Positions 1 through 64,000 of a DNA stretch of 64,000 nucleotides are shown here, piece after piece (position 1 is the stretch's first letter; each line of letters opens with the position of its first letter). The position numbers and the translations under genes were made by a program. Source of the stretch: Deltaproteobacteria bacterium. Lineage in GTDB: Bacteria; Myxococcota; Myxococcia; Myxococcales; 40CM-4-68-19. The notes beneath the pieces were generated by a model, which was not told the DNA's origin, did not search any database, and saw only the letters and a list, made by a program, of their open reading frames with translations. The DNA is taken from positions 1-64,000 of the forward strand of contig JANYKT010000106.1 in NCBI GenBank assembly GCA_025358085.1, read 5' to 3'.

Positions 1-386
1 CTCAAATCGCTCGTTTCGTACGAACCGTACGGTCGTCCCGCGAGAGCCCTCCCCCCGGCGCGGTGGTTTGAATGGGCCTTGGTACCGACCGCGACGCGTA
101 TCGGCTCAATAGTTCGGACGCCGATCTCCGCGGCTTCAAGCACAACCCCGCGTGGCCGGGATTTCCTGCCCGAGCACCGGCCTCGACCCGCGCCTACTTG
201 CGAGTCTTGAGCGATGATGGTGGGCGGAGTTTCTCTATCGTCGATTCTCAATCAGTGATTCAAGATCTCCAACGGGCACCCTGACTAGCGTAAACCTGAC
301 GGTTGTTGACCATCCGTGACTTCGACCCGGCTGCCTGCGACGCGCCTGCTCCTTGACGCTCATCGCCCGTGGTACCATTGGCTAAC
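1..386. other. Left-edge stretch with no convincing gene
   Basis: No coding region can be supported here. The longest rightward open frame (72-284, 70 codons) has no recognisable motif and no ribosome binding site. The segment may hold the promoter of the small gene pair that begins at 387. No repeat, tRNA or terminator was recognised. Confidence 0.4.
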
Positions 387-587
387 ATGAGTAGCCCCAT
401 TGATCCGGAACTGCGCAAGGAGTTCGACGCCGCGACACGAAGGACGCTCCGGCAGCGACTCGACTACTCGTTCATTCACACCATCAAGCCGGTCCTCGAC
501 GACATTCCCTGGCGCAGCTTCGAGACCATGGAAGACTACCGGCGGTGGTGCAGAGAAGCTTTACCCGGGTGGCTCGGCTATGCCTGA
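387..587 (+). CDS. Small hypothetical protein overlapping a nucleotidyltransferase gene
   Basis: A 66-residue soluble protein rich in charged residues, with no signal peptide or membrane segment. I do not recognise a family. The ATG at 387 is preferred over an in-frame GTG at 369; neither has a clear Shine-Dalgarno sequence. Its stop at 585-587 lies inside the start of the next gene (ATG at 580), so the two are translationally coupled by an 8-base overlap. A short gene overlapping a nucleotidyltransferase resembles some toxin-antitoxin and abortive-infection pairs, so a partner role is possible. That is inference from arrangement only. Confidence 0.55.
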   Translation: MSSPIDPELRKEFDAATRRTLRQRLDYSFIHTIKPVLDDIPWRSFETMEDYRRWCREALPGWLGYA

Positions 588-1062
588 GCCGCGCGTCTTT
601 TCATTCCGGCTGGGTGAGGAACTCGCGGCCGCGTTCGCTCGGCATCAAGTCGAATACCTATTCATCGGGAAAGCAGGTGCCATCTTTCATGGCTTCCCCG
701 ACACGACCCAGGACGCTGACGTCTTCCCGCTCAAGTCGCCAGACAACGGCCGCCACATCGCATCGGCATTACGTGACCTGGGATTCGTCGTTGAAGATCA
801 GCAGGAGGCTGAACTCGTGCGGGGTAAAGCCTTCGTGCAGGTTCGAAACGGGCCCTTCGACGTGGATCTGATCTTTGCTCCGGACGGCATCGAGACCTTC
901 GCCCACGCCAAGCGCCGCTCGAAGATGATCGACGGGCGGTTTCCGGTGGCCAGTCTGGAGGACATCATCAATAGCAAAAGGGCGGCAAATCGCGCGAAGG
1001 ATCGCGAGTCGCTCCCGCGGCTGGAAGCCTTTCTTCAATACTTGAAGGAAAAGGGAGAATGA
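580..1062 (+). CDS. Nucleotidyltransferase-fold protein (DUF6036/AbiEii-like)
   Basis: A 160-residue protein with the minimal nucleotidyltransferase fold. The segment GKAGAIFHGFPDTTQDADV (residues 30-48) matches the Gly-rich loop followed by the D-x-D metal pair (D45, D47). A third Asp is available at D94 or D96 in PFDVDLIF. The tail SKRAANRAKD resembles the conserved Lys/Arg-KD helix near the end of this family. The start ATG at 580 lies inside the upstream 66-residue gene. Such proteins transfer a nucleotide to a protein, RNA or small molecule; the substrate cannot be read here. Toxin, antiviral and housekeeping members all exist, and the overlapping small partner favours a paired system. 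Confidence 0.75.
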   Translation: MPEPRVFSFRLGEELAAAFARHQVEYLFIGKAGAIFHGFPDTTQDADVFPLKSPDNGRHIASALRDLGFVVEDQQEAELVRGKAFVQVRNGPFDVDLIFAPDGIETFAHAKRRSKMIDGRFPVASLEDIINSKRAANRAKDRESLPRLEAFLQYLKEKGE

Positions 1063-1105
1063 TGTTTCTGACGGACCCTGAATTGCAGTTCGAGCCGGGC
1101 GGCTT

Positions 1106-1552
1106 TTAGCCGCGCTGGCCGAAGCCGAGCAGATCCTTGCGCACGTTGTCGGCGCGGCCGATGCGGATGTCCTGCGGCCCGGGCGCGCGGCCAATGCAGC
1201 CGCGGCTGAAGCGGCGAACCACCCGGTCACCGAGGAAGACCGCGATCGCGAACGGCACGAGCGCGCAGACCGCGGCCAAGGCGAACCAGAGCGCGCCGTG
1301 CGGCGAGACCATGCCTTTGCGCACCAGCGCCAGCGCGAAGACCATGCCGAGCAGGATCCCCAGGAACGCCACCAGCATTCCGCTGCGCGCGCCGTAGTAG
1401 CCGCGGATGGCGGCCGTGAGCTCCTTGTCGCGCAAAAAGGTCTTTCGCCCCTGCGGCTCGGCGACGTCAATGAGCGGGTGACCGTCTCCGCAGTGCGGGC
1501 AGTCGCGCCCGCCGGACCAGGTGCGGCGGCAAACGGGACAGATCTTCAGCAT
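1106..1552 (-). CDS. Zinc-ribbon membrane protein
   Basis: A 148-residue protein starting with a short zinc ribbon: CPVC at residues 5-8 and CPHC at 18-21, which should bind one Zn. Two predicted membrane helices follow at about 57-77 and 87-108, and the C-terminal tail is basic. The ATG at 1552 was chosen because the ribbon begins immediately after it; longer upstream versions are Arg-rich and look non-coding. The isomerase gene starts divergently at 1636. The function is unknown. The zinc ribbon should face the cytoplasm if the inside-positive rule holds. Confidence 0.7.
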   Translation of the reverse strand: MLKICPVCRRTWSGGRDCPHCGDGHPLIDVAEPQGRKTFLRDKELTAAIRGYYGARSGMLVAFLGILLGMVFALALVRKGMVSPHGALWFALAAVCALVPFAIAVFLGDRVVRRFSRGCIGRAPGPQDIRIGRADNVRKDLLGFGQRG

Positions 1553-1635
1553 CGCCGCGTGTCCTAGCGGACCCAAGCCTCCCGGCGCAAGCGCGGCTTC
1601 CCCTCGAGTGCCGCACGCGCTAGCCTCCGCCGTCC

Positions 1636-2214
1636 ATGCGATCCTTCGATTTCTTCTATGACCTGGGCAGCCCTTATAGCTATCTCGCGGCCACCCAGCT
1701 CGACGGCATCGAGCGCCGCACCGCCGCCAAGGCACGCCTGCTTCCGGTCACGCTGGGAGGCATCCGCAAGTCGCTCGACCGCGAGTTGCCGCCCGCGCCG
1801 CAGCTGGTCTACATGAGTCAGGATGTCGCGCGCTGGGCGCAGAAATACAGCGTCACCATGCAGATACCAAAGGTGTTTCCCACTCGTTCCATCCAGGCGT
1901 TGCGAGCGTGCGTGGCCGCCGAGCAGGCTGGGCGTGGCGCGCAGGCCATGCACGCGCTCTTCGCCGCTTATTGGGCTGATGGGAACGACATCGGCGACCC
2001 GGCGGTCATCGAGAACGCTTTGGCCTCGGCCGGCCTCGACGGCAAGGCGCTGCTCACCGCCAGCGAAATGCAGGAAGCCAAAGATGGCTTGCGCAAGAAC
2101 ACCGATCTCGCGCTCTCGCGCGGCGTCTTCGGCGTTCCAACCTTTTTCGTGGGCGACCGATCTTTCTGGGGCAATGACCGGCTCGAGTTCGTCGAACAGG
2201 AATTGAGGAGATAA
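1636..2214 (+). CDS. 2-hydroxychromene-2-carboxylate isomerase family protein (DsbA-like)
   Basis: A 192-residue protein of the DsbA/kappa-class glutathione transferase superfamily, close to the usual ~200 residues for HCCA isomerases. The N-terminal FFYDLGSPYSYLA (residues 6-18) carries the Ser of the SPxSY motif that replaces the thioredoxin Cys pair and contacts glutathione. The C-terminal GVFGVPTFFVGDRSFWGNDR is the cis-Pro loop and closing strand. Known members isomerise aromatic-degradation intermediates with glutathione. No aromatic catabolism genes are nearby, so the true substrate is open. The next gene follows after 6 bases, suggesting co-transcription. Confidence 0.85.
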   Translation: MRSFDFFYDLGSPYSYLAATQLDGIERRTAAKARLLPVTLGGIRKSLDRELPPAPQLVYMSQDVARWAQKYSVTMQIPKVFPTRSIQALRACVAAEQAGRGAQAMHALFAAYWADGNDIGDPAVIENALASAGLDGKALLTASEMQEAKDGLRKNTDLALSRGVFGVPTFFVGDRSFWGNDRLEFVEQELRR

Positions 2215-2220
2215 TCAATC

Positions 2221-3093
2221 ATGGGCTCGTTCCGGCCGGACCCGAACCTCCTCAAGAAGTATCCCAATGCCATTACCCTCGGGCAGATCCAGGAGAAGGA
2301 TCGGTTCCTCGGCGCGCTCCTGGGGGCCGCCGCCGGCGACGGCATCGCGCTGACGCTCGCGCTCTTGCGCTCCCTCACCGCGCGTCGCCGGTTCGACCTC
2401 AATGACGTGGCGCTGAACTATTTGAAATGGTTTCAAAGCAAACCCAAGGACATTGGCAACCTGACCAGGTCCGCGCTGGAGAATTTGCGCGCCGGCGAGC
2501 CGCCCACGCAGTCGGGCGCGCTGGCGTGGGAGGACTCGGGACGCAAGGGCGCCGGCAACTGCAGCGTGATGTGCTGCGCGCCGGTGGGCCTGCTTCACGT
2601 CAAGAGCCTGGAGGGCTTGACCGAGGACGCCGCGGCCGCCTCTCGCATCACGCACTACGACCCGCGCTGCGTGGGCGGCTGCGTCGCGGTGACGACGGCC
2701 ATTGCGTTGCTGGTGCGCGGCGACCGGGACGCAGAGGAGGCGCTTGCGCGCGCGGCCTCGGCGGGCGGCGCCATTTCGGATGACGTGCGCGTGGTCATCG
2801 AGCGCGGCGTCTCAAAGCAGCCCGACCAGCTGGTGGTGGACGGCGCCGACCAGGGCTTCGTGCTGCATGCTCTGGAGCTTTCGTTCAGCGCGCTCGCCCA
2901 CGCGGGCAGCATCGAAGAGGGCTTGATTGCGGTGGTCTCGCGCGGCGGGGATACCGATACCAATGCCTGCATCGCCGGTGCGCTCCTGGGCGCGAAGTTC
3001 GGCAAGTCGCAGGTGCCGGCCCGCTGGGCCGCAAAGCTCGCGGCCGCGTCCGAATTGCTTTCGCTGGGCGAGCAGCTCTACCAGCAGCTTTAG
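2221..3093 (+). CDS. ADP-ribosylglycohydrolase (DraG) family protein
   Basis: A 290-residue protein with the all-helical ADP-ribosylglycohydrolase fold. The metal-binding signatures are visible: GALLGAAAGDG near residue 37 and the C-terminal SRGGDTDTNACIAGALLG (about 240-257), where the Asp residues bind the two Mg ions. The middle motif usually reads like G-N-G-x-x-M-R; here it is GAGNCSVMCCAPVGL, so the conserved Arg is replaced by Cys. Family members remove ADP-ribose from proteins or related nucleosides. The altered motif may mean a different substrate. The gene follows the isomerase closely and converges on the threonine aldolase gene. Confidence 0.8.
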   Translation: MGSFRPDPNLLKKYPNAITLGQIQEKDRFLGALLGAAAGDGIALTLALLRSLTARRRFDLNDVALNYLKWFQSKPKDIGNLTRSALENLRAGEPPTQSGALAWEDSGRKGAGNCSVMCCAPVGLLHVKSLEGLTEDAAAASRITHYDPRCVGGCVAVTTAIALLVRGDRDAEEALARAASAGGAISDDVRVVIERGVSKQPDQLVVDGADQGFVLHALELSFSALAHAGSIEEGLIAVVSRGGDTDTNACIAGALLGAKFGKSQVPARWAAKLAAASELLSLGEQLYQQL

Positions 3094-3121
3094 TCAGCCG
3101 CGCCGTAAAGCAAGAGCGGTC

Positions 3122-4162
<1,041 letters not shown>

Positions 4163-4182
4163 GAACGGGTTAGTAATACGCA

Positions 4183-4839
4183 ATGGCCCGCGAGTCGAAG
4201 GAAGCGAAGCGCGCGCGCGCGAAGACCGTCGTCGACGCGCTCGCCCGCCAGATGCCCGAGGCAAAGATCGAGCTTACCTACGGCGACGAGCTGCAGCTGC
4301 TGGTCGCGGTCATGCTCTCGGCCCAGTGCACCGACAAGCTGGTCAATACCGTCACGCCCGCGCTGTTCGCGCGCCATCCGACCGCGGCACACTACGCGCG
4401 CAGCACGCCTGCGCTTCTGGGCGAGCAGATTCGTCGCGTTGGCCTCTGGCGGACCAAGGCAAAGAACCTGCACGCGACCATGACTTTGCTGGCGGCGGAA
4501 GGAGGCACGATTCCGCGTACGCGCGCGGCGTTGGAGGAGCTGCCGGGCGTCGGCTGGAAGACCGCGGGCGTGGTCGCGAATCATGCCTTCGGAACGCCTG
4601 CGCTGCCGGTAGATACCCATGTCGGCCGCGTCTCGCGCAGGCTCGGATTCACCGCGCAGGAGGACCCGCGCAAGGTCGAAAGTGATCTGTCGTTGCTCTG
4701 GCCTCCGGAGCGGTGGGGCCTCGCGCACCAGCTGTTGATCTGGCACGGCCGCCGCACTTGCTTCGCCCGCAAGCCGCTCTGCTCGACCTGCGTTGTCGCG
4801 GAGCATTGTCCGCGCAAGGGTGTCAAGTTGAGCGGTTAA
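4183..4839 (+). CDS. nth: Endonuclease III (DNA glycosylase/AP lyase)
   Basis: A 218-residue base-excision repair enzyme that removes oxidised pyrimidines and nicks abasic sites. The helix-hairpin-helix [12 protein letters not shown] carries the catalytic Lys (K126), and [10 protein letters not shown] carries the catalytic Asp (D144). The C-terminal [4Fe-4S] site has the exact Nth spacing, with Cys at 193, 200, 203 and 209 (C-x6-C-x2-C-x5-C). Length is normal. The gene ends just before the terminator shared with the convergent cold-shock gene. Confidence 0.96.
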
Positions 4840-4877
4840 AAAAACGGAAGGCCCGGACACCTTGCGGGCCGGGCCTT
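4838..4877 (-). terminator. Rho-independent terminator of the cold-shock gene
   Basis: Bases 4848-4856 pair perfectly with 4869-4877 (9 bp, GC-rich) around a 12-base loop. On the minus strand the stem is followed, after three bases, by seven T residues (4844-4838), a classic intrinsic terminator for csp. On the plus strand there is no T tract, so any effect on nth transcripts would be weaker. The A run overlaps the nth stop codon. Confidence 0.85.
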
Positions 4878-4902
4878 CGCTTACGTACGAACGACGATTG
4901 GC

Positions 4903-5106
4903 TTAAGCCGCGCGAACGTTCTGAGCCTGCAGGCCCTTGGGGCCCTTGGTCACTTCGAACGTCACCTTCTGGCCCTCGGCGAGGGTGCGAAACCCTTCGC
5001 TCTGGATCGCGGTGTGGTGGCAGAAGACGTCTTCGCCGCCGTTGTCCTGCGTGATGAAGCCAAAGCCCTTCGCATCGTTGAACCACTTCACGGTACCGGT
5101 CAGCAT
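4903..5106 (-). CDS. Cold-shock domain protein
   Basis: A 67-residue single cold-shock domain, the standard length for CspA-type RNA chaperones that melt RNA and bind single-stranded nucleic acid. RNP-1 is perfect (KGFGFI, residues 13-18). RNP-2 reads DVFCHHTAI instead of the usual DVFVHFSAI, so one aromatic stacking position is His. The gene ends at a strong terminator. About 110 bases separate it from the next gene upstream, space for the structured leader typical of csp genes. Expression is probably stress- or growth-dependent, but nothing in the sequence proves this. Confidence 0.93.
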
Positions 5107-5217
5107 TTTCTACTTTCGTGTGATCGGGCGCAGTGTCGCGCCTGAGCCCCCGGACGCGTTCTTGTGAAGCTCCGAGGGTGCGCGGCGTTTAGCAGCTCCT
5201 TCGGAGCATTGCAAGCG

Positions 5218-6150
5218 TCACCTCTGCTTTTCGAAAAGAAGGACGTCGTTTCCGTCTTGCAAGAGGGCTTCGTAGCGTGCCCAGCCCTTCGGCGCCTTGG
5301 CGACATAAGAGGTCCAGGCGCTGCCCGTAAGAGCAAAATCGGAGTCGGCCGAGTTGGTGATGAAGGCCTCCGGGGGAGCGTGCGTGGGGCAGGTCGCTGG
5401 GACGCCGTTCGCGAGGATGGACGCGGCCTGCAGCCACCCGCAGACGATCTTCGCATTCGCCCCCGGCGACGGCGGCAGGTGCGCGCTCGCGATGACGTAG
5501 AGCAGGTCTGTGGGCAGATGCCGCAGGTAGCCGCTCGCAAGGCCGAGCACGTGGTGGGCAGGGGTGCCGGCGATCTTCAGCTCGGGACCGCAGGAGCCGT
5601 TCTCGCGCCACGGCAAGGTCGCGGCCTTGAGTGAGTCGTGCCAGATGGCGGCCGCGACCAGCGTGTCGTCGTCCGGCGTGAGGTCGTAGGTCTTCCGATA
5701 GATGTCCGCGAGCGCGCGCGCATGCTGGAGATTGACCCAGGTGTGGACGGGCAGGCCGCCCGGGTAGCCATGGTGCCCGTCCTCGCAGGGGCCCCCGGGC
5801 GCGGATGAGAAGCGGCCGGTGCCTGGCTTGGGCAGCTCGAGCGAGCCGTCGAGTAAACTGCGGTCCCTCAACAGCCTCGCCGCCTCGGCCGGATGCGCGT
5901 AGGCCCACGCCTCGGGAGGCAGCCACGGCGCGGCGAGCTGGGCTTCGACCGCGGCGCGGAGCGGGCCATCCTTGATCGCGCCCGCGGCCTTGCGGACTTC
6001 CAGATTCGCGACGTGCGCGAAAGGCAGCTTGTCGGCGACGGCGCGCGCGCGCTCGGCGGGGCTAGCAAGCGCGAGCAACAGGCAAATCAGGATGGCGTGC
6101 CTCGGCGGTTTTCTTGCGATGTCAGGGGGGCGGACTATCGTCGAGGGCAT
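5218..6150 (-). CDS. Exported HD-domain protein
   Basis: A protein of about 310 residues. A hydrophobic stretch (HAILICLLLALASP, about residues 18-31) suggests a signal peptide and periplasmic location. HD-type metal-binding residues are visible: HHGYPGGLPVHTWVN (near 126-139), the HD pair in AAIWHDSLKAA (H171, D172) and paired His in GTPAHHVLG. HD proteins are usually phosphohydrolases of nucleotides or cyclic nucleotides; an exported one would act on an unknown substrate. The start is uncertain: the ATG at 6150 leaves a long N-region, and it shares its bases with the ATG of the divergent gene at 6149. Confidence 0.65.
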   Translation of the reverse strand: MPSTIVRPPDIARKPPRHAILICLLLALASPAERARAVADKLPFAHVANLEVRKAAGAIKDGPLRAAVEAQLAAPWLPPEAWAYAHPAEAARLLRDRSLLDGSLELPKPGTGRFSSAPGGPCEDGHHGYPGGLPVHTWVNLQHARALADIYRKTYDLTPDDDTLVAAAIWHDSLKAATLPWRENGSCGPELKIAGTPAHHVLGLASGYLRHLPTDLLYVIASAHLPPSPGANAKIVCGWLQAASILANGVPATCPTHAPPEAFITNSADSDFALTGSAWTSYVAKAPKGWARYEALLQDGNDVLLFEKQR

Positions 6151-6331
6151 GCAGAACGACAACGTCATTCGCGAGGCGATCGAAGTGCAGCTCATCACCG
6201 CTGTCCGGCTCGGCTTCGACACCGAGGAGGCCCTGGCCGAGACGGCGGGCCTGCTCGCCGAGGCAGAGGCCGCGTTCGTGCGGCTCTCGCATCCGCGTTT
6301 CTCCCTGCCGCCGCCCCCGCGGCGCGCCTAG
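6149..6331 (+). CDS. Small hypothetical helical protein
   Basis: A 60-residue acidic protein, mostly predicted helix (about residues 1-45), with a Pro-rich basic end. I do not recognise a family. It begins at ATG 6149 and ends 25 bases before the YCII gene, so they are likely co-transcribed. Its ATG overlaps the proposed start of the divergent HD gene in the palindrome GCATGC, so one of the two starts may be wrong. Its promoter would have to lie inside the HD gene. Confidence 0.5.
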   Translation: MQNDNVIREAIEVQLITAVRLGFDTEEALAETAGLLAEAEAAFVRLSHPRFSLPPPPRRA

Positions 6332-6356
6332 CTGCTCATTTCACCAGGAGGCCGTC

Positions 6357-6659
6357 GTGTACGCATTCGTCGTGCTGAAGTATCGCTTCCCGCTCGAGCG
6401 CATCCAGCAGACCACCGACCGGCACCGGGCTTATCTGCGCGAGCTGCTGGCCCAGAAGAAACTGGTGGCCTCGGGCCCCTTCGATCCGCGCGAAGGCGGC
6501 GGGCTGCTCCTGCGCGTGGCCGATGACGCCGAGCTACAAGCCATCCTCGCCAAGGATCCTTTCCAGATCGAACAGCTGGTCGACACCACCGTCCATCGAT
6601 GGTTGCCCAACATCGGCAATGAAGGCCTCGACTCGCTGCCTCGGTCACCCACAACCTGA
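6357..6659 (+). CDS. YCII-domain (YciI-like) protein
   Basis: A 100-residue ferredoxin-like-fold protein. The N-terminal strand YAFVVLKY, then RHRAYLRELLAQKKLVASGPF (about residues 22-42), matches the YCII domain, with the conserved His (H23) and the Asp after GPF (D43) that form the proposed active-site pair. The start is a GTG at 6357 with a perfect AGGAGG five bases upstream (6346-6351). Known members include a muconolactone-isomerase-like fold and dehydrochlorinases, but most have no assigned reaction. It probably forms an operon with the 60-residue gene upstream. Confidence 0.82.
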   Translation: MYAFVVLKYRFPLERIQQTTDRHRAYLRELLAQKKLVASGPFDPREGGGLLLRVADDAELQAILAKDPFQIEQLVDTTVHRWLPNIGNEGLDSLPRSPTT

Positions 6660-6771
6660 TCGCTTGTCTGGCCGGCCGACCAGCGGGAGCTCTACGAGGC
6701 GTCCTGATTGCTCGCGCGCCGTCCGATGTGCAGCCTCCTTTCGTAGACCAATCCAGGTCGGGAGGTTTCTC

Positions 6772-7056
6772 ATGGCGCGTGCTTCCAAAAAAGTCACTTT
6801 CATCTCCGCGATCTCTTCCGCGGCGCTGTTGTTCGCCACCATTCCCGGAGTCGCTTTCGCGCAGGACGCAGCGGCACCCGCGCAGACTGCGCCGGTGCCC
6901 GAGAAGCACCACAGCCTCCTGAAGGGCGCGGCCGTCGGCGCGGCCGGCGGTCACTTCGTCGGCAAGGGTCACGCGAAATCCGGCGCCGTGGTCGGCGCGC
7001 TCGTCCAGCACCACAAGAACAAAAAGGCTGAGAAGGCCGCGGCCAAGGGCCAATAG
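6772..7056 (+). CDS. Small exported glycine-zipper protein
   Basis: A 94-residue protein with a clear Sec signal peptide (residues 1-30, cleavage after AFA). The mature part contains a Gly/Ala-rich segment, LLKGAAVGAAGGHFVGKG (49-66), and a Lys-rich tail. This glycine-zipper pattern is common in small periplasmic or outer-membrane-associated proteins. The start ATG follows a GGGAGG ribosome binding site at 6760-6765. It converges on the bat operon. The function is unknown; a structural or membrane-inserting role is plausible. Confidence 0.75.
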   Translation: MARASKKVTFISAISSAALLFATIPGVAFAQDAAAPAQTAPVPEKHHSLLKGAAVGAAGGHFVGKGHAKSGAVVGALVQHHKNKKAEKAAAKGQ

Positions 7057-7085
7057 TCAGGCCTCCACGCGAACGGTCGGCCGGG

Positions 7086-7973
7086 CTATGGACCCTGCGT
7101 GATCAGCACCGGCCGTCCCGCCCATCCCGGCGGAACCACCAGCTCCACGGCTGTGTTGGGGACCCAGCCAGCGAGTCCGTTCGCGAGCTTGACGCGGCGG
7201 AACCCGCCCTCTTCGTCTTCAACGCGCACGGTGGTGCCTTCGTGCACCTCGAAGTGGCTGATGCTTCTGTCATTCGGACCCTCCCGCGCGGGGACGGAGG
7301 CCGCGACCACCACCGCGCGCTTGAGCGCGAGGTCATGGCCCACAGCCGAGGCGAGGGTGAGGCTGGCGGCGAGCAACGCGACGGCAAAACTCAGGATGGC
7401 GCTGAAAAGCAGCGACCGCTCCGCCGGCCGGAACATGCGCGCGCCCAGCAGGACCCAGCCGACCGTCCAGGCAATGATGAGCAAGGCCGCCGAGGCACCT
7501 CCGGGTAGCGGCGAGAGCACGCGGGAAAGCGTCTCTGTGCCGCCCTCTTCGCTCTCGCCCTCGAGCCTGTCGACGTTGCCGCGGCGCACCTCCAGCATGT
7601 CAGCGCGGGCATCGTCGTCGCCGGGATCAAGGAAGAGCGCCCGTTCGAGGTGCAGCGCCGCGAGTCCGCGCTTGCCTTGCCGCAGGCAGGCCGCGCCCAG
7701 GTTGGTCTCGAGCTCGGGAGAGACGACGCCTTCCGAGACCAGGCCCTCGTACGCTGCGACCGCGCGAGGAAGGTCCCCGGAGAGGTAGGCGGTGTTCGCG
7801 TCGGCAAAGAGCGTGGCGGCTCCAGCAGAAGACTGCGATTCAGCAGCGGCGGGCGCGGGGCTCGCTACCGCGGCGGCGAGAGCGAGCGCGGGGAACGCCA
7901 TCGCGGCGAAAGAAGTGCGCGCACCGGTGGTCGCCAGGAGGGCACAGCAGAGCTTGGCGAGCGCGCGCTTCAA
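7086..7973 (-). CDS. batE: BatE-like TPR/SH3 membrane protein
   Basis: A 295-residue protein, last gene of the moxR-bat operon. It starts at TTG 7973, which overlaps the batD stop in the sequence TTGA; the next ATG (7901) would remove most of the signal segment. Order: signal peptide (1-44), TPR-like helices (about 53-120) around NTAYLSGDLPRAVAAYEGL, two membrane segments (about 162-178 and 187-208), and a C-terminal SH3-like domain ending in GLAGWVPNTAVELV. This matches BatE, thought to help assemble the VWA-protein complex made by its neighbours. The substrates of Bat systems remain uncertain. Confidence 0.82.
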   Translation of the reverse strand: MKRALAKLCCALLATTGARTSFAAMAFPALALAAAVASPAPAAAESQSSAGAATLFADANTAYLSGDLPRAVAAYEGLVSEGVVSPELETNLGAACLRQGKRGLAALHLERALFLDPGDDDARADMLEVRRGNVDRLEGESEEGGTETLSRVLSPLPGGASAALLIIAWTVGWVLLGARMFRPAERSLLFSAILSFAVALLAASLTLASAVGHDLALKRAVVVAASVPAREGPNDRSISHFEVHEGTTVRVEDEEGGFRRVKLANGLAGWVPNTAVELVVPPGWAGRPVLITQGP

Positions 7974-9826
7974 CCCGGCCCCTTGCGGTCCAGCTCTTCC
8001 AGCAGCTTGTCGGCGCGCGCCAGCATCGCCTGCCGCGCCACCGTTTCTCTCGACCCCGGCGAAAAGCGCGCGCGGTCGCACTCGTCCAGAACCGTGGCCA
8101 GCTTGCGAACGGTCTCCCCCGCGTGACCGCGCACCAGCAGCGCCTGCGCGAGTTCGTCGCGCGTGAGACCGGCCGCCACCACGCCCCGCTTGTCGCCGAG
8201 ATATCCAGTCAAGGCACGCGCGATCTCGGCATAGAAGGAGTCCGCGTCGCCGCCCGCTACCAGCGCTTCGGCAAAGCGCAGCCGCTTGCGAGCCGCCCCG
8301 CGAGCACCGCGGACGCGCTGCTTCGAAGGATCGCTCGTCAGCATTCGCCGCGCCTTGTCCGAGACGAGCAGCATCGCCAGCCCGAATGGCCCGAGCGCGA
8401 GGAGCGGCCAGAACCAGGGCCGGGTCCAGGGCGGTGCCGTGGTGCCCGTTTTTGCGAAGCGCAAGCGGATCGGCCGCACGCCGCCCGCACCGAGCAAGTT
8501 CTGCGAAGGTGTGGCCGACGATGCGCCGCTCCCGGGCGCGGCCGGAATCACCTCCAGCCGCAAAGCCTCGGTGCGCAGCGTGCGGTACTGCCTTTGAATC
8601 GGATCGAAGAGTTCGAGTGTGAGCACGGGGAGCTCCAGCTGTCCGGTCCGCTCGGGCACCAGCAACTGCTCCACGGTGCGGGTGCCGGTGACGTGGCCCT
8701 GCTCGACGGCCTGCTTGTCGGTGGTGGTCGCGTCGTACGCCCGCAGGCCCGCGATGGCGCCCAGCCTGGGCAAGATCAGATCACGCACGTTGCCGCGCCC
8801 GCTGGCGACGAGCTTGAAGGTCACCGGCTGCCCGACCGCGACCTGGAGCGGATCGGCCGTGGCCTTCAGTTCCCATTGGCCGACGTTGCCTTGATCAAAC
8901 CCGGCCGGCTTCCCGGGCGGCAGCGGCTGTACGTCGAGCGGCACCGCCTGCGATTGCCGCCGCGCATTGCCGCGCGAAAAGAGCATTCCAAAGCCGGTCA
9001 ATACCTCGACCTCGGCGGGCTCGATGGACGTCTTCCCGGCGCGCAGCGGAAAGAGCGCGCGCTTGCGCAACAAGAAGGATCGATAAGGGACCCCGTCGAT
9101 GACGCGCGCCTCGCCCACCAGCTGCTGCGGCGCTTCAATCTCTTCGCTCCAGAAGCCATCGAGTCTGGGCAGTTGAAGCTTGTCGATACCACTGACATTG
9201 ATGCGCGCGAGCAGATACAGCGAATAGGTCACCTGCTGGCCGACATAAGGGTGGTCGTGATCGACCGTGGCCCGCAGCACCAGATCCCTGGTGCCCGGGT
9301 GGAGGTCCTGGAAGGGATCGGCCAGGTCGGGCGTCTCGGGCGCTTGCTCGTCCTGCCCGCGCGGGTCCTGCGGGCCTGATTGCCGCTGCGCCTGCGGTGC
9401 CGGCGATTGCCCCGCCGGCAAGACGCGCAACTTGATGGCTTGCGTCGCGAAAGTCCGGCCCTGCCAGGCGAGCCGCAAAGGCTCAATCACCGCGTCGCCG
9501 GCGTGGTGCGGCGTCAGCGCAATCGAATAGACAGTGGTGCGGCGGAAGCTGGGCGCTCCATTGATGAAAGCGAAACTCACCTGCTCCGATTGAGAGCGGC
9601 TGACCACGTCGAAGTCCCGGAAGGGTGGCAGTTGCAACTCGCCGGCATCGCCCTTCTGCGAATAGGTGGCGGTGACCTCGAGTGTGACGGTGCCGTCGAG
9701 CGCTACCTCATCGCGATCGGCTGTCGCCGTCAGCTCGACGTCGCTGCCCGCGGCCGTCGCCGGCAGAGCGGTCTGCAGCGCCATGAAAACCCCGACCAGC
9801 AGCGCTTTACCAGTCCTTCTCGACAT
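7970..9826 (-). CDS. batD: BatD family protein (oxygen-tolerance/aerotolerance domain)
   Basis: A 618-residue exported protein with a signal peptide (1-26), a long beta-rich periplasmic region, and a membrane helix near 463-482 followed by a cytoplasmic tail. The opening VELTATADRDEVALDGTVTL and the phrase FRDFDVVSRSQSEQVSF are typical of BatD, as is the repeated immunoglobulin-like pattern. The start overlaps the end of the TPR gene by 20 bases, and the stop overlaps batE, so translation is coupled. BatD-type proteins are thought to act as the periplasmic partner of the membrane VWA proteins BatA and BatB. Confidence 0.9.
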   Translation of the reverse strand: MSRRTGKALLVGVFMALQTALPATAAGSDVELTATADRDEVALDGTVTLEVTATYSQKGDAGELQLPPFRDFDVVSRSQSEQVSFAFINGAPSFRRTTVYSIALTPHHAGDAVIEPLRLAWQGRTFATQAIKLRVLPAGQSPAPQAQRQSGPQDPRGQDEQAPETPDLADPFQDLHPGTRDLVLRATVDHDHPYVGQQVTYSLYLLARINVSGIDKLQLPRLDGFWSEEIEAPQQLVGEARVIDGVPYRSFLLRKRALFPLRAGKTSIEPAEVEVLTGFGMLFSRGNARRQSQAVPLDVQPLPPGKPAGFDQGNVGQWELKATADPLQVAVGQPVTFKLVASGRGNVRDLILPRLGAIAGLRAYDATTTDKQAVEQGHVTGTRTVEQLLVPERTGQLELPVLTLELFDPIQRQYRTLRTEALRLEVIPAAPGSGASSATPSQNLLGAGGVRPIRLRFAKTGTTAPPWTRPWFWPLLALGPFGLAMLLVSDKARRMLTSDPSKQRVRGARGAARKRLRFAEALVAGGDADSFYAEIARALTGYLGDKRGVVAAGLTRDELAQALLVRGHAGETVRKLATVLDECDRARFSPGSRETVARQAMLARADKLLEELDRKGPG

Positions 9827-10670
9827 TGCCCCTCTTCATGTCTTTCTTGTTCTGCTTCGCGAATCGCCAGACTTGCAGGTTCTTTTCCCCCGCCTTCAAA
9901 GCATCGAGCAGCCGCTGCGCCTCGGTGCGGTCCACCGGCTTCTCTTCGGCGGGCTGCTGCTGGTCGTTCTTCTGCGCCTGCGGCTGCTGTTCCTGCTGCT
10001 TTCCCGCTTCCTTCTTTTCCGGCTCCTGCTTGCGCTCCTTCTCTTTGTCGCCTTCCGACTTGTCTTTCTGTTGCTGCTCTTCCTTCCCTTTCACCTGCTC
10101 ATTGTCTTTCTTGCCCTGCTGCGGCTTCTGGTCCGGCTTGTCTTTCCCTTGCTGCGGCCGCTGCTGTTTCTTCTGCTCATCACCTTTGAGCAGCAGCTCC
10201 AGATTCACTTTGGCATCCTCGTCATCCGGATTGAATGCCAGCGCCCGCGCATAGCCGGCCATTGCCTCCTGCGGCTTTCCCATTTGTTCCAGCGCCAGCC
10301 CTTCATCATAGGCAGCGAGCGGCTTTACCGAGGCGTCGCCGTGGTCCAGGGCACGGGCCGCTTCCGACAGCGCTTCGGGTGCCTTCCCGGCCCCGAGCTT
10401 CAGGAGCGCGGTGGCGCGGTCGTGCGCGAGCGCGCCGTCATCGGGCATCCGCTTCTGCACTTCATCATATCTTGACAGGGCACCCGTCGCGTCATTCTGC
10501 GCGGCCAGCGCATTACCGGCGGCGACCTGTGCATCGGGCTTTTCATAGAGCCTGCGTGCGAGCGTCTTCAGCTTCGAAAGCATTGAAGCGCCCTGCCGAG
10601 GGTGCGGATTGGCAACCACGACAACCTTCTCCGGCGCAGCCAGCAAAAGCGCGAGCAGGAGGGCCGTCAT
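9807..10670 (-). CDS. batC: BatC-like TPR protein
   Basis: A 287-residue protein with a hydrophobic N-terminal export segment (1-13) and two to three TPR units (about 45-165; the clearest are NALAAQNDATGALSRYDEV and AYDEGLALEQMGKPQEAMAGYARAL). A long Gln/Lys/Glu-rich low-complexity region follows (165-245), then a short conserved end finishing in VEKDW. TPRs suggest a scaffold for complex assembly. It overlaps batB by ATGA at 10667-10670 and batD by 20 bases. Confidence 0.85.
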   Translation of the reverse strand: MTALLLALLLAAPEKVVVVANPHPRQGASMLSKLKTLARRLYEKPDAQVAAGNALAAQNDATGALSRYDEVQKRMPDDGALAHDRATALLKLGAGKAPEALSEAARALDHGDASVKPLAAYDEGLALEQMGKPQEAMAGYARALAFNPDDEDAKVNLELLLKGDEQKKQQRPQQGKDKPDQKPQQGKKDNEQVKGKEEQQQKDKSEGDKEKERKQEPEKKEAGKQQEQQPQAQKNDQQQPAEEKPVDRTEAQRLLDALKAGEKNLQVWRFAKQNKKDMKRGNVEKDW

Positions 10671-11725
10671 TGCGCGCTCCGCCGCCAGAGCGGCCCTTCG
10701 CCCAGCGCCGCGGCGCAGCAGAGCAGAAGAAATGCCGGCCAGGCGAACCAGCCATAGCGGTCGTCGTATTGAACGGAGAGCCGCGACTCGAGATCTCCCT
10801 TTTGCAGCTTGTCCAGTTCGGGGACGATATCAAAGATGCCCAGGTCCGTTCCCTGGCCGCGCAGGAGCTTGCCGTTGCCACGGCTCGAAAGCTCGCGCAG
10901 TCCGGCGACGTCGGTGCGGGTGAGCACGGTCTTTCCTTCCTTGTCCTTCTTATAGCCGGCGATCTTGCCGTCTTTGTCGGTCAGCGGAATCGGCTCGCCC
11001 GCTTCACTGCCGACCGCGGCGGCATAGATGCGGATACCGGCTTCGCCCAGGTCAGTCGCGGCTTGCAGCGCGTCGCCCTGCTGATCTTCGCCGTCGGTGA
11101 TGAGTAACACTGCTTTGGCGGCATTGCCCCGGCCGCCTCCTTCCAGCACCCGCTTGGCTTCCAGCAACGCGCTCGCGATGGCGGTTCCCTGCTGCGGCAT
11201 ATTGGCGGGGTCGACCGCGCGCAGGAAGAGTCGCGCGGCGCTGTAATCGGTGGTCAAGGGGCATTGCGCGAAGGCTTCGCCGGCGAAGACCACCAGTCCG
11301 ACGCGATCTCCCTTGAGCCGGTCGAGCAGCGCCGAGACTTCCGCCTTGGCGCGTTCCAGCCGCGACGGCTTGACGTCGCGCGCCAGCATTGAAGTGGAGG
11401 CATCGAGTGCAATCACCAAATCGATTCCGGCGCGTTTGACGATCTCGGTGCGCTCGCCGCACTGGGGGCCGGCCGCGGCGAAAAAGAGCAGCAGCAGCCC
11501 CACTCCGAACAACCACGAGCGCAGCACTCCCTGCCCGGTGCCGGCGCCACGCAAGACCTGCTCGCGGCGCGAACTCGAAACGAGCAACGAGACTTGCCGC
11601 TGCCGCCGGAACGCGCGCACCGCGGACGCCGCGCCAAGAGCCAATGCCAGCGGCGCGAGCCAGAGCCAGAGCGGCTGCACGATGCGCATGCGCATGCCCA
11701 GCACGGTGAATTGCAATCCGGTCAT
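10667..11725 (-). CDS. batB: BatB-like von Willebrand factor A membrane protein
   Basis: A 352-residue protein with two N-terminal membrane helices (about 17-33 and 70-86), a VWA domain and a C-terminal membrane helix (about 325-345). The metal-ion-dependent adhesion site is intact: LVIALDASTSM gives D108-x-S110-x-S112, with VLLITDGEDQQGD further on. The start was set at ATG 11725 because it overlaps the batA stop as ATGA; a longer frame upstream lies inside batA. VWA proteins bind partner proteins through the metal. The neighbouring near-copy suggests a heteromeric membrane complex. Confidence 0.92.
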   Translation of the reverse strand: MTGLQFTVLGMRMRIVQPLWLWLAPLALALGAASAVRAFRRQRQVSLLVSSSRREQVLRGAGTGQGVLRSWLFGVGLLLLFFAAAGPQCGERTEIVKRAGIDLVIALDASTSMLARDVKPSRLERAKAEVSALLDRLKGDRVGLVVFAGEAFAQCPLTTDYSAARLFLRAVDPANMPQQGTAIASALLEAKRVLEGGGRGNAAKAVLLITDGEDQQGDALQAATDLGEAGIRIYAAAVGSEAGEPIPLTDKDGKIAGYKKDKEGKTVLTRTDVAGLRELSSRGNGKLLRGQGTDLGIFDIVPELDKLQKGDLESRLSVQYDDRYGWFAWPAFLLLCCAAALGEGPLWRRSAQ

Positions 11726-12741
11726 GGCGTCCCCGAAAGGCGCGTCGAGCGCAGCAGCAGCCCGCAGAGGCCGAGCAGCGCCGCCGGAAAGAACAGCCGC
11801 GAATACCATTCGTCATATTGGACGGTGCCCGACGATTCGTAGATCTTGCTCTTCTCCAGGTTGTCGAGCACCTGCCGCAAGCCGCTCTCCAGCGACTCCT
11901 TGTCGGTCGCCGGGTAATACGAACCATCGGTGGTTTTGGCGATTTGTTGCAGGAGGTCTGGATTAACGTCGATCTCCACCGGCTCATAGGTCGTGCGGCC
12001 GAACAGATCCGTCCCGGTGGGATAGGGGACCCGGCCGCCCTTGCCAATGAGAATCGAATAGATTTTGATCCCCAGCTCCTTGGCGATCCCGGCGGCCTGG
12101 AGCGGCGAGATGTTGCCCGCGTTGTTGTCGCCGTCGGTGATCAGGATGATGACGCGGCTCTTCGCGGTTGATTCGCGCAATCGATTCACCGCGGTGGCCA
12201 ATGCATTGCCAATGGCGGTGCCATCGACGATGACGCCGGTGCGCACCTGCTCGAGCAGATCCTCCAATACCCGGTAATCGAGGGTCAGCGGGCATTGCGT
12301 ATAAGCCTCACCCGCGAAGACCACCAGCCCGATGCGGTCATTCTGCCGCGAGGCGATGAAGTTCTTCAAGACCTCTTTCGCCACGGTGATGCGATCCTTG
12401 GGGCGGAAGTCGGCGGCGAGCATGGAAGTGCTCAAATCGAAGGCGACGACGATATCAATTCCTTCGACCGAAAGATCCTGCCGCTGCGCCGAGCGCAGGC
12501 GCGGCCCCGACAAGCCAAGGGAGGTGAGAATGAGCGCGCCGATACCGAGCACGCCTGGCAACCACCAGAGCCGCGCCCAGGCGGAGGGCCGCAACCGGCG
12601 CGCCGCGGCGACGGTGGGCAGCACCAGCCGCGGCAGCTGGTTGCGCCTGCGCAGGAGCAGAAAGAGCGCGACCGGCGCCGCCGCAAGGCCGAGCAGCGCC
12701 CAGGGATGCGCAAGCGAAAGCGTCGGCGGCAGCAGGGTCAC
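11722..12741 (-). CDS. batA: BatA-like von Willebrand factor A membrane protein
   Basis: A 339-residue paralogue of the downstream BatB-like protein with the same layout: membrane segments at about 14-30 and 60-78, VWA domain, and a C-terminal helix at about 315-332. The MIDAS motif is complete, with D102, S104 and S106 in VVAFDLSTSM, and VIILITDGDNNAGN later. It overlaps the upstream gene by ATGA (12738-12741) and the downstream one likewise, so production of the set is coupled. Confidence 0.93.
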   Translation of the reverse strand: MTLLPPTLSLAHPWALLGLAAAPVALFLLLRRRNQLPRLVLPTVAAARRLRPSAWARLWWLPGVLGIGALILTSLGLSGPRLRSAQRQDLSVEGIDIVVAFDLSTSMLAADFRPKDRITVAKEVLKNFIASRQNDRIGLVVFAGEAYTQCPLTLDYRVLEDLLEQVRTGVIVDGTAIGNALATAVNRLRESTAKSRVIILITDGDNNAGNISPLQAAGIAKELGIKIYSILIGKGGRVPYPTGTDLFGRTTYEPVEIDVNPDLLQQIAKTTDGSYYPATDKESLESGLRQVLDNLEKSKIYESSGTVQYDEWYSRLFFPAALLGLCGLLLRSTRLSGTP

Positions 12742-13898
12742 GCCGCCCTCGTCTCGTCGGCCGGGTTTGCGGGCGGCGGCGATGCGAGCTCAGTCTTTGG
12801 CTTTGGCACGAGCCGCGTCTTGCGCACCAGCGCCTCGGCGCTGGCGATGCTGCTGGCGAATTCCTCGGGCAGCGGCTCGAGCTTGGCGAACTTGACCAGG
12901 TCTTGCCAGCGCACGTCCTGCTCGAATGCGCGCAGGTCCAGTCCCGGCAGGCGGCGCTGGCACAGCTTGTCCAGCAGCTCGTCGCTGGTTGAATCCAATG
13001 CATTGAACTCGAGCCTTCGGCCCAGATAAGCGCGGACGATCTCACTCAGTGTGAAGATGGCACCGCGGCCGGGCGGCTGGGCTTTCAAGGCTGCGAGACG
13101 CTGCAGCGCTTCTTCATCGGCGGGCATTGCGGGCGGCGGTGCTTTCTCCCGCAGGCGCCTCCTGGCAATCAGCCGCTGTATCAAGTTTGCGCCCAGCGCG
13201 GTGGCGGCGATTCCGAGCAAGAGATAGATCCAAAGATAAGAACGAACCATGACCGCGACTGGCGGTTTGGGGCCGTGGTGCGCGTGCTCCTGCGAGTCCT
13301 GGCCTTCAGATGCAATCAAGCTGTGAAAAGAGAGCTTCTTGCCGGGCACGGTAAGCGCGCGCTCGCCGGCCGGGCCCTCGACGCGGAGCACCAGATCGGG
13401 GATTTGCGGTTCGAGCGATTTATAATCAGCAAAAGTGAATCGAATGGTCGTGGTGGTCAGTCCCGCGGCGTCCGTGCGCTGGCTGCTGGGCGCGCCCAGC
13501 AGCGCCAGCGGCGAGGGATCGATCTTCTCGGGCGGCGCATAGGTGTCGCGCGCATCGTGATCGATGGCGATGGTCCAGACGACCGGCTCGCCCAGGGTGA
13601 TTTCGCCATCGGGCTGCGCCGCGGTCCGCACGTGCAGCGGGTGCGCTTCGGGCTTGGCGGGGGGCGCGGCCGGAGCCGGTTGCGCACCGCTCGCACCCGC
13701 TGGAACTGGAGCAGCAGTGTTCGCGGGCGGAGCAGGAGCCGCCGGGTCCGGCGGCGATTCTCCGACCGCGCCCGGAGCTGCCGCGCCCAGCGCTCCCGCC
13801 GCCACTGCGCCGCGCGCCGCGATCGCGAGAGCAAACACCGCCGCCGCGCAAAAGCCCGGGGAAGTCGCTCGATGCTGCCCGCGCGCCGTCAAGCCCAC
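12738..13898 (-). CDS. Membrane protein of the bat operon (DUF4381-like)
   Basis: A 386-residue protein. A signal-like N-terminus is followed by a Pro/Ala-rich linker (about 40-85), a beta-rich periplasmic domain (about 88-200), one membrane helix (about 219-241) and a helical cytoplasmic tail (270-360). Its place between DUF58 and batA is where DUF4381-type or BatD-like single-pass proteins usually sit in these operons. The periplasmic domain resembles the start of BatD (TLGEPVVWTI, then FTFADYKSLEPQIPDLVLRV). Start ATG 13898 overlaps the DUF58 gene by 10 bases. The exact family is not certain. Confidence 0.7.
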   Translation of the reverse strand: MGLTARGQHRATSPGFCAAAVFALAIAARGAVAAGALGAAAPGAVGESPPDPAAPAPPANTAAPVPAGASGAQPAPAAPPAKPEAHPLHVRTAAQPDGEITLGEPVVWTIAIDHDARDTYAPPEKIDPSPLALLGAPSSQRTDAAGLTTTTIRFTFADYKSLEPQIPDLVLRVEGPAGERALTVPGKKLSFHSLIASEGQDSQEHAHHGPKPPVAVMVRSYLWIYLLLGIAATALGANLIQRLIARRRLREKAPPPAMPADEEALQRLAALKAQPPGRGAIFTLSEIVRAYLGRRLEFNALDSTSDELLDKLCQRRLPGLDLRAFEQDVRWQDLVKFAKLEPLPEEFASSIASAEALVRKTRLVPKPKTELASPPPANPADETRAA

Positions 13899-14776
13899 CG
13901 CCTGTGCGCGCGGGCGCAGAAGAGCGCTGCCAGCGGCGCGACGTAGTCATCGCCGGGCCGCACCCGCACCGCGTCGAGCGAGAGCTTGCGAAAGAGCTTG
14001 TCGCGCTTCTCCCGCAACTCGCGAGAGAAGGCCGCGTATTCCTCGCGCGTCCGGCGGTCCCCTAGATCCAGCAGGACCGTCGCGCCGGTCTCGGCGTCGG
14101 TGACCGGCCATAACCCGCGCAGGTCGGGCAGGGCGTCTTCAATCGGATCACTCACGATCACCGGAATCACATCGTGCCGGCGGGCGCAGACGGCCAAGGC
14201 TTGCTCATAGTCGCCGGAAATGAAATCGGAGACGACGAAGACCACCGCTTTGCGGCGCTGCACGCGCGTGATGTGGCCCAGCGCGCCCGCGAGGTCGGTG
14301 CCGCGGCCCGCCGGCTTGAATGCCAATGCTTCGGTGATCAAACGCAGGCCGTGCTTGGTCCCGCGTCGCGGCGGCACATACCGCTCGATATGATCGGTAA
14401 AGAGCACCATCCCGGCGCGGTCGCCGTTCTCGAGCGCGGAAAAAACCAGCAGTCCGGCGATCTCGGCGGCGACTTCTGCCTTGGCCTGCGGCGAGAGACC
14501 GGCGTCCTGCGATGCGGACTTGTCCACCGCAATCAAGGCGGTGAGTTCCCGCTCCTCGACGAAGATCTTGACGAACGGTTCGCCGGTGCGGGCGGTGACG
14601 TTCCAGTCGATGGCGCGGATCTCGTCGCCCGGCTGGTATGGCCGTACTTCGGAGAAGGCCATTCCGCGGCCTTTGAAGGTGGAGTGATAGCCGCCCGCGA
14701 GGGTATCCTGCACGGCGCGGCGCGTGCTGATCTCGATGCGCCGGATCTTGCGGATGAGCTCTGCGGGCGCGGCCAC
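13889..14776 (-). CDS. DUF58 domain protein
   Basis: A 295-residue cytoplasmic protein with the DUF58 signature FSEVRPYQPGDEIRAIDWNV (residues 41-60), followed by a VWA-like segment with D85-x-S87-x-S89 (LIAVDKSAS). It starts at GTG 14776, two bases after the moxR stop. DUF58 proteins are the standard companions of MoxR ATPases and probably link the AAA ring to the membrane VWA proteins encoded downstream. No membrane helix is seen. Confidence 0.93.
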   Translation of the reverse strand: MAAPAELIRKIRRIEISTRRAVQDTLAGGYHSTFKGRGMAFSEVRPYQPGDEIRAIDWNVTARTGEPFVKIFVEERELTALIAVDKSASQDAGLSPQAKAEVAAEIAGLLVFSALENGDRAGMVLFTDHIERYVPPRRGTKHGLRLITEALAFKPAGRGTDLAGALGHITRVQRRKAVVFVVSDFISGDYEQALAVCARRHDVIPVIVSDPIEDALPDLRGLWPVTDAETGATVLLDLGDRRTREEYAAFSRELREKRDKLFRKLSLDAVRVRPGDDYVAPLAALFCARAHRRWA

Positions 14777-14778
14777 GA

Positions 14779-15780
<1,002 letters not shown>

Positions 15781-15819
15781 AGGTGGGAGGCCTCCGAAAG
15801 GTGCCGCAAGCTAGCACCA

Positions 15820-15975
15820 AAAATCGGGGACACCATACGCATTCCGTGCGCACCGGAAGAATTCGGGGACACCTTACGGATTAGTCCGGGCGCGCGGGCG
15901 GAAATCAGGATGGTGTCCCCGGTTTTCGTCCCCGGTTTCGGGCGAGCCGAAATAGGTATGGTGTCCCCAGATTTC
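15820..15975. repeat. Nested REP-like inverted repeats (GGGGACACC motif)
   Basis: Four copies of GGGGACACC lie here: two on the plus strand (from 15826 and 15865) and two on the minus strand (15912-15920 and 15960-15968). The outer pair is nearly perfect over about 18 bases, AAATC-GGGGACACCATAC on both arms with one base inserted. The inner pair also matches. Such nested palindromes between genes look like repetitive extragenic palindromes. A related motif occurs at 52.2 kb. Transposases of the REP-associated type are encoded at 20.3 and 44.7 kb. Confidence 0.75.
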
Positions 15976-15982
15976 GTTGGGC

Positions 15983-16252
15983 TTAGTGACGGCCGGGCTC
16001 GTCGGCGGGGTCGCCGAATTGGTCCTGGCTGGCGGGCTTGACGTTGCCGAAACGGCCCGCGCCCGGGTCTCCGTATTGGTCCCGGCTGGCCGGCTGTACG
16101 TTCTGCTGCCCGCCGCTCTGGTGCTGCTGGAAGATCTGATCGATGTGGCCGAGCAACTGTGATGGATCAAAGCCTGTATGAGCCTGATCGCCAGCATGCT
16201 GCGTGATGGAGCTCTTCACTGCATTGAGCAGAAAATCCATTCCCATTCCCAT
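15983..16252 (-). CDS. Small hypothetical protein with a repeated C-terminal motif
   Basis: An 89-residue soluble protein. The C-terminal half repeats a ~20-residue unit: NVQPASRDQYGDP and then NVKPASQDQFGDP. No signal peptide is obvious and I recognise no family. The start ATG 16252 follows AAGGAGG by six bases, a strong ribosome binding site. It lies 27 bases after the lipoprotein gene, in the same direction, so they may be co-transcribed. Confidence 0.7.
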   Translation of the reverse strand: MGMGMDFLLNAVKSSITQHAGDQAHTGFDPSQLLGHIDQIFQQHQSGGQQNVQPASRDQYGDPGAGRFGNVKPASQDQFGDPADEPGRH

Positions 16253-16279
16253 GTGCAGCCTCCTTGATACAAGTGGAAG

Positions 16280-16759
16280 TTACTGACTATCCGAGCCAAT
16301 GCCGGTCAAATCCTTGCCCGAGGGTCGATTGTCATATCCCTGGTATTGCTGGTAATCGCGCGCCTCCGTTTCGGGAACGGCGATTCCCTCCTGCGGCGGC
16401 GTCACCCAGTGCGCGCGGTGGTCGGCGTCGCGGTAATACACGCGGCCATTCTTCGACAGGTAGTACTGGCCCTCGGGGCCCTGCTGGGCGGCCGCCGATT
16501 GGTGATGTTTATACATATAATAGAGCGCCGCCGCGCCCCCGAGCATCACCACCTTTTGCCCAGTGGTGATTCCGCGGTGCATTGACTGCTGCGAATCTGG
16601 CGAGCGGCCCTGGGGAGATGCGCGGCCTTGCGGAAGAGCGCTGGATCCGCGGGCTGAATCGTCGACCGCGGGTGGGGTTTTGGCGTGCCCGGAGTCGCTC
16701 ATGTTGCAGCCGGCTGTCGCCGTCGACAGGGCGAGAATCGATGCGAGCATCAGCTTCAT
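16280..16759 (-). CDS. Small lipoprotein with a membrane or hydrophobic segment
   Basis: A 159-residue protein. Its start MKLMLASILALSTATAGC is a lipoprotein signal with the lipid-bearing Cys at about residue 18. A hydrophobic stretch, VVMLGGAAALYYMYKH (about 70-85), follows. The C-terminal part is rich in Tyr, Gln and Asp, with YYLSKNGRVYYRDADHRAHW. The start was set at 16759, where the lipobox falls at normal distance and an AGAGGA site precedes it. No family recognised; an envelope role is likely. Confidence 0.72.
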   Translation of the reverse strand: MKLMLASILALSTATAGCNMSDSGHAKTPPAVDDSARGSSALPQGRASPQGRSPDSQQSMHRGITTGQKVVMLGGAAALYYMYKHHQSAAAQQGPEGQYYLSKNGRVYYRDADHRAHWVTPPQEGIAVPETEARDYQQYQGYDNRPSGKDLTGIGSDSQ

Positions 16760-16861
16760 TGGATTGAGTCCTCTCAAAAGTGGAAGCTTAAGCTTCGGCA
16801 CGGTCATCGAGGCCGGCGAGCTACGATCAGATTTGCGCTCGCCAGGCTGTCGCGTCAGGCG

Positions 16862-19621
16862 TCAGGCGTCGCGGCGGAAGAACGATTCCCCGGCTGCCGC
16901 GTGGAAGCCGCGGAGGCGCGAGCCGATTCGTTCGCACAGCGGTTCGAGAAGATCTTCAAAAGCGATGAAGGCTGCTTCCGCGCATCGCTGCTCGCCCGCC
17001 GAGAGGAGCTTGGCCGCCCGCCCGGAGGCAAGCGTCGCTACCCCGGGCACGCCCGCTGCGTCGAGGAAGAGTTCGCCCTCGCCGGCGCAGATGGCGGAGC
17101 GCACCACCACGCCGTCCTCGCTGGTTGCTTGCGCGATTTCGCGAGCGAAGCGGGCAGCGCTGATCAGTCCTTCCTCCGGCCCACTGCGGAAAGGGACGCG
17201 CTCCCAGGCAATGACCTCCAACCCGCCGCCTGCCTGGGAGACGGTGACCTGGTAGGCCTCGAGGAAAGCGCGGGCCTCGGCGACGGCGAGGCCGAGCAGC
17301 TCCTGCGCTGCTCCCGGCTCGTCGGCGAAGAGTCCGCCGCCAGCGATGGCGGTGCGAATCACGACGACCTGCACCGGCGCGGGCGCGAGCGCGGCCAGCG
17401 AGCCCGCCGCGCGGAGTGCTTTCTCCAGCCGGACCTCCGGCGTACCGGCGGTGAACCAGGCGCGCAGGAGGCCGAAGTCGCTTGCGGTAGTGGCAGAGCG
17501 CTCGAGGACCGCGTCAACCAGGCTGAGAGCAAAGCCCGGTCGCTGCGGCTGCCACGAGGGCGTCGCAGGCCTCGTCGCCCGAGCATTCCAGAACGGCAGC
17601 AACTCCGGCCGGGCGCGCAGCGGTGTGACCGTGCCGTCGGGCGCCGCGAGCAGGAGGTCCACGTCGACAAGGTCCTCGTACCCGAGCCCCGAAATGGGCA
17701 GGAAGACCAGGCGGCGCCGCTGCACCGGGTCCTCGCCAGGCTTGACGACGATGGCGAGCGGGACGCGCAACAGCTCCTTCACCCGCTCGGCAAGCGTGCC
17801 ATCCGGCATGGCGGTTGCGCGCGCCGAGAGCAAGCCCTCCTTTCGCCAGCGCACTGCCAGCTCGCGCACTTCGTCCGAGAGAAGGCGGAAGACGCTGAAC
17901 ATGGAAGCCACACGCTCGGCCTCGCCCAGCACCACATGCATCACCACCCGCAGCTCGGCGCGGACCTGCTCGAGGTGGCCGGGGAGCACCAGCTTTTCGA
18001 GACCGTCGAAGGTGAGCGCGTCGATGTCGTTTGCCGAGAGCGCCCGCAGCGCGCTTCGCAGGCTGACATAGGTGGTGCCTTCGACCAGCCAGGCGCCGGC
18101 TGGAAGTGAGGCGAGGTAGCTCGGCAAGGCGAGCCGCAGCTGGTGGCGCCGGGCGCGCCATTCATTGGCGAATTCGTCTTCGACGGCGCGGTCCGGTCGT
18201 GAAAGAGAGCGCTGGACATGCGGCCGGAGGTGCTCGAAGCCGCCGCGGAACAGGCCCGCGACGATGTGCGAAAGCGGCCCGCCCACCGAGCTGGTGAAGG
18301 CGACCGCACCGCTCTCGCGGAAGCCGACGCGTGGCGCCGGATCTTTCAGGTAGCGCCGATCGCCGGTGAAGAGGTGGTGTGTCTTGCTGACCTGCACCAG
18401 GCCGGAAGCGCCGAGCGCGTGGCCGAAGCTGACGAGCCCGCCGAAGGGATTGCTCCAGCCCTCGGCCATGCGCTCGCTGGCGCGCTCCCACGAGAGACCC
18501 ATGCCGAGCAGGAATGCGAGCTCGATGCTGGGAAACGCGTCGTGCGCGACGCCGAAAGCGCAAGAGGCGAAGGTTGCGAGCGGCAGGCGCGCGTCGTCAG
18601 CGGTGGCGGCCAGCGCCTCGCGCACGGCAGTGGCGAAGAGCAGCGGCGACTGGCGGTGGAGCAGGTTCGCGTTGCTGGTTCCTTCGCCGACGCCCAGCAC
18701 CTCGGTGACCGGCGCGGCCCGGTGGCGGCTGGAGCGAGCGCAAGCGACCCGCTCGGCCAGCTCTTCATCGGAGGTGATGATGGTCGCGGCCGCGCCGCAG
18801 CAGGGCGCCGCGATGTCGGTGGCGTCAAACCAGGGCGTGCGCGGCGCGATGCGTTTGAAGGGCCGCCCGGACTGGCTCCCCGCGGGATAGCGCGCGCCCG
18901 CCTCGAACTTGCGCGCGGCGACGCGGAGCAGGAACTCCTTCAGCTCGTCGGGACGCAGGCCGAGGTTGCGGCGGGCGCCGTCCATCAAGAGATCGCCGAC
19001 GGCCAGCATGTCGAGCCCGCGCGCCTGATCGGTGCTGCCGAGCACGGTGCGGATCTGGTACTGCGAGGCATATCCCGCGGGAATGATTTGTCCCGCAATC
19101 ACCATGATGGTCGCGGGATGCTCGGAGTTGCGGGCCGCGCGAACCGCCTGGGCGAAGGCCCACGCGCCGCTGTCCGAGGTGCCGACCACGAACTGCGCGT
19201 GCACCCGCGGCGAGAGTTCGAGCAGCGCGCGCAGCGACTGCGGCACGAGGCCGATGTTCATCCGCTCGTCGGGGTCGAGGCCCGGCATGCTGGTGACGTA
19301 GAGGTCCGAGATGGCGTCGCGGACCGCGCCGTACTCGCCGCCGCAGAGCTCGTAGAGCGAAGTGAGGGCACGGTGCGCGGCCGAGGCAAAGAGGTCATTC
19401 AGTCCGACCGGCGACTCGAGACCGAAGTCGCGCTTCCAGTCCTCGGGTCGGGTGCGGCCGTCCTCGCTCTTGTTGGGGAAGCGGAAGAAGAGCCGCACCG
19501 ACTCTTCGTCTTTCAGCGGTCCGTGCGGCTGGCCGAGGAAGGCGCGTCCGCGGCGCTCGGGCGGCAGGTCGCGCGGGTTCGCGCTGTACTCGGCGGAGAT
19601 GAGGAAGACGCGGCGACGCAC
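16862..19621 (-). CDS. Thiolase-like protein with a large unknown C-terminal half
   Basis: A protein of about 919 residues. The N-terminal half (about 1-420) has the thiolase fold: GTSDSGAWAFAQAVRAA near residue 145, PCCGAAATIITSDEE, and NPFGGLVSFGHALGASGL near 390-405 with the conserved His. The nucleophilic Cys expected in the A-C-A-S-G motif is missing (T-S-D-S-G), so classical thiolysis is unlikely. The C-terminal half (about 480-919) matches no family I know; its end (near EDGVVVRSAICAGEGELFLDAAG) faintly recalls a degenerate nucleotide-cyclase fold, which is speculation. The start is taken as GTG 19621, just before VFLISAEYSANP; the frame stays open far upstream but is repeat-like there. 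Confidence 0.6.
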   Translation of the reverse strand: MRRRVFLISAEYSANPRDLPPERRGRAFLGQPHGPLKDEESVRLFFRFPNKSEDGRTRPEDWKRDFGLESPVGLNDLFASAAHRALTSLYELCGGEYGAVRDAISDLYVTSMPGLDPDERMNIGLVPQSLRALLELSPRVHAQFVVGTSDSGAWAFAQAVRAARNSEHPATIMVIAGQIIPAGYASQYQIRTVLGSTDQARGLDMLAVGDLLMDGARRNLGLRPDELKEFLLRVAARKFEAGARYPAGSQSGRPFKRIAPRTPWFDATDIAAPCCGAAATIITSDEELAERVACARSSRHRAAPVTEVLGVGEGTSNANLLHRQSPLLFATAVREALAATADDARLPLATFASCAFGVAHDAFPSIELAFLLGMGLSWERASERMAEGWSNPFGGLVSFGHALGASGLVQVSKTHHLFTGDRRYLKDPAPRVGFRESGAVAFTSSVGGPLSHIVAGLFRGGFEHLRPHVQRSLSRPDRAVEDEFANEWRARRHQLRLALPSYLASLPAGAWLVEGTTYVSLRSALRALSANDIDALTFDGLEKLVLPGHLEQVRAELRVVMHVVLGEAERVASMFSVFRLLSDEVRELAVRWRKEGLLSARATAMPDGTLAERVKELLRVPLAIVVKPGEDPVQRRRLVFLPISGLGYEDLVDVDLLLAAPDGTVTPLRARPELLPFWNARATRPATPSWQPQRPGFALSLVDAVLERSATTASDFGLLRAWFTAGTPEVRLEKALRAAGSLAALAPAPVQVVVIRTAIAGGGLFADEPGAAQELLGLAVAEARAFLEAYQVTVSQAGGGLEVIAWERVPFRSGPEEGLISAARFAREIAQATSEDGVVVRSAICAGEGELFLDAAGVPGVATLASGRAAKLLSAGEQRCAEAAFIAFEDLLEPLCERIGSRLRGFHAAAGESFFRRDA

Positions 19622-20272
19622 GGGGGACGAGTTGAAGCACGCGGGCGTGCGCGGGGGAAGGGGGCGGAACGGGAGACGTTGAGCCGGGGGCTGTGCCGGC
19701 CGCGGTACGTTGAGTTGCTCGAGACAGCGATTCGCGGCGACGCTGTGCCGCCGGACACTGAGTTGGGCGTGCGGCGACGCTGGCCCGGAGACCTCGAGGT
19801 TGGAAAGTCGGCGGCCCGAGACGACGCCGGCCGCCGTGACGGTGAGCGACCCCGCGGCTGCCGGAAGAGGTGTGGTTTGCCAGGGGGCGCTTTGGGGGAC
19901 TACGCGGCTCTGCGAAGACCAGGCCGCGGGGCCTTGAGCGGCGCGGCGCGGCTGGCCGAAGACGCCGGCCGCACGGATATGAGCCGGACGCAGGGACAAT
20001 GGGCCGGACGGCGCGGCTGCCGGAGGACGCCGGCCGCCGGGACGCTGGCCGCGGGGACGCCGGGGGACTTCGCGGCTGCCGGAAGACACCGGCCGCAGGG
20101 ACGTTGGGAGGCCGGATCGGTCGCGGTCGCGTTGAGACTCGGCCGCCGCGTGCGCGTCGACGCTCTTTGGAGACGTCGAAGTGAGGGACCGCTTGCCGGA
20201 GAGAAGCCGCGCTTGCGCAGGATGTTCGAAGGCGCTTGCCCCGGGCGCTTGTTTAATATATCCTGTATTCAA
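19622..20272. repeat. Gene-free stretch with degenerate GC-rich direct repeats
   Basis: No coding evidence. Between about 19811 and 20110 a unit of roughly 35-60 bases recurs at least five times with mismatches. Its core is GCGGCTGCCGGAAGA followed by CGCCGGCCGC and GGGACG; clear copies start near 19853, 19903, 19948, 20011 and 20070. The open frame that crosses this region on the minus strand is Arg/Pro-rich and looks like an artefact of GC content. The last 50 bases (20250-20270) are AT-rich, with TTTAATATAT just upstream of the transposase start, and may be its promoter. Confidence 0.55.
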
Positions 20273-20899
20273 ATGGCACGACGCCCTGTTCCGCAACTGC
20301 CTTTACAATTTGCCGCGCGCGGTGGGGCCCGGCCGGGCGCGGGCCGGCCCCGGAAAAAAGACGCGGGCGTGTCGCATTTGGCGCGGCCGCGATTCACCAA
20401 GCGAGCACCGGTGCACGCCACGCTGCGGGTGCGTTCATCCGTGCGAAGCTTGCGCGGCAACCGCAGTTTCGCGGCCGTCGAGCGGGCGCTCCTCGTCGCG
20501 CGGGATCGGCTCGGCGTCCGCGTGGTGCACTTCGCGGTGCTCGGCAACCACCTGCATCTGATCGTCGAGGCTGACAGCAGCGCAGCGCTGTCTCGCGGGA
20601 TGCAGGGCCTGACCATCCGGTTGGCCAAGGCGCTGAACGCAGCCTTGCGGCGGAGCGGCGCGGTCTTCGCGGACCACTATCACGCGCGCGTGCTGGCAAC
20701 GCCCACCGAGGTGGCCAACGCCGTCGGCTACGTGCGCGACAACGCCGCGCACCATTTTCCGGAGCACGCGGGCGGCGTGGACCCGTTCACTTCCGACGCG
20801 CGGCCTGAACTCGCGGCGCCGGCGCGCACCTGGCTCTTGACGGTGGGCTGGACTCGCGCCCTGCGCCGGGTGCCCGCACGGCCTTCCCCGACTTCATGA
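20273..20899 (+). CDS. REP-associated-type (Y1/HUH) transposase-like protein, copy 1
   Basis: A 208-residue protein of the IS200/Y1 single-strand transposase superfamily. The HUH metal motif is H93-L-H95 in VLGNHLHLIVEA, and the likely catalytic Tyr is Y153 in GYVRDNAAHH. Other family segments are SRGMQGL, VFADHYHARVLATP and the end RTWLLTVGWTR. It shares all of these, and its length of 208, with the protein at 44.7 kb. No IS ends or target duplication are visible, so it may be a REP-associated, domesticated transposase (RAYT) that mobilises short palindromes. Start ATG 20273 is well placed. Confidence 0.85.
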   Translation: MARRPVPQLPLQFAARGGARPGAGRPRKKDAGVSHLARPRFTKRAPVHATLRVRSSVRSLRGNRSFAAVERALLVARDRLGVRVVHFAVLGNHLHLIVEADSSAALSRGMQGLTIRLAKALNAALRRSGAVFADHYHARVLATPTEVANAVGYVRDNAAHHFPEHAGGVDPFTSDARPELAAPARTWLLTVGWTRALRRVPARPSPTS

Positions 20900-21045
20900 C
20901 GGCTGCCCGCGCTGCGCCCGTCGCCAGCGACCGCGAGGTCCGAGGCCCCCAACGCCCTGATCGCGAACTCGAAGCCGATAGCGAGCGAGGGGATGAGTCT
21001 CCCCGTGCGGTCGGCGCGACCACGCACGAAGCCAGGGTTACGCGG

Positions 21046-21124
21046 GCGTAGCGCAGTGGATGAGGCACGCGTGGATAAGGCACGCGTGGATGAGCCGCGC
21101 GTGGATGAGCCGCGCGTGGTGGGG
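21046..21124. repeat. 15-base tandem repeats
   Basis: About five units of 15 bases lie in a row, GCACGCGTGGATAAG, GCACGCGTGGATGAG and CCGCGCGTGGATGAG (twice, the last one altered), preceded by a weaker GCGCAGTGGATGAG. The array lies 3' of the transposase gene, between it and a decayed gene. It is not part of any supported coding region. Variation in copy number between strains would be expected. Confidence 0.8.
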
Positions 21125-21145
21125 GCGCCCTAACGCCGCCGGGTC

Positions 21146-22043
21146 CTACTGCCCCGCGAGCAGTCCCGACCACCAGGTCTTGGTGCAGCCGAGCGGCGCG
21201 CTGGAGGCACGCCGGCTGCGAACAATCTCGAAGTCCCAGCCTGGGTGATCGGCGAGACATTGCGGGGGCGGCTGAACCCCAACTATGCCGCTGTCGAACG
21301 AAGCGATCCAATTGCCGTCCAGCTGGAAGGTCGCTCCTCCACCGATGAGGGAGCGCAGCAGCATCCTTGCGCCATCGCTGCCTCCCGACGCGACGACAAA
21401 TACGTCGCTGACCGGGCTGCTGGTGGCGTCGTACCAGCGGGCCACCACGTCCGTGTCGCCGAACCCGAACTGCGTGCCGGGCCAATAGAGGACCAGGTTC
21501 ATGTCGAACTCGTCGCCAACGGCGATGGCGCTGGACAAGTTGGTGGCGACCTACATGCTGCCGGTGACGGACCCACCGCCGTCGTAGCGGTCAAGATAGG
21601 TTGCGCCGTGCGCCGCACGTGAAAAGGCCAAGCGCGCCACCTTCGGAGCTGCGCCAGGTCTCGAGTCCGCACGTGTCGCCGCCGCGCGGGGTCTGGCTGA
21701 GCCCTGCGCCGTTGGTGTCCCACTTACTGAGGTCAACGCTGCCAAAGGCGCGCGGGTCGCGGTAGACGCCTTCGAAGCCGCTGGCCTGGGGGATGAGGTT
21801 CGGCGCCTCGGTGCTGAACGCGCCGACCGTCGCGGTCCCGTCGGGAGCGACGACCCACCAGCTGTAGCCTCCCAGAGTGTGAGCCTCGGTGGCGATGTAG
21901 CCGTTCTGGTCGGAGGTCGCGTACGAGCAGCTGGCGTCCGGGTTGTAGCGGAAGGGCGTCGAGTACGTGGCCGCGGAACCGAGATCGGTGGGGACGATGC
22001 CGACGCAATCGGCTGACTGCGCAACCGCAGGCGCTGCGGCCAC
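21146..22043 (-). pseudogene. Broken gene for a secreted protein
   Basis: Read leftward, the frame starts after a hydrophobic, signal-like region near 22043 (VAAAPAVAQSADCVG) and gives a plausible secreted protein (YNPDASCSYATSDQNGYIAT, then GGYSWWVVAPDGTATVG). Near 21620, at a run of four T, coding continues only in another frame (SRAAHGATYLDRYDGGG). That frame then meets an amber codon at 21551-21553 and continues sensibly after it (SSAIAVGDEFDMNLVLYWPG) to 21146. Two lesions in one gene support real decay, though sequencing errors cannot be excluded. The start and any family are unknown; Cys residues and Gly/Asp-rich segments suggest an extracellular protein. Confidence 0.65.
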
Positions 22044-22116
22044 CAGCGGCCCCAGCCGCGCTGCAGGCGGGCAAGAGAGAGATCACCGCCCCAGCACCTT
22101 GCGCTTTGCAACGCCT

Positions 22117-23346
22117 TTAGTCGTCGGCGGTGAGCGGGCCCGCCGGCTCGGGTTCTTGCCGGACTTCGGCGGGGACGCTGCCGTCCTCCGGAAAGAAGCG
22201 GTCGAGCGCGGCGCGAATGTCCGCGACCGTGTGCAATTGCGGCGCGAGCTTGCGGAACCCGAGGCCGCCACGCCGGCCGCGCGTGTACCAGAGCAGATGC
22301 TTGCGCAGCTCGCGCACGGCCGCCAGTTCGGCACCGAGCGCGTCGAGCTCGAAGGGCGGATGACCTTGATCGGCTGCGGTGCGCGGGCGCGGCCGCGGGG
22401 CATCGTCCGGTCGCACGATTCGATACTTGCCCTGCTTCTCCTCGACCGCGAGCGCGCAGTGCCGCAGGATCATCGCGCGCCACTCAGTCAGGGTCACCTC
22501 GGGCGGAGTCTCGCCGCGCTCGAGCGCCAGCAATTCGCGGAAGATCCAGGGATACCCGCAGGCCCCGCGCGCGATGCGAGCCGCATCGGCGCCGGTCTCG
22601 CTGAGCATCCGGCGCGCGGCCTCGGCGGTGAAGAGGTCGCCCGAGCCCCAGACGCTGATGCCGACAGCGCGCTTGGTCTTCGTGATCAAGTCCCAGTCGG
22701 CGCGGCCGCGATAGAGCTGCGCGCGCGTGCGCGGGTGCAGGCCCACCGCCACCGCGCCACCCTGCTCGCAGGCCTTGGCGGCCTCGGGCGCGTTGCGGTG
22801 TTCCTCGTCCCATCCCGAGCGTAACTTCACCGTCACCGGCAGCGGGCCCACCGCATCGACGACAGCGCGGACAAACTTCTCGATCAGCGCGGGATCCTTC
22901 AGCAGCGCGGCGCCGGCGCCATGGTTGCAGACCTTCTTGACCGGGCAGCCCATATTGATATCGACCGCATCAACCGGGCCATACTTCTCGACGGCCACCT
23001 GCGCGCCCCGGGCGAGAATTTCCGCGTCGTGGCCGAAGACCTGGATGGCGAAGGGCCGCTCCGTCTCGGGCCGCTCCAGATAGGACAGGGTCTGGTCGCC
23101 GCCGTAGACGAGGCCGTGACTGGAGATCATCTCGGTGTGCGCGATCGACGCGCCCAGCTCGCGGCAGAGCAGCCGGAAGGGCCAGTCGGAGACGCCGGCC
23201 AGCGGAGCCAGGAAGTAGCGATTCGCGAGCGTCAGCGGGCCGAGCTTGACCGGCTGCACTGCCTTGCTTTGGGCGGCGGCAGGGGCCGTGCGCTGGGCTC
23301 CGCGAGCGGAGAAAGGGCCTTCTTCATTCAATGCGCCGACCGACAT
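22117..23346 (-). CDS. dusB: tRNA-dihydrouridine synthase
   Basis: A TIM-barrel flavoenzyme of about 409 residues that reduces uridines in the tRNA D-loop with NADPH and FMN. Dus signatures are complete: LAPLAGVSDWPFR near residue 47 (FMN site), IQVFGHD, and VDINMGCPVKKVCNHGAGAAL with the catalytic Cys at about C134. VKLRSGWDEEH and VWGSGDLFTAEAA follow. Overall pattern is closest to DusB. The start was set at ATG 23346 with AAGG five bases upstream; another ATG at 23382 adds 12 residues. The C-terminal ~100 residues include a disordered Pro-rich insert. It diverges from the Cys-rich lipoprotein gene. Confidence 0.9.
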   Translation of the reverse strand: MSVGALNEEGPFSARGAQRTAPAAAQSKAVQPVKLGPLTLANRYFLAPLAGVSDWPFRLLCRELGASIAHTEMISSHGLVYGGDQTLSYLERPETERPFAIQVFGHDAEILARGAQVAVEKYGPVDAVDINMGCPVKKVCNHGAGAALLKDPALIEKFVRAVVDAVGPLPVTVKLRSGWDEEHRNAPEAAKACEQGGAVAVGLHPRTRAQLYRGRADWDLITKTKRAVGISVWGSGDLFTAEAARRMLSETGADAARIARGACGYPWIFRELLALERGETPPEVTLTEWRAMILRHCALAVEEKQGKYRIVRPDDAPRPRPRTAADQGHPPFELDALGAELAAVRELRKHLLWYTRGRRGGLGFRKLAPQLHTVADIRAALDRFFPEDGSVPAEVRQEPEPAGPLTADD

Positions 23347-23429
23347 GCCGGCCTTGTAGCGGCCCCGGGTGGCGTCCGGCAAGAGGCGGACTGCTTTGCC
23401 CTGCCTGCTCGGCTAGCTTGCGACCCCGT

Positions 23430-25091
23430 ATGCACAAGCTCAACCTCCCGCTCGCCGCCCTTGCCTGTTGCTTCCTCTCTGCATGCGGAGGAGGTCGTAC
23501 CGCTACCGCTCCGCAGTGCCAGCGCGACCGCGACTGCCCCGTCGGGCAGGGCTGCGTAGCCGAGCAGTGCACGCTCAAGCCCTGCGGCGGCGCGTGCCTG
23601 CCGGACCAGGCCTGCATGAGCGACGGGACCTGCACCGCCGCTCAGGGTGCGACTTGCTCCAATCACACCTGCCCAGCGGGGTATCCCTGCAACGGCACGG
23701 TCTGCGCCAAGGGCTGCACGCTGAACAGCGATTGCGATCAAGGCTCGGTCTGCAATTCGCAGCTGCACAGCTGCGCGCAATGCACCTTCAATGAGCAATG
23801 CGCTGGCGTGGCCGGCAAGACCAGGTGCGATTCATTGAATGGCGTCTGCGTCGCGTGCCAGGCGAACATCGACTGCACCACCTCGGTCGGGCCGGATCAC
23901 ATTTGCGCGAACCACGCCTGCGTCCCGGGCTGCCAGATTGACTCGGACTGCGATGCCGGCAACGGCGAGAAGTGCAGCGGAGCCACACCGATGACGCCGG
24001 GCAAATGCATCCAATGCACGTCCAATGATCAATGCGGCTCCGGCGCGCGGGCTTGCGACGATACCGGTCATTGCGTGGCTTGTTTCGGCGCATCACAGAA
24101 GGTGGCCAATGGCTTTTGCGGTCCGGGGTCGCCCGAGTGCGATCTGCCCAGCAAGACCTGCGTCGCCTGCCTGGCCGCGAACAACGCCAGCGGGCTTGAT
24201 TGCGGATTTCAGCAGACCACGCCTCCGGACCCGCACTCTGCGACGACTTGCAATCCCGCGACGCACAGCTGCGTGCCGGGTTGTGCCACCGACGCGCAGT
24301 GCGGCTGCCCGCGCAGCGCGGCCGGCGGCGTCGAGAGCAGCTGCCCGCGCTTCCCCGATCAGGAACACTGCGACCCGGCGCGCACCACCAGGGACGGCGC
24401 GTCGTCGCTAGGCGCGTGCGTGCAATGCCGCCCGAAGACCAACAGCGACTGCGGCTATAAAGTAAAGGGGTCCACGCAATCCAGCGGCGCTTACGGCACC
24501 ATGAACGGCGCGCGCTGCGTGAGCGATACCTGCGTCGAGGGCTGCGACGCAGACGCGGACTGCCCCGGAAGCCGCGTCTGTCACCTGGGCGGCTCGGGCG
24601 ACGCGAATAATCATAAGTGTGTTGAGTGCCGCTGTAATGTGCCGGGCACCGATCCCGGCTACTGCGAGGCCAAGACTGATGGGACGCCTGCCTGCTCGCC
24701 GGACACGCTCGGCAACGACAAGGTGTGCGACGCCGCTACGCTCAACTGCCGCCACCGCCGGCAGAACGAGACCTGCAATACTTCGGGGCAGTGCGGGGAC
24801 ACCACCGACCCCACGACGCAATGCGATCCGCTGGTCGCGAACCCACCGGGAAGCAATACCTATACGGGCTTCTGCGTCTTCAGCGCTCACCCGGAGCCGA
24901 ATGACACCGGCACGACCTACTGCTCCAGCACCAGACAGACCGGCAAATGCGGCGTCGTCTGCAATGACTTCCAGCAAAACCAGTGCGTGGCCGGCACCGC
25001 GTGTCCGTCGAACTCGGCCTGCAAGGCGGCAACGAACGAGAAGGGTGCGGCGAATTCTATCTGCGTTTCGCAATTCTGCCCTTATCAATAG
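23430..25091 (+). CDS. Cysteine-rich surface lipoprotein
   Basis: A 553-residue protein with a lipoprotein signal (lipobox LSAC, lipid Cys at residue 19). The mature part is packed with Cys-containing repeats of the type C-x-x-D-x-D-C, such as CQRDRDCPVGQGC, CTLNSDCDQGSVC, CQIDSDCDAGNGEKC and CDADADCPGSRVC, spaced about 25-40 residues apart. These resemble the disulphide-rich EGF/dickkopf-like repeats common in large myxobacterial surface lipoproteins. It is probably outer-membrane anchored. The tetraheme cytochrome lipoprotein gene starts four bases after its stop, so the two form an operon. Confidence 0.85.
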   Translation: MHKLNLPLAALACCFLSACGGGRTATAPQCQRDRDCPVGQGCVAEQCTLKPCGGACLPDQACMSDGTCTAAQGATCSNHTCPAGYPCNGTVCAKGCTLNSDCDQGSVCNSQLHSCAQCTFNEQCAGVAGKTRCDSLNGVCVACQANIDCTTSVGPDHICANHACVPGCQIDSDCDAGNGEKCSGATPMTPGKCIQCTSNDQCGSGARACDDTGHCVACFGASQKVANGFCGPGSPECDLPSKTCVACLAANNASGLDCGFQQTTPPDPHSATTCNPATHSCVPGCATDAQCGCPRSAAGGVESSCPRFPDQEHCDPARTTRDGASSLGACVQCRPKTNSDCGYKVKGSTQSSGAYGTMNGARCVSDTCVEGCDADADCPGSRVCHLGGSGDANNHKCVECRCNVPGTDPGYCEAKTDGTPACSPDTLGNDKVCDAATLNCRHRRQNETCNTSGQCGDTTDPTTQCDPLVANPPGSNTYTGFCVFSAHPEPNDTGTTYCSSTRQTGKCGVVCNDFQQNQCVAGTACPSNSACKAATNEKGAANSICVSQFCPYQ

Positions 25092-25094
25092 TGA

Positions 25095-26786
25095 ATGCGC
25101 TCGCTCATCGTTGGGATCCTCTGCTGCGTGGGGTGTCGCACGCCGCCGGGTGCCCAGCCCTCTGCTGCGGCTGGGTCGTCGTCCCCGGGATCCGCGCCTG
25201 CAAGTTCCGTAGCCGGCTCCAAGCCTTCGGAGTCCGCAAGCGCAGCTGCCGCCGAGCGCGTGACGCTGGTGTTCGCCGCCAGCACCGCGGGTCAGTTGGT
25301 GCCGTGCGGCTGCTCGCCCGACCAGCGTGGCGGCCTGCCTCGCGCGGTCGCGTACGTCCGCAAGCTGCGCGCCGAGACCCCTGATTTCCTTTACGCGGAC
25401 GCGGGCGACCTGCTCTTCGAGACCGCTGCGCCGCCGCCCGCCCAGATGGTGACGCAGAGGCAGCTTAAAGCGAGCGTGTTGGCGCAGGGAGAAGAGCTGC
25501 TGGGCGCAGCCGCGCGCGTCGTCGGCAAGCGCGATCTCGCGCTGGGCGCGGACTTCCTTGGCCAGACCAAGGTTCCGTTGCTCGACGCCGGCGCCAGCAC
25601 CAGGGGCGCGCGCGCGACGGTGCTTTCGCAGGCGGGCGCGGTCAAGATCGGTCTGTTCGCGGCGGGGCTGGGCGAGAACCCGCAGGCGACCATCGCGGCG
25701 CGCGCCAGGCAGCTCCGCGCGGACGGCGCCCGGCTGGTGGTGCTCTTGCTGCAGCCCTCCGGCGACAACAGCTTCGGTGCCGCGCAGGCGCTGGTGCCCG
25801 CCGCGCGCGAAGCAGGCGTCGATCTGATCGTCCTGGGAAAGCGTGACGATCCCGCGAGCGATCCCAACCGGAAAGACGCGTCGACCCCGCCGGTGCTGGC
25901 GCCCGAGGGCCACGGCCAGAGTCTGTTGCGCGTCGATCTCCAGCTCGGCACGGGGCCCGTCTTTCTGGCGCACGGGTCGGAAGACAAGACCGCCGAGCTG
26001 CGGGCGCTCGACGAGCGCATCGCGCGGTTCCGGCAGCAGGCGCAGGACAATCCTGCGCGGCGCCCGGCGCTGGTTGCGAAGATCGATGAGCTGGAGAAAC
26101 GCAAGGCGGCCGTGCAGAGCGCAGTCGAGAGCGCTCCCGCTGGCGCCACGATCGCGACCGCCGTCTTCATTCCGCTCGACAGCAAGGTGACCGAGGACCC
26201 CGAGGCAAAGCAGCTCGTCGACGCTTACGACGCGCGCGTAGCGCAGTTGAATCTCGCGGAAGCGAAGACACAGCCCGCGGCCTGTCCCGCCGCACGCAAG
26301 GGCGAGGCGTCGTTCGTCGGCGCGCACCGCTGCGTGGAGTGCCACACCACCCAGGCCGCGTTCTGGGAGAAGACAAGCCATGCGCGCGCCTACGCGACCC
26401 TGGTGACCGTCAACAAGCAGTTCAGCCTCGACTGCATTCGCTGCCACGTCAGCGGCTGGCAGCAGCCCGGCGGCGTTTGCCGCATCGACAAGGCGGCCGT
26501 GGGCGGTCCCGGCATTGGTGCGGGCAACCGTTTCGGCATCGGCCGGCAAGACGTGCAGTGCGAGGCGTGTCACGGCGCGGGCAGCGAGCATGTGGCCGAT
26601 CCGCCCGAGCACATCGAGAGCAAGGTCGCGGTCAACGTCTGCCTGCGCTGCCACGAGGCGGCGAACTCGCCGCACTTCGACGACGCGAAGTATCGGCCGT
26701 TCATCATCGGGCCGGGGCACGGGATGCCGCTCGCTCGCGGAGAACAGCCGCACCCGCTCGCCACCGGCAAGGGACCGCTTCAATAA
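25095..26786 (+). CDS. Tetraheme cytochrome c lipoprotein with a nucleotidase-like N-terminus
   Basis: A 563-residue lipoprotein (lipid Cys at residue 14, CCVGC). Residues ~55-330 resemble the metallophosphoesterase/5'-nucleotidase fold often found with multiheme cytochromes, with AGQLVPCGCSPDQRGGLPRA near 65-84. A Lys/Glu-rich helical stretch follows (about 300-350). The C-terminal domain has four c-type heme sites, CxxCH at 413, 447, 489 and 516, a cytochrome c554-like arrangement. It should carry electrons in the periplasm or at the outer membrane. Partner and donor are unknown. It overlaps no neighbour but follows the Cys-rich lipoprotein by four bases. Confidence 0.9.
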   Translation: MRSLIVGILCCVGCRTPPGAQPSAAAGSSSPGSAPASSVAGSKPSESASAAAAERVTLVFAASTAGQLVPCGCSPDQRGGLPRAVAYVRKLRAETPDFLYADAGDLLFETAAPPPAQMVTQRQLKASVLAQGEELLGAAARVVGKRDLALGADFLGQTKVPLLDAGASTRGARATVLSQAGAVKIGLFAAGLGENPQATIAARARQLRADGARLVVLLLQPSGDNSFGAAQALVPAAREAGVDLIVLGKRDDPASDPNRKDASTPPVLAPEGHGQSLLRVDLQLGTGPVFLAHGSEDKTAELRALDERIARFRQQAQDNPARRPALVAKIDELEKRKAAVQSAVESAPAGATIATAVFIPLDSKVTEDPEAKQLVDAYDARVAQLNLAEAKTQPAACPAARKGEASFVGAHRCVECHTTQAAFWEKTSHARAYATLVTVNKQFSLDCIRCHVSGWQQPGGVCRIDKAAVGGPGIGAGNRFGIGRQDVQCEACHGAGSEHVADPPEHIESKVAVNVCLRCHEAANSPHFDDAKYRPFIIGPGHGMPLARGEQPHPLATGKGPLQ

Positions 26787-26875
26787 ACACGTGGTGAGGA
26801 ATGCAGGCTGCTCGTCGAGCATTCTTCCAAGGGACTGGTCTGCCCGCGGGTCGGCCTCGATGCATCGCTGTAATT

Positions 26876-26904
26876 TTGACACTTTCGGGTGGCCTTTGTA
26901 GCTT
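26876..26904 (+). promoter_or_regulatory. Candidate sigma-70 promoter for the lytic transglycosylase
   Basis: TTGACA at 26876-26881 is a perfect -35 box. A 17-base spacer leads to TAGCTT at 26899-26904 as a weaker -10 box (three of six consensus positions). It lies about 32 bases ahead of the TTG start at 26936 and in the only non-coding gap (26787-26935) of this block. The call rests on consensus only. Confidence 0.5.
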
Positions 26905-26935
26905 GGCCGGTCGTCCCACGAGCTGGAGGTTTTCG

Positions 26936-28726
26936 TTGCGCCGATTGCTGACCGCACTGACCTTTGCGACCACACTCGCGCACGTTGCGCAGGCCCGTGC
27001 GGAGGAACCCGCCCCGGCTGCCGCCATTGTGGCCCCAGCCTTGGCAGGTGCCGTCGCAGGCGCGGCCGGCGCAGGTGCGAGTCTCCCCGGCGCGGCCGTC
27101 GCAAGTGCAATTGTCCCGAGTGCGGGCGTGACCTCCGAAGGCGCAGTGGCCCCTGCCGCTCCTCTGCTTTCGAGCAGCCCCGTTGCCGCCACAAAAGACC
27201 CGCAGCACGCCGAGGTCGCAGCACCTGACGGCCCCGAGTCGCAGGAGGCCATGGACAAGAGCGCGGCCGAGATGGAGGCGGTGCGAACGGCCGAAGAGAA
27301 GGCTGGGCTGCTTCCCGCTGTTCCCGGCGCGGGCTCACATGATGGCCTCGCGCTCGGCCTCGACTCGCAGGATCCGCTCGCGCGCGACCTCGCCGCCGCG
27401 CTCGGCAATTCGCTCGACGGCGCGCCTCTGGCGGACCCGGCCCCGACCGGCGGCGGCAGCGCCCGCCTTGCCGAGCTGGCCGGAATTTCCGAAGCAGAGC
27501 TGCGCGCCAAGTACGACATTCCGGTCGAGCTGAATGACGCCGTGATCGCTTATGTCCGCTTTTTCCAGACCGACGCACGCGAGCACTTTGCCCATTGGCT
27601 CGCCCGCTCGGGAAAGTTCCTCCCGATGATGCGGCAGATCCTCGAGAAGCAGGGCGTCCCGCTCGACCTGGTCTATCTCTCGATGATCGAGAGCGGATTC
27701 AATGCGTATGCCTATTCATTCGCCAAGGCAGCCGGCCTCTGGCAATTCATGGTCGGAACTTCCAGCCGTTATGGATTGACCACCAATTTCTGGGTCGATG
27801 AGCGGCGCGATCCAATGAAGGCCACGCTCGCTGCCTCAAAGTATCTGAAGGATCTGCAGGCGCGCTTTCACGGCGATTGGTATCTCGCCTGGGCTGGATA
27901 CAACGCCGGTGAAGGCAAGGTCGACCGCGCCATCCGCAATGAGAGCACCCGCGATTTCTGGACCATGATGAACAAGGGCCGCACGCTGCGCGCCGAGACG
28001 AAGCATTACGTACCCAAGCTGATTGCAGCCGCATTGATTGCCAAGCATCCCGACCACTTCGGCTTCGCCGGCGTACAGCTCGAGCAGCCCTGGGACACCG
28101 AGGAGGCGCCGGTCTCGGACTCAACCGATTTGCATGTCATTGCCAAAGCCGCTGGTATCGAGTTCGAGACGGTGCGTGATTTGAATCCCGAGCTGCGCCG
28201 CTTCTGCACGCCGCCGGGCATTTGGACCATCAAGCTGCCACGCGGCACGCGCGAACGATTCGTCGCAGAGTACGCCAAGCTCGGCCCCGGCGAGCGCCTC
28301 GCCTTCACCGAGCACAAGGTCGAGAAGGGCGAGCCGCTGGCGAAGATTGCGCGCGCGTATGGCGTCTCCGAGGGCGCGATTCTCCGTACCAATGGATTAA
28401 AGAGCTTCAAGCAGGTGAAGATTGGCAAGCTGCTGGTGATACCGATGCAGCAGTCGAAGCTCGGCTTGCTGGCCGGCGCGCAGCTGGAGGACCGCCGCCC
28501 GCAGGGCCGGACCGTCTCACGGGCATTGAATGCCGCCGTCCAGGCGCGGCCTGCCCCCGGAGCCCCTGGCGCGTATCGCGTGCGACCCGGCGACTCGCTC
28601 TGGACCATTGCGGCAAAGTTCAGCACCACGGTGGACCGCTTGAAGCGAATCAATGGCCTGACGGACCGCCGCGCCAAGGCGCTGCAAGTCGGGCAGACGC
28701 TCTCGGTCAAATCGAACGAGTCGTAG
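26936..28726 (+). CDS. MltD-like lytic transglycosylase with two LysM domains
   Basis: A 596-residue exported peptidoglycan lyase. It starts at TTG 26936 with GGAGG (26925-26929) six bases upstream, which places a clean signal peptide (RRLLTALTFATTLAHVAQARA) at the N-terminus. A low-complexity Ala/Pro linker follows, then the SLT domain with the catalytic Glu E252 in LSMIESGFNAYAYS and the downstream motifs AAGLWQFM and WYLAWAGYNAGEGKV. Two LysM modules bind glycan: about 462-505 (VEKGEPLAKIARAYGVSEG) and 547-596 (YRVRPGDSLWTIAAKFSTTV). This is the MltD architecture, involved in cell-wall turnover. The SLT domain is complete. Confidence 0.93.
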   Translation: MRRLLTALTFATTLAHVAQARAEEPAPAAAIVAPALAGAVAGAAGAGASLPGAAVASAIVPSAGVTSEGAVAPAAPLLSSSPVAATKDPQHAEVAAPDGPESQEAMDKSAAEMEAVRTAEEKAGLLPAVPGAGSHDGLALGLDSQDPLARDLAAALGNSLDGAPLADPAPTGGGSARLAELAGISEAELRAKYDIPVELNDAVIAYVRFFQTDAREHFAHWLARSGKFLPMMRQILEKQGVPLDLVYLSMIESGFNAYAYSFAKAAGLWQFMVGTSSRYGLTTNFWVDERRDPMKATLAASKYLKDLQARFHGDWYLAWAGYNAGEGKVDRAIRNESTRDFWTMMNKGRTLRAETKHYVPKLIAAALIAKHPDHFGFAGVQLEQPWDTEEAPVSDSTDLHVIAKAAGIEFETVRDLNPELRRFCTPPGIWTIKLPRGTRERFVAEYAKLGPGERLAFTEHKVEKGEPLAKIARAYGVSEGAILRTNGLKSFKQVKIGKLLVIPMQQSKLGLLAGAQLEDRRPQGRTVSRALNAAVQARPAPGAPGAYRVRPGDSLWTIAAKFSTTVDRLKRINGLTDRRAKALQVGQTLSVKSNES

Positions 28727-28941
28727 TCACCGACACGGTGGTACGCGGACGGGTCCCCGACCTGGACACCTCGCGCGCCGCTGCGGAGGTGCTTGCGCGA
28801 GCTCCCGAGAGGTCCGCGTCCACAAGGCGCGAAAGCCAGTCTGCGCCGGACATCGCGGGTGAGACCGAGCCCGCCCTGGCCTCGATCGCCTCGTGGTCCG
28901 TTGCGGCGTCGGCACCGGCTCCCCGACGGAGAAATGGCGGG

Positions 28942-29202
28942 ACGATCCCAAGAGCAATGCGGGCGAACTGTCGTCGCGTCCTATTTTCGAATTCGATGAA
29001 GCGCGCCGTCTCCGAACGCGATGGAGGCCGCTGCACGTTCAAGGACCCTCGCGGCCGGAAATGCGCCGAGACGGTCACGCTGGAATTTGATCGCTTGAAC
29101 GGCTTCGCGCGGACGCATCTTCACGAAGTGGATGAGATCCGGTTGCTCTGTCGCGCGCACAACCGGCCCGCGGCCGGGCAGTTGTACGCACGCGCTTCCT
29201 GA
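28942..29202 (+). pseudogene. Remnant of an HNH endonuclease gene
   Basis: The frame ending at 29202 resembles the C-terminal end of the widespread HNH proteins of myxobacteria: AVSERDGGRCTFKDPRGRKC, then LEFDRLNGFA and EIRLLCRAHN. In intact members the middle motif is LEFHH; here the catalytic His is replaced (EFD). The N-terminal several hundred residues are absent. An ATG at 28996 could start the fragment, but it would lack an active site. It is best read as a decayed remnant. Confidence 0.6.
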
Positions 29203-29253
29203 AACAGCGCGCGCAGGGGCGGACTCAACTCGCCCCGGGACGAGTCCCCCAAA

Positions 29254-29288
29254 CCCTTACTGCTCTGAGTGTCGAGGAGCAGTAAGGG
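29254..29288. other. Perfect 12-bp hairpin between convergent genes
   Basis: Bases 29254-29265 (CCCTTACTGCTC) pair perfectly with 29277-29288 around an 11-base loop. It lies between the HNH remnant and the 3' end of the giant minus-strand gene. On the minus strand the stem is followed by TTTGGGGG, a poor T tract, so it may be a weak terminator for the giant gene or a relic of a mobile element. Confidence 0.6.
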
Positions 29289-29351
29289 GCTGGCTTTGGA
29301 CAACGCGCTCATTTGACGTGGTCCCCCGAAGAGATGGGGCAAATGACCGCG

Positions 29352-32300
29352 CTATTGAAGTCCAGCCCCTTCATGCTCGCAGTCGGGCTGGACACCCGGG
29401 GGAGGGAGCAGAATGTCGACGCGGCGGTTCAGCGCGCGACCCTCGTCTGTTTCATTCGAGGCTACCGGCGCCTTGCTGCCGCAGCCCTGCGACTTCACCT
29501 TCGCGCTGGGAACGCCGTGGGTCTCGAGCTCAACCTGGACCGCCCGGGCGCGCCGGGCGGTGAGCCGGTTGTTGTGGCTGTCGGTGCCGTGGTTGTCGCT
29601 GTGGCCGGCGATGAAGACCCGATAGGGACCGGTCTTGTTTCGCAGCACTTCGGCGAGCTCATTCAATTCGAGCTTTGATTGATCATCGAGAGTCGCGGAG
29701 TCGTGGCTGAAGCGCAGCGTGCGCTGGAGTTCGATCTTGCCGTCAATGATTTTCACATCGGGGTCAGCCGCGGCAAGAACCGGCGCAGGAGCAGGCGGTG
29801 GCGGCGCAACTGGAGCGGGGACGGGCACTGGCGGTGCAGGCTCGACAACCGCAAGCTGCACCGGCGCCGGTGCGGTCGCGACCAGCCGCTGGCCACGATC
29901 GTTCCGATTCCGCGAGTGCAGGAAGTCGAGCCCGGTGAAGGTCAGCTGCGCGACCACGCGAACAGGGGCCGCGCCCGGCGCGTGCTGGTTCAGGCGGCCA
30001 CCTGCACCCAGGCCGAAACTGAAGTCCCCGGTCTGGTAGCGCGCGCCGAGCAGCGCCTCGACAGAGGAGCGCGACGCATCGTCGAGCTGCACGCGGCTGA
30101 AGAGCTCAGGACCCACCTGCAGGTGGTCGTTGAGGAACATCCAGCCGCCGGCGAGGCCCAGCCGCACCGCCGAACCAACTCGGGTGAACGAGGCTTCGCT
30201 CGTCTTGCGCAGCTCGAGGCCGGCCTCGCTGGCGTACACCACCTGCCCCGAGCGGCCGCTCGCGAGCAGCTGGGGCAGCGCGCGGACGCTGCCGTCAGAG
30301 CCGTAGCCGCTCTGGCTGCCGAGGGGGAGAAAGACGCTCAGGCCCGCGGCCAGGGCGAGCCGGTCCCCGCGCAGCAGCGCCACTCGAGCGCCCAGGCGTG
30401 GGTCATGGAAGGCCGTGGCCGAGAGGCTCGCCGCTCCGTTGAACGGCGTCTGCCCTTGCTGGTACGCGCTCATCCCGATGTCCGCATCGAGCAGCACCCG
30501 ATTGAAGAGAGGGAGGGCGCCTCCGAGCCGGAGTCCGTACTGGTTCTGCACCAGCTTGCCTTGCTGCAGCGGAGAGCCGTTCGTGTAGAGCGTCAGCGGT
30601 TCGTGGGCCCAGCCGGCCTCGAGGCCGAAAGCGGGAGCAAGGTTGCCCTCGACGTCCGCATCGGGGACCTGGAAGAAGTGATCGCCGACCGGGGAAGGCT
30701 CGAAGGTATCGAGCGCAAAGCCGTCGCTGGCGCGGGCCTGCGCGGCACAGGTCAGCACCAGGAGCAGCGCCGCGTTGCGCAGCGCCGAACCGCTCTGCAT
30801 CGCGCTCACCGCCGTCCGCGACGGTGCCGGCAAAAGCGCGCGGCGTCGAAGGAGCAAAAATCCGGCGAGCAGCACCAGCGGCAAGAGCGCGGTGGACGGG
30901 CCGCTCGACGGCAGGCTGCTGCAGCCGCCCGAAGCGGCAGTCAGCGTCGCCGGGCCCACGCACAGATTGTTGGTGCAGAGGTCGCCGCCCCCGCAGTCGC
31001 TCTGCGCGCTGCAGACATCGATGTGCGTGACGGCGACGCTGGTGGTGAAGAGATTCCCCGACGACTGGCCATTGGAGACCGAATAAGTGAACGAGTCGGT
31101 GCCGAGGACGGATTGCGCCGGCAGGTAACCGATTTGATCGGCATTGATCGTCGCGGCGCCATGCGGCGCGGCCACGGTCATCGTGACGGTGATGGGCGCA
31201 CCGTCCGGATCGTAGCCCGCGGTGAAGGCGGCGAGCGGGCGCTCCTCGGGTGTGGTCCGGCTCTTCCAGGCCTCGGAGGCGACCCACGAAGGCGTGCCCT
31301 CGAGCGTGGCGACCGCGTGCTGCGAAGCGGCGTCGTACAGCGCATCGCCTGCGCCTTCGTCCATGCGCCAGAGGGCGAGGAGCGTGGCCGCGGCGGAAAT
31401 GACCGGACGCTTTTGATCGGCCTGCACGTCGGAGGCGGCGCGGGGCGCGGACCAGAAGCGGATCTCGTCGAGAGAGCCCGCGAAGCGATCGGTGCGGCCA
31501 ATCCCTGCCTTTGCCGCGGCGAAGACGATCGGCTGCGCCTTGGCTGTCCCGAACCCGCCGGGTAGCGAGGCGACTTGTGTTCCATCGACCAGGAGCAAGG
31601 TCGAGTCCCCCAAAGCGATGAGCGCCACCTGGTGCCAGCCGGTGCCGAGGTCGACGGGGATCTCACGAGCGTCGGCGCCGCGCCGCACCTGGATGCCGTC
31701 GCGACGGGCCGTGAGGCAGAGGCCGAATACGGTCGCATCGCCTTCGCCCTGTTGGATTAGACACGCCGCGGCGTGCGGGACGTCGCTCGCCGCTCGAATG
31801 AATTCCACCTCGACGGTTTGAACGCCGTCGAGCGCGCCATCGGCATTGGCGACCATGGCCGACTGCGTGGCTCCATCGAAAGCGACTGCGCTGCCGGAGC
31901 CCGCCACCGGCGCCGACTTCTGGATCACTTCGCCGCCCGGGAGGGTGCCTTGCGAGGCGAGATAATCAGCGGAGTCTGCGTAGCTGGCGGTGATGGGGTG
32001 GTTGCCGAGCGTCATCGAAGACACGGTCAGGCTCGCAGCGCCAAAGGCATCGAGCGAGACCGTGCCGAGCGAGCTGCCGGCGTCGGCGAACGACAAGCTG
32101 CCTTGCGGCGTGCCGGACCCCGGCGCCATCGAAGTGACACGAGCGGTGAAGGTGATGGGCCGGTTGACCAGCGTCTGGCTCGGCGAGGCCGCGACCGTGA
32201 CGGCGGTCGGGTCAGGCTTGACCAGATAGCTGGTTGCAAGTGAGGTGTTGCCCTGGAAGTTCGCGTCGCCGCCGTAGACCACGGTCAGCGGATGCGCTCC

Positions 32301-35300
32301 CGCGTGAGCGAACGATGAGCTGACCACTGCCGCTCCCGTGGTCAGCGTGCCGGTGCCGATGGGCGTGCCGGTCGTGGCGCCGTCATAGAGCGAGACCTGC
32401 CCGGTCGGCACGCCTCCGCTGGAGGTGACGCCGAGGCTGAAACCGATGGCCTGGCCGGTGACGCTGGTCGAAGGTGAGGGCGTGATAGCCGCGACCGTCG
32501 CGGCGCGGTTTACGACGAGGACGGTTCCGGCCACGGTGCTGCTGCCGTTGAAGTTGGCATCGCCGCCGAAGGTGGCAGTGATTGAATGCGAGCCGGCCAA
32601 AAGATTGCCGAGGCTGATGCTGGCGGCCCCTCCGCTGAGCGCGGCGGAGCCGATTGCGGTCGTACCGTCGCTGAAAGTCACGGTGCCGGTTGGCGAGCCT
32701 GCGCCCGGAGCGACCGCGGCGACCGTGGCCGTGAAGAGGACAGCAGCGCCGTAACTGGATGGATTGGGCGCGAGGGTCAGGACCGTGGTGGTCGCGGCCG
32801 GGCCGACCGTCTCGGCGACACTGCCGGACGAACCGCTGAAGTTGCTGTCGCCCGCATAGGTAGCCGTCACGGTGTGCGAGCCCGGCGGCAGAGAGGCGTC
32901 GGTGAAGACGACCACGCCGGTCGCGTCGAGATGGGCTGTCCCGAGCACGGTGTTGCCGGTCGCCGCGATGCCTTCAGTGAAAGTGACGCTGCCCGTCGCG
33001 ACGCCGGTGCCCGGCGAGGTGACCACGACGGTGGCGGTGTAGTGGACCGGTTGACCGAAGACCGGCGCGGCGGGATCGAAGGTCAGCGTGAGAGTGGTGC
33101 CGGCCTGGCCCACGATCTGGCTGTACACCGGGCTGGTCGAGCCGATGAAATTCGTGTCGCCCGCGTAGATGATGGTGAGTGGATGGGTTCCGACCGAAAA
33201 GGCTGTGGTGGAGAAAGTCGCGGTTCCGGCCGAGTCGAGTTGGGCAGTGCCGAGCGTATTGGTGCCGTCCTTGAAAGTGAGCGTGCCAGTTGCGATTCCG
33301 GCGCCGGGTGACACCGCGGTAACACCAGCCTGGACAGTGATCTTCTGGCCGGCGACCGAGGGGTTGATATCGACCACCAGCGCGGCCGAGCTTGCGGCCT
33401 GGGCAACGGTGAGCGGGACCGCGGCGGACGTGGCCGGGAGGAAGTTGGCATCGCCGCTGAAGCTGGCCGTCAGGCTGTGAGGGCCGACCGCGAGATTGGA
33501 AAGCTGCAGCGTCGCCACGCCGCTCGTGAGCGCGCCAGAGCCGATGTTCGTGGTGCCGTCAAGGAAGGTGACGCTGCCGGAAGGCGTGGCGCCCGGGCCG
33601 GCGACGGTCGCGGTCAAGGTGAGGCTCTGGCCGTAGACGGTGGCGGCAGGCGAGGCCGCGAGCGCAACCGAGCTCTGGGCCTGGTTGACGGTCTGGACAT
33701 TCGCCGGCGAAGTCGAGGTCAGGAAGCCGAAGTCGCCGCCGTAGCTGGCGGTCAAGCTGTGTGGGCCCACCGAGAGCGTAGAGAGCGAGAGCGTGGCGGT
33801 GCCGGCGCTGAGCGAGCCGGTGCCCAGGCTGATCGTGCCGTCGTAAAAGGTGACGGTGCCGCTCGGCACGCCCGCGCCCGGCGAAACCGGCGCGACCACC
33901 GCGGTCAGCGTGACCGCTCCGCCAAAGCTCGACGGCTGCGGTGAAGCGGTGAGCGTCGTCGCCGTCGAAGCCTGCTGGACGGTGACCGCGGTTGCGGAAG
34001 AGGTGGCTGGGACAAAGTTGCCATCGCCGCCGTAGTCAGCGGTGAGCGAGTGCGCGCCGGGGGCGAGCGAGGAGCTGGTGAAGCCCGCGACACCGTTCGC
34101 GAGGATGACCGTGCCGAGCACCGTGCTGCCATCCGAGAGCGTGACCGAACCCGAGGGCGTAGCGCCGGGGCCAGAGACGGTCGCAGTGAAGTTGATGGTC
34201 TGTCCGTAGACCGGCGAGGCGGGGCTGAAGGTGAGCAGGACCGCGGGGGTGGCCTTGTTCACGGTCTCGATGGTGGCGCCGGAGGTTGCAGAGATGAAGT
34301 CCGTGCTGCCTGCATAGGTCGCCGTCAGGCTGTGCGAGCCGACTGCGAGAGTTGTCACCACGATCGACCCGCTTCCCGAGGCGAGGGTGGCGGTGCCCAG
34401 GCTTGCGGTGCCGTCGAAGAAGGTGACCGTGCCGTCCGGTGTTCCGGCTCCGGGCGCGATGGCCGTCACACTCGCCTGCAGCGAAACATTGGCGCCGAAG
34501 GTGGACGGGATGGGCGCGACCGTGAGCGCGACGCTGGTCGAAGCCTGCTGCACGCTGAAGGTTGCGGCGGCAGAGGTCGCCATCGAAAAGTTGCCGTCGC
34601 CTCCGTAGCTGACCGTGATCGAGTGGTTGCCGACGGCCAGGGCCGAGGTCGGCAAGGTCACCGAACCGCTGGAGAGCGAAAAGGTGCCGAGGCTTACGGT
34701 GCCGTCGAGGAAGGTGACGCTGCCGGAAGGAGTGGCGCCCGGGCCGGTGACGGTCGCGGTCAATTGCACCTGCTGCCCGCGCACGGGCGAGGCGGGCGTG
34801 AAGCTCACCGTCGCCGACGCGCTGGCCTTGACGATGAGCTCGCCGGCCGAGTTTGTCGACGAGAGGAAGTCGTTGCTGCCGTTGTACGTCGCGACCAGGG
34901 TGTGCGAGCCGACCGAGAGCGAAGAGGTGACCAGCGACGCGGCGCCATTCGAGAGGGCCACCGTCCCCAGGCTCGCCGTGCCATCGAAGAAGGTCAGGTT
35001 GCCGTCTGGCGTACCGCTGCCCGGCGCCACGGCTGCGACGGTCGCGGCCAGGGTCACCGCGGCGCCGAAGGACTGGGTCGAAGGCGAGGCGGCGAACGCG
35101 GTCGTGGTCGAGGCCTGGCCCACGCTCACCGCGGTCGCCGCCGAGGTTTGAGGGCTGAAGTCAATATCGCCGGCGTATTGGACGGTGATTGAATGATTGC
35201 CGACGGAGAGCGAAGGCAGCGAGAGGGTGGCGGCCCCGGATGCGAGCGTGACGGTGCCGATATTAACGGCTGCGTCAAAGAAGCTCACGTCGCCAGACGG

Positions 35301-37826
35301 TGTCCCCCCCGGGCCGGTTACGTTTGCTGAGAGGTCCACGGGCTGCCCGGAAACCGGCGAGGGCGGAGCCACCGTCAGCGCCACCGCTGGCGTCGCCCGG
35401 ACAATGGTCTGGGTGAGAACGCCTGAAGTGGAAACGTTGAAGGTCGTATCTCCGTTGTACTGCGCGGTGATTGAATGATTGCCGACCGCGAGCGCGGAGG
35501 TGGTCAAGCTCGTGTTGCCGCCAGCGAGGGTGCCTGAGCCGATGCTCGTCCCCCCGTCGAGGAAGGTCACCGTGCCGGAGGGAGCGCCGCTGCCGGAGAC
35601 GGTCGCGGTGAAGGTCACGGCCGCTGCGAAGGTCTGCGTCGGCGCGGAGGAAGACAGCGAGACCGTGGTCGGGGCGAGGTAGACGAAGCTGCTCGCGAGG
35701 GTCGCGGACTTCGCGTCGGGATTGACCACCTTCACGTCATACGTGCCGGGCGAGAGAGTCGGCACGGTGAACGTGAGGGAGGTGGCTGTGGCCGCGGTCA
35801 CCGTCACTGCGGTGCCATTCAGAAACACGGTGGCACCGACCTGGAAGTTGCTGCCGGCAATGGTAACTACAGTGCCGGCCACGCCCTGGCCCGGGCTCAC
35901 CGAAGTGACCGTCGGCGGCGGCAAATCGAGGAAGCTGGCGGTGACGGTGACATTGGCAGCAAGCGTGATGGTGCAGGGGTTCGCGCTGCCGGAGCAGCCG
36001 CTCGTCCAGCCGGAAAACAATTGATTTGCGCCCGGGGTGGCGGTGAAGCTCACCTGGCTGCCGTCGAGGAATTTCGCGGAGGCCGAACCGCAGGCGCTGC
36101 CGCAATCGATCGCGGCCGGGCTGGAGACGACTCGCCCGGTTCCATTGCCGGATTTGGTCACGGTCACGATGTCGAGGGAGCCGATGCTGTCGGTGTCCGA
36201 GAAGCTGTTGTTCGCCGGAAAAGGGTCGCTGATGCCGCTCGGGGTCGCGATTGAGCCGGTCATGCGAAGGCTGCTGCTGCCGGAGCCGGCGATGATGTTG
36301 CCGGACAGGGTAAAGACTGCTTGTCCGCCGGAGGGCAGATCGACGGTGGTGCTGATGGCGCCGCTGCCGCTGGTCGCGGCGCAATTGCTGCCGGTCGCGG
36401 GGGCGCAGGTCCAGGAAGCGTTGGTGAATTGCGCGGGGATTGGAACCGAGACTGGCGCCCCGCTGACCGCGGTGGGGCCGTTGTTCTCAACGACGATGGT
36501 ATAAACGTCCGGGTCGCCAAAGAGGACCGCCGCCTTGCCGTCGGTGCCGGTGATGGCGAGGTCCGCGTAGACCACTCCGCTGGTGACAGTCGAATTCGTG
36601 ACCGGTCCGAGCAGCGGTGCAATGCCGTCCCCTTGCACTGCGTACGTGCCGTTGGCGATGGAGGTGTTGGCGGCGACGGTCGCAGGCACATTGAAGGTGA
36701 TGGTGAAGTTCTGGCTGGCGGAGGGACCGAGTGTGCCGAGGTTGCAACTGATGGTGCCGCTGGTCGCGCCAGGAGCAGGAGCCGTGCAGGTGGCGCCGGG
36801 GATGCCGCTGACGTCGGCGCTGGTGAAGGTCAAGTTCGCCGGGATGGGCTGGTTGACCGTGACGTTGGTGCCCGCAGCCGTGCCGCCATTGCCGACGGCG
36901 TAGGTGTAGACGAGGTTCGAGCCTGCGTTGACGGCATTCGGGGCGCGTGCCTGGACCGAGAGCCCCGGAATCCTGGAGCCGAAGGCGTCGAGATAGACCT
37001 CGCCCCAGTGACCTCCCCGGCCGCAGCCGGTCGCGACCACGGTGACTGTCACGCTGTCGCCAATGTCCAGTTGCGTAGACCCGGGCGAGATGTCGAAGGC
37101 CTGCCAGTCCGTGTAGAGGATGCCAGGCGCCCCCGGGTCGGTCTTCCAGGGAATTCCGGGTTCATTCGAATAGTGCAGCGTCGAAGCCAGCGTGAGCCCG
37201 CGGGTCTGGTTGACAACCTGCACGTAGTAGTAAGGCTGCTGGGCGAACGAGTGTCCGGGATTCTGCAGCACCGGCGCCACCGCGAAGCGTATGTGGATGT
37301 TGCCGTCGGTCGTGTCGACATCCGCCGAGCTCATGGTGGCGGTCTGGGTGAGGCTGTTCGAGTTGTAATTCGCGCCTTGCTGATTCACCACCGCCGAATA
37401 GGCGCCGAACTTGGGGATACGGAGCGTGGAGCTGCTGGTCAGGCCTGCCGGGAGGACCGTTTCGGTGGCACCGGTGACGGTGGCGCTGAGGTTGCTTCCT
37501 CCCGCAGTGAGGTGGAGGTCAGCGGTGCTCGCGGCCGGATAGGTGAAGCCGGAGCTGGGGTTCTTGCCGGTGGTCACGCTCCAGCCTCCCAGCGTGCCGT
37601 CTTCAAAGCCGCCATTGGTAAACACCGCGGGAGAGTTTCCGCCCAGCGGTTTGAGGTGATGCGAGAAGCCTGGCGGGTCAGCGGGCGGCGAGTTCTTGCA
37701 GGCGACGGCGGACACGCAGAGCGCGAGAAGGCCCAGGAGGCTTCGCGTTGTCCTCGCGGAGCATCTGAGTTGCGGACCGATCAAGGACGGAAAAGCGAAC
37801 CTGGGAATCTGCTGAGAAGCGCTCAT
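29352..37826 (-). CDS. Giant DUF11/Ig-repeat lipoprotein fused in frame to an OmpA-type outer membrane protein
   Basis: One uninterrupted frame of 2,824 codons. Order by residue: signal peptide with a possible lipobox (SAVAC, near 43); two DUF11-like domains (~290-385, ~425-530); a Cys-containing repeat (~550-630); an IPT/TIG domain (~632-712); thirteen bacterial Ig-like repeats (~720-1970), each with a Y-x-G-D-x-x-F motif; a LamG/concanavalin-like domain (~1975-2180); a cadherin-like segment (~2205-2260). A MYXO-CTERM-like tail follows: C2302, hydrophobic helix, R-R-R. Then a second signal peptide (from residue 2343, ATG at 30800), a beta-barrel-like domain and an OmpA C-terminal peptidoglycan-binding domain (~2690-2815, IAGHSDNHGTDSHNNRL). 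The first part looks like a surface adhesin and the second like an independent outer-membrane porin-type protein. Whether one or two polypeptides are made is not known. Confidence 0.8.
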   Translation of the reverse strand: MSASQQIPRFAFPSLIGPQLRCSARTTRSLLGLLALCVSAVACKNSPPADPPGFSHHLKPLGGNSPAVFTNGGFEDGTLGGWSVTTGKNPSSGFTYPAASTADLHLTAGGSNLSATVTGATETVLPAGLTSSSTLRIPKFGAYSAVVNQQGANYNSNSLTQTATMSSADVDTTDGNIHIRFAVAPVLQNPGHSFAQQPYYYVQVVNQTRGLTLASTLHYSNEPGIPWKTDPGAPGILYTDWQAFDISPGSTQLDIGDSVTVTVVATGCGRGGHWGEVYLDAFGSRIPGLSVQARAPNAVNAGSNLVYTYAVGNGGTAAGTNVTVNQPIPANLTFTSADVSGIPGATCTAPAPGATSGTISCNLGTLGPSASQNFTITFNVPATVAANTSIANGTYAVQGDGIAPLLGPVTNSTVTSGVVYADLAITGTDGKAAVLFGDPDVYTIVVENNGPTAVSGAPVSVPIPAQFTNASWTCAPATGSNCAATSGSGAISTTVDLPSGGQAVFTLSGNIIAGSGSSSLRMTGSIATPSGISDPFPANNSFSDTDSIGSLDIVTVTKSGNGTGRVVSSPAAIDCGSACGSASAKFLDGSQVSFTATPGANQLFSGWTSGCSGSANPCTITLAANVTVTASFLDLPPPTVTSVSPGQGVAGTVVTIAGSNFQVGATVFLNGTAVTVTAATATSLTFTVPTLSPGTYDVKVVNPDAKSATLASSFVYLAPTTVSLSSSAPTQTFAAAVTFTATVSGSGAPSGTVTFLDGGTSIGSGTLAGGNTSLTTSALAVGNHSITAQYNGDTTFNVSTSGVLTQTIVRATPAVALTVAPPSPVSGQPVDLSANVTGPGGTPSGDVSFFDAAVNIGTVTLASGAATLSLPSLSVGNHSITVQYAGDIDFSPQTSAATAVSVGQASTTTAFAASPSTQSFGAAVTLAATVAAVAPGSGTPDGNLTFFDGTASLGTVALSNGAASLVTSSLSVGSHTLVATYNGSNDFLSSTNSAGELIVKASASATVSFTPASPVRGQQVQLTATVTGPGATPSGSVTFLDGTVSLGTFSLSSGSVTLPTSALAVGNHSITVSYGGDGNFSMATSAAATFSVQQASTSVALTVAPIPSTFGANVSLQASVTAIAPGAGTPDGTVTFFDGTASLGTATLASGSGSIVVTTLAVGSHSLTATYAGSTDFISATSGATIETVNKATPAVLLTFSPASPVYGQTINFTATVSGPGATPSGSVTLSDGSTVLGTVILANGVAGFTSSSLAPGAHSLTADYGGDGNFVPATSSATAVTVQQASTATTLTASPQPSSFGGAVTLTAVVAPVSPGAGVPSGTVTFYDGTISLGTGSLSAGTATLSLSTLSVGPHSLTASYGGDFGFLTSTSPANVQTVNQAQSSVALAASPAATVYGQSLTLTATVAGPGATPSGSVTFLDGTTNIGSGALTSGVATLQLSNLAVGPHSLTASFSGDANFLPATSAAVPLTVAQAASSAALVVDINPSVAGQKITVQAGVTAVSPGAGIATGTLTFKDGTNTLGTAQLDSAGTATFSTTAFSVGTHPLTIIYAGDTNFIGSTSPVYSQIVGQAGTTLTLTFDPAAPVFGQPVHYTATVVVTSPGTGVATGSVTFTEGIAATGNTVLGTAHLDATGVVVFTDASLPPGSHTVTATYAGDSNFSGSSGSVAETVGPAATTTVLTLAPNPSSYGAAVLFTATVAAVAPGAGSPTGTVTFSDGTTAIGSAALSGGAASISLGNLLAGSHSITATFGGDANFNGSSTVAGTVLVVNRAATVAAITPSPSTSVTGQAIGFSLGVTSSGGVPTGQVSLYDGATTGTPIGTGTLTTGAAVVSSSFAHAGAHPLTVVYGGDANFQGNTSLATSYLVKPDPTAVTVAASPSQTLVNRPITFTARVTSMAPGSGTPQGSLSFADAGSSLGTVSLDAFGAASLTVSSMTLGNHPITASYADSADYLASQGTLPGGEVIQKSAPVAGSGSAVAFDGATQSAMVANADGALDGVQTVEVEFIRAASDVPHAAACLIQQGEGDATVFGLCLTARRDGIQVRRGADAREIPVDLGTGWHQVALIALGDSTLLLVDGTQVASLPGGFGTAKAQPIVFAAAKAGIGRTDRFAGSLDEIRFWSAPRAASDVQADQKRPVISAAATLLALWRMDEGAGDALYDAASQHAVATLEGTPSWVASEAWKSRTTPEERPLAAFTAGYDPDGAPITVTMTVAAPHGAATINADQIGYLPAQSVLGTDSFTYSVSNGQSSGNLFTTSVAVTHIDVCSAQSDCGGGDLCTNNLCVGPATLTAASGGCSSLPSSGPSTALLPLVLLAGFLLLRRRALLPAPSRTAVSAMQSGSALRNAALLLVLTCAAQARASDGFALDTFEPSPVGDHFFQVPDADVEGNLAPAFGLEAGWAHEPLTLYTNGSPLQQGKLVQNQYGLRLGGALPLFNRVLLDADIGMSAYQQGQTPFNGAASLSATAFHDPRLGARVALLRGDRLALAAGLSVFLPLGSQSGYGSDGSVRALPQLLASGRSGQVVYASEAGLELRKTSEASFTRVGSAVRLGLAGGWMFLNDHLQVGPELFSRVQLDDASRSSVEALLGARYQTGDFSFGLGAGGRLNQHAPGAAPVRVVAQLTFTGLDFLHSRNRNDRGQRLVATAPAPVQLAVVEPAPPVPVPAPVAPPPPAPAPVLAAADPDVKIIDGKIELQRTLRFSHDSATLDDQSKLELNELAEVLRNKTGPYRVFIAGHSDNHGTDSHNNRLTARRARAVQVELETHGVPSAKVKSQGCGSKAPVASNETDEGRALNRRVDILLPPPGVQPDCEHEGAGLQ
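30798..30929 (-). other. MYXO-CTERM-like signal and internal second start inside the giant frame
   Basis: On the minus strand, GGCSSLPSSG (Cys codon 30921-30923) is followed by the helix LLPLVLLAGFLLL and RRR (30840-30848), the layout of the MYXO-CTERM sorting signal, which normally ends a protein. Without a stop, the frame runs into V-S-A-M; the Met (ATG, 30800) opens a normal signal peptide (LRNAALLLVLTCAAQARA). GTG at 30809 is an alternative start. A weak GGTGAG lies upstream. This is where two separate genes would be divided if a stop codon were present. Confidence 0.75.
31920..35665 (-). repeat. Thirteen Ig-like repeats, alternating short and long
   Basis: Inside the giant gene, about 3.7 kb encodes thirteen Ig-like units. 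Each ends with LAVGNHSITAQYNGDTTF-type sequence. From the second unit, two kinds alternate for about four rounds: a shorter one with GPGATPSG and a longer one with APGAGTPDG. The alternation suggests growth by duplication of two-unit blocks. The last four units diverge. Long DNA repeats like these are prone to copy-number change and assembly error. Confidence 0.8.
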
Positions 37827-38367
37827 CTTGAAGGAACTCCGGGGTCGCTGGTCACAAGTTGGCAGGGAAATGCGCGTGAAGCGCTGTCGGAACGGCAGTC
37901 GAAGACGTGGTTCAATAATGCAGAGTTACACGTCAGAACAAGGTGTGATTTCACTTACTTCCCGCGCGCGCGAAATTCTTTCACTGACCCACACGCGATG
38001 CCTGACTCATGACTCAATGCTTGTTTGAATACCGACCCACACGAACGCTCCTGGCCGCTCTCCGGGCGGCCAGGCTCGAGCGGACAGCGTCGATGTTGAC
38101 GGTATGAAATCAAGTTTGGCCGGAGCGCTCCGGTTCCGGTTTCGGGATCGATCACGAGAGCTCGGGCGCGACTTAAAGGCTCACGGACTCAAATCCATAT
38201 AGAGACTTTTGCAAATCAATCGTCATACGCGGCGAGACTCGACAGGATCCACGATACCCAGTTCATTGCTTGTCAATCTGATACGCGTGGATCTGGATCT
38301 CACCCTGGCGGGGGGCGGGAGCGCAACCGCCTTCAGCGAGACATGGCGCTGTCACGCCCGCGACGGA
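37827..38367. other. 541-base non-coding region upstream of the giant gene
   Basis: No gene is supported. From about 37910 to 38290 the sequence is visibly AT-richer than its surroundings. A hairpin of 9 bp (38050-38058 with 38066-38074, CCTGGCCGC) lies 3' of the thioesterase gene without a T tract. The stretch probably holds the promoter and leader of the giant leftward gene, whose ATG at 37826 has a GGAG about ten bases upstream. A small RNA is possible but unsupported. Confidence 0.5.
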
Positions 38368-38778
38368 TCATCCGCCGCTGTTGCGCGCGCGCGCTTTCTG
38401 CTGGAGGCGCGCGTCGTCAACGATGGCGCGTTTGTGGACCCCGCGCATGACCTCGCCTCCGCCGTCGCGCGCGGCGACTTCGAAGGCGTAGAGTTTGCCG
38501 TCAATGCCGGTGAAGCGCGCGCGCGCGGTGACCGTCGCGCCCACCGGTGTGGCCGCGAGGTGTTCAACGTTGACGACCACGCCCACCGAGAGTTCGCCGG
38601 GCTTCAAAAGCGGCACCAGCAGCTTGCCCGCCGCGAGCTCCAGCAAGGCGATGCAGCGCGTGGTGGAGAGGACGCGGGGATAGACCTCACCGGTGATCTC
38701 ATTCAATGCCGCGGCGGTGTCCTCTTCGCGCGCCACATAAGAAAACTCGAACTCTGCCCCTGGCTCGAGCGCGCTCAT
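38368..38778 (-). CDS. FlK-type (fluoroacetyl-CoA thioesterase-like) hotdog protein
   Basis: A 136-residue hotdog-fold thioesterase. The catalytic set of the FlK family is present with the right spacing: T39, E47 and H73 (VLSTTRCIALLELAAG, then VVNVEHLAATPVG). Known FlK hydrolyses fluoroacetyl-CoA; most relatives act on other acyl-CoAs. It overlaps the AAA ATPase gene by ATGA at 38775-38778, so it is co-translated with it. No organofluorine genes are nearby, so the substrate is probably different. Confidence 0.88.
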   Translation of the reverse strand: MSALEPGAEFEFSYVAREEDTAAALNEITGEVYPRVLSTTRCIALLELAAGKLLVPLLKPGELSVGVVVNVEHLAATPVGATVTARARFTGIDGKLYAFEVAARDGGGEVMRGVHKRAIVDDARLQQKARARNSGG

Positions 38779-40529
38779 TGCTCGGCCAGCAGGAACTTCA
38801 ATTCGCGGATGCGCCGGGTGATGTCATCGCGCGGAGTCATTCGATAGCTCTCGGGCAGCAGGTCGCGCGAGGTGCATTCGGCCACCGCCACCAGCGTTTG
38901 CAGCTCCACCTCCAGCGGATAACTGGGCGGAATGAAGTCCTCGAAGGTCTCGCGCAGGTCGGTCTCGGTGACCTTGTCGCGCTTGTCATTCACCGCGCGA
39001 AGCTTGGCGCGCACCAGCGCAGACTCGATATCAGCGCCCGACATCTTGGGCAGGTCCTTGGGCAAGATATCGGCAATGTTGCCTTCGAAGCCGACCTTGG
39101 CTTTTTTGGCCATGGTCTTGATCAGCTCCAGCCGCTCTTCCGGCGATTCCGGATAGAAGAGCGCCAGATGCTCCTCGGCGCGGCCCTGCCGCTTCAGGTC
39201 CACGGGCAGCAAGTCAGGCCGGCAGGTCAGGAGGAACCATACAATCTTGCCGCGATACTCCGTATTGCCCATGAATTCCGCAATCGAGGCGAAGACGCGC
39301 GAGGAGGTGCCCGAATCGCCCGAGGCATTGCGATTGCCGAGGAACGCGTCGGCCTCGTCGATGATCACCGCGACCGGCCACATGGCTTTCAGCAGATTGA
39401 AGATCTTCTCGAGATTCCCTTCCGTCACTCCCTGCCACTGCGAGCGAAAGTTCAGGAACTTCACGCAGGGAATGCCGATCTCGCCGGCAAAGCAGGTCGC
39501 GAGAAAAGACTTGCCGGTGCCGATGGGCCCCGCGATGAGGAAGCCCATCGGGACCACGTCGCGCTTGCCGGTCGTGATGGCCCGCGCCGCCTGCTTAAGC
39601 AATTGCTTTGCTTTGGTATGCCCGGCGACGATATCGATTGAGAAGGCCGGCTCGATGAACTCGAGCAGCCCGTGACACTCGGCCTGGATGATCTCTTTCT
39701 TCTTCTCTTTCAATCGCTCGACGGTCAGCCTGGGCCCGGCAATGGCCTCGGTCAGCACCCGATCCAGCGCGACCCGCGACATCCCTGCGGTCATGGAGGA
39801 GATTGCTTCCGCCGTGGACTCGCTGATCTCGGAGCGCTTCTTTCCCGATAAAGCGAACTTCGTCTCGACGTATTCCAGGCGCTCCTTCTCCGTCGGCAAC
39901 GGCAACTCGATAGCAACGGCATAAGGATTGCGGCCAATGCGCGGATTCAATTCGGCCAGGTTTTCGGCAATCAGACAGATGGAGAAGTCGGCCGTCAGGA
40001 ACTGCGGATCCTGCGCCCACTTCACCAGCGTGACCAGCGCATATCGATCTTCGCTGGACATGCCGCCGAGGTCGCTCGCGGGCGCGACCGATTCCGCGAA
40101 GTCGATGGCGATCGCCACGGACTTGCCATCGGCGATGCGCACGCGCGCATACGATTCCATCAGCGGAAAGGCGCGGGCCGGATCTTTGGGTATGCCCTTG
40201 GCGTATTCGGTGCCGAAGATGGAATCATAGCCAGCCACCGCGGACATGAAGTCTTTCTGCATCTCGGGCGTGGCCAGCCGGACACCGCTTGATCGGTCAT
40301 AGAACATGACCAGATCGCGAGTGCCAAAGAGTTCGTCGGCGAGGAAGTTGCGCAGCGGCACGAAGCGCCGGCCGCCCTTGCCGTCGTCGGCCGGCTGCAG
40401 GTCGCGCACGGCCCCGTGCAGGATGAAGGTGGAAATGGTCCGGGTGTAGTAGCGCTCGGCCAGCGTGCGCGCCCAGCCGGGAAAGGCAGCGAGGGGATCG
40501 GCAGCCAGCGACCTTGATTTGCGCGCCAT
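38775..40529 (-). CDS. AAA+ ATPase of unknown role
   Basis: A 584-residue ATPase. An N-terminal domain of about 250 residues (ISTFILHGAVRDLQP, YDRSSGVRLATPEMQ) precedes one AAA+ module: Walker A GPIGTGKS (about 334-341), Walker B VAVIIDEADAF (near 389), and an arginine-finger region after LLTCRPDLLPVDLKRQGR. The module resembles the Cdc48/FtsH type. No membrane helix or protease is seen. The start was set at ATG 40529 with GGAG eight bases upstream; an ATG at 40550 adds seven residues. It lies 39 bases after the kinase gene and overlaps the thioesterase gene, forming a three-gene unit. Confidence 0.85.
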   Translation of the reverse strand: MARKSRSLAADPLAAFPGWARTLAERYYTRTISTFILHGAVRDLQPADDGKGGRRFVPLRNFLADELFGTRDLVMFYDRSSGVRLATPEMQKDFMSAVAGYDSIFGTEYAKGIPKDPARAFPLMESYARVRIADGKSVAIAIDFAESVAPASDLGGMSSEDRYALVTLVKWAQDPQFLTADFSICLIAENLAELNPRIGRNPYAVAIELPLPTEKERLEYVETKFALSGKKRSEISESTAEAISSMTAGMSRVALDRVLTEAIAGPRLTVERLKEKKKEIIQAECHGLLEFIEPAFSIDIVAGHTKAKQLLKQAARAITTGKRDVVPMGFLIAGPIGTGKSFLATCFAGEIGIPCVKFLNFRSQWQGVTEGNLEKIFNLLKAMWPVAVIIDEADAFLGNRNASGDSGTSSRVFASIAEFMGNTEYRGKIVWFLLTCRPDLLPVDLKRQGRAEEHLALFYPESPEERLELIKTMAKKAKVGFEGNIADILPKDLPKMSGADIESALVRAKLRAVNDKRDKVTETDLRETFEDFIPPSYPLEVELQTLVAVAECTSRDLLPESYRMTPRDDITRRIRELKFLLAEQ

Positions 40530-40568
40530 GGGAAGAACTCCAATTTTCAATTGAAAAGGGGTGCTATT

Positions 40569-43500
40569 CTAACGTCGGCCGCGCTTGCGTGCACCATGGC
40601 GAATCTTTGGCGCGACGCCGAGTTCGACGATCTCCGAGTGGGTCTCTCCGCTGCGAATTTCGATCGGGAGTTCCTTGCCAGCGCCTTTGGCCAGCACCCG
40701 TACGCGGTGCGAGCCGGGCTTGAGCGGCCACCACAACAGCGGCGTCATCCGGCCGATATCGACGCCATCAATGATGACGTACCCGGCCGGGCGCGAACCC
40801 AGGCTGAGGAATCCCAGAGAAGTTGCGGGCCCTTCTTCAGAGCCAGAGCCGGGGACCTCAGGTGAGGGCATTCCCTCAATCTTCTCCAGGCGCCGTCCGG
40901 GACAGGCGGACGCAGCCGGCGCAAGCGTGGCCGCGACCTCGCGACGGCCAGCGTGCGCCGGAACGGCCACCTGCCACGAGCGGTAGCATTTCTTCTCCAG
41001 CGAGACCGCGTGAACGTGGCCCGCGTCCAGGCCCGGAAGGTAGGCGGGCGTGACGCCTTTTCGCTCGCCGTCGACGAAGACCTGCGCGCCCGGCGGGGAC
41101 GAGCGCACCACCAGCTCGCCCGTCGCTGCCACCAGCTGCAGGGTGACGGTTTTCTCCTCGCCAGCTTTGAGATTCACCGTCATCGATTGATCCGCAAAGC
41201 CAATGCGCCGCGCGGTCAAGACATGCTCCACGCCGGCGGGCAGGCCCGGCTCGCTCCACCGCGCCTCGTGCTCGCCCTTCACCTGCGCGCCGTCGAGCAA
41301 CAGCAGCGCATCGGGCGGGTCGGTCGAGACCTTGAGGGAGGCCACGCCTGGCGCGGACGCGGCGGCGCGCTTACCGGAGGCTCGCGGAGGGGAGAACAGG
41401 GCCCAGGCTGCCACCGCGAGGGCCAGCGCGACCGCCGCGAGTTGCGCCCGGCGGACCCACTGCGTGCGCAGGCTGTGGCGGGAGACTGTGCTCTCCTCGG
41501 GGAAGGTCGGGTCGTCGCCGACCAGCGTCGGCTTCGAGAGCGCCATGCGGTTGCCGTAGAACTCGGGATGGGGCCGCGGGCGCACCGCGGTCTTCTCTTC
41601 GTCGAGCTTCCTGCGCGGTGGCGTTTTCTCACCGTCTGCCTTTGCCGCGTCTGCCGCGTCTGTGGCTTCCAGCGCGCGTGCGGCGTCTGGCTCGTCGGCG
41701 GACGGCGCGTCGGCGTCCAGTGTGTCGGAGGACGGCGCGTCGAGCCGCATCGGCCGGGCCCCGTGGCGCTTGCCCTGTGGCAAGGGCCGCCTCCGCGCGC
41801 CGCGTCGCTTCGGCTGCGCATCATCGGGACCGGCTGGTTCAGCAGCATCGTCGGGCTCCTTGGCCAGCGCGGGCTGCGGCTTGTTGGCGTCAGGAGGCGT
41901 CGTTGCGCCGATGCGGGCGCGCAGCTCGGGACGGACAGGCTCGGGACGGACAGGCTCGGGCGCGGCGCGGCTGGGCTGGGCGGCCGGCACCAGCAGCTCT
42001 TCCAACAGTTTCGCGGCGGGATGGGTCGCCTCCGGTCGCGTGGCCTCGGGCTCAGTTGCCGTCAGCTCGGGCTCTTCGGCGTCCTCCCGATCCGGCGGTT
42101 GCGTCGGCCGTGGCGGCGCAGGGGAAATGGGCGGAGGCGGGCGCCACCTGGCCTCAAACGCCGCACCGGTCCGCGGCGACAAGGGTCGCGCGACCGGCGT
42201 CGGCTCATCGGGACCACCGAGCGGCGGCCCCGGCGGCCTGCTCTCGTCCGTGACGTGCACCGAAGGCGCGCCCTGCTGGCCCGCGAGAAACCGCCGCTCT
42301 GCAGACGCGAGTTCGTCCATGCTCATCGGTCGCGTGGGGCTTTCGAAGAAGGGCGGCGGAAGGGTTTTCGCCTCGCCCCGCGCGGGGGCGACCAGATCCT
42401 GCAGATCCTGCGATTGCATCCGCGAGCGCACGATGATCTCCGCCCGGGGGGCGCCCGCCGGCGAGGGCCCGCGAAAGGTTGCGTCGGTGTCTCCCCCGCC
42501 CAAAACCGCGCCCTCGATATCGGTGAAGGCGTCGACGCCTTCAGTCAGCGAGGCCGGCAGCGGCGGCGGCAGGCTCTTGCGAAGCACAGCGGGCGGGGTG
42601 AACACCGACGGCGTCTTCTCGTCGTCCTTGATGCGCGGCGCCGGCTTGCGCTCGAGCGGCCGCGCTGCTTCCGGCCGCAGGCGCTGCTCGCGCGGTCGGG
42701 TCGACTCCATCGCGGCCTGCGCCTCACGCGCGCTGTCGTCCGGAAACAGGGTTCTCATGAAGTTGGCGATGTCGTCGCGGGTGACCGGCCGGGGCAGCGA
42801 CTCGATGAGGAAGCGGTGCAGGTCGGCGGACAGGTCGGCGGCCTGCTGGTAGCGATCGTCCGGCTCCCGCGCCAGCGCCTTGAGGATGACGCGCTCGAGC
42901 TTTAACGGGATGCTCGGCTCCAGCGCCGACGGCGGCGTCACCTTCGCCTGCTGCACCTTCTCCAGCACGCTGTAATCGCTGTTGCCGGTGAAGAGCCGCT
43001 CGCCGGTGCACAGCTCGTAGAGCACGATGCCGGCGGCAAAGATGTCGCTGCGACCGTCGAGCGGGAGCCCGCGCACCTGCTCCGGGCTCATGTAGCCGAA
43101 CTTCCCTTTCAGGATTCCGGCCTGCGTCTTGGTCATCTTGTTGGCGGCTTTGGCGATGCCGAAGTCGATCAGCTTCACCTCGCCTTCGTAGCTGAGGATG
43201 ACGTTCTGCGGAGAGACGTCGCGGTGGACGATGTGGAGGTCGCGGCCGGCCAGGTCGCGCTTGCGGTGCGCGTAGTCGAGCCCCTCGCAGACCCGCGCCA
43301 GGATGTACGCGCAGAGCCCGAGCGGCATGCGCTCGCCGCGGCGCTTGAGCCGCTCGAAGGCCGCGCGCAGGTCCTTGCCCGGCACGTACTCCATGGCGAT
43401 GTAGAAGGAGTCGTTGACCTTGCCGAGGTCGAATGTTTGGGCGAGGTTCGCGTGCGACAGCTGCGAGGTGATCTTCGCCTCGTCGATGAACATCCGGATG

Positions 43501-43664
43501 AACTCTTCGTCCTCCGCGACCGACGGCAGGATGCGCTTGATGGCGACGATCTTCTCGAAGCCCTCGACGCCGACCGTCTTGGCCTTGAAGACCTCGGCCA
43601 TTCCGCCGACGTTGATGCGCTCGAGCAGAAAGTACTTGCCGAACGGGGTCAGTCGCTCTGCCAC
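40569..43664 (-). CDS. Membrane Ser/Thr protein kinase with PEGA repeats
   Basis: A 1,031-residue eukaryotic-type kinase. The kinase domain (about 8-275) has a Gly-rich loop (INVGGMAEVF), catalytic K43 (VAIKR), HRDVSPQN with D149, DFG (167-169) and SPE (193-195). A long acidic, Pro-rich linker (about 310-730) leads to one membrane helix (about 735-757). Outside the membrane are three PEGA-like repeats (about 770-1015, for example LKVSTDPPDALLLLDG and LVVRSSPPGAQVFVDG), typical of myxobacterial kinases. The start is GTG 43664. It probably senses envelope signals and phosphorylates cytoplasmic targets, perhaps the AAA protein or thioesterase encoded downstream; that link is inference. Confidence 0.93.
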   Translation of the reverse strand: MAERLTPFGKYFLLERINVGGMAEVFKAKTVGVEGFEKIVAIKRILPSVAEDEEFIRMFIDEAKITSQLSHANLAQTFDLGKVNDSFYIAMEYVPGKDLRAAFERLKRRGERMPLGLCAYILARVCEGLDYAHRKRDLAGRDLHIVHRDVSPQNVILSYEGEVKLIDFGIAKAANKMTKTQAGILKGKFGYMSPEQVRGLPLDGRSDIFAAGIVLYELCTGERLFTGNSDYSVLEKVQQAKVTPPSALEPSIPLKLERVILKALAREPDDRYQQAADLSADLHRFLIESLPRPVTRDDIANFMRTLFPDDSAREAQAAMESTRPREQRLRPEAARPLERKPAPRIKDDEKTPSVFTPPAVLRKSLPPPLPASLTEGVDAFTDIEGAVLGGGDTDATFRGPSPAGAPRAEIIVRSRMQSQDLQDLVAPARGEAKTLPPPFFESPTRPMSMDELASAERRFLAGQQGAPSVHVTDESRPPGPPLGGPDEPTPVARPLSPRTGAAFEARWRPPPPISPAPPRPTQPPDREDAEEPELTATEPEATRPEATHPAAKLLEELLVPAAQPSRAAPEPVRPEPVRPELRARIGATTPPDANKPQPALAKEPDDAAEPAGPDDAQPKRRGARRRPLPQGKRHGARPMRLDAPSSDTLDADAPSADEPDAARALEATDAADAAKADGEKTPPRRKLDEEKTAVRPRPHPEFYGNRMALSKPTLVGDDPTFPEESTVSRHSLRTQWVRRAQLAAVALALAVAAWALFSPPRASGKRAAASAPGVASLKVSTDPPDALLLLDGAQVKGEHEARWSEPGLPAGVEHVLTARRIGFADQSMTVNLKAGEEKTVTLQLVAATGELVVRSSPPGAQVFVDGERKGVTPAYLPGLDAGHVHAVSLEKKCYRSWQVAVPAHAGRREVAATLAPAASACPGRRLEKIEGMPSPEVPGSGSEEGPATSLGFLSLGSRPAGYVIIDGVDIGRMTPLLWWPLKPGSHRVRVLAKGAGKELPIEIRSGETHSEIVELGVAPKIRHGARKRGRR

Positions 43665-44714
43665 GGGGCACGGAACCTAGCATGCGGGTGCGCATTGGTC
43701 GCGTGCTGGAATTGCCCGCGCGCAGCGCGTTGGAATTGCGAACATGAGCCGCGTGGCGCCAGCAAGGGCTGATCGCCGACTTCTGTGTGACGCTCACGCC
43801 TTGGCAAAGCACGGGGAAGGTCTGGGCTGGTTGCAGTTTGTACTCATGCAGGGATTGGACCCCAAAAGCGGGCCGGCAATGCCGGCGCTCGAGTTTGGCA
43901 GGTCGAAGCATTCGCGCTTCGGCATGCGCGCCGGCGTCCGGTGCCTGGCCCGGCCGCTGGCGGGTCCGTTACGCTACGCTCGGTTCAGCGAAGGAGAGGA
44001 AAGCCGAGTGGATGGAACGCGGCTTATCGGCCATCGACGGTCGCCTTCCACAGCAGGGTCCAACTTAGCTATGCAGCGCTCATGCATGGCTCGCATCGCC
44101 CTTCGCATTCAGGATTGGGCCGGCCATGAAGCAGTTCCTGAAAGGCCCTGGCTGGACCGTCATTGCGGCGGCCGCCTTCAGTGCCTGCAACGGCTTTGAT
44201 CGCGGGGCCAAGGGGCAGAGACGCAGCTCGATCAATTCAACGCCACGCAGGCGAAGGGATGAGTTCGGGGCTCTACTATTTCACTCCTCCCGTGGGCCTG
44301 CGGGTGGACGATCGCGCCCATCGTCGGCGCAACCGGCTTGTGCATTGCCGATGAGTTTCTCAAGCTCGCCCGCGATCCCGCGCAGGCGAAGAAACCGGGC
44401 GTCACGATACCTATCCAGTCACGCGCGCCGCCGGCTGCAGCGGGATCATGAGCGCGATCGTCGCCGCTGAACGGCGTCGTCACTGTGCAGCGCAGCAGCG
44501 AGCGGACCGGTAAAACCTCCAAGCCCGCTTCGACCGCGCCGCCACGCTGACTGAGCGAGGAGTTTCCCGAGCTGGCTGTGCCGCTTCCGCGCGTCTTCCG
44601 GTAGAGCCATTGCTCTAATCGCAGGGAGAAGTCCGGCAGGCTCTCTCTTTGTGGTGCTGACCAGACAAGTGCCGTAAGTCTCGCCTCGCTTCGAGCGGCG
44701 CTTAGGCCGTGCGC
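43665..44714. other. About 1 kb without an intact gene
   Basis: No intact coding region is supported. Rightward from ATG 44126 a lipoprotein-like start (MKQFLKGPGWTVIAAAAFSAC) runs about 30 codons before the frame becomes Arg-rich. More protein-like pieces then appear in the other plus frames (SSGLYYFTPPVGLRVD near 44262, then APIVGATGLCIADEFLKLA near 44310). This may be one decayed lipoprotein gene with two or more frameshifts, but I cannot join the pieces with confidence. The rest shows no clear repeats, RNA genes or terminators. Confidence 0.4.
44126..44470 (+). pseudogene. Possible decayed lipoprotein gene
   Basis: The N-terminus has a plausible lipoprotein signal ending FSAC. Sense-like residues then shift frame twice between about 44215 and 44310 (AETQLDQFNATQAKG, SSGLYYFTPPVGLRV, IVGATGLCIADEFLKL). 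No family was recognised and no intact version is known to me. Low confidence, because short stretches of open frame are common in DNA this rich in GC. Confidence 0.3.
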
Positions 44715-45341
44715 TCACGCCACTGGTGCCTGGAGAGTTGGCCAATAAGCCACCGGAAGCGGCCCCGCCCGGCTCCTCAACCAGCCCACTGAAAGCAGCC
44801 AAGTGCGCGGCGCGACCAGCGGTGTCTCCGATGCGCACGGGTCTGTCTGCGGCGCGCGCCCGGCACTGCCGTGGTGCAAGTGATTGTCGAGGACGTACCG
44901 CACCGCGCGGCGCACTTCCGCGGGCGTGCCGAGCGCGCGGGCGAAGTAGTGGTCAGCGAAGACTTTCCCCTTCCGGCCGGCTGCGCGATTCACTGCCCGC
45001 GCCACGCGCACGGCAAGTCCCTGCATGCCCCGCGCAAGCGCTTCTTTGTCCCGCGTCTCGAGCACGAGGTGAAGGTGGTTGCCTTGAATTGAATAGTGCA
45101 CGAGCCGAAAATTCTCGCGACAGCCGGCTGCCTGCAACGCCTGCCGCAGCTCTTGCATCACCGCTCGTTTGCGCAGTCCCGGGACGTCGGGCCGGGTGCG
45201 CAGGACCGCGTGCACCGGATGGCGCGCGAGGTGTTCAGGCCGCCGCCGGTGCGAGACCAGACGCAGCCCGTCTTTACGCTTGCGCCCGGCGCCCTTGCGG
45301 GACCCTCCCCAGGCAGGCAGCTCAAGTTGTCGAGGCTTCAT
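44715..45341 (-). CDS. REP-associated-type (Y1/HUH) transposase-like protein, copy 2
   Basis: A 208-residue protein, same length as the one at 20.3 kb and clearly homologous: HUH motif H89-L-H91 in SIQGNHLHLVLE, ARGMQGL, KVFADHYFARALGTPAEV, probable catalytic Y149 in RYVLDNHLHH, and RTWLLSVGWLR. Identity to copy 1 is moderate by eye, so it is not a recent duplicate. The start was set at ATG 45341 (MKPRQLELPAWGG); ten further codons upstream are open. Just ahead of the start lies ACTATCCCCAATC on its coding strand, which recalls the GGGGAC palindromes elsewhere in the window. It is surrounded by gene-poor DNA. Confidence 0.85.
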   Translation of the reverse strand: MKPRQLELPAWGGSRKGAGRKRKDGLRLVSHRRRPEHLARHPVHAVLRTRPDVPGLRKRAVMQELRQALQAAGCRENFRLVHYSIQGNHLHLVLETRDKEALARGMQGLAVRVARAVNRAAGRKGKVFADHYFARALGTPAEVRRAVRYVLDNHLHHGSAGRAPQTDPCASETPLVAPRTWLLSVGWLRSRAGPLPVAYWPTLQAPVA

Positions 45342-45991
45342 CTTGATTGGGGATAGTATGTCGAATCGCAAAAGATTTCAAGTCTGGATGCGGTTTTTCA
45401 CTACGGTTCGGAGGGTGTGGTCCTCACCTTCGCGCGTGCGGACCGGTGGACGTGCCACCCGGCTCTTCCTCCTGTGCAATGAATCGGGGCGTGCCGTCGG
45501 CTGGAGTCAACCGCAGGTGAAAAGCGCCGACGTTCGATGGCTACGCCGGACCTGTACTGACACCGCGGGCCCGCTGCGAGCCCGGTATTGGCCGCCCACG
45601 CGCTCGGCGCAACGCCGTCGTTTTCGGCAGGGCTCGCTTGCGGTGTGGCGAGGCTTTCGCCGCGACGCACGGACAGCGCGCTCGGCCATGTCGGCGAGGC
45701 GCCGCGCGCCGTGCAGGACGCGCTCGATCGTTCATCGTGTGGATTGGAAGCAGGGATCGGAAACGGAAACGCCGATGCTTAAGGCTCATTGAACATCTCC
45801 CGTGAAAGCGCGACTTCGGCGACGACATCGACGACCGTGCTTGAAGGCCCACCCTACGCGCTGGATGAAGCGGCGCAGGTGGCACGACGTCGATCGGCGG
45901 CGGCTGTGAAGTTCCTCTCGCGGGGAGGCTGCTCGCCATTTGGGAAAACGGGGCAGCCCGTGCAGAACAGCGCGGCGCAGAGGAGAAGCGG
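45342..45991. other. 650 bases without a supported gene
   Basis: Nothing convincing was found. Open frames on both strands are Arg-rich and lack motifs or ribosome binding sites. Together with 43665-44714 it makes a gene-poor flank on each side of transposase copy 2, unlike the tight packing elsewhere in the window. The left part should contain the transposase promoter. No hairpin-plus-T terminator was seen for the ABC permease operon that runs towards it. Confidence 0.45.
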
Positions 45992-47272
45992 TCAGGTCTC
46001 CGTGAGCGCGCGCGCCGGATCCAGGCGAGCCGCTGCGCGCGCTGGCAGAAACGCTCCCAGCAGCGCCGCCGCCAGGGCGACGCCGAGGCCGAGCAGGACG
46101 TGCCGCACTTCGAAGTGGAAGAACGTCTGCGGCTTGAAAGGAAAGTCGGGCAGGTGCGTGCGCGAGAGCCGATCGAGCACGAACGCCGCCAGCCGTGCGA
46201 GCAGGATCCCCGCCACGCCGCCCGCAAGACCGGTCACCGCGGCCTCGGCTAGCAGCACGGACGCCACGTCGCCGCGGGTCGCGCCGACCGCTCGCAGGAC
46301 GCCGATCTCGCGGCGCCGCTCGCGCACGCTGGCGTAGAAGGCCTGCATGGTGTTGACCGCAGCCAGCGCGGTGATCAGGCCCGCGAGCAGGCTGAGCGCC
46401 AACGTCAAAAGCTCCACCGCCGAGCCGATCTGCAGCGCGCGGTTGCGCTCGGTCTCATCGAGCTCGAGGCCCATCCGCCGGACCGCAGCGCCGATGGCGG
46501 GCATCCGCCCGGTCGTCTCGCCGCGCAGGAGCACGCTGGAGTAGCTCTCTGCGTCGGCGCCGAAGCGCGCGTTGATCCGCCGCACGGTAGCGAGCGGCAT
46601 CGAGACGCCGCCGAGCGTGGCACGGTCGGAGAAGCCCGCCAGCACGAGCGAGGTCTCCTGCAGATTGGGCATGGTCTTGCCGACCACGTAGCTGCGGCCG
46701 ACTTCGATGGGGAACTGGAACCCGACCAGCATGCTGTCGGTCAAATGGGGCAGCCCGCGTTGCGGCGCGAAGACCTTGTTGTACAGCTCGAGCAGGCGCC
46801 GGTTGATGATCACCGGGATGGGCTGGCCGTCTCCCTTGTCCTCGAACGAAATCCGCGCATCGGCGCCCACCAGTTCGGGGGGCAGGCCGGCGCCGATCAC
46901 CTCGAGGCCCATGTGGATCTCGCGGCCGAAGAAGAGCCTGTTGTAGCGGTTGACCGCGGGCACCCGCAGCGACATCTTCGGATACGCGTCGGTGACGCCG
47001 GGGATCTTGCGCAGCCGCGACAGCAATGCCTCGTCGAGCTTCGCGTCACCCAAAAGCGATCCGATGGCGAGCGAAGACGGCACCACCACCTCGACCTCGC
47101 GGGTGCTGACCGGGAAGACCTCGTGCACCACTGTCTCGAGCCCCCGGCCGAGCGCGAGGAAAAAGACGAGGCACCCGATGCCGAGCGCGACGCCGCTGGC
47201 GCTGACGGCGAGCGCGCCCAGCTCGCGCGTGAGATTTGCGCGCGCGAGGCGCCAGAGTTTACCGGGCCTCAT
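45992..47272 (-). CDS. ABC transporter permease (MacB/FtsX family)
   Basis: A 426-residue inner-membrane protein with the MacB/FtsX layout: one N-terminal helix (GALAVSASGVALGIGCLVFF), a large periplasmic domain (about 45-285), then three C-terminal helices with LLTLALSLLAGLITALAAV and the cytoplasmic coupling segment RERRREIGVLRAVGATRGDV. Such permeases extract lipoproteins or peptides from the membrane, or transmit force to the periplasm, rather than move solutes through the bilayer. It overlaps its ATPase gene by ATGA (47269-47272). Confidence 0.92.
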   Translation of the reverse strand: MRPGKLWRLARANLTRELGALAVSASGVALGIGCLVFFLALGRGLETVVHEVFPVSTREVEVVVPSSLAIGSLLGDAKLDEALLSRLRKIPGVTDAYPKMSLRVPAVNRYNRLFFGREIHMGLEVIGAGLPPELVGADARISFEDKGDGQPIPVIINRRLLELYNKVFAPQRGLPHLTDSMLVGFQFPIEVGRSYVVGKTMPNLQETSLVLAGFSDRATLGGVSMPLATVRRINARFGADAESYSSVLLRGETTGRMPAIGAAVRRMGLELDETERNRALQIGSAVELLTLALSLLAGLITALAAVNTMQAFYASVRERRREIGVLRAVGATRGDVASVLLAEAAVTGLAGGVAGILLARLAAFVLDRLSRTHLPDFPFKPQTFFHFEVRHVLLGLGVALAAALLGAFLPARAAARLDPARALTET

Positions 47273-48000
47273 CGCGACTCCTCCATGCCGGGGTCCGCGG
47301 TGATGGTGCCATCGCGCAGCAGCAGCACGCGCGAGGCGGCCCGCGACACGCGCGCCTCGTGGGTGACGACGATCAGCGTCATGCCGTCTTTGTGCAACTC
47401 GCGGAAGAGTTCGATGACGCCCGCGCCGGTCTGCGCATCGAGGTTGCCGGTAGGCTCGTCGGCGAGCAGCAGCGAAGGCCGGGCCAAGAGCGCGCGTGCG
47501 ATGGCAACGCGCTGCCGCTCACCGCCCGAGAGCGCCGCGGGCCGCGCGTTTGCCTTGTTGGCGAGTCCGACGCGAGCGAGTGCCTCGCGAGCGCGGCGGG
47601 CGGCGTCGGGAATGCCCTCGCCGAAAGAGTCGGGCAAGAGCGCATTCTCGAGCGCCGTCAGGCCTGGAAGCAGGTTGAAGGACTGGAAGACGAAGCCGAT
47701 GGAAGCCTGCCGCAGCAACGAAAGCCGCTTGTCGGTGAGCTCGCGCAGCGAGAGTCCCAGCACGCGCGCGTCGCCTTCGTAGTCGCGGTCGAGGCCGCCC
47801 AGGATGTGCAGCAGCGTGGACTTGCCGCTGCCGCTTTGGCCTTCGATCGCGACGAACTCGCCGCGGGAGACTTCCAGTGCGACGTCGCGGAACAGCTCCT
47901 GGGGCGCAAGGCCGGGCTCGCGCGGCGGGTAGTGCTTGCGCACCGAGCTCAGGGAGACTGCGGCGCTCGAGGACCGTTCGGGGCCGGGCAGCGCGCTCAC
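47269..48000 (-). CDS. ABC transporter ATP-binding protein (MacB/LolD type)
   Basis: A 243-residue ATPase with Walker A GQSGSGKST, Q-loop FVFQSFNLLPGLTALEN, signature LSGGERQRVAIARAL, Walker B LLLADEPTGNLD and the switch His in VVTHEARV. This is the LolD/MacB/FtsE subfamily, matching the permease downstream. It starts at GTG 48000, overlapping the lipoprotein stop as GTGA; the longer open frame upstream is antisense-like noise inside that gene. Confidence 0.94.
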   Translation of the reverse strand: MSALPGPERSSSAAVSLSSVRKHYPPREPGLAPQELFRDVALEVSRGEFVAIEGQSGSGKSTLLHILGGLDRDYEGDARVLGLSLRELTDKRLSLLRQASIGFVFQSFNLLPGLTALENALLPDSFGEGIPDAARRAREALARVGLANKANARPAALSGGERQRVAIARALLARPSLLLADEPTGNLDAQTGAGVIELFRELHKDGMTLIVVTHEARVSRAASRVLLLRDGTITADPGMEESR

Positions 48001-49592
48001 GGCGCCACAATCTGGATTTCGAGCCCGGCCGAGAGACCGTCCTTGCCCGGCAGCGCCGACAACAGGACGCGCAGCGGCCGCAGCGGTTCGATCACCTGCG
48101 ACACCAGCGAGCGCGCCATGTACGCCTGCGGGCCGCTGCCGTACGCGCTGTCGGGCAGCTTCTGCACCGAGCTCGCGAGCTTGCCGAGATCGAGCTCGAG
48201 CGCGGCACCCGTGTCGGTCCAGAGCGGCGAGGGGCTCGAAGGCTTCGGGGCGATGGCGCGGAGCTCGTCGGGCGCGATGCCTTCGCCGCCGAGGACGTAC
48301 GCGAGACCGTCGGTGCGGATGCCGAAGCGCACGCCACGCAGGCCGGGGCCGTAGGTGATCTGAAAGTCGTCGCCCTTGCGGTCGACGTGCGCGCCCAGCG
48401 CCGGAAGCTTCAGGGCCAGCTGCTCCAGCGCTTTGAGCGCGCGCGGCCGGTCGGCAGTGCGCGCCAGCGCAACCAGCTGCACGGTGTCGAACGGACTCTT
48501 GCGGCCGAAGTCGAGGCCGTAGTCGATGGCCGCGCCCACGTTGATGGCTTTCGCCGCGCCGAGCGACAGCGCCGCCCCTGGCTGCAGCGAGGCGACGAAG
48601 TCGGCATCGGCGCCATCGAGGTGCGCGCGCACCGCGTGCAGCGAGGGGATCTGGTCCAGCTGCCGCAACAGCTCCGCGGGCGCGAGGCCGAGCCGGATCT
48701 TCATCGGCGCGTCGGCCGGGAGCAGCTCGACGAGAGAGGCGCCGCCACCTGGAAGCGCGGCGAGAAGCCGGTCCTGCTGCGGCGCGGGGAGCTCGGCGAA
48801 GAGTCGGATGACCACCGAGGCCGCCCCTCCCCCAGCGGACGCGGCCTGCGCGGTGCTCGAAAGCCCGAGCCCGACATCGCCCGGCAACGGCCGCTCGATG
48901 AAGCGCTTGGGAAGCTCGCTGCCGGCGGGCGCGAAGAAGATGAAATCCTGCGTGCCCAGACGCTCGCGCGCGGTCTTCAGGCGCGGGTCCTGCGCGAGGC
49001 CGTCCGGACTTTTCCGTGCCGCCGCCGCGGCGATCTCGGCCCCCGGATCGACGCCGCGCGCGACCACTCCGTAGCCGCGCACGATCGCGACCGCGAGCTT
49101 CTGGCGGGCCTCCGCGTCGCGTGCGTAGACCGCCACCCGCAGATTGCCGCGCGCCTCGTCGGTGCGCAGCGCGTACCCAGCGCGTTCCCGCGCCAGGCGG
49201 TCGAAGGTGCTGAGAAACAATTCGGGCTTGCTCAGCGGCAGCGCCGCTACCCACGCGGGCGGCGCGGTCAGCGCCACCGCCGCGCCGCGGTCAGGATCGA
49301 GCCCCGCGGCAAGCTGTCCCTCGCGAGTGAAGAGGTCGAAGCCCAGCTGCCCCGCGAGCTGCCGGCGCGCATCCGCGAGCTGCTCGCCCGCGGGAAGTGT
49401 CCCCGCTCGATCGAGCAGTGACGCGAGGTGCTGCGCAACCGTGACGAGGGGTGCAGTGACCACCGCTCCCGCCACCTGGACCGGCAGGAGTTCTTCAGCG
49501 GTGGCCGCGCTTTTCTCACCCGCACAGCGCGAGCAGGAGGCGGTGACAAAGGCCAGAAAAACCAGCAGCGCCGCGCGGCGACTATGCATCAC
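47997..49592 (-). CDS. Lipoprotein of the PspA-ABC operon
   Basis: A 531-residue lipoprotein (signal AALLVFLAFVTASC, lipid Cys near residue 20). The mature protein is rich in Ala and Leu with alternating strand/helix pattern and phrases such as VALTAPPAWVAALP, LFLSTFDRLARE and GLAYVLGGEGIAP. It resembles the DUF3352-like periplasmic proteins, but I am not sure of the family. It overlaps the ABC ATPase gene as GTGA, so it probably acts with the transporter, perhaps as its periplasmic substrate binder or cargo. ATG 49592 or 49589 starts it. Confidence 0.75.
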   Translation of the reverse strand: MMHSRRAALLVFLAFVTASCSRCAGEKSAATAEELLPVQVAGAVVTAPLVTVAQHLASLLDRAGTLPAGEQLADARRQLAGQLGFDLFTREGQLAAGLDPDRGAAVALTAPPAWVAALPLSKPELFLSTFDRLARERAGYALRTDEARGNLRVAVYARDAEARQKLAVAIVRGYGVVARGVDPGAEIAAAAARKSPDGLAQDPRLKTARERLGTQDFIFFAPAGSELPKRFIERPLPGDVGLGLSSTAQAASAGGGAASVVIRLFAELPAPQQDRLLAALPGGGASLVELLPADAPMKIRLGLAPAELLRQLDQIPSLHAVRAHLDGADADFVASLQPGAALSLGAAKAINVGAAIDYGLDFGRKSPFDTVQLVALARTADRPRALKALEQLALKLPALGAHVDRKGDDFQITYGPGLRGVRFGIRTDGLAYVLGGEGIAPDELRAIAPKPSSPSPLWTDTGAALELDLGKLASSVQKLPDSAYGSGPQAYMARSLVSQVIEPLRPLRVLLSALPGKDGLSAGLEIQIVAP

Positions 49593-49602
49593 GGGTCGCT
49601 TT

Positions 49603-49803
49603 CTACCGCCCCCGCCGCGAGCGGATCATGCGCTGGAAGCGCGGGTTCTTGCTGATCGACCACAGGTAGACGCCTTCGAGCGCCAGAACCCCCAGCAGGA
49701 GCGGCCCATGGAACGGCAGCGTCACGGCCACCACCACGCCGATCCCGACGCCGAGCAGGTTCTGCGGCATCTTGAAGGCATCTTTGACGTACGAATCGGC
49801 CAT
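49603..49803 (-). CDS. Small two-helix membrane protein
   Basis: A 66-residue protein with two predicted membrane segments, LLGVGIGVVVAVTLPF (about 16-31) and LLLGVLALEGVYLW (about 35-48), and a strongly basic end. It fills the nine- and ten-base gaps between the PspA gene and the lipoprotein gene, so it is part of the same operon. A small membrane partner next to PspA is reminiscent of PspB/PspC-like anchors in function, though it shares no recognisable sequence with them. Confidence 0.7.
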   Translation of the reverse strand: MADSYVKDAFKMPQNLLGVGIGVVVAVTLPFHGPLLLGVLALEGVYLWSISKNPRFQRMIRSRRGR

Positions 49804-49812
49804 GGCTGACGC

Positions 49813-50541
49813 CTACTGGACGCCGACCTTCTTGCCCAGCGTCTTGTCCCCGCCAGAGGTGTCCGGCGCCGCCGCATCGGTCATGCCCATCTCCTGCTTG
49901 AACTGTTTGACGAGCTCGTTGGCGCGCAGCTTTTCGGCCTCCTGCTCGATGTTGATGCCGGCCGTGTCGACGTTCGACAGCGCCATATCCATGCGCGCCT
50001 CGTTGACGGCGGTCTGCTCCTGGATCTTCGAGAGCATCTCGTCATGGGTCGAGTCGATTCCGGCGACCTGGAAGCTCTCCATGGCGTCGGCGACCTTGCT
50101 CTGCCACTTGCTGCGGCGCGCGTCGCGCAGGGCCTGCATGGCCTCGTTGGTCTTCTTGTCCTTCTCGCGCATGAAGGCCTGCTTTACCTGCATGGCCTTG
50201 TCGAACGCGGCACGCGCTCCGGTCAGCTGCTGCTCGTTGCGCAGGAGCGCGCCCTTGGTGACCTGCAGCTGCTGCGCGTAGGTGCCCGCGATGTCCTCCC
50301 GGTTGGCCTGGATGGCCGCCTTCACCTTGGCGGTCAGCTCCATCGAGTCGTTCTTGTACTTCTGGTTTTCCTTCTCCAGCAGCGTCACGTTCGCCTTCAC
50401 CATGGCGATGGACTCGTTCATCTTCGGGACCTGATCGTTCAGGTCGCGGATGTTCTGCTCGAGGATGAGCTCAGGGTCCTCGGCCGAAGCGATCATCCAG
50501 CCGAACATCGAACGAAACACGCGCCGCATCCGCTGCCACAT
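49813..50541 (-). CDS. pspA: PspA/IM30 family protein
   Basis: A 242-residue, almost entirely helical protein. The start MWQRMRRVFRSMFGWMIASAEDPELILEQ is shortened here to its hallmark: an amphipathic N-terminal helix, then a DPE motif and long coiled coils (about 30-215) with the usual Met/Gln/Lys heptads. PspA proteins form rods and scaffolds that repair or shape the inner membrane under stress. The start was set at ATG 50541, with AGAGG six bases upstream. It heads a five-gene leftward operon with an ABC exporter, a less usual partner. Confidence 0.86.
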   Translation of the reverse strand: MWQRMRRVFRSMFGWMIASAEDPELILEQNIRDLNDQVPKMNESIAMVKANVTLLEKENQKYKNDSMELTAKVKAAIQANREDIAGTYAQQLQVTKGALLRNEQQLTGARAAFDKAMQVKQAFMREKDKKTNEAMQALRDARRSKWQSKVADAMESFQVAGIDSTHDEMLSKIQEQTAVNEARMDMALSNVDTAGINIEQEAEKLRANELVKQFKQEMGMTDAAAPDTSGGDKTLGKKVGVQ

Positions 50542-50632
50542 TGAGGACCTCTGAAAGCCGGGAGCCAAAAAAGTCGGCCACCATAAACACAGCTTGTGGA
50601 GAGGTGCAAGGACGCGGTAAAGGGCCGCGCGC

Positions 50633-51283
50633 ATGGAGTTTGGCTGTGCTTTACCGGGCGAAATCCTGCCCGATTGGACCCGCGAGTTCGGGCGGGCAGC
50701 GCCCATCGAGTTGGAGATCGGACCGGGCCACGGCGGCTTCGCGCTTGGCCACGCGCTCGCTCATCCGGAGCGCGAGCTGGTGGTGATCGAGACGCGGCGA
50801 AGCGACTGCGAGCTCATCCGCGCCCGCGCCGCCGCGAAGGCGTTGACCAACCTGGTTGTCCTGCATGGCGATGCCAAGCTGCTGCTACCGCACTGCTTCG
50901 CGCCCGGCACGCTGCAGGGCGTGCACGTTCAATTCCCCGACCCGTGGTGGAAGAAGCGCCACCACAAGCGGCGGATGGTGGACGCCGGCCTCGCGCGCCT
51001 GCTGCGGCGCCTGCTTTCTTCCGGTGGCACAGTCGACTTTCGGACCGACGTCCCGGCTTACGCGCGCGAGGCGATCGCCACCTGGGAAGAGGCGGGCTTC
51101 GTCAACCTCGACGGCACAGGGATGCTCTGGGGGGCCGCGCCGGAGGTGCTGTCGACCCGCGAGCGCCGCTACTCCGTGACCGGCCAGCCGGTCTTCCGCG
51201 CGCGCTTCGAAAACCCGCCGGGCGAGCCGCCGCCGCTCGCGCAGCGCACCGGCCGCGAGTGGATGGACGTGCGGCGCAAGTGA
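50633..51283 (+). CDS. trmB: tRNA (guanine-N7-)-methyltransferase
   Basis: A 216-residue SAM-dependent methyltransferase that makes m7G46 in tRNA. The SAM loop is EIGPGHGGFALGHA (28-41), and the family signature FPDPWWKKRHHKRR is at 101-114. HGDA near 78-81 contacts SAM. Length is normal. It is divergent from the pspA operon. Confidence 0.95.
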   Translation: MEFGCALPGEILPDWTREFGRAAPIELEIGPGHGGFALGHALAHPERELVVIETRRSDCELIRARAAAKALTNLVVLHGDAKLLLPHCFAPGTLQGVHVQFPDPWWKKRHHKRRMVDAGLARLLRRLLSSGGTVDFRTDVPAYAREAIATWEEAGFVNLDGTGMLWGAAPEVLSTRERRYSVTGQPVFRARFENPPGEPPPLAQRTGREWMDVRRK

Positions 51284-51326
51284 CGAAGAACTTGGGTGGT
51301 GCTTGCCGGGCTGACAGCAGCGCGGT

Positions 51327-51749
51327 ATGGCGCTGATGATGCGTCTCGCCGTCGCCTTCCTCCTCTGCGCCGCGTGCACGGCGCCCACGCCGCCGCCCGG
51401 CGCCGCCGGTCCGCTCGATGCGGTGCAAAGCTTCTCGGCGGCCGCGCAGAAGCGCGACACGGCGACCGCCTGGTCACTCCTGTCGTTGCGCACCCAGACC
51501 GCTGCCGATGCGCAGGCTGCGGTCGCGGCCAGAGACACCTTTGCCACCGAGCCCGAGTCAGGTCGGCAGATGCTGTTTGGTTCCGCGCTCCCGCTGTCGC
51601 AAGGAAGTCCGGAGGTCAAGCTGCTGGACGAAAAGGGCGACGAGGCGCACGTCGCGGTGGGCGCGAAGCGCTACCGCGTGGTGAGGGAAAACGACCGCTG
51701 GCACGTGGACCTCGATCTTTCGATGCGCGACGGCGGCGACACTCGTTGA
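51327..51749 (+). CDS. Small lipoprotein, possibly NTF2-like
   Basis: A 140-residue protein with lipobox LCAAC (lipid Cys at residue 17). The mature part starts AVQSFSAAAQKRDTATAWSLL, a pattern typical of NTF2-like domains (DUF4878 and similar) that form a cone-shaped pocket. It ends with a strand pair VGAKRYRVVRENDRWHVDLDL. Starts at ATG 51327; codons 4 and 5 are also Met and would shorten it slightly. Function unknown. Confidence 0.72.
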   Translation: MALMMRLAVAFLLCAACTAPTPPPGAAGPLDAVQSFSAAAQKRDTATAWSLLSLRTQTAADAQAAVAARDTFATEPESGRQMLFGSALPLSQGSPEVKLLDEKGDEAHVAVGAKRYRVVRENDRWHVDLDLSMRDGGDTR

Positions 51750-51784
51750 TACCTTCGACCCCACTTGATTGACCTGAGGAACTT

Positions 51785-52138
51785 ATGGCCGACCTGCTGC
51801 ACCCCGACGGAACCGAGCAGGACGAGATCCCCGAGACGCCCATCGACCCCGGCGACTTCGAGCTGGTGATGAGCGCGGACGACTCCATGGAAGCCGGGCT
51901 GCTCGCCGACGCCTGCGAGGAGGCGGGGATCCCTTGCATCTTGCAGTCTCCGCGCAGCGGCGCGGTCGGCACCATCGCCTCGCCGGTCGAGAGCTTCAAC
52001 CTGCTGGTTCCGAAGCAGGATCTCGACCGCGCGCGCTCTCTCCTGGCCGAGCGGAAGGCAGCGCTCCAGGCCGACCCGGAAGGCGCCCAGCGCGCCGCCG
52101 AGGAAGAGGAAGCCGCGGGAGAGGCTCTGAAAAGCTAA
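51785..52138 (+). CDS. DUF2007-like putative signal-transducing protein
   Basis: A 117-residue cytoplasmic protein. The core FELVMSADDSMEAGLLADACEEAGIPCIL, given here as residues 27-55, and VPKQDLDRARSLLAE match the DUF2007 ferredoxin-like fold, which binds unknown ligands and is often called a signal-transducing domain. An acidic N-terminus and Glu/Ala-rich tail flank it. It follows the lipoprotein gene by 35 bases. Confidence 0.78.
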   Translation: MADLLHPDGTEQDEIPETPIDPGDFELVMSADDSMEAGLLADACEEAGIPCILQSPRSGAVGTIASPVESFNLLVPKQDLDRARSLLAERKAALQADPEGAQRAAEEEEAAGEALKS

Positions 52139-52152
52139 GAACTCGCGGATCT

Positions 52153-52292
52153 CCGGGGACACCATGTTTCTATGCTGTCCCCGGCTCGTTGCAGCAGGCG
52201 TGGTTTGCAGCAAACGCTGTCGGAGTTGAATCAATTGCTGTTAGTCGCAGAAAGCGCGCCTGACAGAACGCACTGGGGACCATACTGTCCCC
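52153..52292. repeat. Two REP-like palindromes (GGGGAC/GTCCCC)
   Basis: The first hairpin pairs CCGGGGACA (52153-52161) with TGTCCCCGG (52176-52184), 9 bp around 14 bases. The second pairs GGGGAC (52275-52280) with GTCCCC (52287-52292) around six bases. Both carry CATG or CATA beside the GGGGAC core, as in the repeats at 15.8 kb. They sit between convergent genes and could also stop transcription, though no T tract follows. Confidence 0.7.
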
Positions 52293-52303
52293 CTATCTCT
52301 GCG

Positions 52304-53149
52304 CTATTGCTTCCCCAACTGTGAGATGCGCAGCGTCGCGTCCAGCGGCATGGCCAGCGCGACGCCCACCACTTTCCACTTCCTGTACTCGGCCTGCTTG
52401 TCGAGGAAGAGGAAGTAGTCCTCATCCACCACTGCATGCACGTCTCCGGTCGAGGCGTGACGCACGGCCAGCCCGCGCGGGCCCGTGACCACGAAGCCCA
52501 TGTGCGAGATGCGCACCACGCGGTTCGCGTCGTGCTCGCGCACGACCATCAGGATGGTGCCGGGCTCGACCGACGAGGCCTTCTTCTTCGCTTCGGCGAG
52601 TGGCAGATAGCGGATGGCAAACTTGCCTTCAGGGATGTTCGCGCTCTCGAGGCGTTTCAGTCCCGGCACCTTCCCCCATTGCGCCTTGTGCAGCACCAGC
52701 GTCTCGACCGGCGCGTTGCCATCGATCGATACCGCCTCGTCCCGGAAGTAGCCCTTCTCCAGATTGGCCGGGAGCCACTGCGCCTCGGTGAAATGGTTGC
52801 GGTTGACGAAGCTGACCGGCGCCTTGGCGTAGCGGATGTCGTCGAGGATGCTCTTGGCTTCGACCAGACTCCTGGCGTTGGCCATGGCCATGACCGTCTC
52901 GACCAGCGTCTGGCAGTCGACCTTGTCGGTCCTCCAGCGCGGGGCCGGCTCGATCCCCTGGCCCTCGCCCAGCGGACCCTCGCCGTAGGGGATGCCGACG
53001 AAAAGCTTGCTGAGCGCGTCGATGCGCGCCCCGAAGTCCGGCGTCCCGTGCGCGGTGCGGATCTTCGCGTCGAGGTCCTGATCGGACAGGTGCGCGATGG
53101 GCGCGGTTGCAGCCGATGCGATGACGGCGATAGTGAGGACTGCGAGCAT
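52304..53149 (-). CDS. DUF1460 (amidase/NlpC-like) exported protein
   Basis: A 281-residue protein with a signal peptide (MLAVLTIAVIASAATA). The DUF1460 fold is a papain-like cysteine amidase: the nucleophile is C79 in DKVDCQTLVE, and the His is near 215 in ISHMGFVV. Neighbouring conserved phrases are YGEGPLGEGQG and FVNRNHFTEAQW. Known members cleave amide bonds in peptidoglycan fragments. The start was set at ATG 53149 because it opens the signal peptide; the open frame beyond it is Arg-rich. Confidence 0.83.
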   Translation of the reverse strand: MLAVLTIAVIASAATAPIAHLSDQDLDAKIRTAHGTPDFGARIDALSKLFVGIPYGEGPLGEGQGIEPAPRWRTDKVDCQTLVETVMAMANARSLVEAKSILDDIRYAKAPVSFVNRNHFTEAQWLPANLEKGYFRDEAVSIDGNAPVETLVLHKAQWGKVPGLKRLESANIPEGKFAIRYLPLAEAKKKASSVEPGTILMVVREHDANRVVRISHMGFVVTGPRGLAVRHASTGDVHAVVDEDYFLFLDKQAEYRKWKVVGVALAMPLDATLRISQLGKQ

Positions 53150-53238
53150 AGAGACGATCCTAGGGGGACGACGCACCAGCGGCAAGCGGCATCCCGGTTG
53201 TTTGACACTCGAACACCTTCGGGTTACCGAGAATTCGC

Positions 53239-53790
53239 TTGGCACTCTCTTTGGCAAGGTCAGCGGCTCTACTCCTCGCCTGCGCACTCGCGTCGTGCGG
53301 GCCCGTCGGCGCTACCAGCCTGATCAACGACGCCGAGGTCGCGGTGGCCCGGGCCCACGCGGCCGACGGCGAAAAGCTCGCGCCTTACGAGACCACGCTC
53401 GCCGACCTGTACCTGATCAAGGCGCGTGAGGAGCAGGGGCACGCGAGATACGCTGACGCCAAGGACCTGGCGGCAGACTCCATCAAGCTGGCCGAACTGG
53501 CAGCGAAGAAGTCGGTCGATCACCGCGCCTCGCCGCCTTCCGGTCCGATTCCTCAAGCGACTTTGCCTCCAGCGCCTCTGCCGGCGCCTGTGCCGGCGCC
53601 TGTGATCGTACCCGCGCCGGAAAAGCAGCGCTTGCCGGCATCGCCAGGGGAGCAGACCCCTCAACCCGCCGAACCCAAGCCGGCACCGACGGACCCCAGC
53701 CCTCCCGAGCGCACGCCGGTGCCTGCCGGAACGACACCGCCTGAGCGCGCTCCCGCGGTTCCCCAGCCGACCGCGAGTTCGAAGCAATGA
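53239..53790 (+). CDS. DUF4398 lipoprotein
   Basis: A 183-residue lipoprotein. It starts with TTG 53239 (a second TTG is 12 bases further); the lipobox ALASC puts lipid on about Cys20. Residues 28-90 (INDAEVAVARAHAAD, then LYLIKAREEQGHARYADAK) form the helical DUF4398 hairpin. The last 90 residues are Pro-rich and probably disordered, perhaps spanning the periplasm. It overlaps the OmpA gene by ATGA at 53787-53790, so they work as a pair. Confidence 0.78.
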   Translation: MALSLARSAALLLACALASCGPVGATSLINDAEVAVARAHAADGEKLAPYETTLADLYLIKAREEQGHARYADAKDLAADSIKLAELAAKKSVDHRASPPSGPIPQATLPPAPLPAPVPAPVIVPAPEKQRLPASPGEQTPQPAEPKPAPTDPSPPERTPVPAGTTPPERAPAVPQPTASSKQ

Positions 53791-54947
53791 GAGCGCAAGG
53801 CTCCCCCTTGGCTGCATTGTTTCTCGCCGCGCTCTGCGGTTGCGTCACGGGCTCCGCACTGCGGGAGCGGTCGCACGCAGTCCAGGACGACATCAAGACC
53901 GCGCGCACTTCGGGTGCCGAGACCTGCGCTCCCCGCGAGCTCGCCATCGCCGAGGGCAACCTGCGCTTTGCCCAGCTAGAGCTCGACCACGGCGACAGTT
54001 TCCGCGCCGAGGACCACCTGAACCTCGCCGCGGGAAACGCCAGGACCGCGCTGTCCCAGTCGAAAGACTGCGGCAAGGTGACGGTGCTCATCCGCGAGAA
54101 GGACGTGGCGACGGTCCCGCGGGTCGCTCTCAAGGACACCGACGGCGACGGAGTCCCCGACATCGACGACCTCTGTCCCGAGGTGCCGGGTCCCGCGTCC
54201 AATCACGGCTGTCCGGTCATGACCGATCGCGATGCGGACGGCGTGCCGGACGACATCGACCGCTGCCCTGACGTGCCCGGCCCCAAGGAGAACTTCGGCT
54301 GCCCCTGGGCCGATCGGGACGGCGACGGTGTCCCTGACAAGGACGACAAGTGTCCCGATCTCGCCGGGCCCAAGGAGAACTTTGGCTGTCCGTACGGAGA
54401 CCGTGACGGCGACGGCGTGCCCGACGACAAGGATCTCTGCCCCGATGTCCCAGGGCCTGTCGAGAACGCGGGCTGCCCCTGGCCCGATCGCGACCACGAT
54501 GGAGTGCCCGACAAGGACGACAAGTGCCCCGACGAGCCCGGGCCGGCGGACAACCACGGCTGCCCGCGAAAGCAGACGCTCATCGTGGTCAAGAAGGACC
54601 GCATCGAGCTCAAGCAGCAGGTGCACTTCAAGCCGAACAGGAGCGTGATCCTGCCTGAGTCTCACGAGCTGCTGCGGCAGGTGGCGACCGCGCTGAAGGA
54701 CGCGCCGGCGGTGAACATCCGCATCGAGGGACACACCGACAACGTCGGCAAGCTGATGAAGAACATGAAGCTGTCGCAGGCACGAGCGGACGCGGTGCGC
54801 GACTTCCTGGTCAAGCAGGGCGTGGACGCGCGGCAGGTCGGCAGCGAAGGCTATGGACCCACCCGGCCCATCGCTTCCAACCTCACGCGCGCCGGCAAGG
54901 CGGCGAACCGGCGCGTCGAGTTCCGCATGGGCGACCGGCCCCGATGA
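53787..54947 (+). CDS. OmpA-family lipoprotein with thrombospondin type 3 repeats
   Basis: A 386-residue outer-membrane lipoprotein (LCGC, lipid Cys about residue 19). A DUF4398-like helical part (about 25-100) is followed by five Asp-rich calcium-binding repeats of the form D-x-D-x-D-G-V-P-D (about 117-265), then an OmpA C-terminal domain (about 280-385) with NIRIEGHTDNVG and NRRVEFRM that binds peptidoglycan. It should link the outer membrane to the cell wall. It overlaps its neighbours at both ends as ATGA. Confidence 0.92.
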   Translation: MRAQGSPLAALFLAALCGCVTGSALRERSHAVQDDIKTARTSGAETCAPRELAIAEGNLRFAQLELDHGDSFRAEDHLNLAAGNARTALSQSKDCGKVTVLIREKDVATVPRVALKDTDGDGVPDIDDLCPEVPGPASNHGCPVMTDRDADGVPDDIDRCPDVPGPKENFGCPWADRDGDGVPDKDDKCPDLAGPKENFGCPYGDRDGDGVPDDKDLCPDVPGPVENAGCPWPDRDHDGVPDKDDKCPDEPGPADNHGCPRKQTLIVVKKDRIELKQQVHFKPNRSVILPESHELLRQVATALKDAPAVNIRIEGHTDNVGKLMKNMKLSQARADAVRDFLVKQGVDARQVGSEGYGPTRPIASNLTRAGKAANRRVEFRMGDRPR

Positions 54948-55846
54948 GCGCGGTGGTCCGCGTCGGCACTGCCGAGACGGACGACGGTGCGACGATCTCG
55001 TGGCGCGCGGATGGCCAGGGTCCCGTGACGCTGCTTTGCTCGAACGGCATCGGCGTCTCGACTTTCTTCTGGCGTGGGCTCACGCAGCACTTTGCAGCCA
55101 CGCACACCATCGTCACCTGGGACTATCGCGGGCACGGCCAGAGCCCGGTCCCGCAGCATCCCGAGGAGTTGACGGTCGCCCTCTGCGCGCGCGACCTGTG
55201 GTGCGTGGCCGATGCGGCGGGCGTCGCGCGCGCCGTGCTGCTCGGCCACTCGATGGGAACGCAGGTCTGTCTCGAGGCCTACCGCCTGCACCCCGGGCGC
55301 GTGCTGGCATTCATTCCGGTGCTGGGCGCGGCGGGGCGGGCGTTCGGGAACTTCCCGGCAGCGCTCGAACCGCTGCTTCGGGTTGCCACTGAGGTCGGGA
55401 TGGGCAATGCGGCGCTGGCCGAGCGAGTCCTGCGCACCGTGCTGCGGCTGCCGGGCGTCTGGGAGGCGGTCAAGGCGCTGCGCATCGTCCATCCGGACCT
55501 CTGCCCGCGCGAGGAGTTCGAACCCTACTTCGCGCACCTCTTGCAGCTGGATCTGCGCGGCTACTTCGCCCTGGCGCGCGATCTGCTGTCGCACGACGCA
55601 AGCGATCTGCTGCCCGAGGTGCGCGTGCCGACGCTGGTGGTGGCGGGCGAGCGCGACCTCTTCGTGCCCGTCGAGCGGTCGCGCGAGCTTGCCGCGCGTA
55701 TCCCGGGCGCCGAACTGCTGGTGCTGCGCGAGGGCAGCCACGCCGCGATGGTTGAGCAGCCTGAGCTGTTCGCGCTGTCGGTCGAGCGGTTCCTTCAAGA
55801 ACGGGGACTCGGTGGGTACCGGGCCGCGCTGTTGGTCGATCCGTAA
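54944..55846 (+). CDS. Alpha/beta hydrolase
   Basis: A 300-residue hydrolase with a complete catalytic triad: nucleophile S103 in LLGHSMGTQ, Asp near 238 in AGERDLFVP and His near 266 in REGSHAAM. DYRGHGQS precedes as the oxyanion-loop motif. This is the general esterase/lipase fold; the substrate cannot be inferred. Its ATG overlaps the OmpA stop, but a functional link is not obvious. A 120-base gap separates it from the next operon. Confidence 0.88.
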   Translation: MSAVVRVGTAETDDGATISWRADGQGPVTLLCSNGIGVSTFFWRGLTQHFAATHTIVTWDYRGHGQSPVPQHPEELTVALCARDLWCVADAAGVARAVLLGHSMGTQVCLEAYRLHPGRVLAFIPVLGAAGRAFGNFPAALEPLLRVATEVGMGNAALAERVLRTVLRLPGVWEAVKALRIVHPDLCPREEFEPYFAHLLQLDLRGYFALARDLLSHDASDLLPEVRVPTLVVAGERDLFVPVERSRELAARIPGAELLVLREGSHAAMVEQPELFALSVERFLQERGLGGYRAALLVDP

Positions 55847-55966
55847 GGCTGAAGGCGAACGGCTGGTCGCGATTGGTCTTGATCGGGAGACGCCAGCGTG
55901 CATTTTAGCAGCGTGGACGACTCTTTCCGCAGCGCCGACGAACCCCGGAGCAGAGGGACTTAGAGG

Positions 55967-56296
55967 ATGGAGATCCGGTTCGAAGAGCGGCAGGGGGCGC
56001 TGGTCGCGACGCCGCTCGAGAGGCGGCTGGACGCGCTCGCGGCCCCCGATTTCCGCGCCAAGCTGTCTGAAAAGGCTGCTGGCCGCTCGCTGGTGGTGCT
56101 GGATCTCGGCATGGTGCAGTTCGTCGACAGCTCCGGTCTCGCCTCGATGATCTCGGTGGTCAAGCGGCTGGCGCCCGGTGGCTCCATGCGCATCGCGCGG
56201 CCCGCCGAGACAGTCTCCTCGCTGCTGAAGCTCACTCGGCTCGACCGCGTCTTCGCCTCCTTCCCCGATGTCGCCGCTGCCATCGCCGCGCCCTGA
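55967..56296 (+). CDS. STAS-domain protein (anti-sigma factor antagonist type)
   Basis: A 109-residue single STAS domain. The phosphorylatable Ser region is VQFVDSSGLASM (S55/S56), and the fold pattern of SpoIIAA is otherwise regular. Such proteins switch partners by Ser phosphorylation, normally under control of a GHKL kinase and a phosphatase, neither of which is nearby. Its stop overlaps the GT2 start by one base (TGATG), so it belongs to the polysaccharide cassette, where it might control synthase activity. That role is inferred from position. Confidence 0.88.
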   Translation: MEIRFEERQGALVATPLERRLDALAAPDFRAKLSEKAAGRSLVVLDLGMVQFVDSSGLASMISVVKRLAPGGSMRIARPAETVSSLLKLTRLDRVFASFPDVAAAIAAP

Positions 56297-57999
56297 TGGC
56301 GGCCTGGTATTTCGACGCATTCGAAGCGCGAACGCCGCCAGTCCCGGTGCCGCACAGCGCGCCGCGCGAGTTCGTTTTCCAGACCACGGCCGTCGCCGCG
56401 CTCGCGCTCGGCGCCTGGTATCTGCACTGGCGCTGGACCGCGTCATTGCAGGGTGCGCCGGTCTGGTTCGCCGCGCCGCTGGTGGTGGCCGAGTCCCTCG
56501 CGTTCATCGGGTCGCTGCTCTTTTTTCTCAGCATCTGGCGCAACCGCGACCCAGTGCCGCAAGCGCCACCGCGCACCGCCGGAGAGATCGGCCTCGAGCA
56601 GAACCGCCCGCTGATCGTCGATGTCTTCTTCCCTACTTTCACCGAGGACCCGGAGCTGGTGCGGCTTTCCATCCAGGACGGCAAGCGGCTGCGCTACCCG
56701 CACCCCATTGACCTGCGCATCCATGTGCTCGACGACGGCAAGCGCGCCGCGATGAAAAAAGTCGCGGACGAGGAGGGCGTCGGATATCTCAGCCGCAGCA
56801 GCAATGTCGGCTACAAGGCGGGCAACCTGCGCAACGCGCTCGAGCAGACGCAGGGCGACCTGGTGCTCATCTGCGACGCTGACACGCGGCCGTTCCCGCA
56901 GCTCCTCGAGCGCACGCTGGGCTACTTCCGCGACCCTGAAGTCGCCTGGGTGCAGACCCCGCAATGGTTCTTCGACCTGCAGCCAGGCGACCCGCTCGGC
57001 AACGATCCGCAGCTCTTTTTCGACGTCATCCAGAGGCGTCGCAACTGGTGCAACGCGGCCTTCTGCTGCGGCGCCGGAAGCATCCACCGGCGCGAGGCGG
57101 TGATGGAGGCCGCGCTCAAGTCCTTCGGCCGGCAGGTCGAGCAGCAGGTGCTGGAGTCGGCGCGGCGGGCGCCGGACCACCTCGAGGTGGAAGACGCCGA
57201 GCTGCGGCAGGCGCTGCACTCGGCGCTGGTGGGCGAGGCCGCCCGCGCGACCGAGTTGACGCCTTATAAATTTCACGTCTCGGAGGACCTCTACACGAGC
57301 TATCTTCTCCACTCCGACAGCGAGCGCGGCTGGCGGTCCATCTATCACCCCGAGGTGCTGAGCAAGATGCTCTCGCCCCAGGATCTGCTGGCCTGGACCA
57401 TCCAGCGCTTCAAGTACGCGGGGGGCACGCTGGACATCGGCGCGCACGACAATCCGCTCTTCCAGCGCGGCCTCTCGGGCTGGCAGAAGCTGATGTACAC
57501 GGCCACCCTCTGGTCCTACTTCGCGCCGCTCTGGACGGTGCCGTTCCTGCTGGCGCCGCCGATCTACTTCTTCACCGGCCTCGCCCCGGTGGGAACTTAC
57601 GACGCCGCGTTCTATGGACACGCGTTGCCCTTTTTGCTGCTCAACCGGCTGGCGTTCATGCTCGGCAGCTGGGGCGTCGACTCGACCCGCGGCGAGCAAT
57701 ATTATCTCGGCTTTTTCTGGGTGAACCTGCGCGCCATCCTGGACGTGCTGCGCGGAAAGCCAATCAAGTTCGAGGTCACACCCAAGACCCGCGAGGCGCG
57801 GCGGTTCGTCTCGCTGGCCTGGCCGCACTTGCTGCTGATCTCGCTCACCATCGCCGGGGCTCTCTTCCGCGGCGTGCAGGTGGCGCGCGGCACGGCAGCA
57901 CCGTCAGCCTATGTCGCCAACGTCTTCTGGGGCGCGAACAATGTCTGGTCGCTGTGGCCGCTCTTGCTTGCGGCGGTGCGCCGGCAGGGGGCCGCGTGA
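56296..57999 (+). CDS. Cellulose-synthase-like family 2 glycosyltransferase
   Basis: A 567-residue processive GT2. N-terminal helices lie near 30-48 and 57-81. The cytoplasmic catalytic domain has all four D,D,D,QxxRW landmarks: D146-D147 (LDDGKR), D194-A-D196, TPQWFFD (221-227) and E330-D331 (SEDLYTS, general base). The last motif is Q370-R-F-K-Y rather than QxxRW. A ~60-residue charged insert (about 275-325) separates TPQ from the ED motif. Several C-terminal helices form the export channel. It should polymerise a nucleotide-sugar into a beta-glycan across the inner membrane. No PilZ domain or BcsB-like partner is present. Confidence 0.9.
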   Translation: MAAWYFDAFEARTPPVPVPHSAPREFVFQTTAVAALALGAWYLHWRWTASLQGAPVWFAAPLVVAESLAFIGSLLFFLSIWRNRDPVPQAPPRTAGEIGLEQNRPLIVDVFFPTFTEDPELVRLSIQDGKRLRYPHPIDLRIHVLDDGKRAAMKKVADEEGVGYLSRSSNVGYKAGNLRNALEQTQGDLVLICDADTRPFPQLLERTLGYFRDPEVAWVQTPQWFFDLQPGDPLGNDPQLFFDVIQRRRNWCNAAFCCGAGSIHRREAVMEAALKSFGRQVEQQVLESARRAPDHLEVEDAELRQALHSALVGEAARATELTPYKFHVSEDLYTSYLLHSDSERGWRSIYHPEVLSKMLSPQDLLAWTIQRFKYAGGTLDIGAHDNPLFQRGLSGWQKLMYTATLWSYFAPLWTVPFLLAPPIYFFTGLAPVGTYDAAFYGHALPFLLLNRLAFMLGSWGVDSTRGEQYYLGFFWVNLRAILDVLRGKPIKFEVTPKTREARRFVSLAWPHLLLISLTIAGALFRGVQVARGTAAPSAYVANVFWGANNVWSLWPLLLAAVRRQGAA

Positions 58000-59450
58000 C
58001 CTTCTGGCGCGGGCTGCTCCAGGCCCGGTCGCACCTCGCGTTCTTCGTGGGGTTGCTCGTCGCGTTCGCGATCATGCGCGCGGTGGACCAGGCCATCCCG
58101 CCGACTCCCCAAGCGCCCCTCCCGCAGGCGCCACCGGCCTCGGAGAAGCTGCCTGGCACGCCCGCTCCGTTGTCTCCGGCATCGTCTCCGGCCGCGCGGG
58201 CGATCGATCCCGGTCCGCTGCCCGAAGAGCGCGCGACCGCAAAGGCTCTCACTCCCGCGCAGCAGCGGCTCGCCCGCGACGCCTGGAGCTACTTCGAGCG
58301 CAACACGCGCGAGAGCGGGCTGACCGACTCGGTGACCGGCTTTCCCTCGACCACGCTGTGGGATCTGGGCTCCTCGATGATGGCCGCCATCGCCGCGCGC
58401 GAGCTGGGGCTCATCGACGAGCGCACCCTGACGAGGCGCATGGCCCGGCTGCTGGACTCGCTCGCTCGAGCGCAGCTCATCGCGGGGACGCTGCCGAACC
58501 GCGGCTACGACACGCGCACGGTTACGCCAGTGGACTACGACGGCAAGCCGCTCAACGCGGTCAGCGACGGCAAGCCGCTCAACGCGGTCGGCGACGGCAG
58601 GCCGCTCACCGCGGCCCACGGCGGGTGGTCCGCGCTGGACCTGGGGCGCTTCGGTGTCCCGCTGCAAATCCTTGCCTGGCGCGCTCCCGCGCTGTCGGGG
58701 CGCATCCGCGCGCTCCTGGGGCGTTGGCGACTCGAGGCGGCCACGCAGGGCGGCGAGCTGCGGAGCGGAGAGCTGAAAGAAGGCGTGGTGGTGCGCTCGC
58801 AGGAGGGCCGGCTCGGGTACGAGCAGTACGCCGCGGCCTCGCTTTCGCTGCTGGGACTCGACGTCGCGCGCGCCCGCGATTTCCGGCGGCACCTGCTGCC
58901 GGTGGCGGTGTCGGGACAAAAGGTGCCCTCGGACGATCGCGCGCCTGCGCAGCACGGAGGTGTTCAGAACCCGGTGCTCTCGGAGCCGTGGATCCTGCTC
59001 GGCCTCGAGTTCGGGCTGGACGAAGACTCGCGGCCGCTCGCGCGCGCGGTGCTGCTGGCGCAGGAGGCACGCGCGAAGGAGACCGGGTTGCTCACCGCGG
59101 TCTCCGAGGACAACCTCGACCGCGCGCCTTTTTTCGTTTACGCGACGTTGCTCGACGCCGGCCAGCCGTGGCGGGTCTACGATACGCAGGGGCGCGATCA
59201 GCCAACGCTGCGTACGCTCTCCACCAAGGCAGCGCTGGGCTGGGCGGCGCTTTTCCAGGATGCCTATGTCGAACGACTCGAAACAGCAGCAGAGGAGGCG
59301 GGCATGAAGGGGAAGGGTCTCTACTCAGGCCGCTACGAGCAGGGCGACGGCTTCAACCAGGCCATGACCGCGAACACCTGCGGCATCGCGTTGGAGGCTT
59401 TGGCCTATCGGCTGCGCGGCCCACTTTTGCGCACGGCGAGGCGACCGTGA
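57996..59450 (+). CDS. Membrane-anchored DUF3131 protein
   Basis: A 484-residue protein. It starts at GTG 57996, overlapping the GT2 stop as GTGA. One N-terminal membrane anchor (FFVGLLVAFAIMRAV, about 16-30) is followed by a Pro-rich linker and a DUF3131 domain (about 85-480): AWSYFERNTRESGLTDSVTG, then GYEQYAAASLSLLG and FNQAMTANTCGIALEALAY. DUF3131 is likely to be an alpha/alpha-barrel related to glycoside hydrolases. Residues ~180-208 contain a three-fold 9-residue repeat (DGKPLNAVS). It should sit on the periplasmic face, close to the synthase exit. Confidence 0.85.
   Translation: MTFWRGLLQARSHLAFFVGLLVAFAIMRAVDQAIPPTPQAPLPQAPPASEKLPGTPAPLSPASSPAARAIDPGPLPEERATAKALTPAQQRLARDAWSYFERNTRESGLTDSVTGFPSTTLWDLGSSMMAAIAARELGLIDERTLTRRMARLLDSLARAQLIAGTLPNRGYDTRTVTPVDYDGKPLNAVSDGKPLNAVGDGRPLTAAHGGWSALDLGRFGVPLQILAWRAPALSGRIRALLGRWRLEAATQGGELRSGELKEGVVVRSQEGRLGYEQYAAASLSLLGLDVARARDFRRHLLPVAVSGQKVPSDDRAPAQHGGVQNPVLSEPWILLGLEFGLDEDSRPLARAVLLAQEARAKETGLLTAVSEDNLDRAPFFVYATLLDAGQPWRVYDTQGRDQPTLRTLSTKAALGWAALFQDAYVERLETAAEEAGMKGKGLYSGRYEQGDGFNQAMTANTCGIALEALAYRLRGPLLRTARRP
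58538..58618 (+). repeat. In-frame 27-base tandem repeat
   Basis: Three copies of a 27-base unit, GACGGCAAGCCGCTCAACGC plus seven bases, lie within the first DUF3131 gene. The first two differ by one base and the third has more changes. They encode DGKPLNAVS, DGKPLNAVG and DGRPLTAAH. The repeat keeps the frame. The second DUF3131 protein lacks it, so it looks like a recent local expansion. Confidence 0.85.
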
Positions 59451-61069
59451 ATCTCTGCGCCCTCGCGCTGGCGCTGGTGATGGTGGGGCCGGCCGCGCTC
59501 GCTGCACCGGCCGCGCTCGCTGCACCGGCTTCGCAGGTGTGCCTTCCGCCGCCAGCCGTGGCCGTCGCTTTGCGGCGACCGAAGCGAAGGTCCGCCCCGG
59601 GAGCCAAAGCCGTCACCAGGCCCGGGTCGCCGGGAAAGTCGGAGAGCCGCCTCCCGGCCACAGCCAGGACCATTCCCTCCTTGCAAGCCGCACAACCTGC
59701 GGCCGCGCCGTCGACCAGTTCTCGCGTCCCCGCCTTCAGCGACGAGCCCGAGATTTTGCCCACCGACCCCCGCGAGGGCGAGCCGGGCGTCTGCCTTCCC
59801 TCCGCGGCTCCCGATCGCAGCTGCCTGTTGCGCCACCCCCTCTGCGAGCGGTGCCAGGAAAGCGCGCGCATCGCCTGGCAATACTTTCGCAAGAACACCG
59901 GCCCCACCGGGCTCGTCAATGCGGTGGACGGCTACCCGTCGAGCACGCTCTGGGAAGCCGGCTCCTCCCTCACCGCCATCCTCGCGGCCGGCGAGTTCGA
60001 CCTGATTGCACCGAAGGAACGCGACGATCGATTGGCCGCGATGCTGGCCGCGCTCAACACCCAGAAGCTCTACCGCGACGAGCTGCCGAACAAGGCTTAC
60101 TCCACCATCACGAACGAGATGACCGACTACGGGAACAAGCCAAGTCCGGGCGGCATCGGCTACTCGGCGCTGGACATTGCGCGTCTCCTGTCCGCGCTGG
60201 ATCTCGTCAGCTGCATGAGCCCCAAGCACGCCGATGCCGCGGCCCGCGTGGCCACGCGCTACAACTTCTGCCGGATGGTCAAGCGCGGCGAGCTCTTCGG
60301 CGCGGCGGTGGAGAACAGCGCGGACCTCCCGGTGCAGGAGGGCCGGACCGGCTACGAGCAGTACGCCGGCCGGGCGATGGAGCGGCTCGGGTTCCAGCTG
60401 CCGGTCGCCTCGCACTACTACAACCAGTTCGCCGCCACCGTGCAGGTCGAAGGCGTTCCGATCCTCTACGACAAGCGCGACCCTAAAGATTACGGCGCGG
60501 TGAATTACGTCGCCACCGAGTCGTATGCGCTGGACGCAATCGAGAATGGCCTCGACCTCGAGAACACGCCGCTCTTGCGCAACGTGTTCGAAGCGCAGAA
60601 GCGCAGGTGGCAGCGCACAGGGGTCGTCACCGCGGTGACCGAGGACCACGTCGATCGGCCGCCTTACTTCATCTACAACACGGTCTTTGCCGCGGGCGAG
60701 CCGTGGAAGACCGTGACCGAGAGCAACCAGGACATGGGGCCGCTGCGGTCGCTGTCGGTCAAGGCGGCTTTCTCGCTGGCGACGCTGTTCCCCGACGAGC
60801 CCTACTCCGCGGTGCTGATTGATGCGATCGCGAGCGCCTACGATCCCGAGCGCGGCTACTACGCCGGCATCTACGAGAGCGGCATCGGCTACAACCGCGC
60901 GCTGACCGCCAACACCAATGGCGTAGTGCTCGAGATGCTGCTCTACAAGATGTACGGACCGCTGCACGCGGCCTGCTCCAGCTGCAAGCGCGGGCTCCGG
61001 CTGCCGGCGCGCTTTGCCAGCGCGGACGAAGCCAGCGCGCGCTGCGAGCCCGAGCTGCGCAAGCCGTGA
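59447..61069 (+). CDS. Exported DUF3131 protein
   Basis: A 540-residue paralogue of the preceding protein. It starts at GTG 59447, overlapping as GTGA. A signal peptide (LCALALALVMVGPAALA) replaces the membrane anchor, so it is periplasmic. After a basic Pro-rich linker and a Cys-containing hinge (CLLRHPLCERC) comes the DUF3131 domain (about 140-530): AWQYFRKNTGPTGLVNAVDG, GYEQYAGRAMERLG, TEDHVDRPPYFIYNT and YNRALTANTNGVVLEMLLY. The two proteins match along their whole domain. One soluble and one anchored copy suggest different positions along the exported glycan. Confidence 0.87.
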   Translation: MNLCALALALVMVGPAALAAPAALAAPASQVCLPPPAVAVALRRPKRRSAPGAKAVTRPGSPGKSESRLPATARTIPSLQAAQPAAAPSTSSRVPAFSDEPEILPTDPREGEPGVCLPSAAPDRSCLLRHPLCERCQESARIAWQYFRKNTGPTGLVNAVDGYPSSTLWEAGSSLTAILAAGEFDLIAPKERDDRLAAMLAALNTQKLYRDELPNKAYSTITNEMTDYGNKPSPGGIGYSALDIARLLSALDLVSCMSPKHADAAARVATRYNFCRMVKRGELFGAAVENSADLPVQEGRTGYEQYAGRAMERLGFQLPVASHYYNQFAATVQVEGVPILYDKRDPKDYGAVNYVATESYALDAIENGLDLENTPLLRNVFEAQKRRWQRTGVVTAVTEDHVDRPPYFIYNTVFAAGEPWKTVTESNQDMGPLRSLSVKAAFSLATLFPDEPYSAVLIDAIASAYDPERGYYAGIYESGIGYNRALTANTNGVVLEMLLYKMYGPLHAACSSCKRGLRLPARFASADEASARCEPELRKP

Positions 61070-62328
61070 TGGTTTGGGTCGCGCTGGTGGCGGCTCTGGC
61101 GGCGCCGGCGGGGCAGCCGTCCCCTCTGTCGAGGGTGGCCACCCGGCTTGCGGCAGCGCGCGATGCCGCCGCCGCACGCTCCGCGCTGGCCGAGCTGAAT
61201 CTGGCCTTCAGTGCCGCGCTGGGTCTGCCCGACGAACGCCTGCACCGAACCGCTCCGCCGTCGCTGCGCGCCGCGACCCTCGACGAAGTGCTGCTGGCCA
61301 TCACCGACGCGGCCGAGCGGCTGCCCGAGATCCGCGAGGAGGCCGCGCGGCTCGTCGCTGGCTGGGACGGCTGCGCGCTGCGCGATGGCCAGTGGGACCT
61401 GGTGGGACGGAGCACCGGCATCGCGCGTGCTCCGTCCGTGCAATTCGAGCCGCTCGGCCTGGTCGCAGCCGGGGTGTCGCCCGGCAGCGTGCCGTCGCCG
61501 CTCTTCGATGGGCTGTCCGCCGCCGAGCGCGACGCGGCTGTGGCCCGCTGCTGGCGGCCGCGCCCGCTGGAGGAAGTAGAAAAGAAAGCCGAGCAGTCCG
61601 AGCCCGCGGTCAGCGCGCCGACGCCTCCGCCTCCGCCGCGTTACTCGGCCGTCCGCGTCGGGCCCCCGGAGCACGTCCCTGTCCCCGGTGCCGCGCCCGC
61701 GGGAGGAAGCATCGCGCCGCCGGTCGCCGGCCCCTGGAGCACCGGCAAGCTGCACATCGGCACTATGGCCTACGTCGCCTGGATCCTTGACGGCCGCTAC
61801 GAAGTCGGCCTCGCAGGGTATTGGAATCCGCTCTCGTTCCTCTTCGCGCGCGCAGGTCTCGGTTACCGCGCGGGCCGCGATCACGCGCCCTATTACTCCT
61901 GGGGCTTCGGTTACGACGACTGGCACCCCAACACCTTCTCGATCCAGCTGAACGACTTCGGCCCCACCACGCCATCGGACGGTCTCGGTTTTCGGCAAGC
62001 CGTGCTCGACGTTGGCTACAAAGGCTTCGTGCCTTGCTTCGGGGCCTTCTGCCTCTCGAGCTATGTCTCGGTGGACGTGCCGCTCAAAGACGGTACGGCC
62101 TTTGTCGGCGTCCGCGAGACCATCACCTGGGAGGAGTTGTGGTTCGTCCGCCTCGGGGTGAGCCTCACCCGCGAGGGCAACGTGCAGTGGGTTTACGGCC
62201 TGGGTCGCTACGACTGGCGCCCGCTCGGCATCAGCGTCTCGTACGACAACTGGGGCCCGAACCAGGTGCCGCACCCAAACGTCACCCGGCATGGCGCGCT
62301 GACGGCCTCGATCAACGGCTCGTTCTAG
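61069..62328 (+). CDS. Exported, possibly outer-membrane, protein of the GT2/DUF3131 cassette
   Basis: A 419-residue protein starting at ATG 61069 (TGATG overlap with the previous stop; GTG 61066 is also possible). It has a short signal-like N-terminus, a helical region (about 25-175), a Pro-rich linker, and a C-terminal half of alternating aromatic strands (YEVGLAGYWNPLSFLFARAG, YYSWGFGYDDWHPNTFSIQL) ending in F. Alternating hydrophobic strands and a final Phe are typical of outer-membrane beta-barrels. It may be the outer-membrane exit or binder for the polymer; no family was recognised. Its end overlaps the convergent TetR gene by 17 bases. Confidence 0.7.
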   Translation: MVWVALVAALAAPAGQPSPLSRVATRLAAARDAAAARSALAELNLAFSAALGLPDERLHRTAPPSLRAATLDEVLLAITDAAERLPEIREEAARLVAGWDGCALRDGQWDLVGRSTGIARAPSVQFEPLGLVAAGVSPGSVPSPLFDGLSAAERDAAVARCWRPRPLEEVEKKAEQSEPAVSAPTPPPPPRYSAVRVGPPEHVPVPGAAPAGGSIAPPVAGPWSTGKLHIGTMAYVAWILDGRYEVGLAGYWNPLSFLFARAGLGYRAGRDHAPYYSWGFGYDDWHPNTFSIQLNDFGPTTPSDGLGFRQAVLDVGYKGFVPCFGAFCLSSYVSVDVPLKDGTAFVGVRETITWEELWFVRLGVSLTREGNVQWVYGLGRYDWRPLGISVSYDNWGPNQVPHPNVTRHGALTASINGSF

Positions 62329-62938
62329 CGAGCGCGCCGATCCCCTCCAGCAGCGCCTTCGTCAGGGTGTCGGCCATCTCCTCCGGCGGCGGCAGGTCGA
62401 GCCCGGGAACGGCGCCGATGGCGAGCCTGCGCGCCACCACCGGCGTGAGGCCGAGGCTCAGGGTGGCAACGACGAGGACGAGCGGCGGCAGGTCGGTGCG
62501 TAGCACGCCCGCGCTCATTCCCTCGAGCACCGTCCGGACGATCAGCTGCACATGTCCGTCGTCCTGCAGGAAGCGCTTGAAGAGCTTCCGGAAGCGGTCC
62601 GACGACACCAGCGCTTCGCGCAGGACGATCCGGATGACGTCGAACTCGGTGGCGTCGAGGCTCCCGACGCGCACGTAGAGGCGCTGCAGGCGGACCTCGA
62701 TCGGCGCGTCCGCCGCCAGCGCCGCGGTGACGCCGGCCAACAACCCGGCGTAGACCTCCTCGACCACGGCGAGCAGCAGGTCGTCCTTGCTGGGGAAGTA
62801 GTAGTAGACCATCCCGATGCTGGTGCGCGCCGCGTGCGCGATCTCCCGCAGCGAGGCGCCGTCGACGCCCTGCTTGAGGAACCGCGCCCGCGCCGCCGCG
62901 ACGATGCGGGGAGCGATGCCCGACCGGGGCCGCGCCAT
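62312..62938 (-). CDS. TetR-family regulator
   Basis: A 208-residue repressor with an N-terminal helix-turn-helix (about 10-58): RIVAAARARFLKQGVDGASL, then REIAHAARTSIGMVYYYFPSKDD. The C-terminal part is a helical ligand/dimer domain. The start at ATG 62938 overlaps the stop of the ABC permease gene by one base (TGATG), so the regulator is the last gene of the transporter operon and probably represses it in response to a small molecule. Confidence 0.93.
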   Translation of the reverse strand: MARPRSGIAPRIVAAARARFLKQGVDGASLREIAHAARTSIGMVYYYFPSKDDLLLAVVEEVYAGLLAGVTAALAADAPIEVRLQRLYVRVGSLDATEFDVIRIVLREALVSSDRFRKLFKRFLQDDGHVQLIVRTVLEGMSAGVLRTDLPPLVLVVATLSLGLTPVVARRLAIGAVPGLDLPPPEEMADTLTKALLEGIGALARTSR

Positions 62939-64000
62939 CAGTTCAGCTTCTTCCGGAAGCGCAGCGACGAGAGCACGAGCAGGACCACGAGGATGCAGGA
63001 CATCCAGACGAGTTCGGGAAGCAGGTCTCCGAACCCGCTGCCTTTCAGCGTCACGCCGCGCACGATGCGGAGGAAGTGCGTCAGCGGCAGGAGCTGGGAG
63101 AGCCACTGCATGGGGCGGGGCATCGCCTCCCAAGGGAACATGAAGCCCGAGACGAGGATGTTGGGCAGGAGGAAGAAGAAGGACATCTGCATGGCCTGCT
63201 GCTGGGTCTGCGCGAGCGTAGAGAAGAAGAGCCCAAGAGCGAGATTGCCAGCGATGAAGACGAACGCCATCGCGTAGAGCAGCGCGAGTGAGCCGACGAT
63301 CGGCACGCCGAAGACCGCGGTGCCGAGGAGGAGGATGAGCGTCATCTGCACAAACCCCATCCCCACGTAAGGGAGGATCTTTCCCAGGATGAGCTCCCAG
63401 CGGCGCAGGGGCGAGACGATGAGCTGCTCGAGCGTGCCGCGCTCGCGCTCGCGGGCGATCGCCATCGAGGTGAGCATGACCATCGTCATGGTGAGGATCA
63501 CGCCGATGAGGCCCGGCACGATGGAGATCGCGCTGCGCAAGTCGGGGTTGTACCAGTTGGTGGTGGTGAGCTCGATGGCCGGCCGCGACCGGGTCCGCGA
63601 CTGGGCAAGGCCGGCTGCGGCGCCCGCAGCGCTGCTCGCAGTCTGCGGGTCGGAGCCGTCGAGCACCAGCTGCAGGTGCGCCACGCGTCCCCGCGCAAGA
63701 TCGGCTGCGTAGCCCCCAGGCACCACCAGCGCGGCCCGCGCAGCGCCGGACTTCATGGCGCGCTCGATCTCCGGATAGCCGCGCACGTTGCCCGCCAGCT
63801 CGAAGAAGCCGGTCGCCTGCAGGCTGCGGGCGAAGTCGCGCGATGCGGCGGAATCGTCCTGGTCGTACACGACGGTTCGGATGTGCCGCACGTCGGTGTC
63901 GATGGCGTAGCCGAAGAGCGCGAGCTGGACGACGGGAAACACGATCATCATGGCGAGTGTCAGGCGATCGCGGCGGAGCTGGAGGAGCTCCTTGATCGCG
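62938..64000 (-). CDS. ABC-2 type transporter permease (partial, 5' end outside window)
   Basis: About 353 residues are visible; the frame runs off the right edge upstream of MMIVFPVVQLALFGYAIDTDV (its beginning reads AIKELLQLRRDRLTLA). One helix is followed by a large periplasmic domain (about 40-175), then five helices with IARERERGTLEQLIVSPLRRWELI, the coupling motif of YbhR/YhiH-type ABC-2 permeases. These export drugs, bile salts or similar compounds with an ATPase encoded upstream, outside the window. It is followed by its likely TetR repressor. Confidence 0.9.
   Translation of the reverse strand, partial: AIKELLQLRRDRLTLAMMIVFPVVQLALFGYAIDTDVRHIRTVVYDQDDSAASRDFARSLQATGFFELAGNVRGYPEIERAMKSGAARAALVVPGGYAADLARGRVAHLQLVLDGSDPQTASSAAGAAAGLAQSRTRSRPAIELTTTNWYNPDLRSAISIVPGLIGVILTMTMVMLTSMAIARERERGTLEQLIVSPLRRWELILGKILPYVGMGFVQMTLILLLGTAVFGVPIVGSLALLYAMAFVFIAGNLALGLFFSTLAQTQQQAMQMSFFFLLPNILVSGFMFPWEAMPRPMQWLSQLLPLTHFLRIVRGVTLKGSGFGDLLPELVWMSCILVVLLVLSSLRFRKKLN

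Follow-up and report, generated by a model that had tools for sequence, protein, structure and literature searches.

Does a single reading frame that holds two exported proteins encode a precursor to be cut at the membrane, or two proteins that are normally made apart? The question is raised by a minus-strand frame (37826..29352) in a 64,000-nucleotide stretch of DNA, hereafter the window, from a 5.4-Mb MAG (217 contigs, 98%-complete). The initial annotation had described one 2,824-codon frame with two exported-protein halves, and this description was confirmed. All 2,824 codons are open with no stop between head and tail, the coding-bias score is unbroken across the entire frame, and Pfam matches flank the junction in the same frame (13 Big_3_5, DUF11, TIG and Big_9 in the head; OmpA at aa 2706-2801). 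The features, from the whole frame and then in order of translation, are as follows.

29352..37826, minus strand: whole fused frame, 2,824 codons (open frame and coding bias)
37698..37700, minus strand: lipobox Cys aa 43 (SAVAC) of the head's N-terminal lipoprotein signal (sequence; similar in fused relatives with the same head domain)
36951..37625, minus strand: N-terminal head domain, beta-rich, with weak likeness to carbohydrate-binding modules (CBM27) (alignment, model, Foldseek)
36195..36938, minus strand: DUF11-type repeats (PF01345 / TIGR01451)
31857..35681, minus strand: stalk of about 13 bacterial Ig-like repeats (Big_3_5), limits approximate (PF16640, 13 stretches, E 1e-226)
31059..31262, minus strand: Big_9 domain directly before the tag, also in the split orthologues L029 and L034 (Pfam)
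30840..30932, minus strand: internal MYXO-CTERM tag, invariant Cys 2302 at 30921-30923 (TIGR03382, TIGR03901)
30834..30887, minus strand: first transmembrane helix, that of the tag (model helix 17-34)
30801..30833, minus strand: loop after the tag's RRR, containing a +1-frame GTGA with TGA at 30806-30808
30798..30800, minus strand: internal ATG (aa 2343), possible internal start, with SD-like GGCGGTGA upstream
30741..30800, minus strand: second signal sequence / second transmembrane helix (model helix 46-65)
30726..30743, minus strand: predicted signal-peptidase-I-type cleavage region, CAA|Q or ARA|S (-1 Ala invariant in 25 fused proteins)
29937..30632, minus strand: 12-strand outer-membrane barrel, TraB-like, with FapF-like fold (model, fold search, TraB profiles)
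29424..29711, minus strand: OmpA peptidoglycan-binding domain (PF00691, E 1.7e-17)

When the internal tag was scored against the sorting-tag models, it exceeded the curated cut-off of TIGR03382 (18.5 bits versus 15.85) and fell below that of TIGR03901 (17.2-17.4 bits versus 20). It has the Gly-Cys 2302, a hydrophobic helix and RRR, and the helix is present in the structural model, so the MYXO-CTERM-like tail that had been read inside the frame is upheld. C2302 (at 30923) and the internal ATG of aa 2343 (at 30800) also lie where they had been placed. As the frame continues for 522 codons past C2302, the tag is not at the C-terminus of the protein. Two candidate signal-peptidase sites were found at the second signal, CAA|Q (aa 2362/2363) and ARA|S (aa 2366/2367). 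The AlphaFold2 model, built with an alignment of 25 relatives, has helices at model residues 17-34 and 46-65 followed by the 12-strand barrel, with pLDDT of about 85-98 in most blocks of the barrel.

The head domain at 36951-37625 shares 44-54% identity with six fused relatives in the alignment; its model has a pLDDT of 69.5 and its best Foldseek match is 1pmh (E 5e-4, TM about 0.4). Pfam has no name for this domain, whose fused relatives sit in the other clade of barrels, and shuffling may have given heads different tails. The head has both an N-terminal lipobox (37698-37700) and the C-terminal tag Cys (30921-30923), as do the fused relatives with that head domain, and it might be lipidated at both ends. 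A further OmpA-domain protein is encoded at 54390-54929 on the plus strand (a 400-aa frame), where the TraB OmpA region is matched.

The implied uniqueness of this arrangement was not borne out, as the joined form is common in Myxococcales and the case of MXAN_5598 has been published (see below). When 60 relatives were searched, the joined frame was found in other genera of the same family and also in other families, one of them a fused relative on a single-contig genome of 4,350,553 bases. The relatives were inspected for the missing stop, and the stopless state is kept across genera, single-contig genomes included. A barrel profile searched over 145 genomes of the order matched in 136. By frame length, the 150 best barrel matches listed divide into 97 of 1,000 aa or more, 52 below 850 aa and one in between; length alone is no proof of fusion (L046, at 723 aa, is short yet fused). 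Every long frame that was fetched and placed on the tree has the tag and the second signal in frame, and the tag, an Arg-rich loop, a second hydrophobic helix and an AxA signal-peptidase site are present in 39/39 fused junctions examined. A joined architecture in so many genomes is far beyond chance. L046 (G012:C8) is a miniature fusion of 723 aa, in which a lipoprotein-like signal is separated from the internal tag by only about 100 head residues.

An unrooted tree of 58 barrels was built with IQ-TREE (38 loci fused, 20 not). The fused or split label changes at least nine times on it, six of these changes being forced by well-supported branches; because the root is not fixed, the number is a count of changes in which fusion and fission are not separated. 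The window gene falls in a supported clade of five, two fused and three split. Thus, the arrangement is common and has been gained or lost repeatedly. Two candidates were rejected during this survey: the paralogue L048 (C64, same genome) as a split form, since it has a barrel but lacks OmpA and lies behind a porin-like gene, and a C134 open frame of 2,049 aa as a family member, since it encodes an unrelated large outer-membrane protein.

The halves were also sought as separate genes, and ordinary overlapping pairs were found, the nearest being L029 and L034. In the split relatives L029, L030 and L034, the head gene ends in a MYXO-CTERM tag and shares four bases with the tail gene. Split relatives are organised as TraA/TraB-style pairs of genes, and an overlap of this size is frequent among them. 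The traA and traB genes themselves overlap by four bases (PMC3325183), and the same was seen here in TraB loci. The TraB model NF033763 hits fused relatives in both the barrel and the OmpA portion of the tail, and true TraB proteins match the family barrel profile, in which the window gene is included, at E about 1e-44. Because the tail is homologous and the overlapping split pairs L029 and L034 share the domain before the tag, we consider the window gene to be the fused form of a TraA/TraB-style pair. It is not TraAB itself, as its tail reaches 102 bits against a TraB equivalog cut-off of 700 and no PA14 was found in the Pfam scan of its head, on which TIGR04201 scored 9.9 bits (cut-off 25).

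We propose that the frame encodes a TraA/TraB-like pair as one precursor, composed of a surface adhesin head and an outer-membrane barrel with an OmpA wall anchor, with a presumed role in adhesion or contact. The N-terminal signal would export the head, the MYXO-CTERM helix would halt transfer and leave the Arg-rich loop in the cytoplasm, and the second hydrophobic segment would act as an internal signal sequence that enters the membrane again. Two cuts would follow. Cleavage by a myxosortase-type protease immediately behind Cys 2302, which is presumably lipidated, would release the head to the cell surface; cleavage by signal peptidase I behind the AxA-type site would release the half with barrel and OmpA, which would then insert into the outer membrane. 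One translation event would supply both partners in equal amount. We regard this two-cut polyprotein as the best-supported mechanism for the family and as reasonably probable on the motifs in the junctions; we know of no experiment on the second cut. We also lean, by a little, toward a wider view in which myxobacteria have a large class of two-cut membrane polyproteins, where a hairpin of tag and internal signal peptide, cleaved at its two sides by myxosortase and signal peptidase I respectively, yields receptors and barrel partners 1:1, and which has repeatedly switched with four-base-overlapping pairs doing the same by coupled translation.

The junctions themselves carry most of this argument. 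Across an alignment of 25 fused junctions, two elements are invariant (25/25 each), the tag's Gly-Cys and the -1 Ala, and +1 Gln and -3 Ala are present in 23/25 and 21/25, respectively, while the junction-plus-barrel regions of these proteins are only 22-33% identical to that of the window. These counts were taken from a MAFFT alignment, as the automatic hairpin parser misplaced helices or the Cys in L031, L044 and L069. The net charge of the loop is +3 to +6 in all automatically parsed junctions but one, which matches the requirement for a cytoplasmic loop. In 23 close orthologues (the ftsZ-linked set and its kin), A-x-A|Q is kept at all three positions in 23/23, and the loop evolves fast, with indels in frame and no conserved start codon. 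An invariant AxA next to a fast-evolving loop of this kind fits a fused precursor as the functional product and the second helix as a cut signal. The polyprotein and hairpin reading of the initial annotation is therefore well supported at the family level by the tag Cys, the -1 Ala and the stopless state across genera, and less firmly so for this gene.

The same junctions bear on internal or coupled initiation at ATG 30800 (or GTG 30809), by which most of the second half would be produced as a separate protein, the joined product being incidental. In the family the evidence is against it, as no start codon in the loop is conserved. The loop ATG is absent in 21/23 close orthologues, most loop GTGs in these orthologues lie after the Arg cluster and would yield signal peptides poor in basic residues, and six fused junctions have no ATG, GTG or TTG at usable distance. 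SD strength at loop starts across the family is not clearly over background and decides neither way.

In the window gene itself the case for such a start is better. ATG 30800 is preceded by the SD-like GGCGGTGA (duplex energy -6.3, which about 9% of random internal starts attain), which is no worse than the sequences of L029/L034 and resembles the starts of several split relatives (-5.8 to -9.5), and a product begun there would open with a normal signal peptide. The four-base overlap in the split orthologues means that their translation is probably coupled. The window loop, which retains the start codon, is the longest measured (25 versus 12), and its Cys-to-Ala distance of 61 is the longest of the 25 (median 50). 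At 30806-30809 a GTGA is found in which a +1-frame TGA overlaps an in-frame GTG, in the geometry of the TraA/TraB-like four-base overlaps. From this long loop, the intact start with its ribosome-site-like sequence and the GTGA shared with the nearest split orthologues, the fusion in this gene looks recent. The nearest orthologous pairs, L029 and L034, are ordinary overlapping separate genes, and the possibility that relatives are split and only this assembly is fused agrees with these pairs but not with the family, where the fused state is common. We judge internal initiation to be an unlikely account of the locus, less probable than the two-cut precursor.

One observation counts against the two cuts. 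No match to MrtX (NF040593) was found in this 98%-complete MAG, and 7/12 genomes of the window's family have one. Several proteins encoded in the window genome end in MYXO-CTERM tags that pass the cut-off, and the genome also has two generic CPBP proteases (contigs C55 and C102) that match the myxosortase core weakly. Either MrtX lies in an assembly gap or another protease serves. Cleavage of MYXO-CTERM by MrtX has been shown by experiment in M. xanthus and E. coli (PMC11980579), and the authors of that study point out that C-terminal sorting tags also function in mid-protein.

It is also conceivable that the fusion stays whole as a single protein spanning the envelope, with the hairpin left in the membrane. 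The conserved absence of a stop would agree with this, and the cleavage sites are themselves predicted from sequence motifs. Such a protein would leave the invariance of AxA and the tag Cys without a reason, its head and tail are separate proteins in relatives, and a helical hairpin is ill-suited to the outer membrane, where barrel and OmpA belong; we consider it quite improbable.

In the case of a one-base local difference or an assembly error, the true locus would be an overlapping pair like L029/L034. The GTGA is as in L029, L030, L034 and true TraA/TraB, codon likelihoods in the linker do not discriminate between the frames (-38.0 versus -39.1), and the locus is known from a single MAG, a single-protein GTDB scan for a second assembly having returned only two distant stand-alone barrel genes with no tag upstream. 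This reading is very improbable, and less likely than internal initiation for this gene, because an NTGA overlap within 12 codons occurs 12% of the time by chance, a rough audit of the window found no obvious broken genes or frame breaks, and the fused state is common, four further genomes of the same taxonomic family included, which gives a high prior for a real fusion.

An arrangement noted once in the literature as atypical is thus widespread, repeatedly gained or lost, and conserved in its cleavage motifs. It offers a natural substrate on which the action of an internal sorting tag can be tested. It also ties TraA/TraB-like contact systems to a large set of fused relatives, one that probably extends to lineages reported without traAB. 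To our knowledge, it is rare for a bacterial polyprotein to be cleaved at the membrane so that two surface proteins result, each sorted separately. One known membrane polyprotein is the cytochrome b/c1 precursor (fbcH) of Bradyrhizobium, which signal peptidase cleaves at a signal sequence inside the precursor; its proteins are unrelated to those of the window, and it has only one of the two cuts proposed here.

The nearest solved folds to the window barrel are the FapF and COG4313 channels (PDB 5o65-5o68, 4rl8), which are 11-14% identical to it and lack OmpA and tag, a likeness of fold that does not imply one of function. With the myxosortase (MrtX)/MYXO-CTERM sorting system, the window frame shares the Gly-Cys, the helix and the Arg cluster, but the usual tag is terminal, whereas that of the window is internal and followed by a second signal sequence. 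In TraA/TraB (PMC3325183, PMC6372800), as in the window, a MYXO-CTERM head is immediately followed by a barrel-OmpA partner; TraA and TraB are encoded by two genes rather than one frame, and the TraA head has a PA14 variable domain and Cys-rich repeats, in contrast to the window head with no PA14 match.

The closest parallel is MXAN_5598 of Myxococcus xanthus. In PMC11980579 (Guo, Haft and Wall 2025) this protein, which has a barrel and OmpA, is presented as an atypical case whose MYXO-CTERM is internal; a gene fusion was suggested there, N-terminal processing was proposed and a likeness to TraA plus TraB was drawn. The protein has been detected in outer-membrane vesicles (PMC4158809). The passage on MXAN_5598 in PMC11980579 is silent on a second signal peptide, a signal peptidase cut and the spread of the fusion. 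Added here to the published account are that spread, the repeated switching with overlapping pairs, the conserved second signal with its signal-peptidase site, and the finding that no internal start is conserved. By that description, MXAN_5598 joins a large adhesin region, an internal MYXO-CTERM, an outer-membrane barrel and OmpA in one frame, like the window gene. MXAN_5598 adjoins ftsA/ftsZ, and fused genes lie directly beside ftsZ in several Myxococcaceae genera (L055, L057, L062, L064 and L067), an apparent link to cell division. The window gene does not adjoin ftsZ (ftsZ is on contig C105, the window on C137), and the ftsZ-adjacent fused genes fall in another barrel clade. The window gene is a new, non-orthologous member of the MXAN_5598-type internal-tag fusions.
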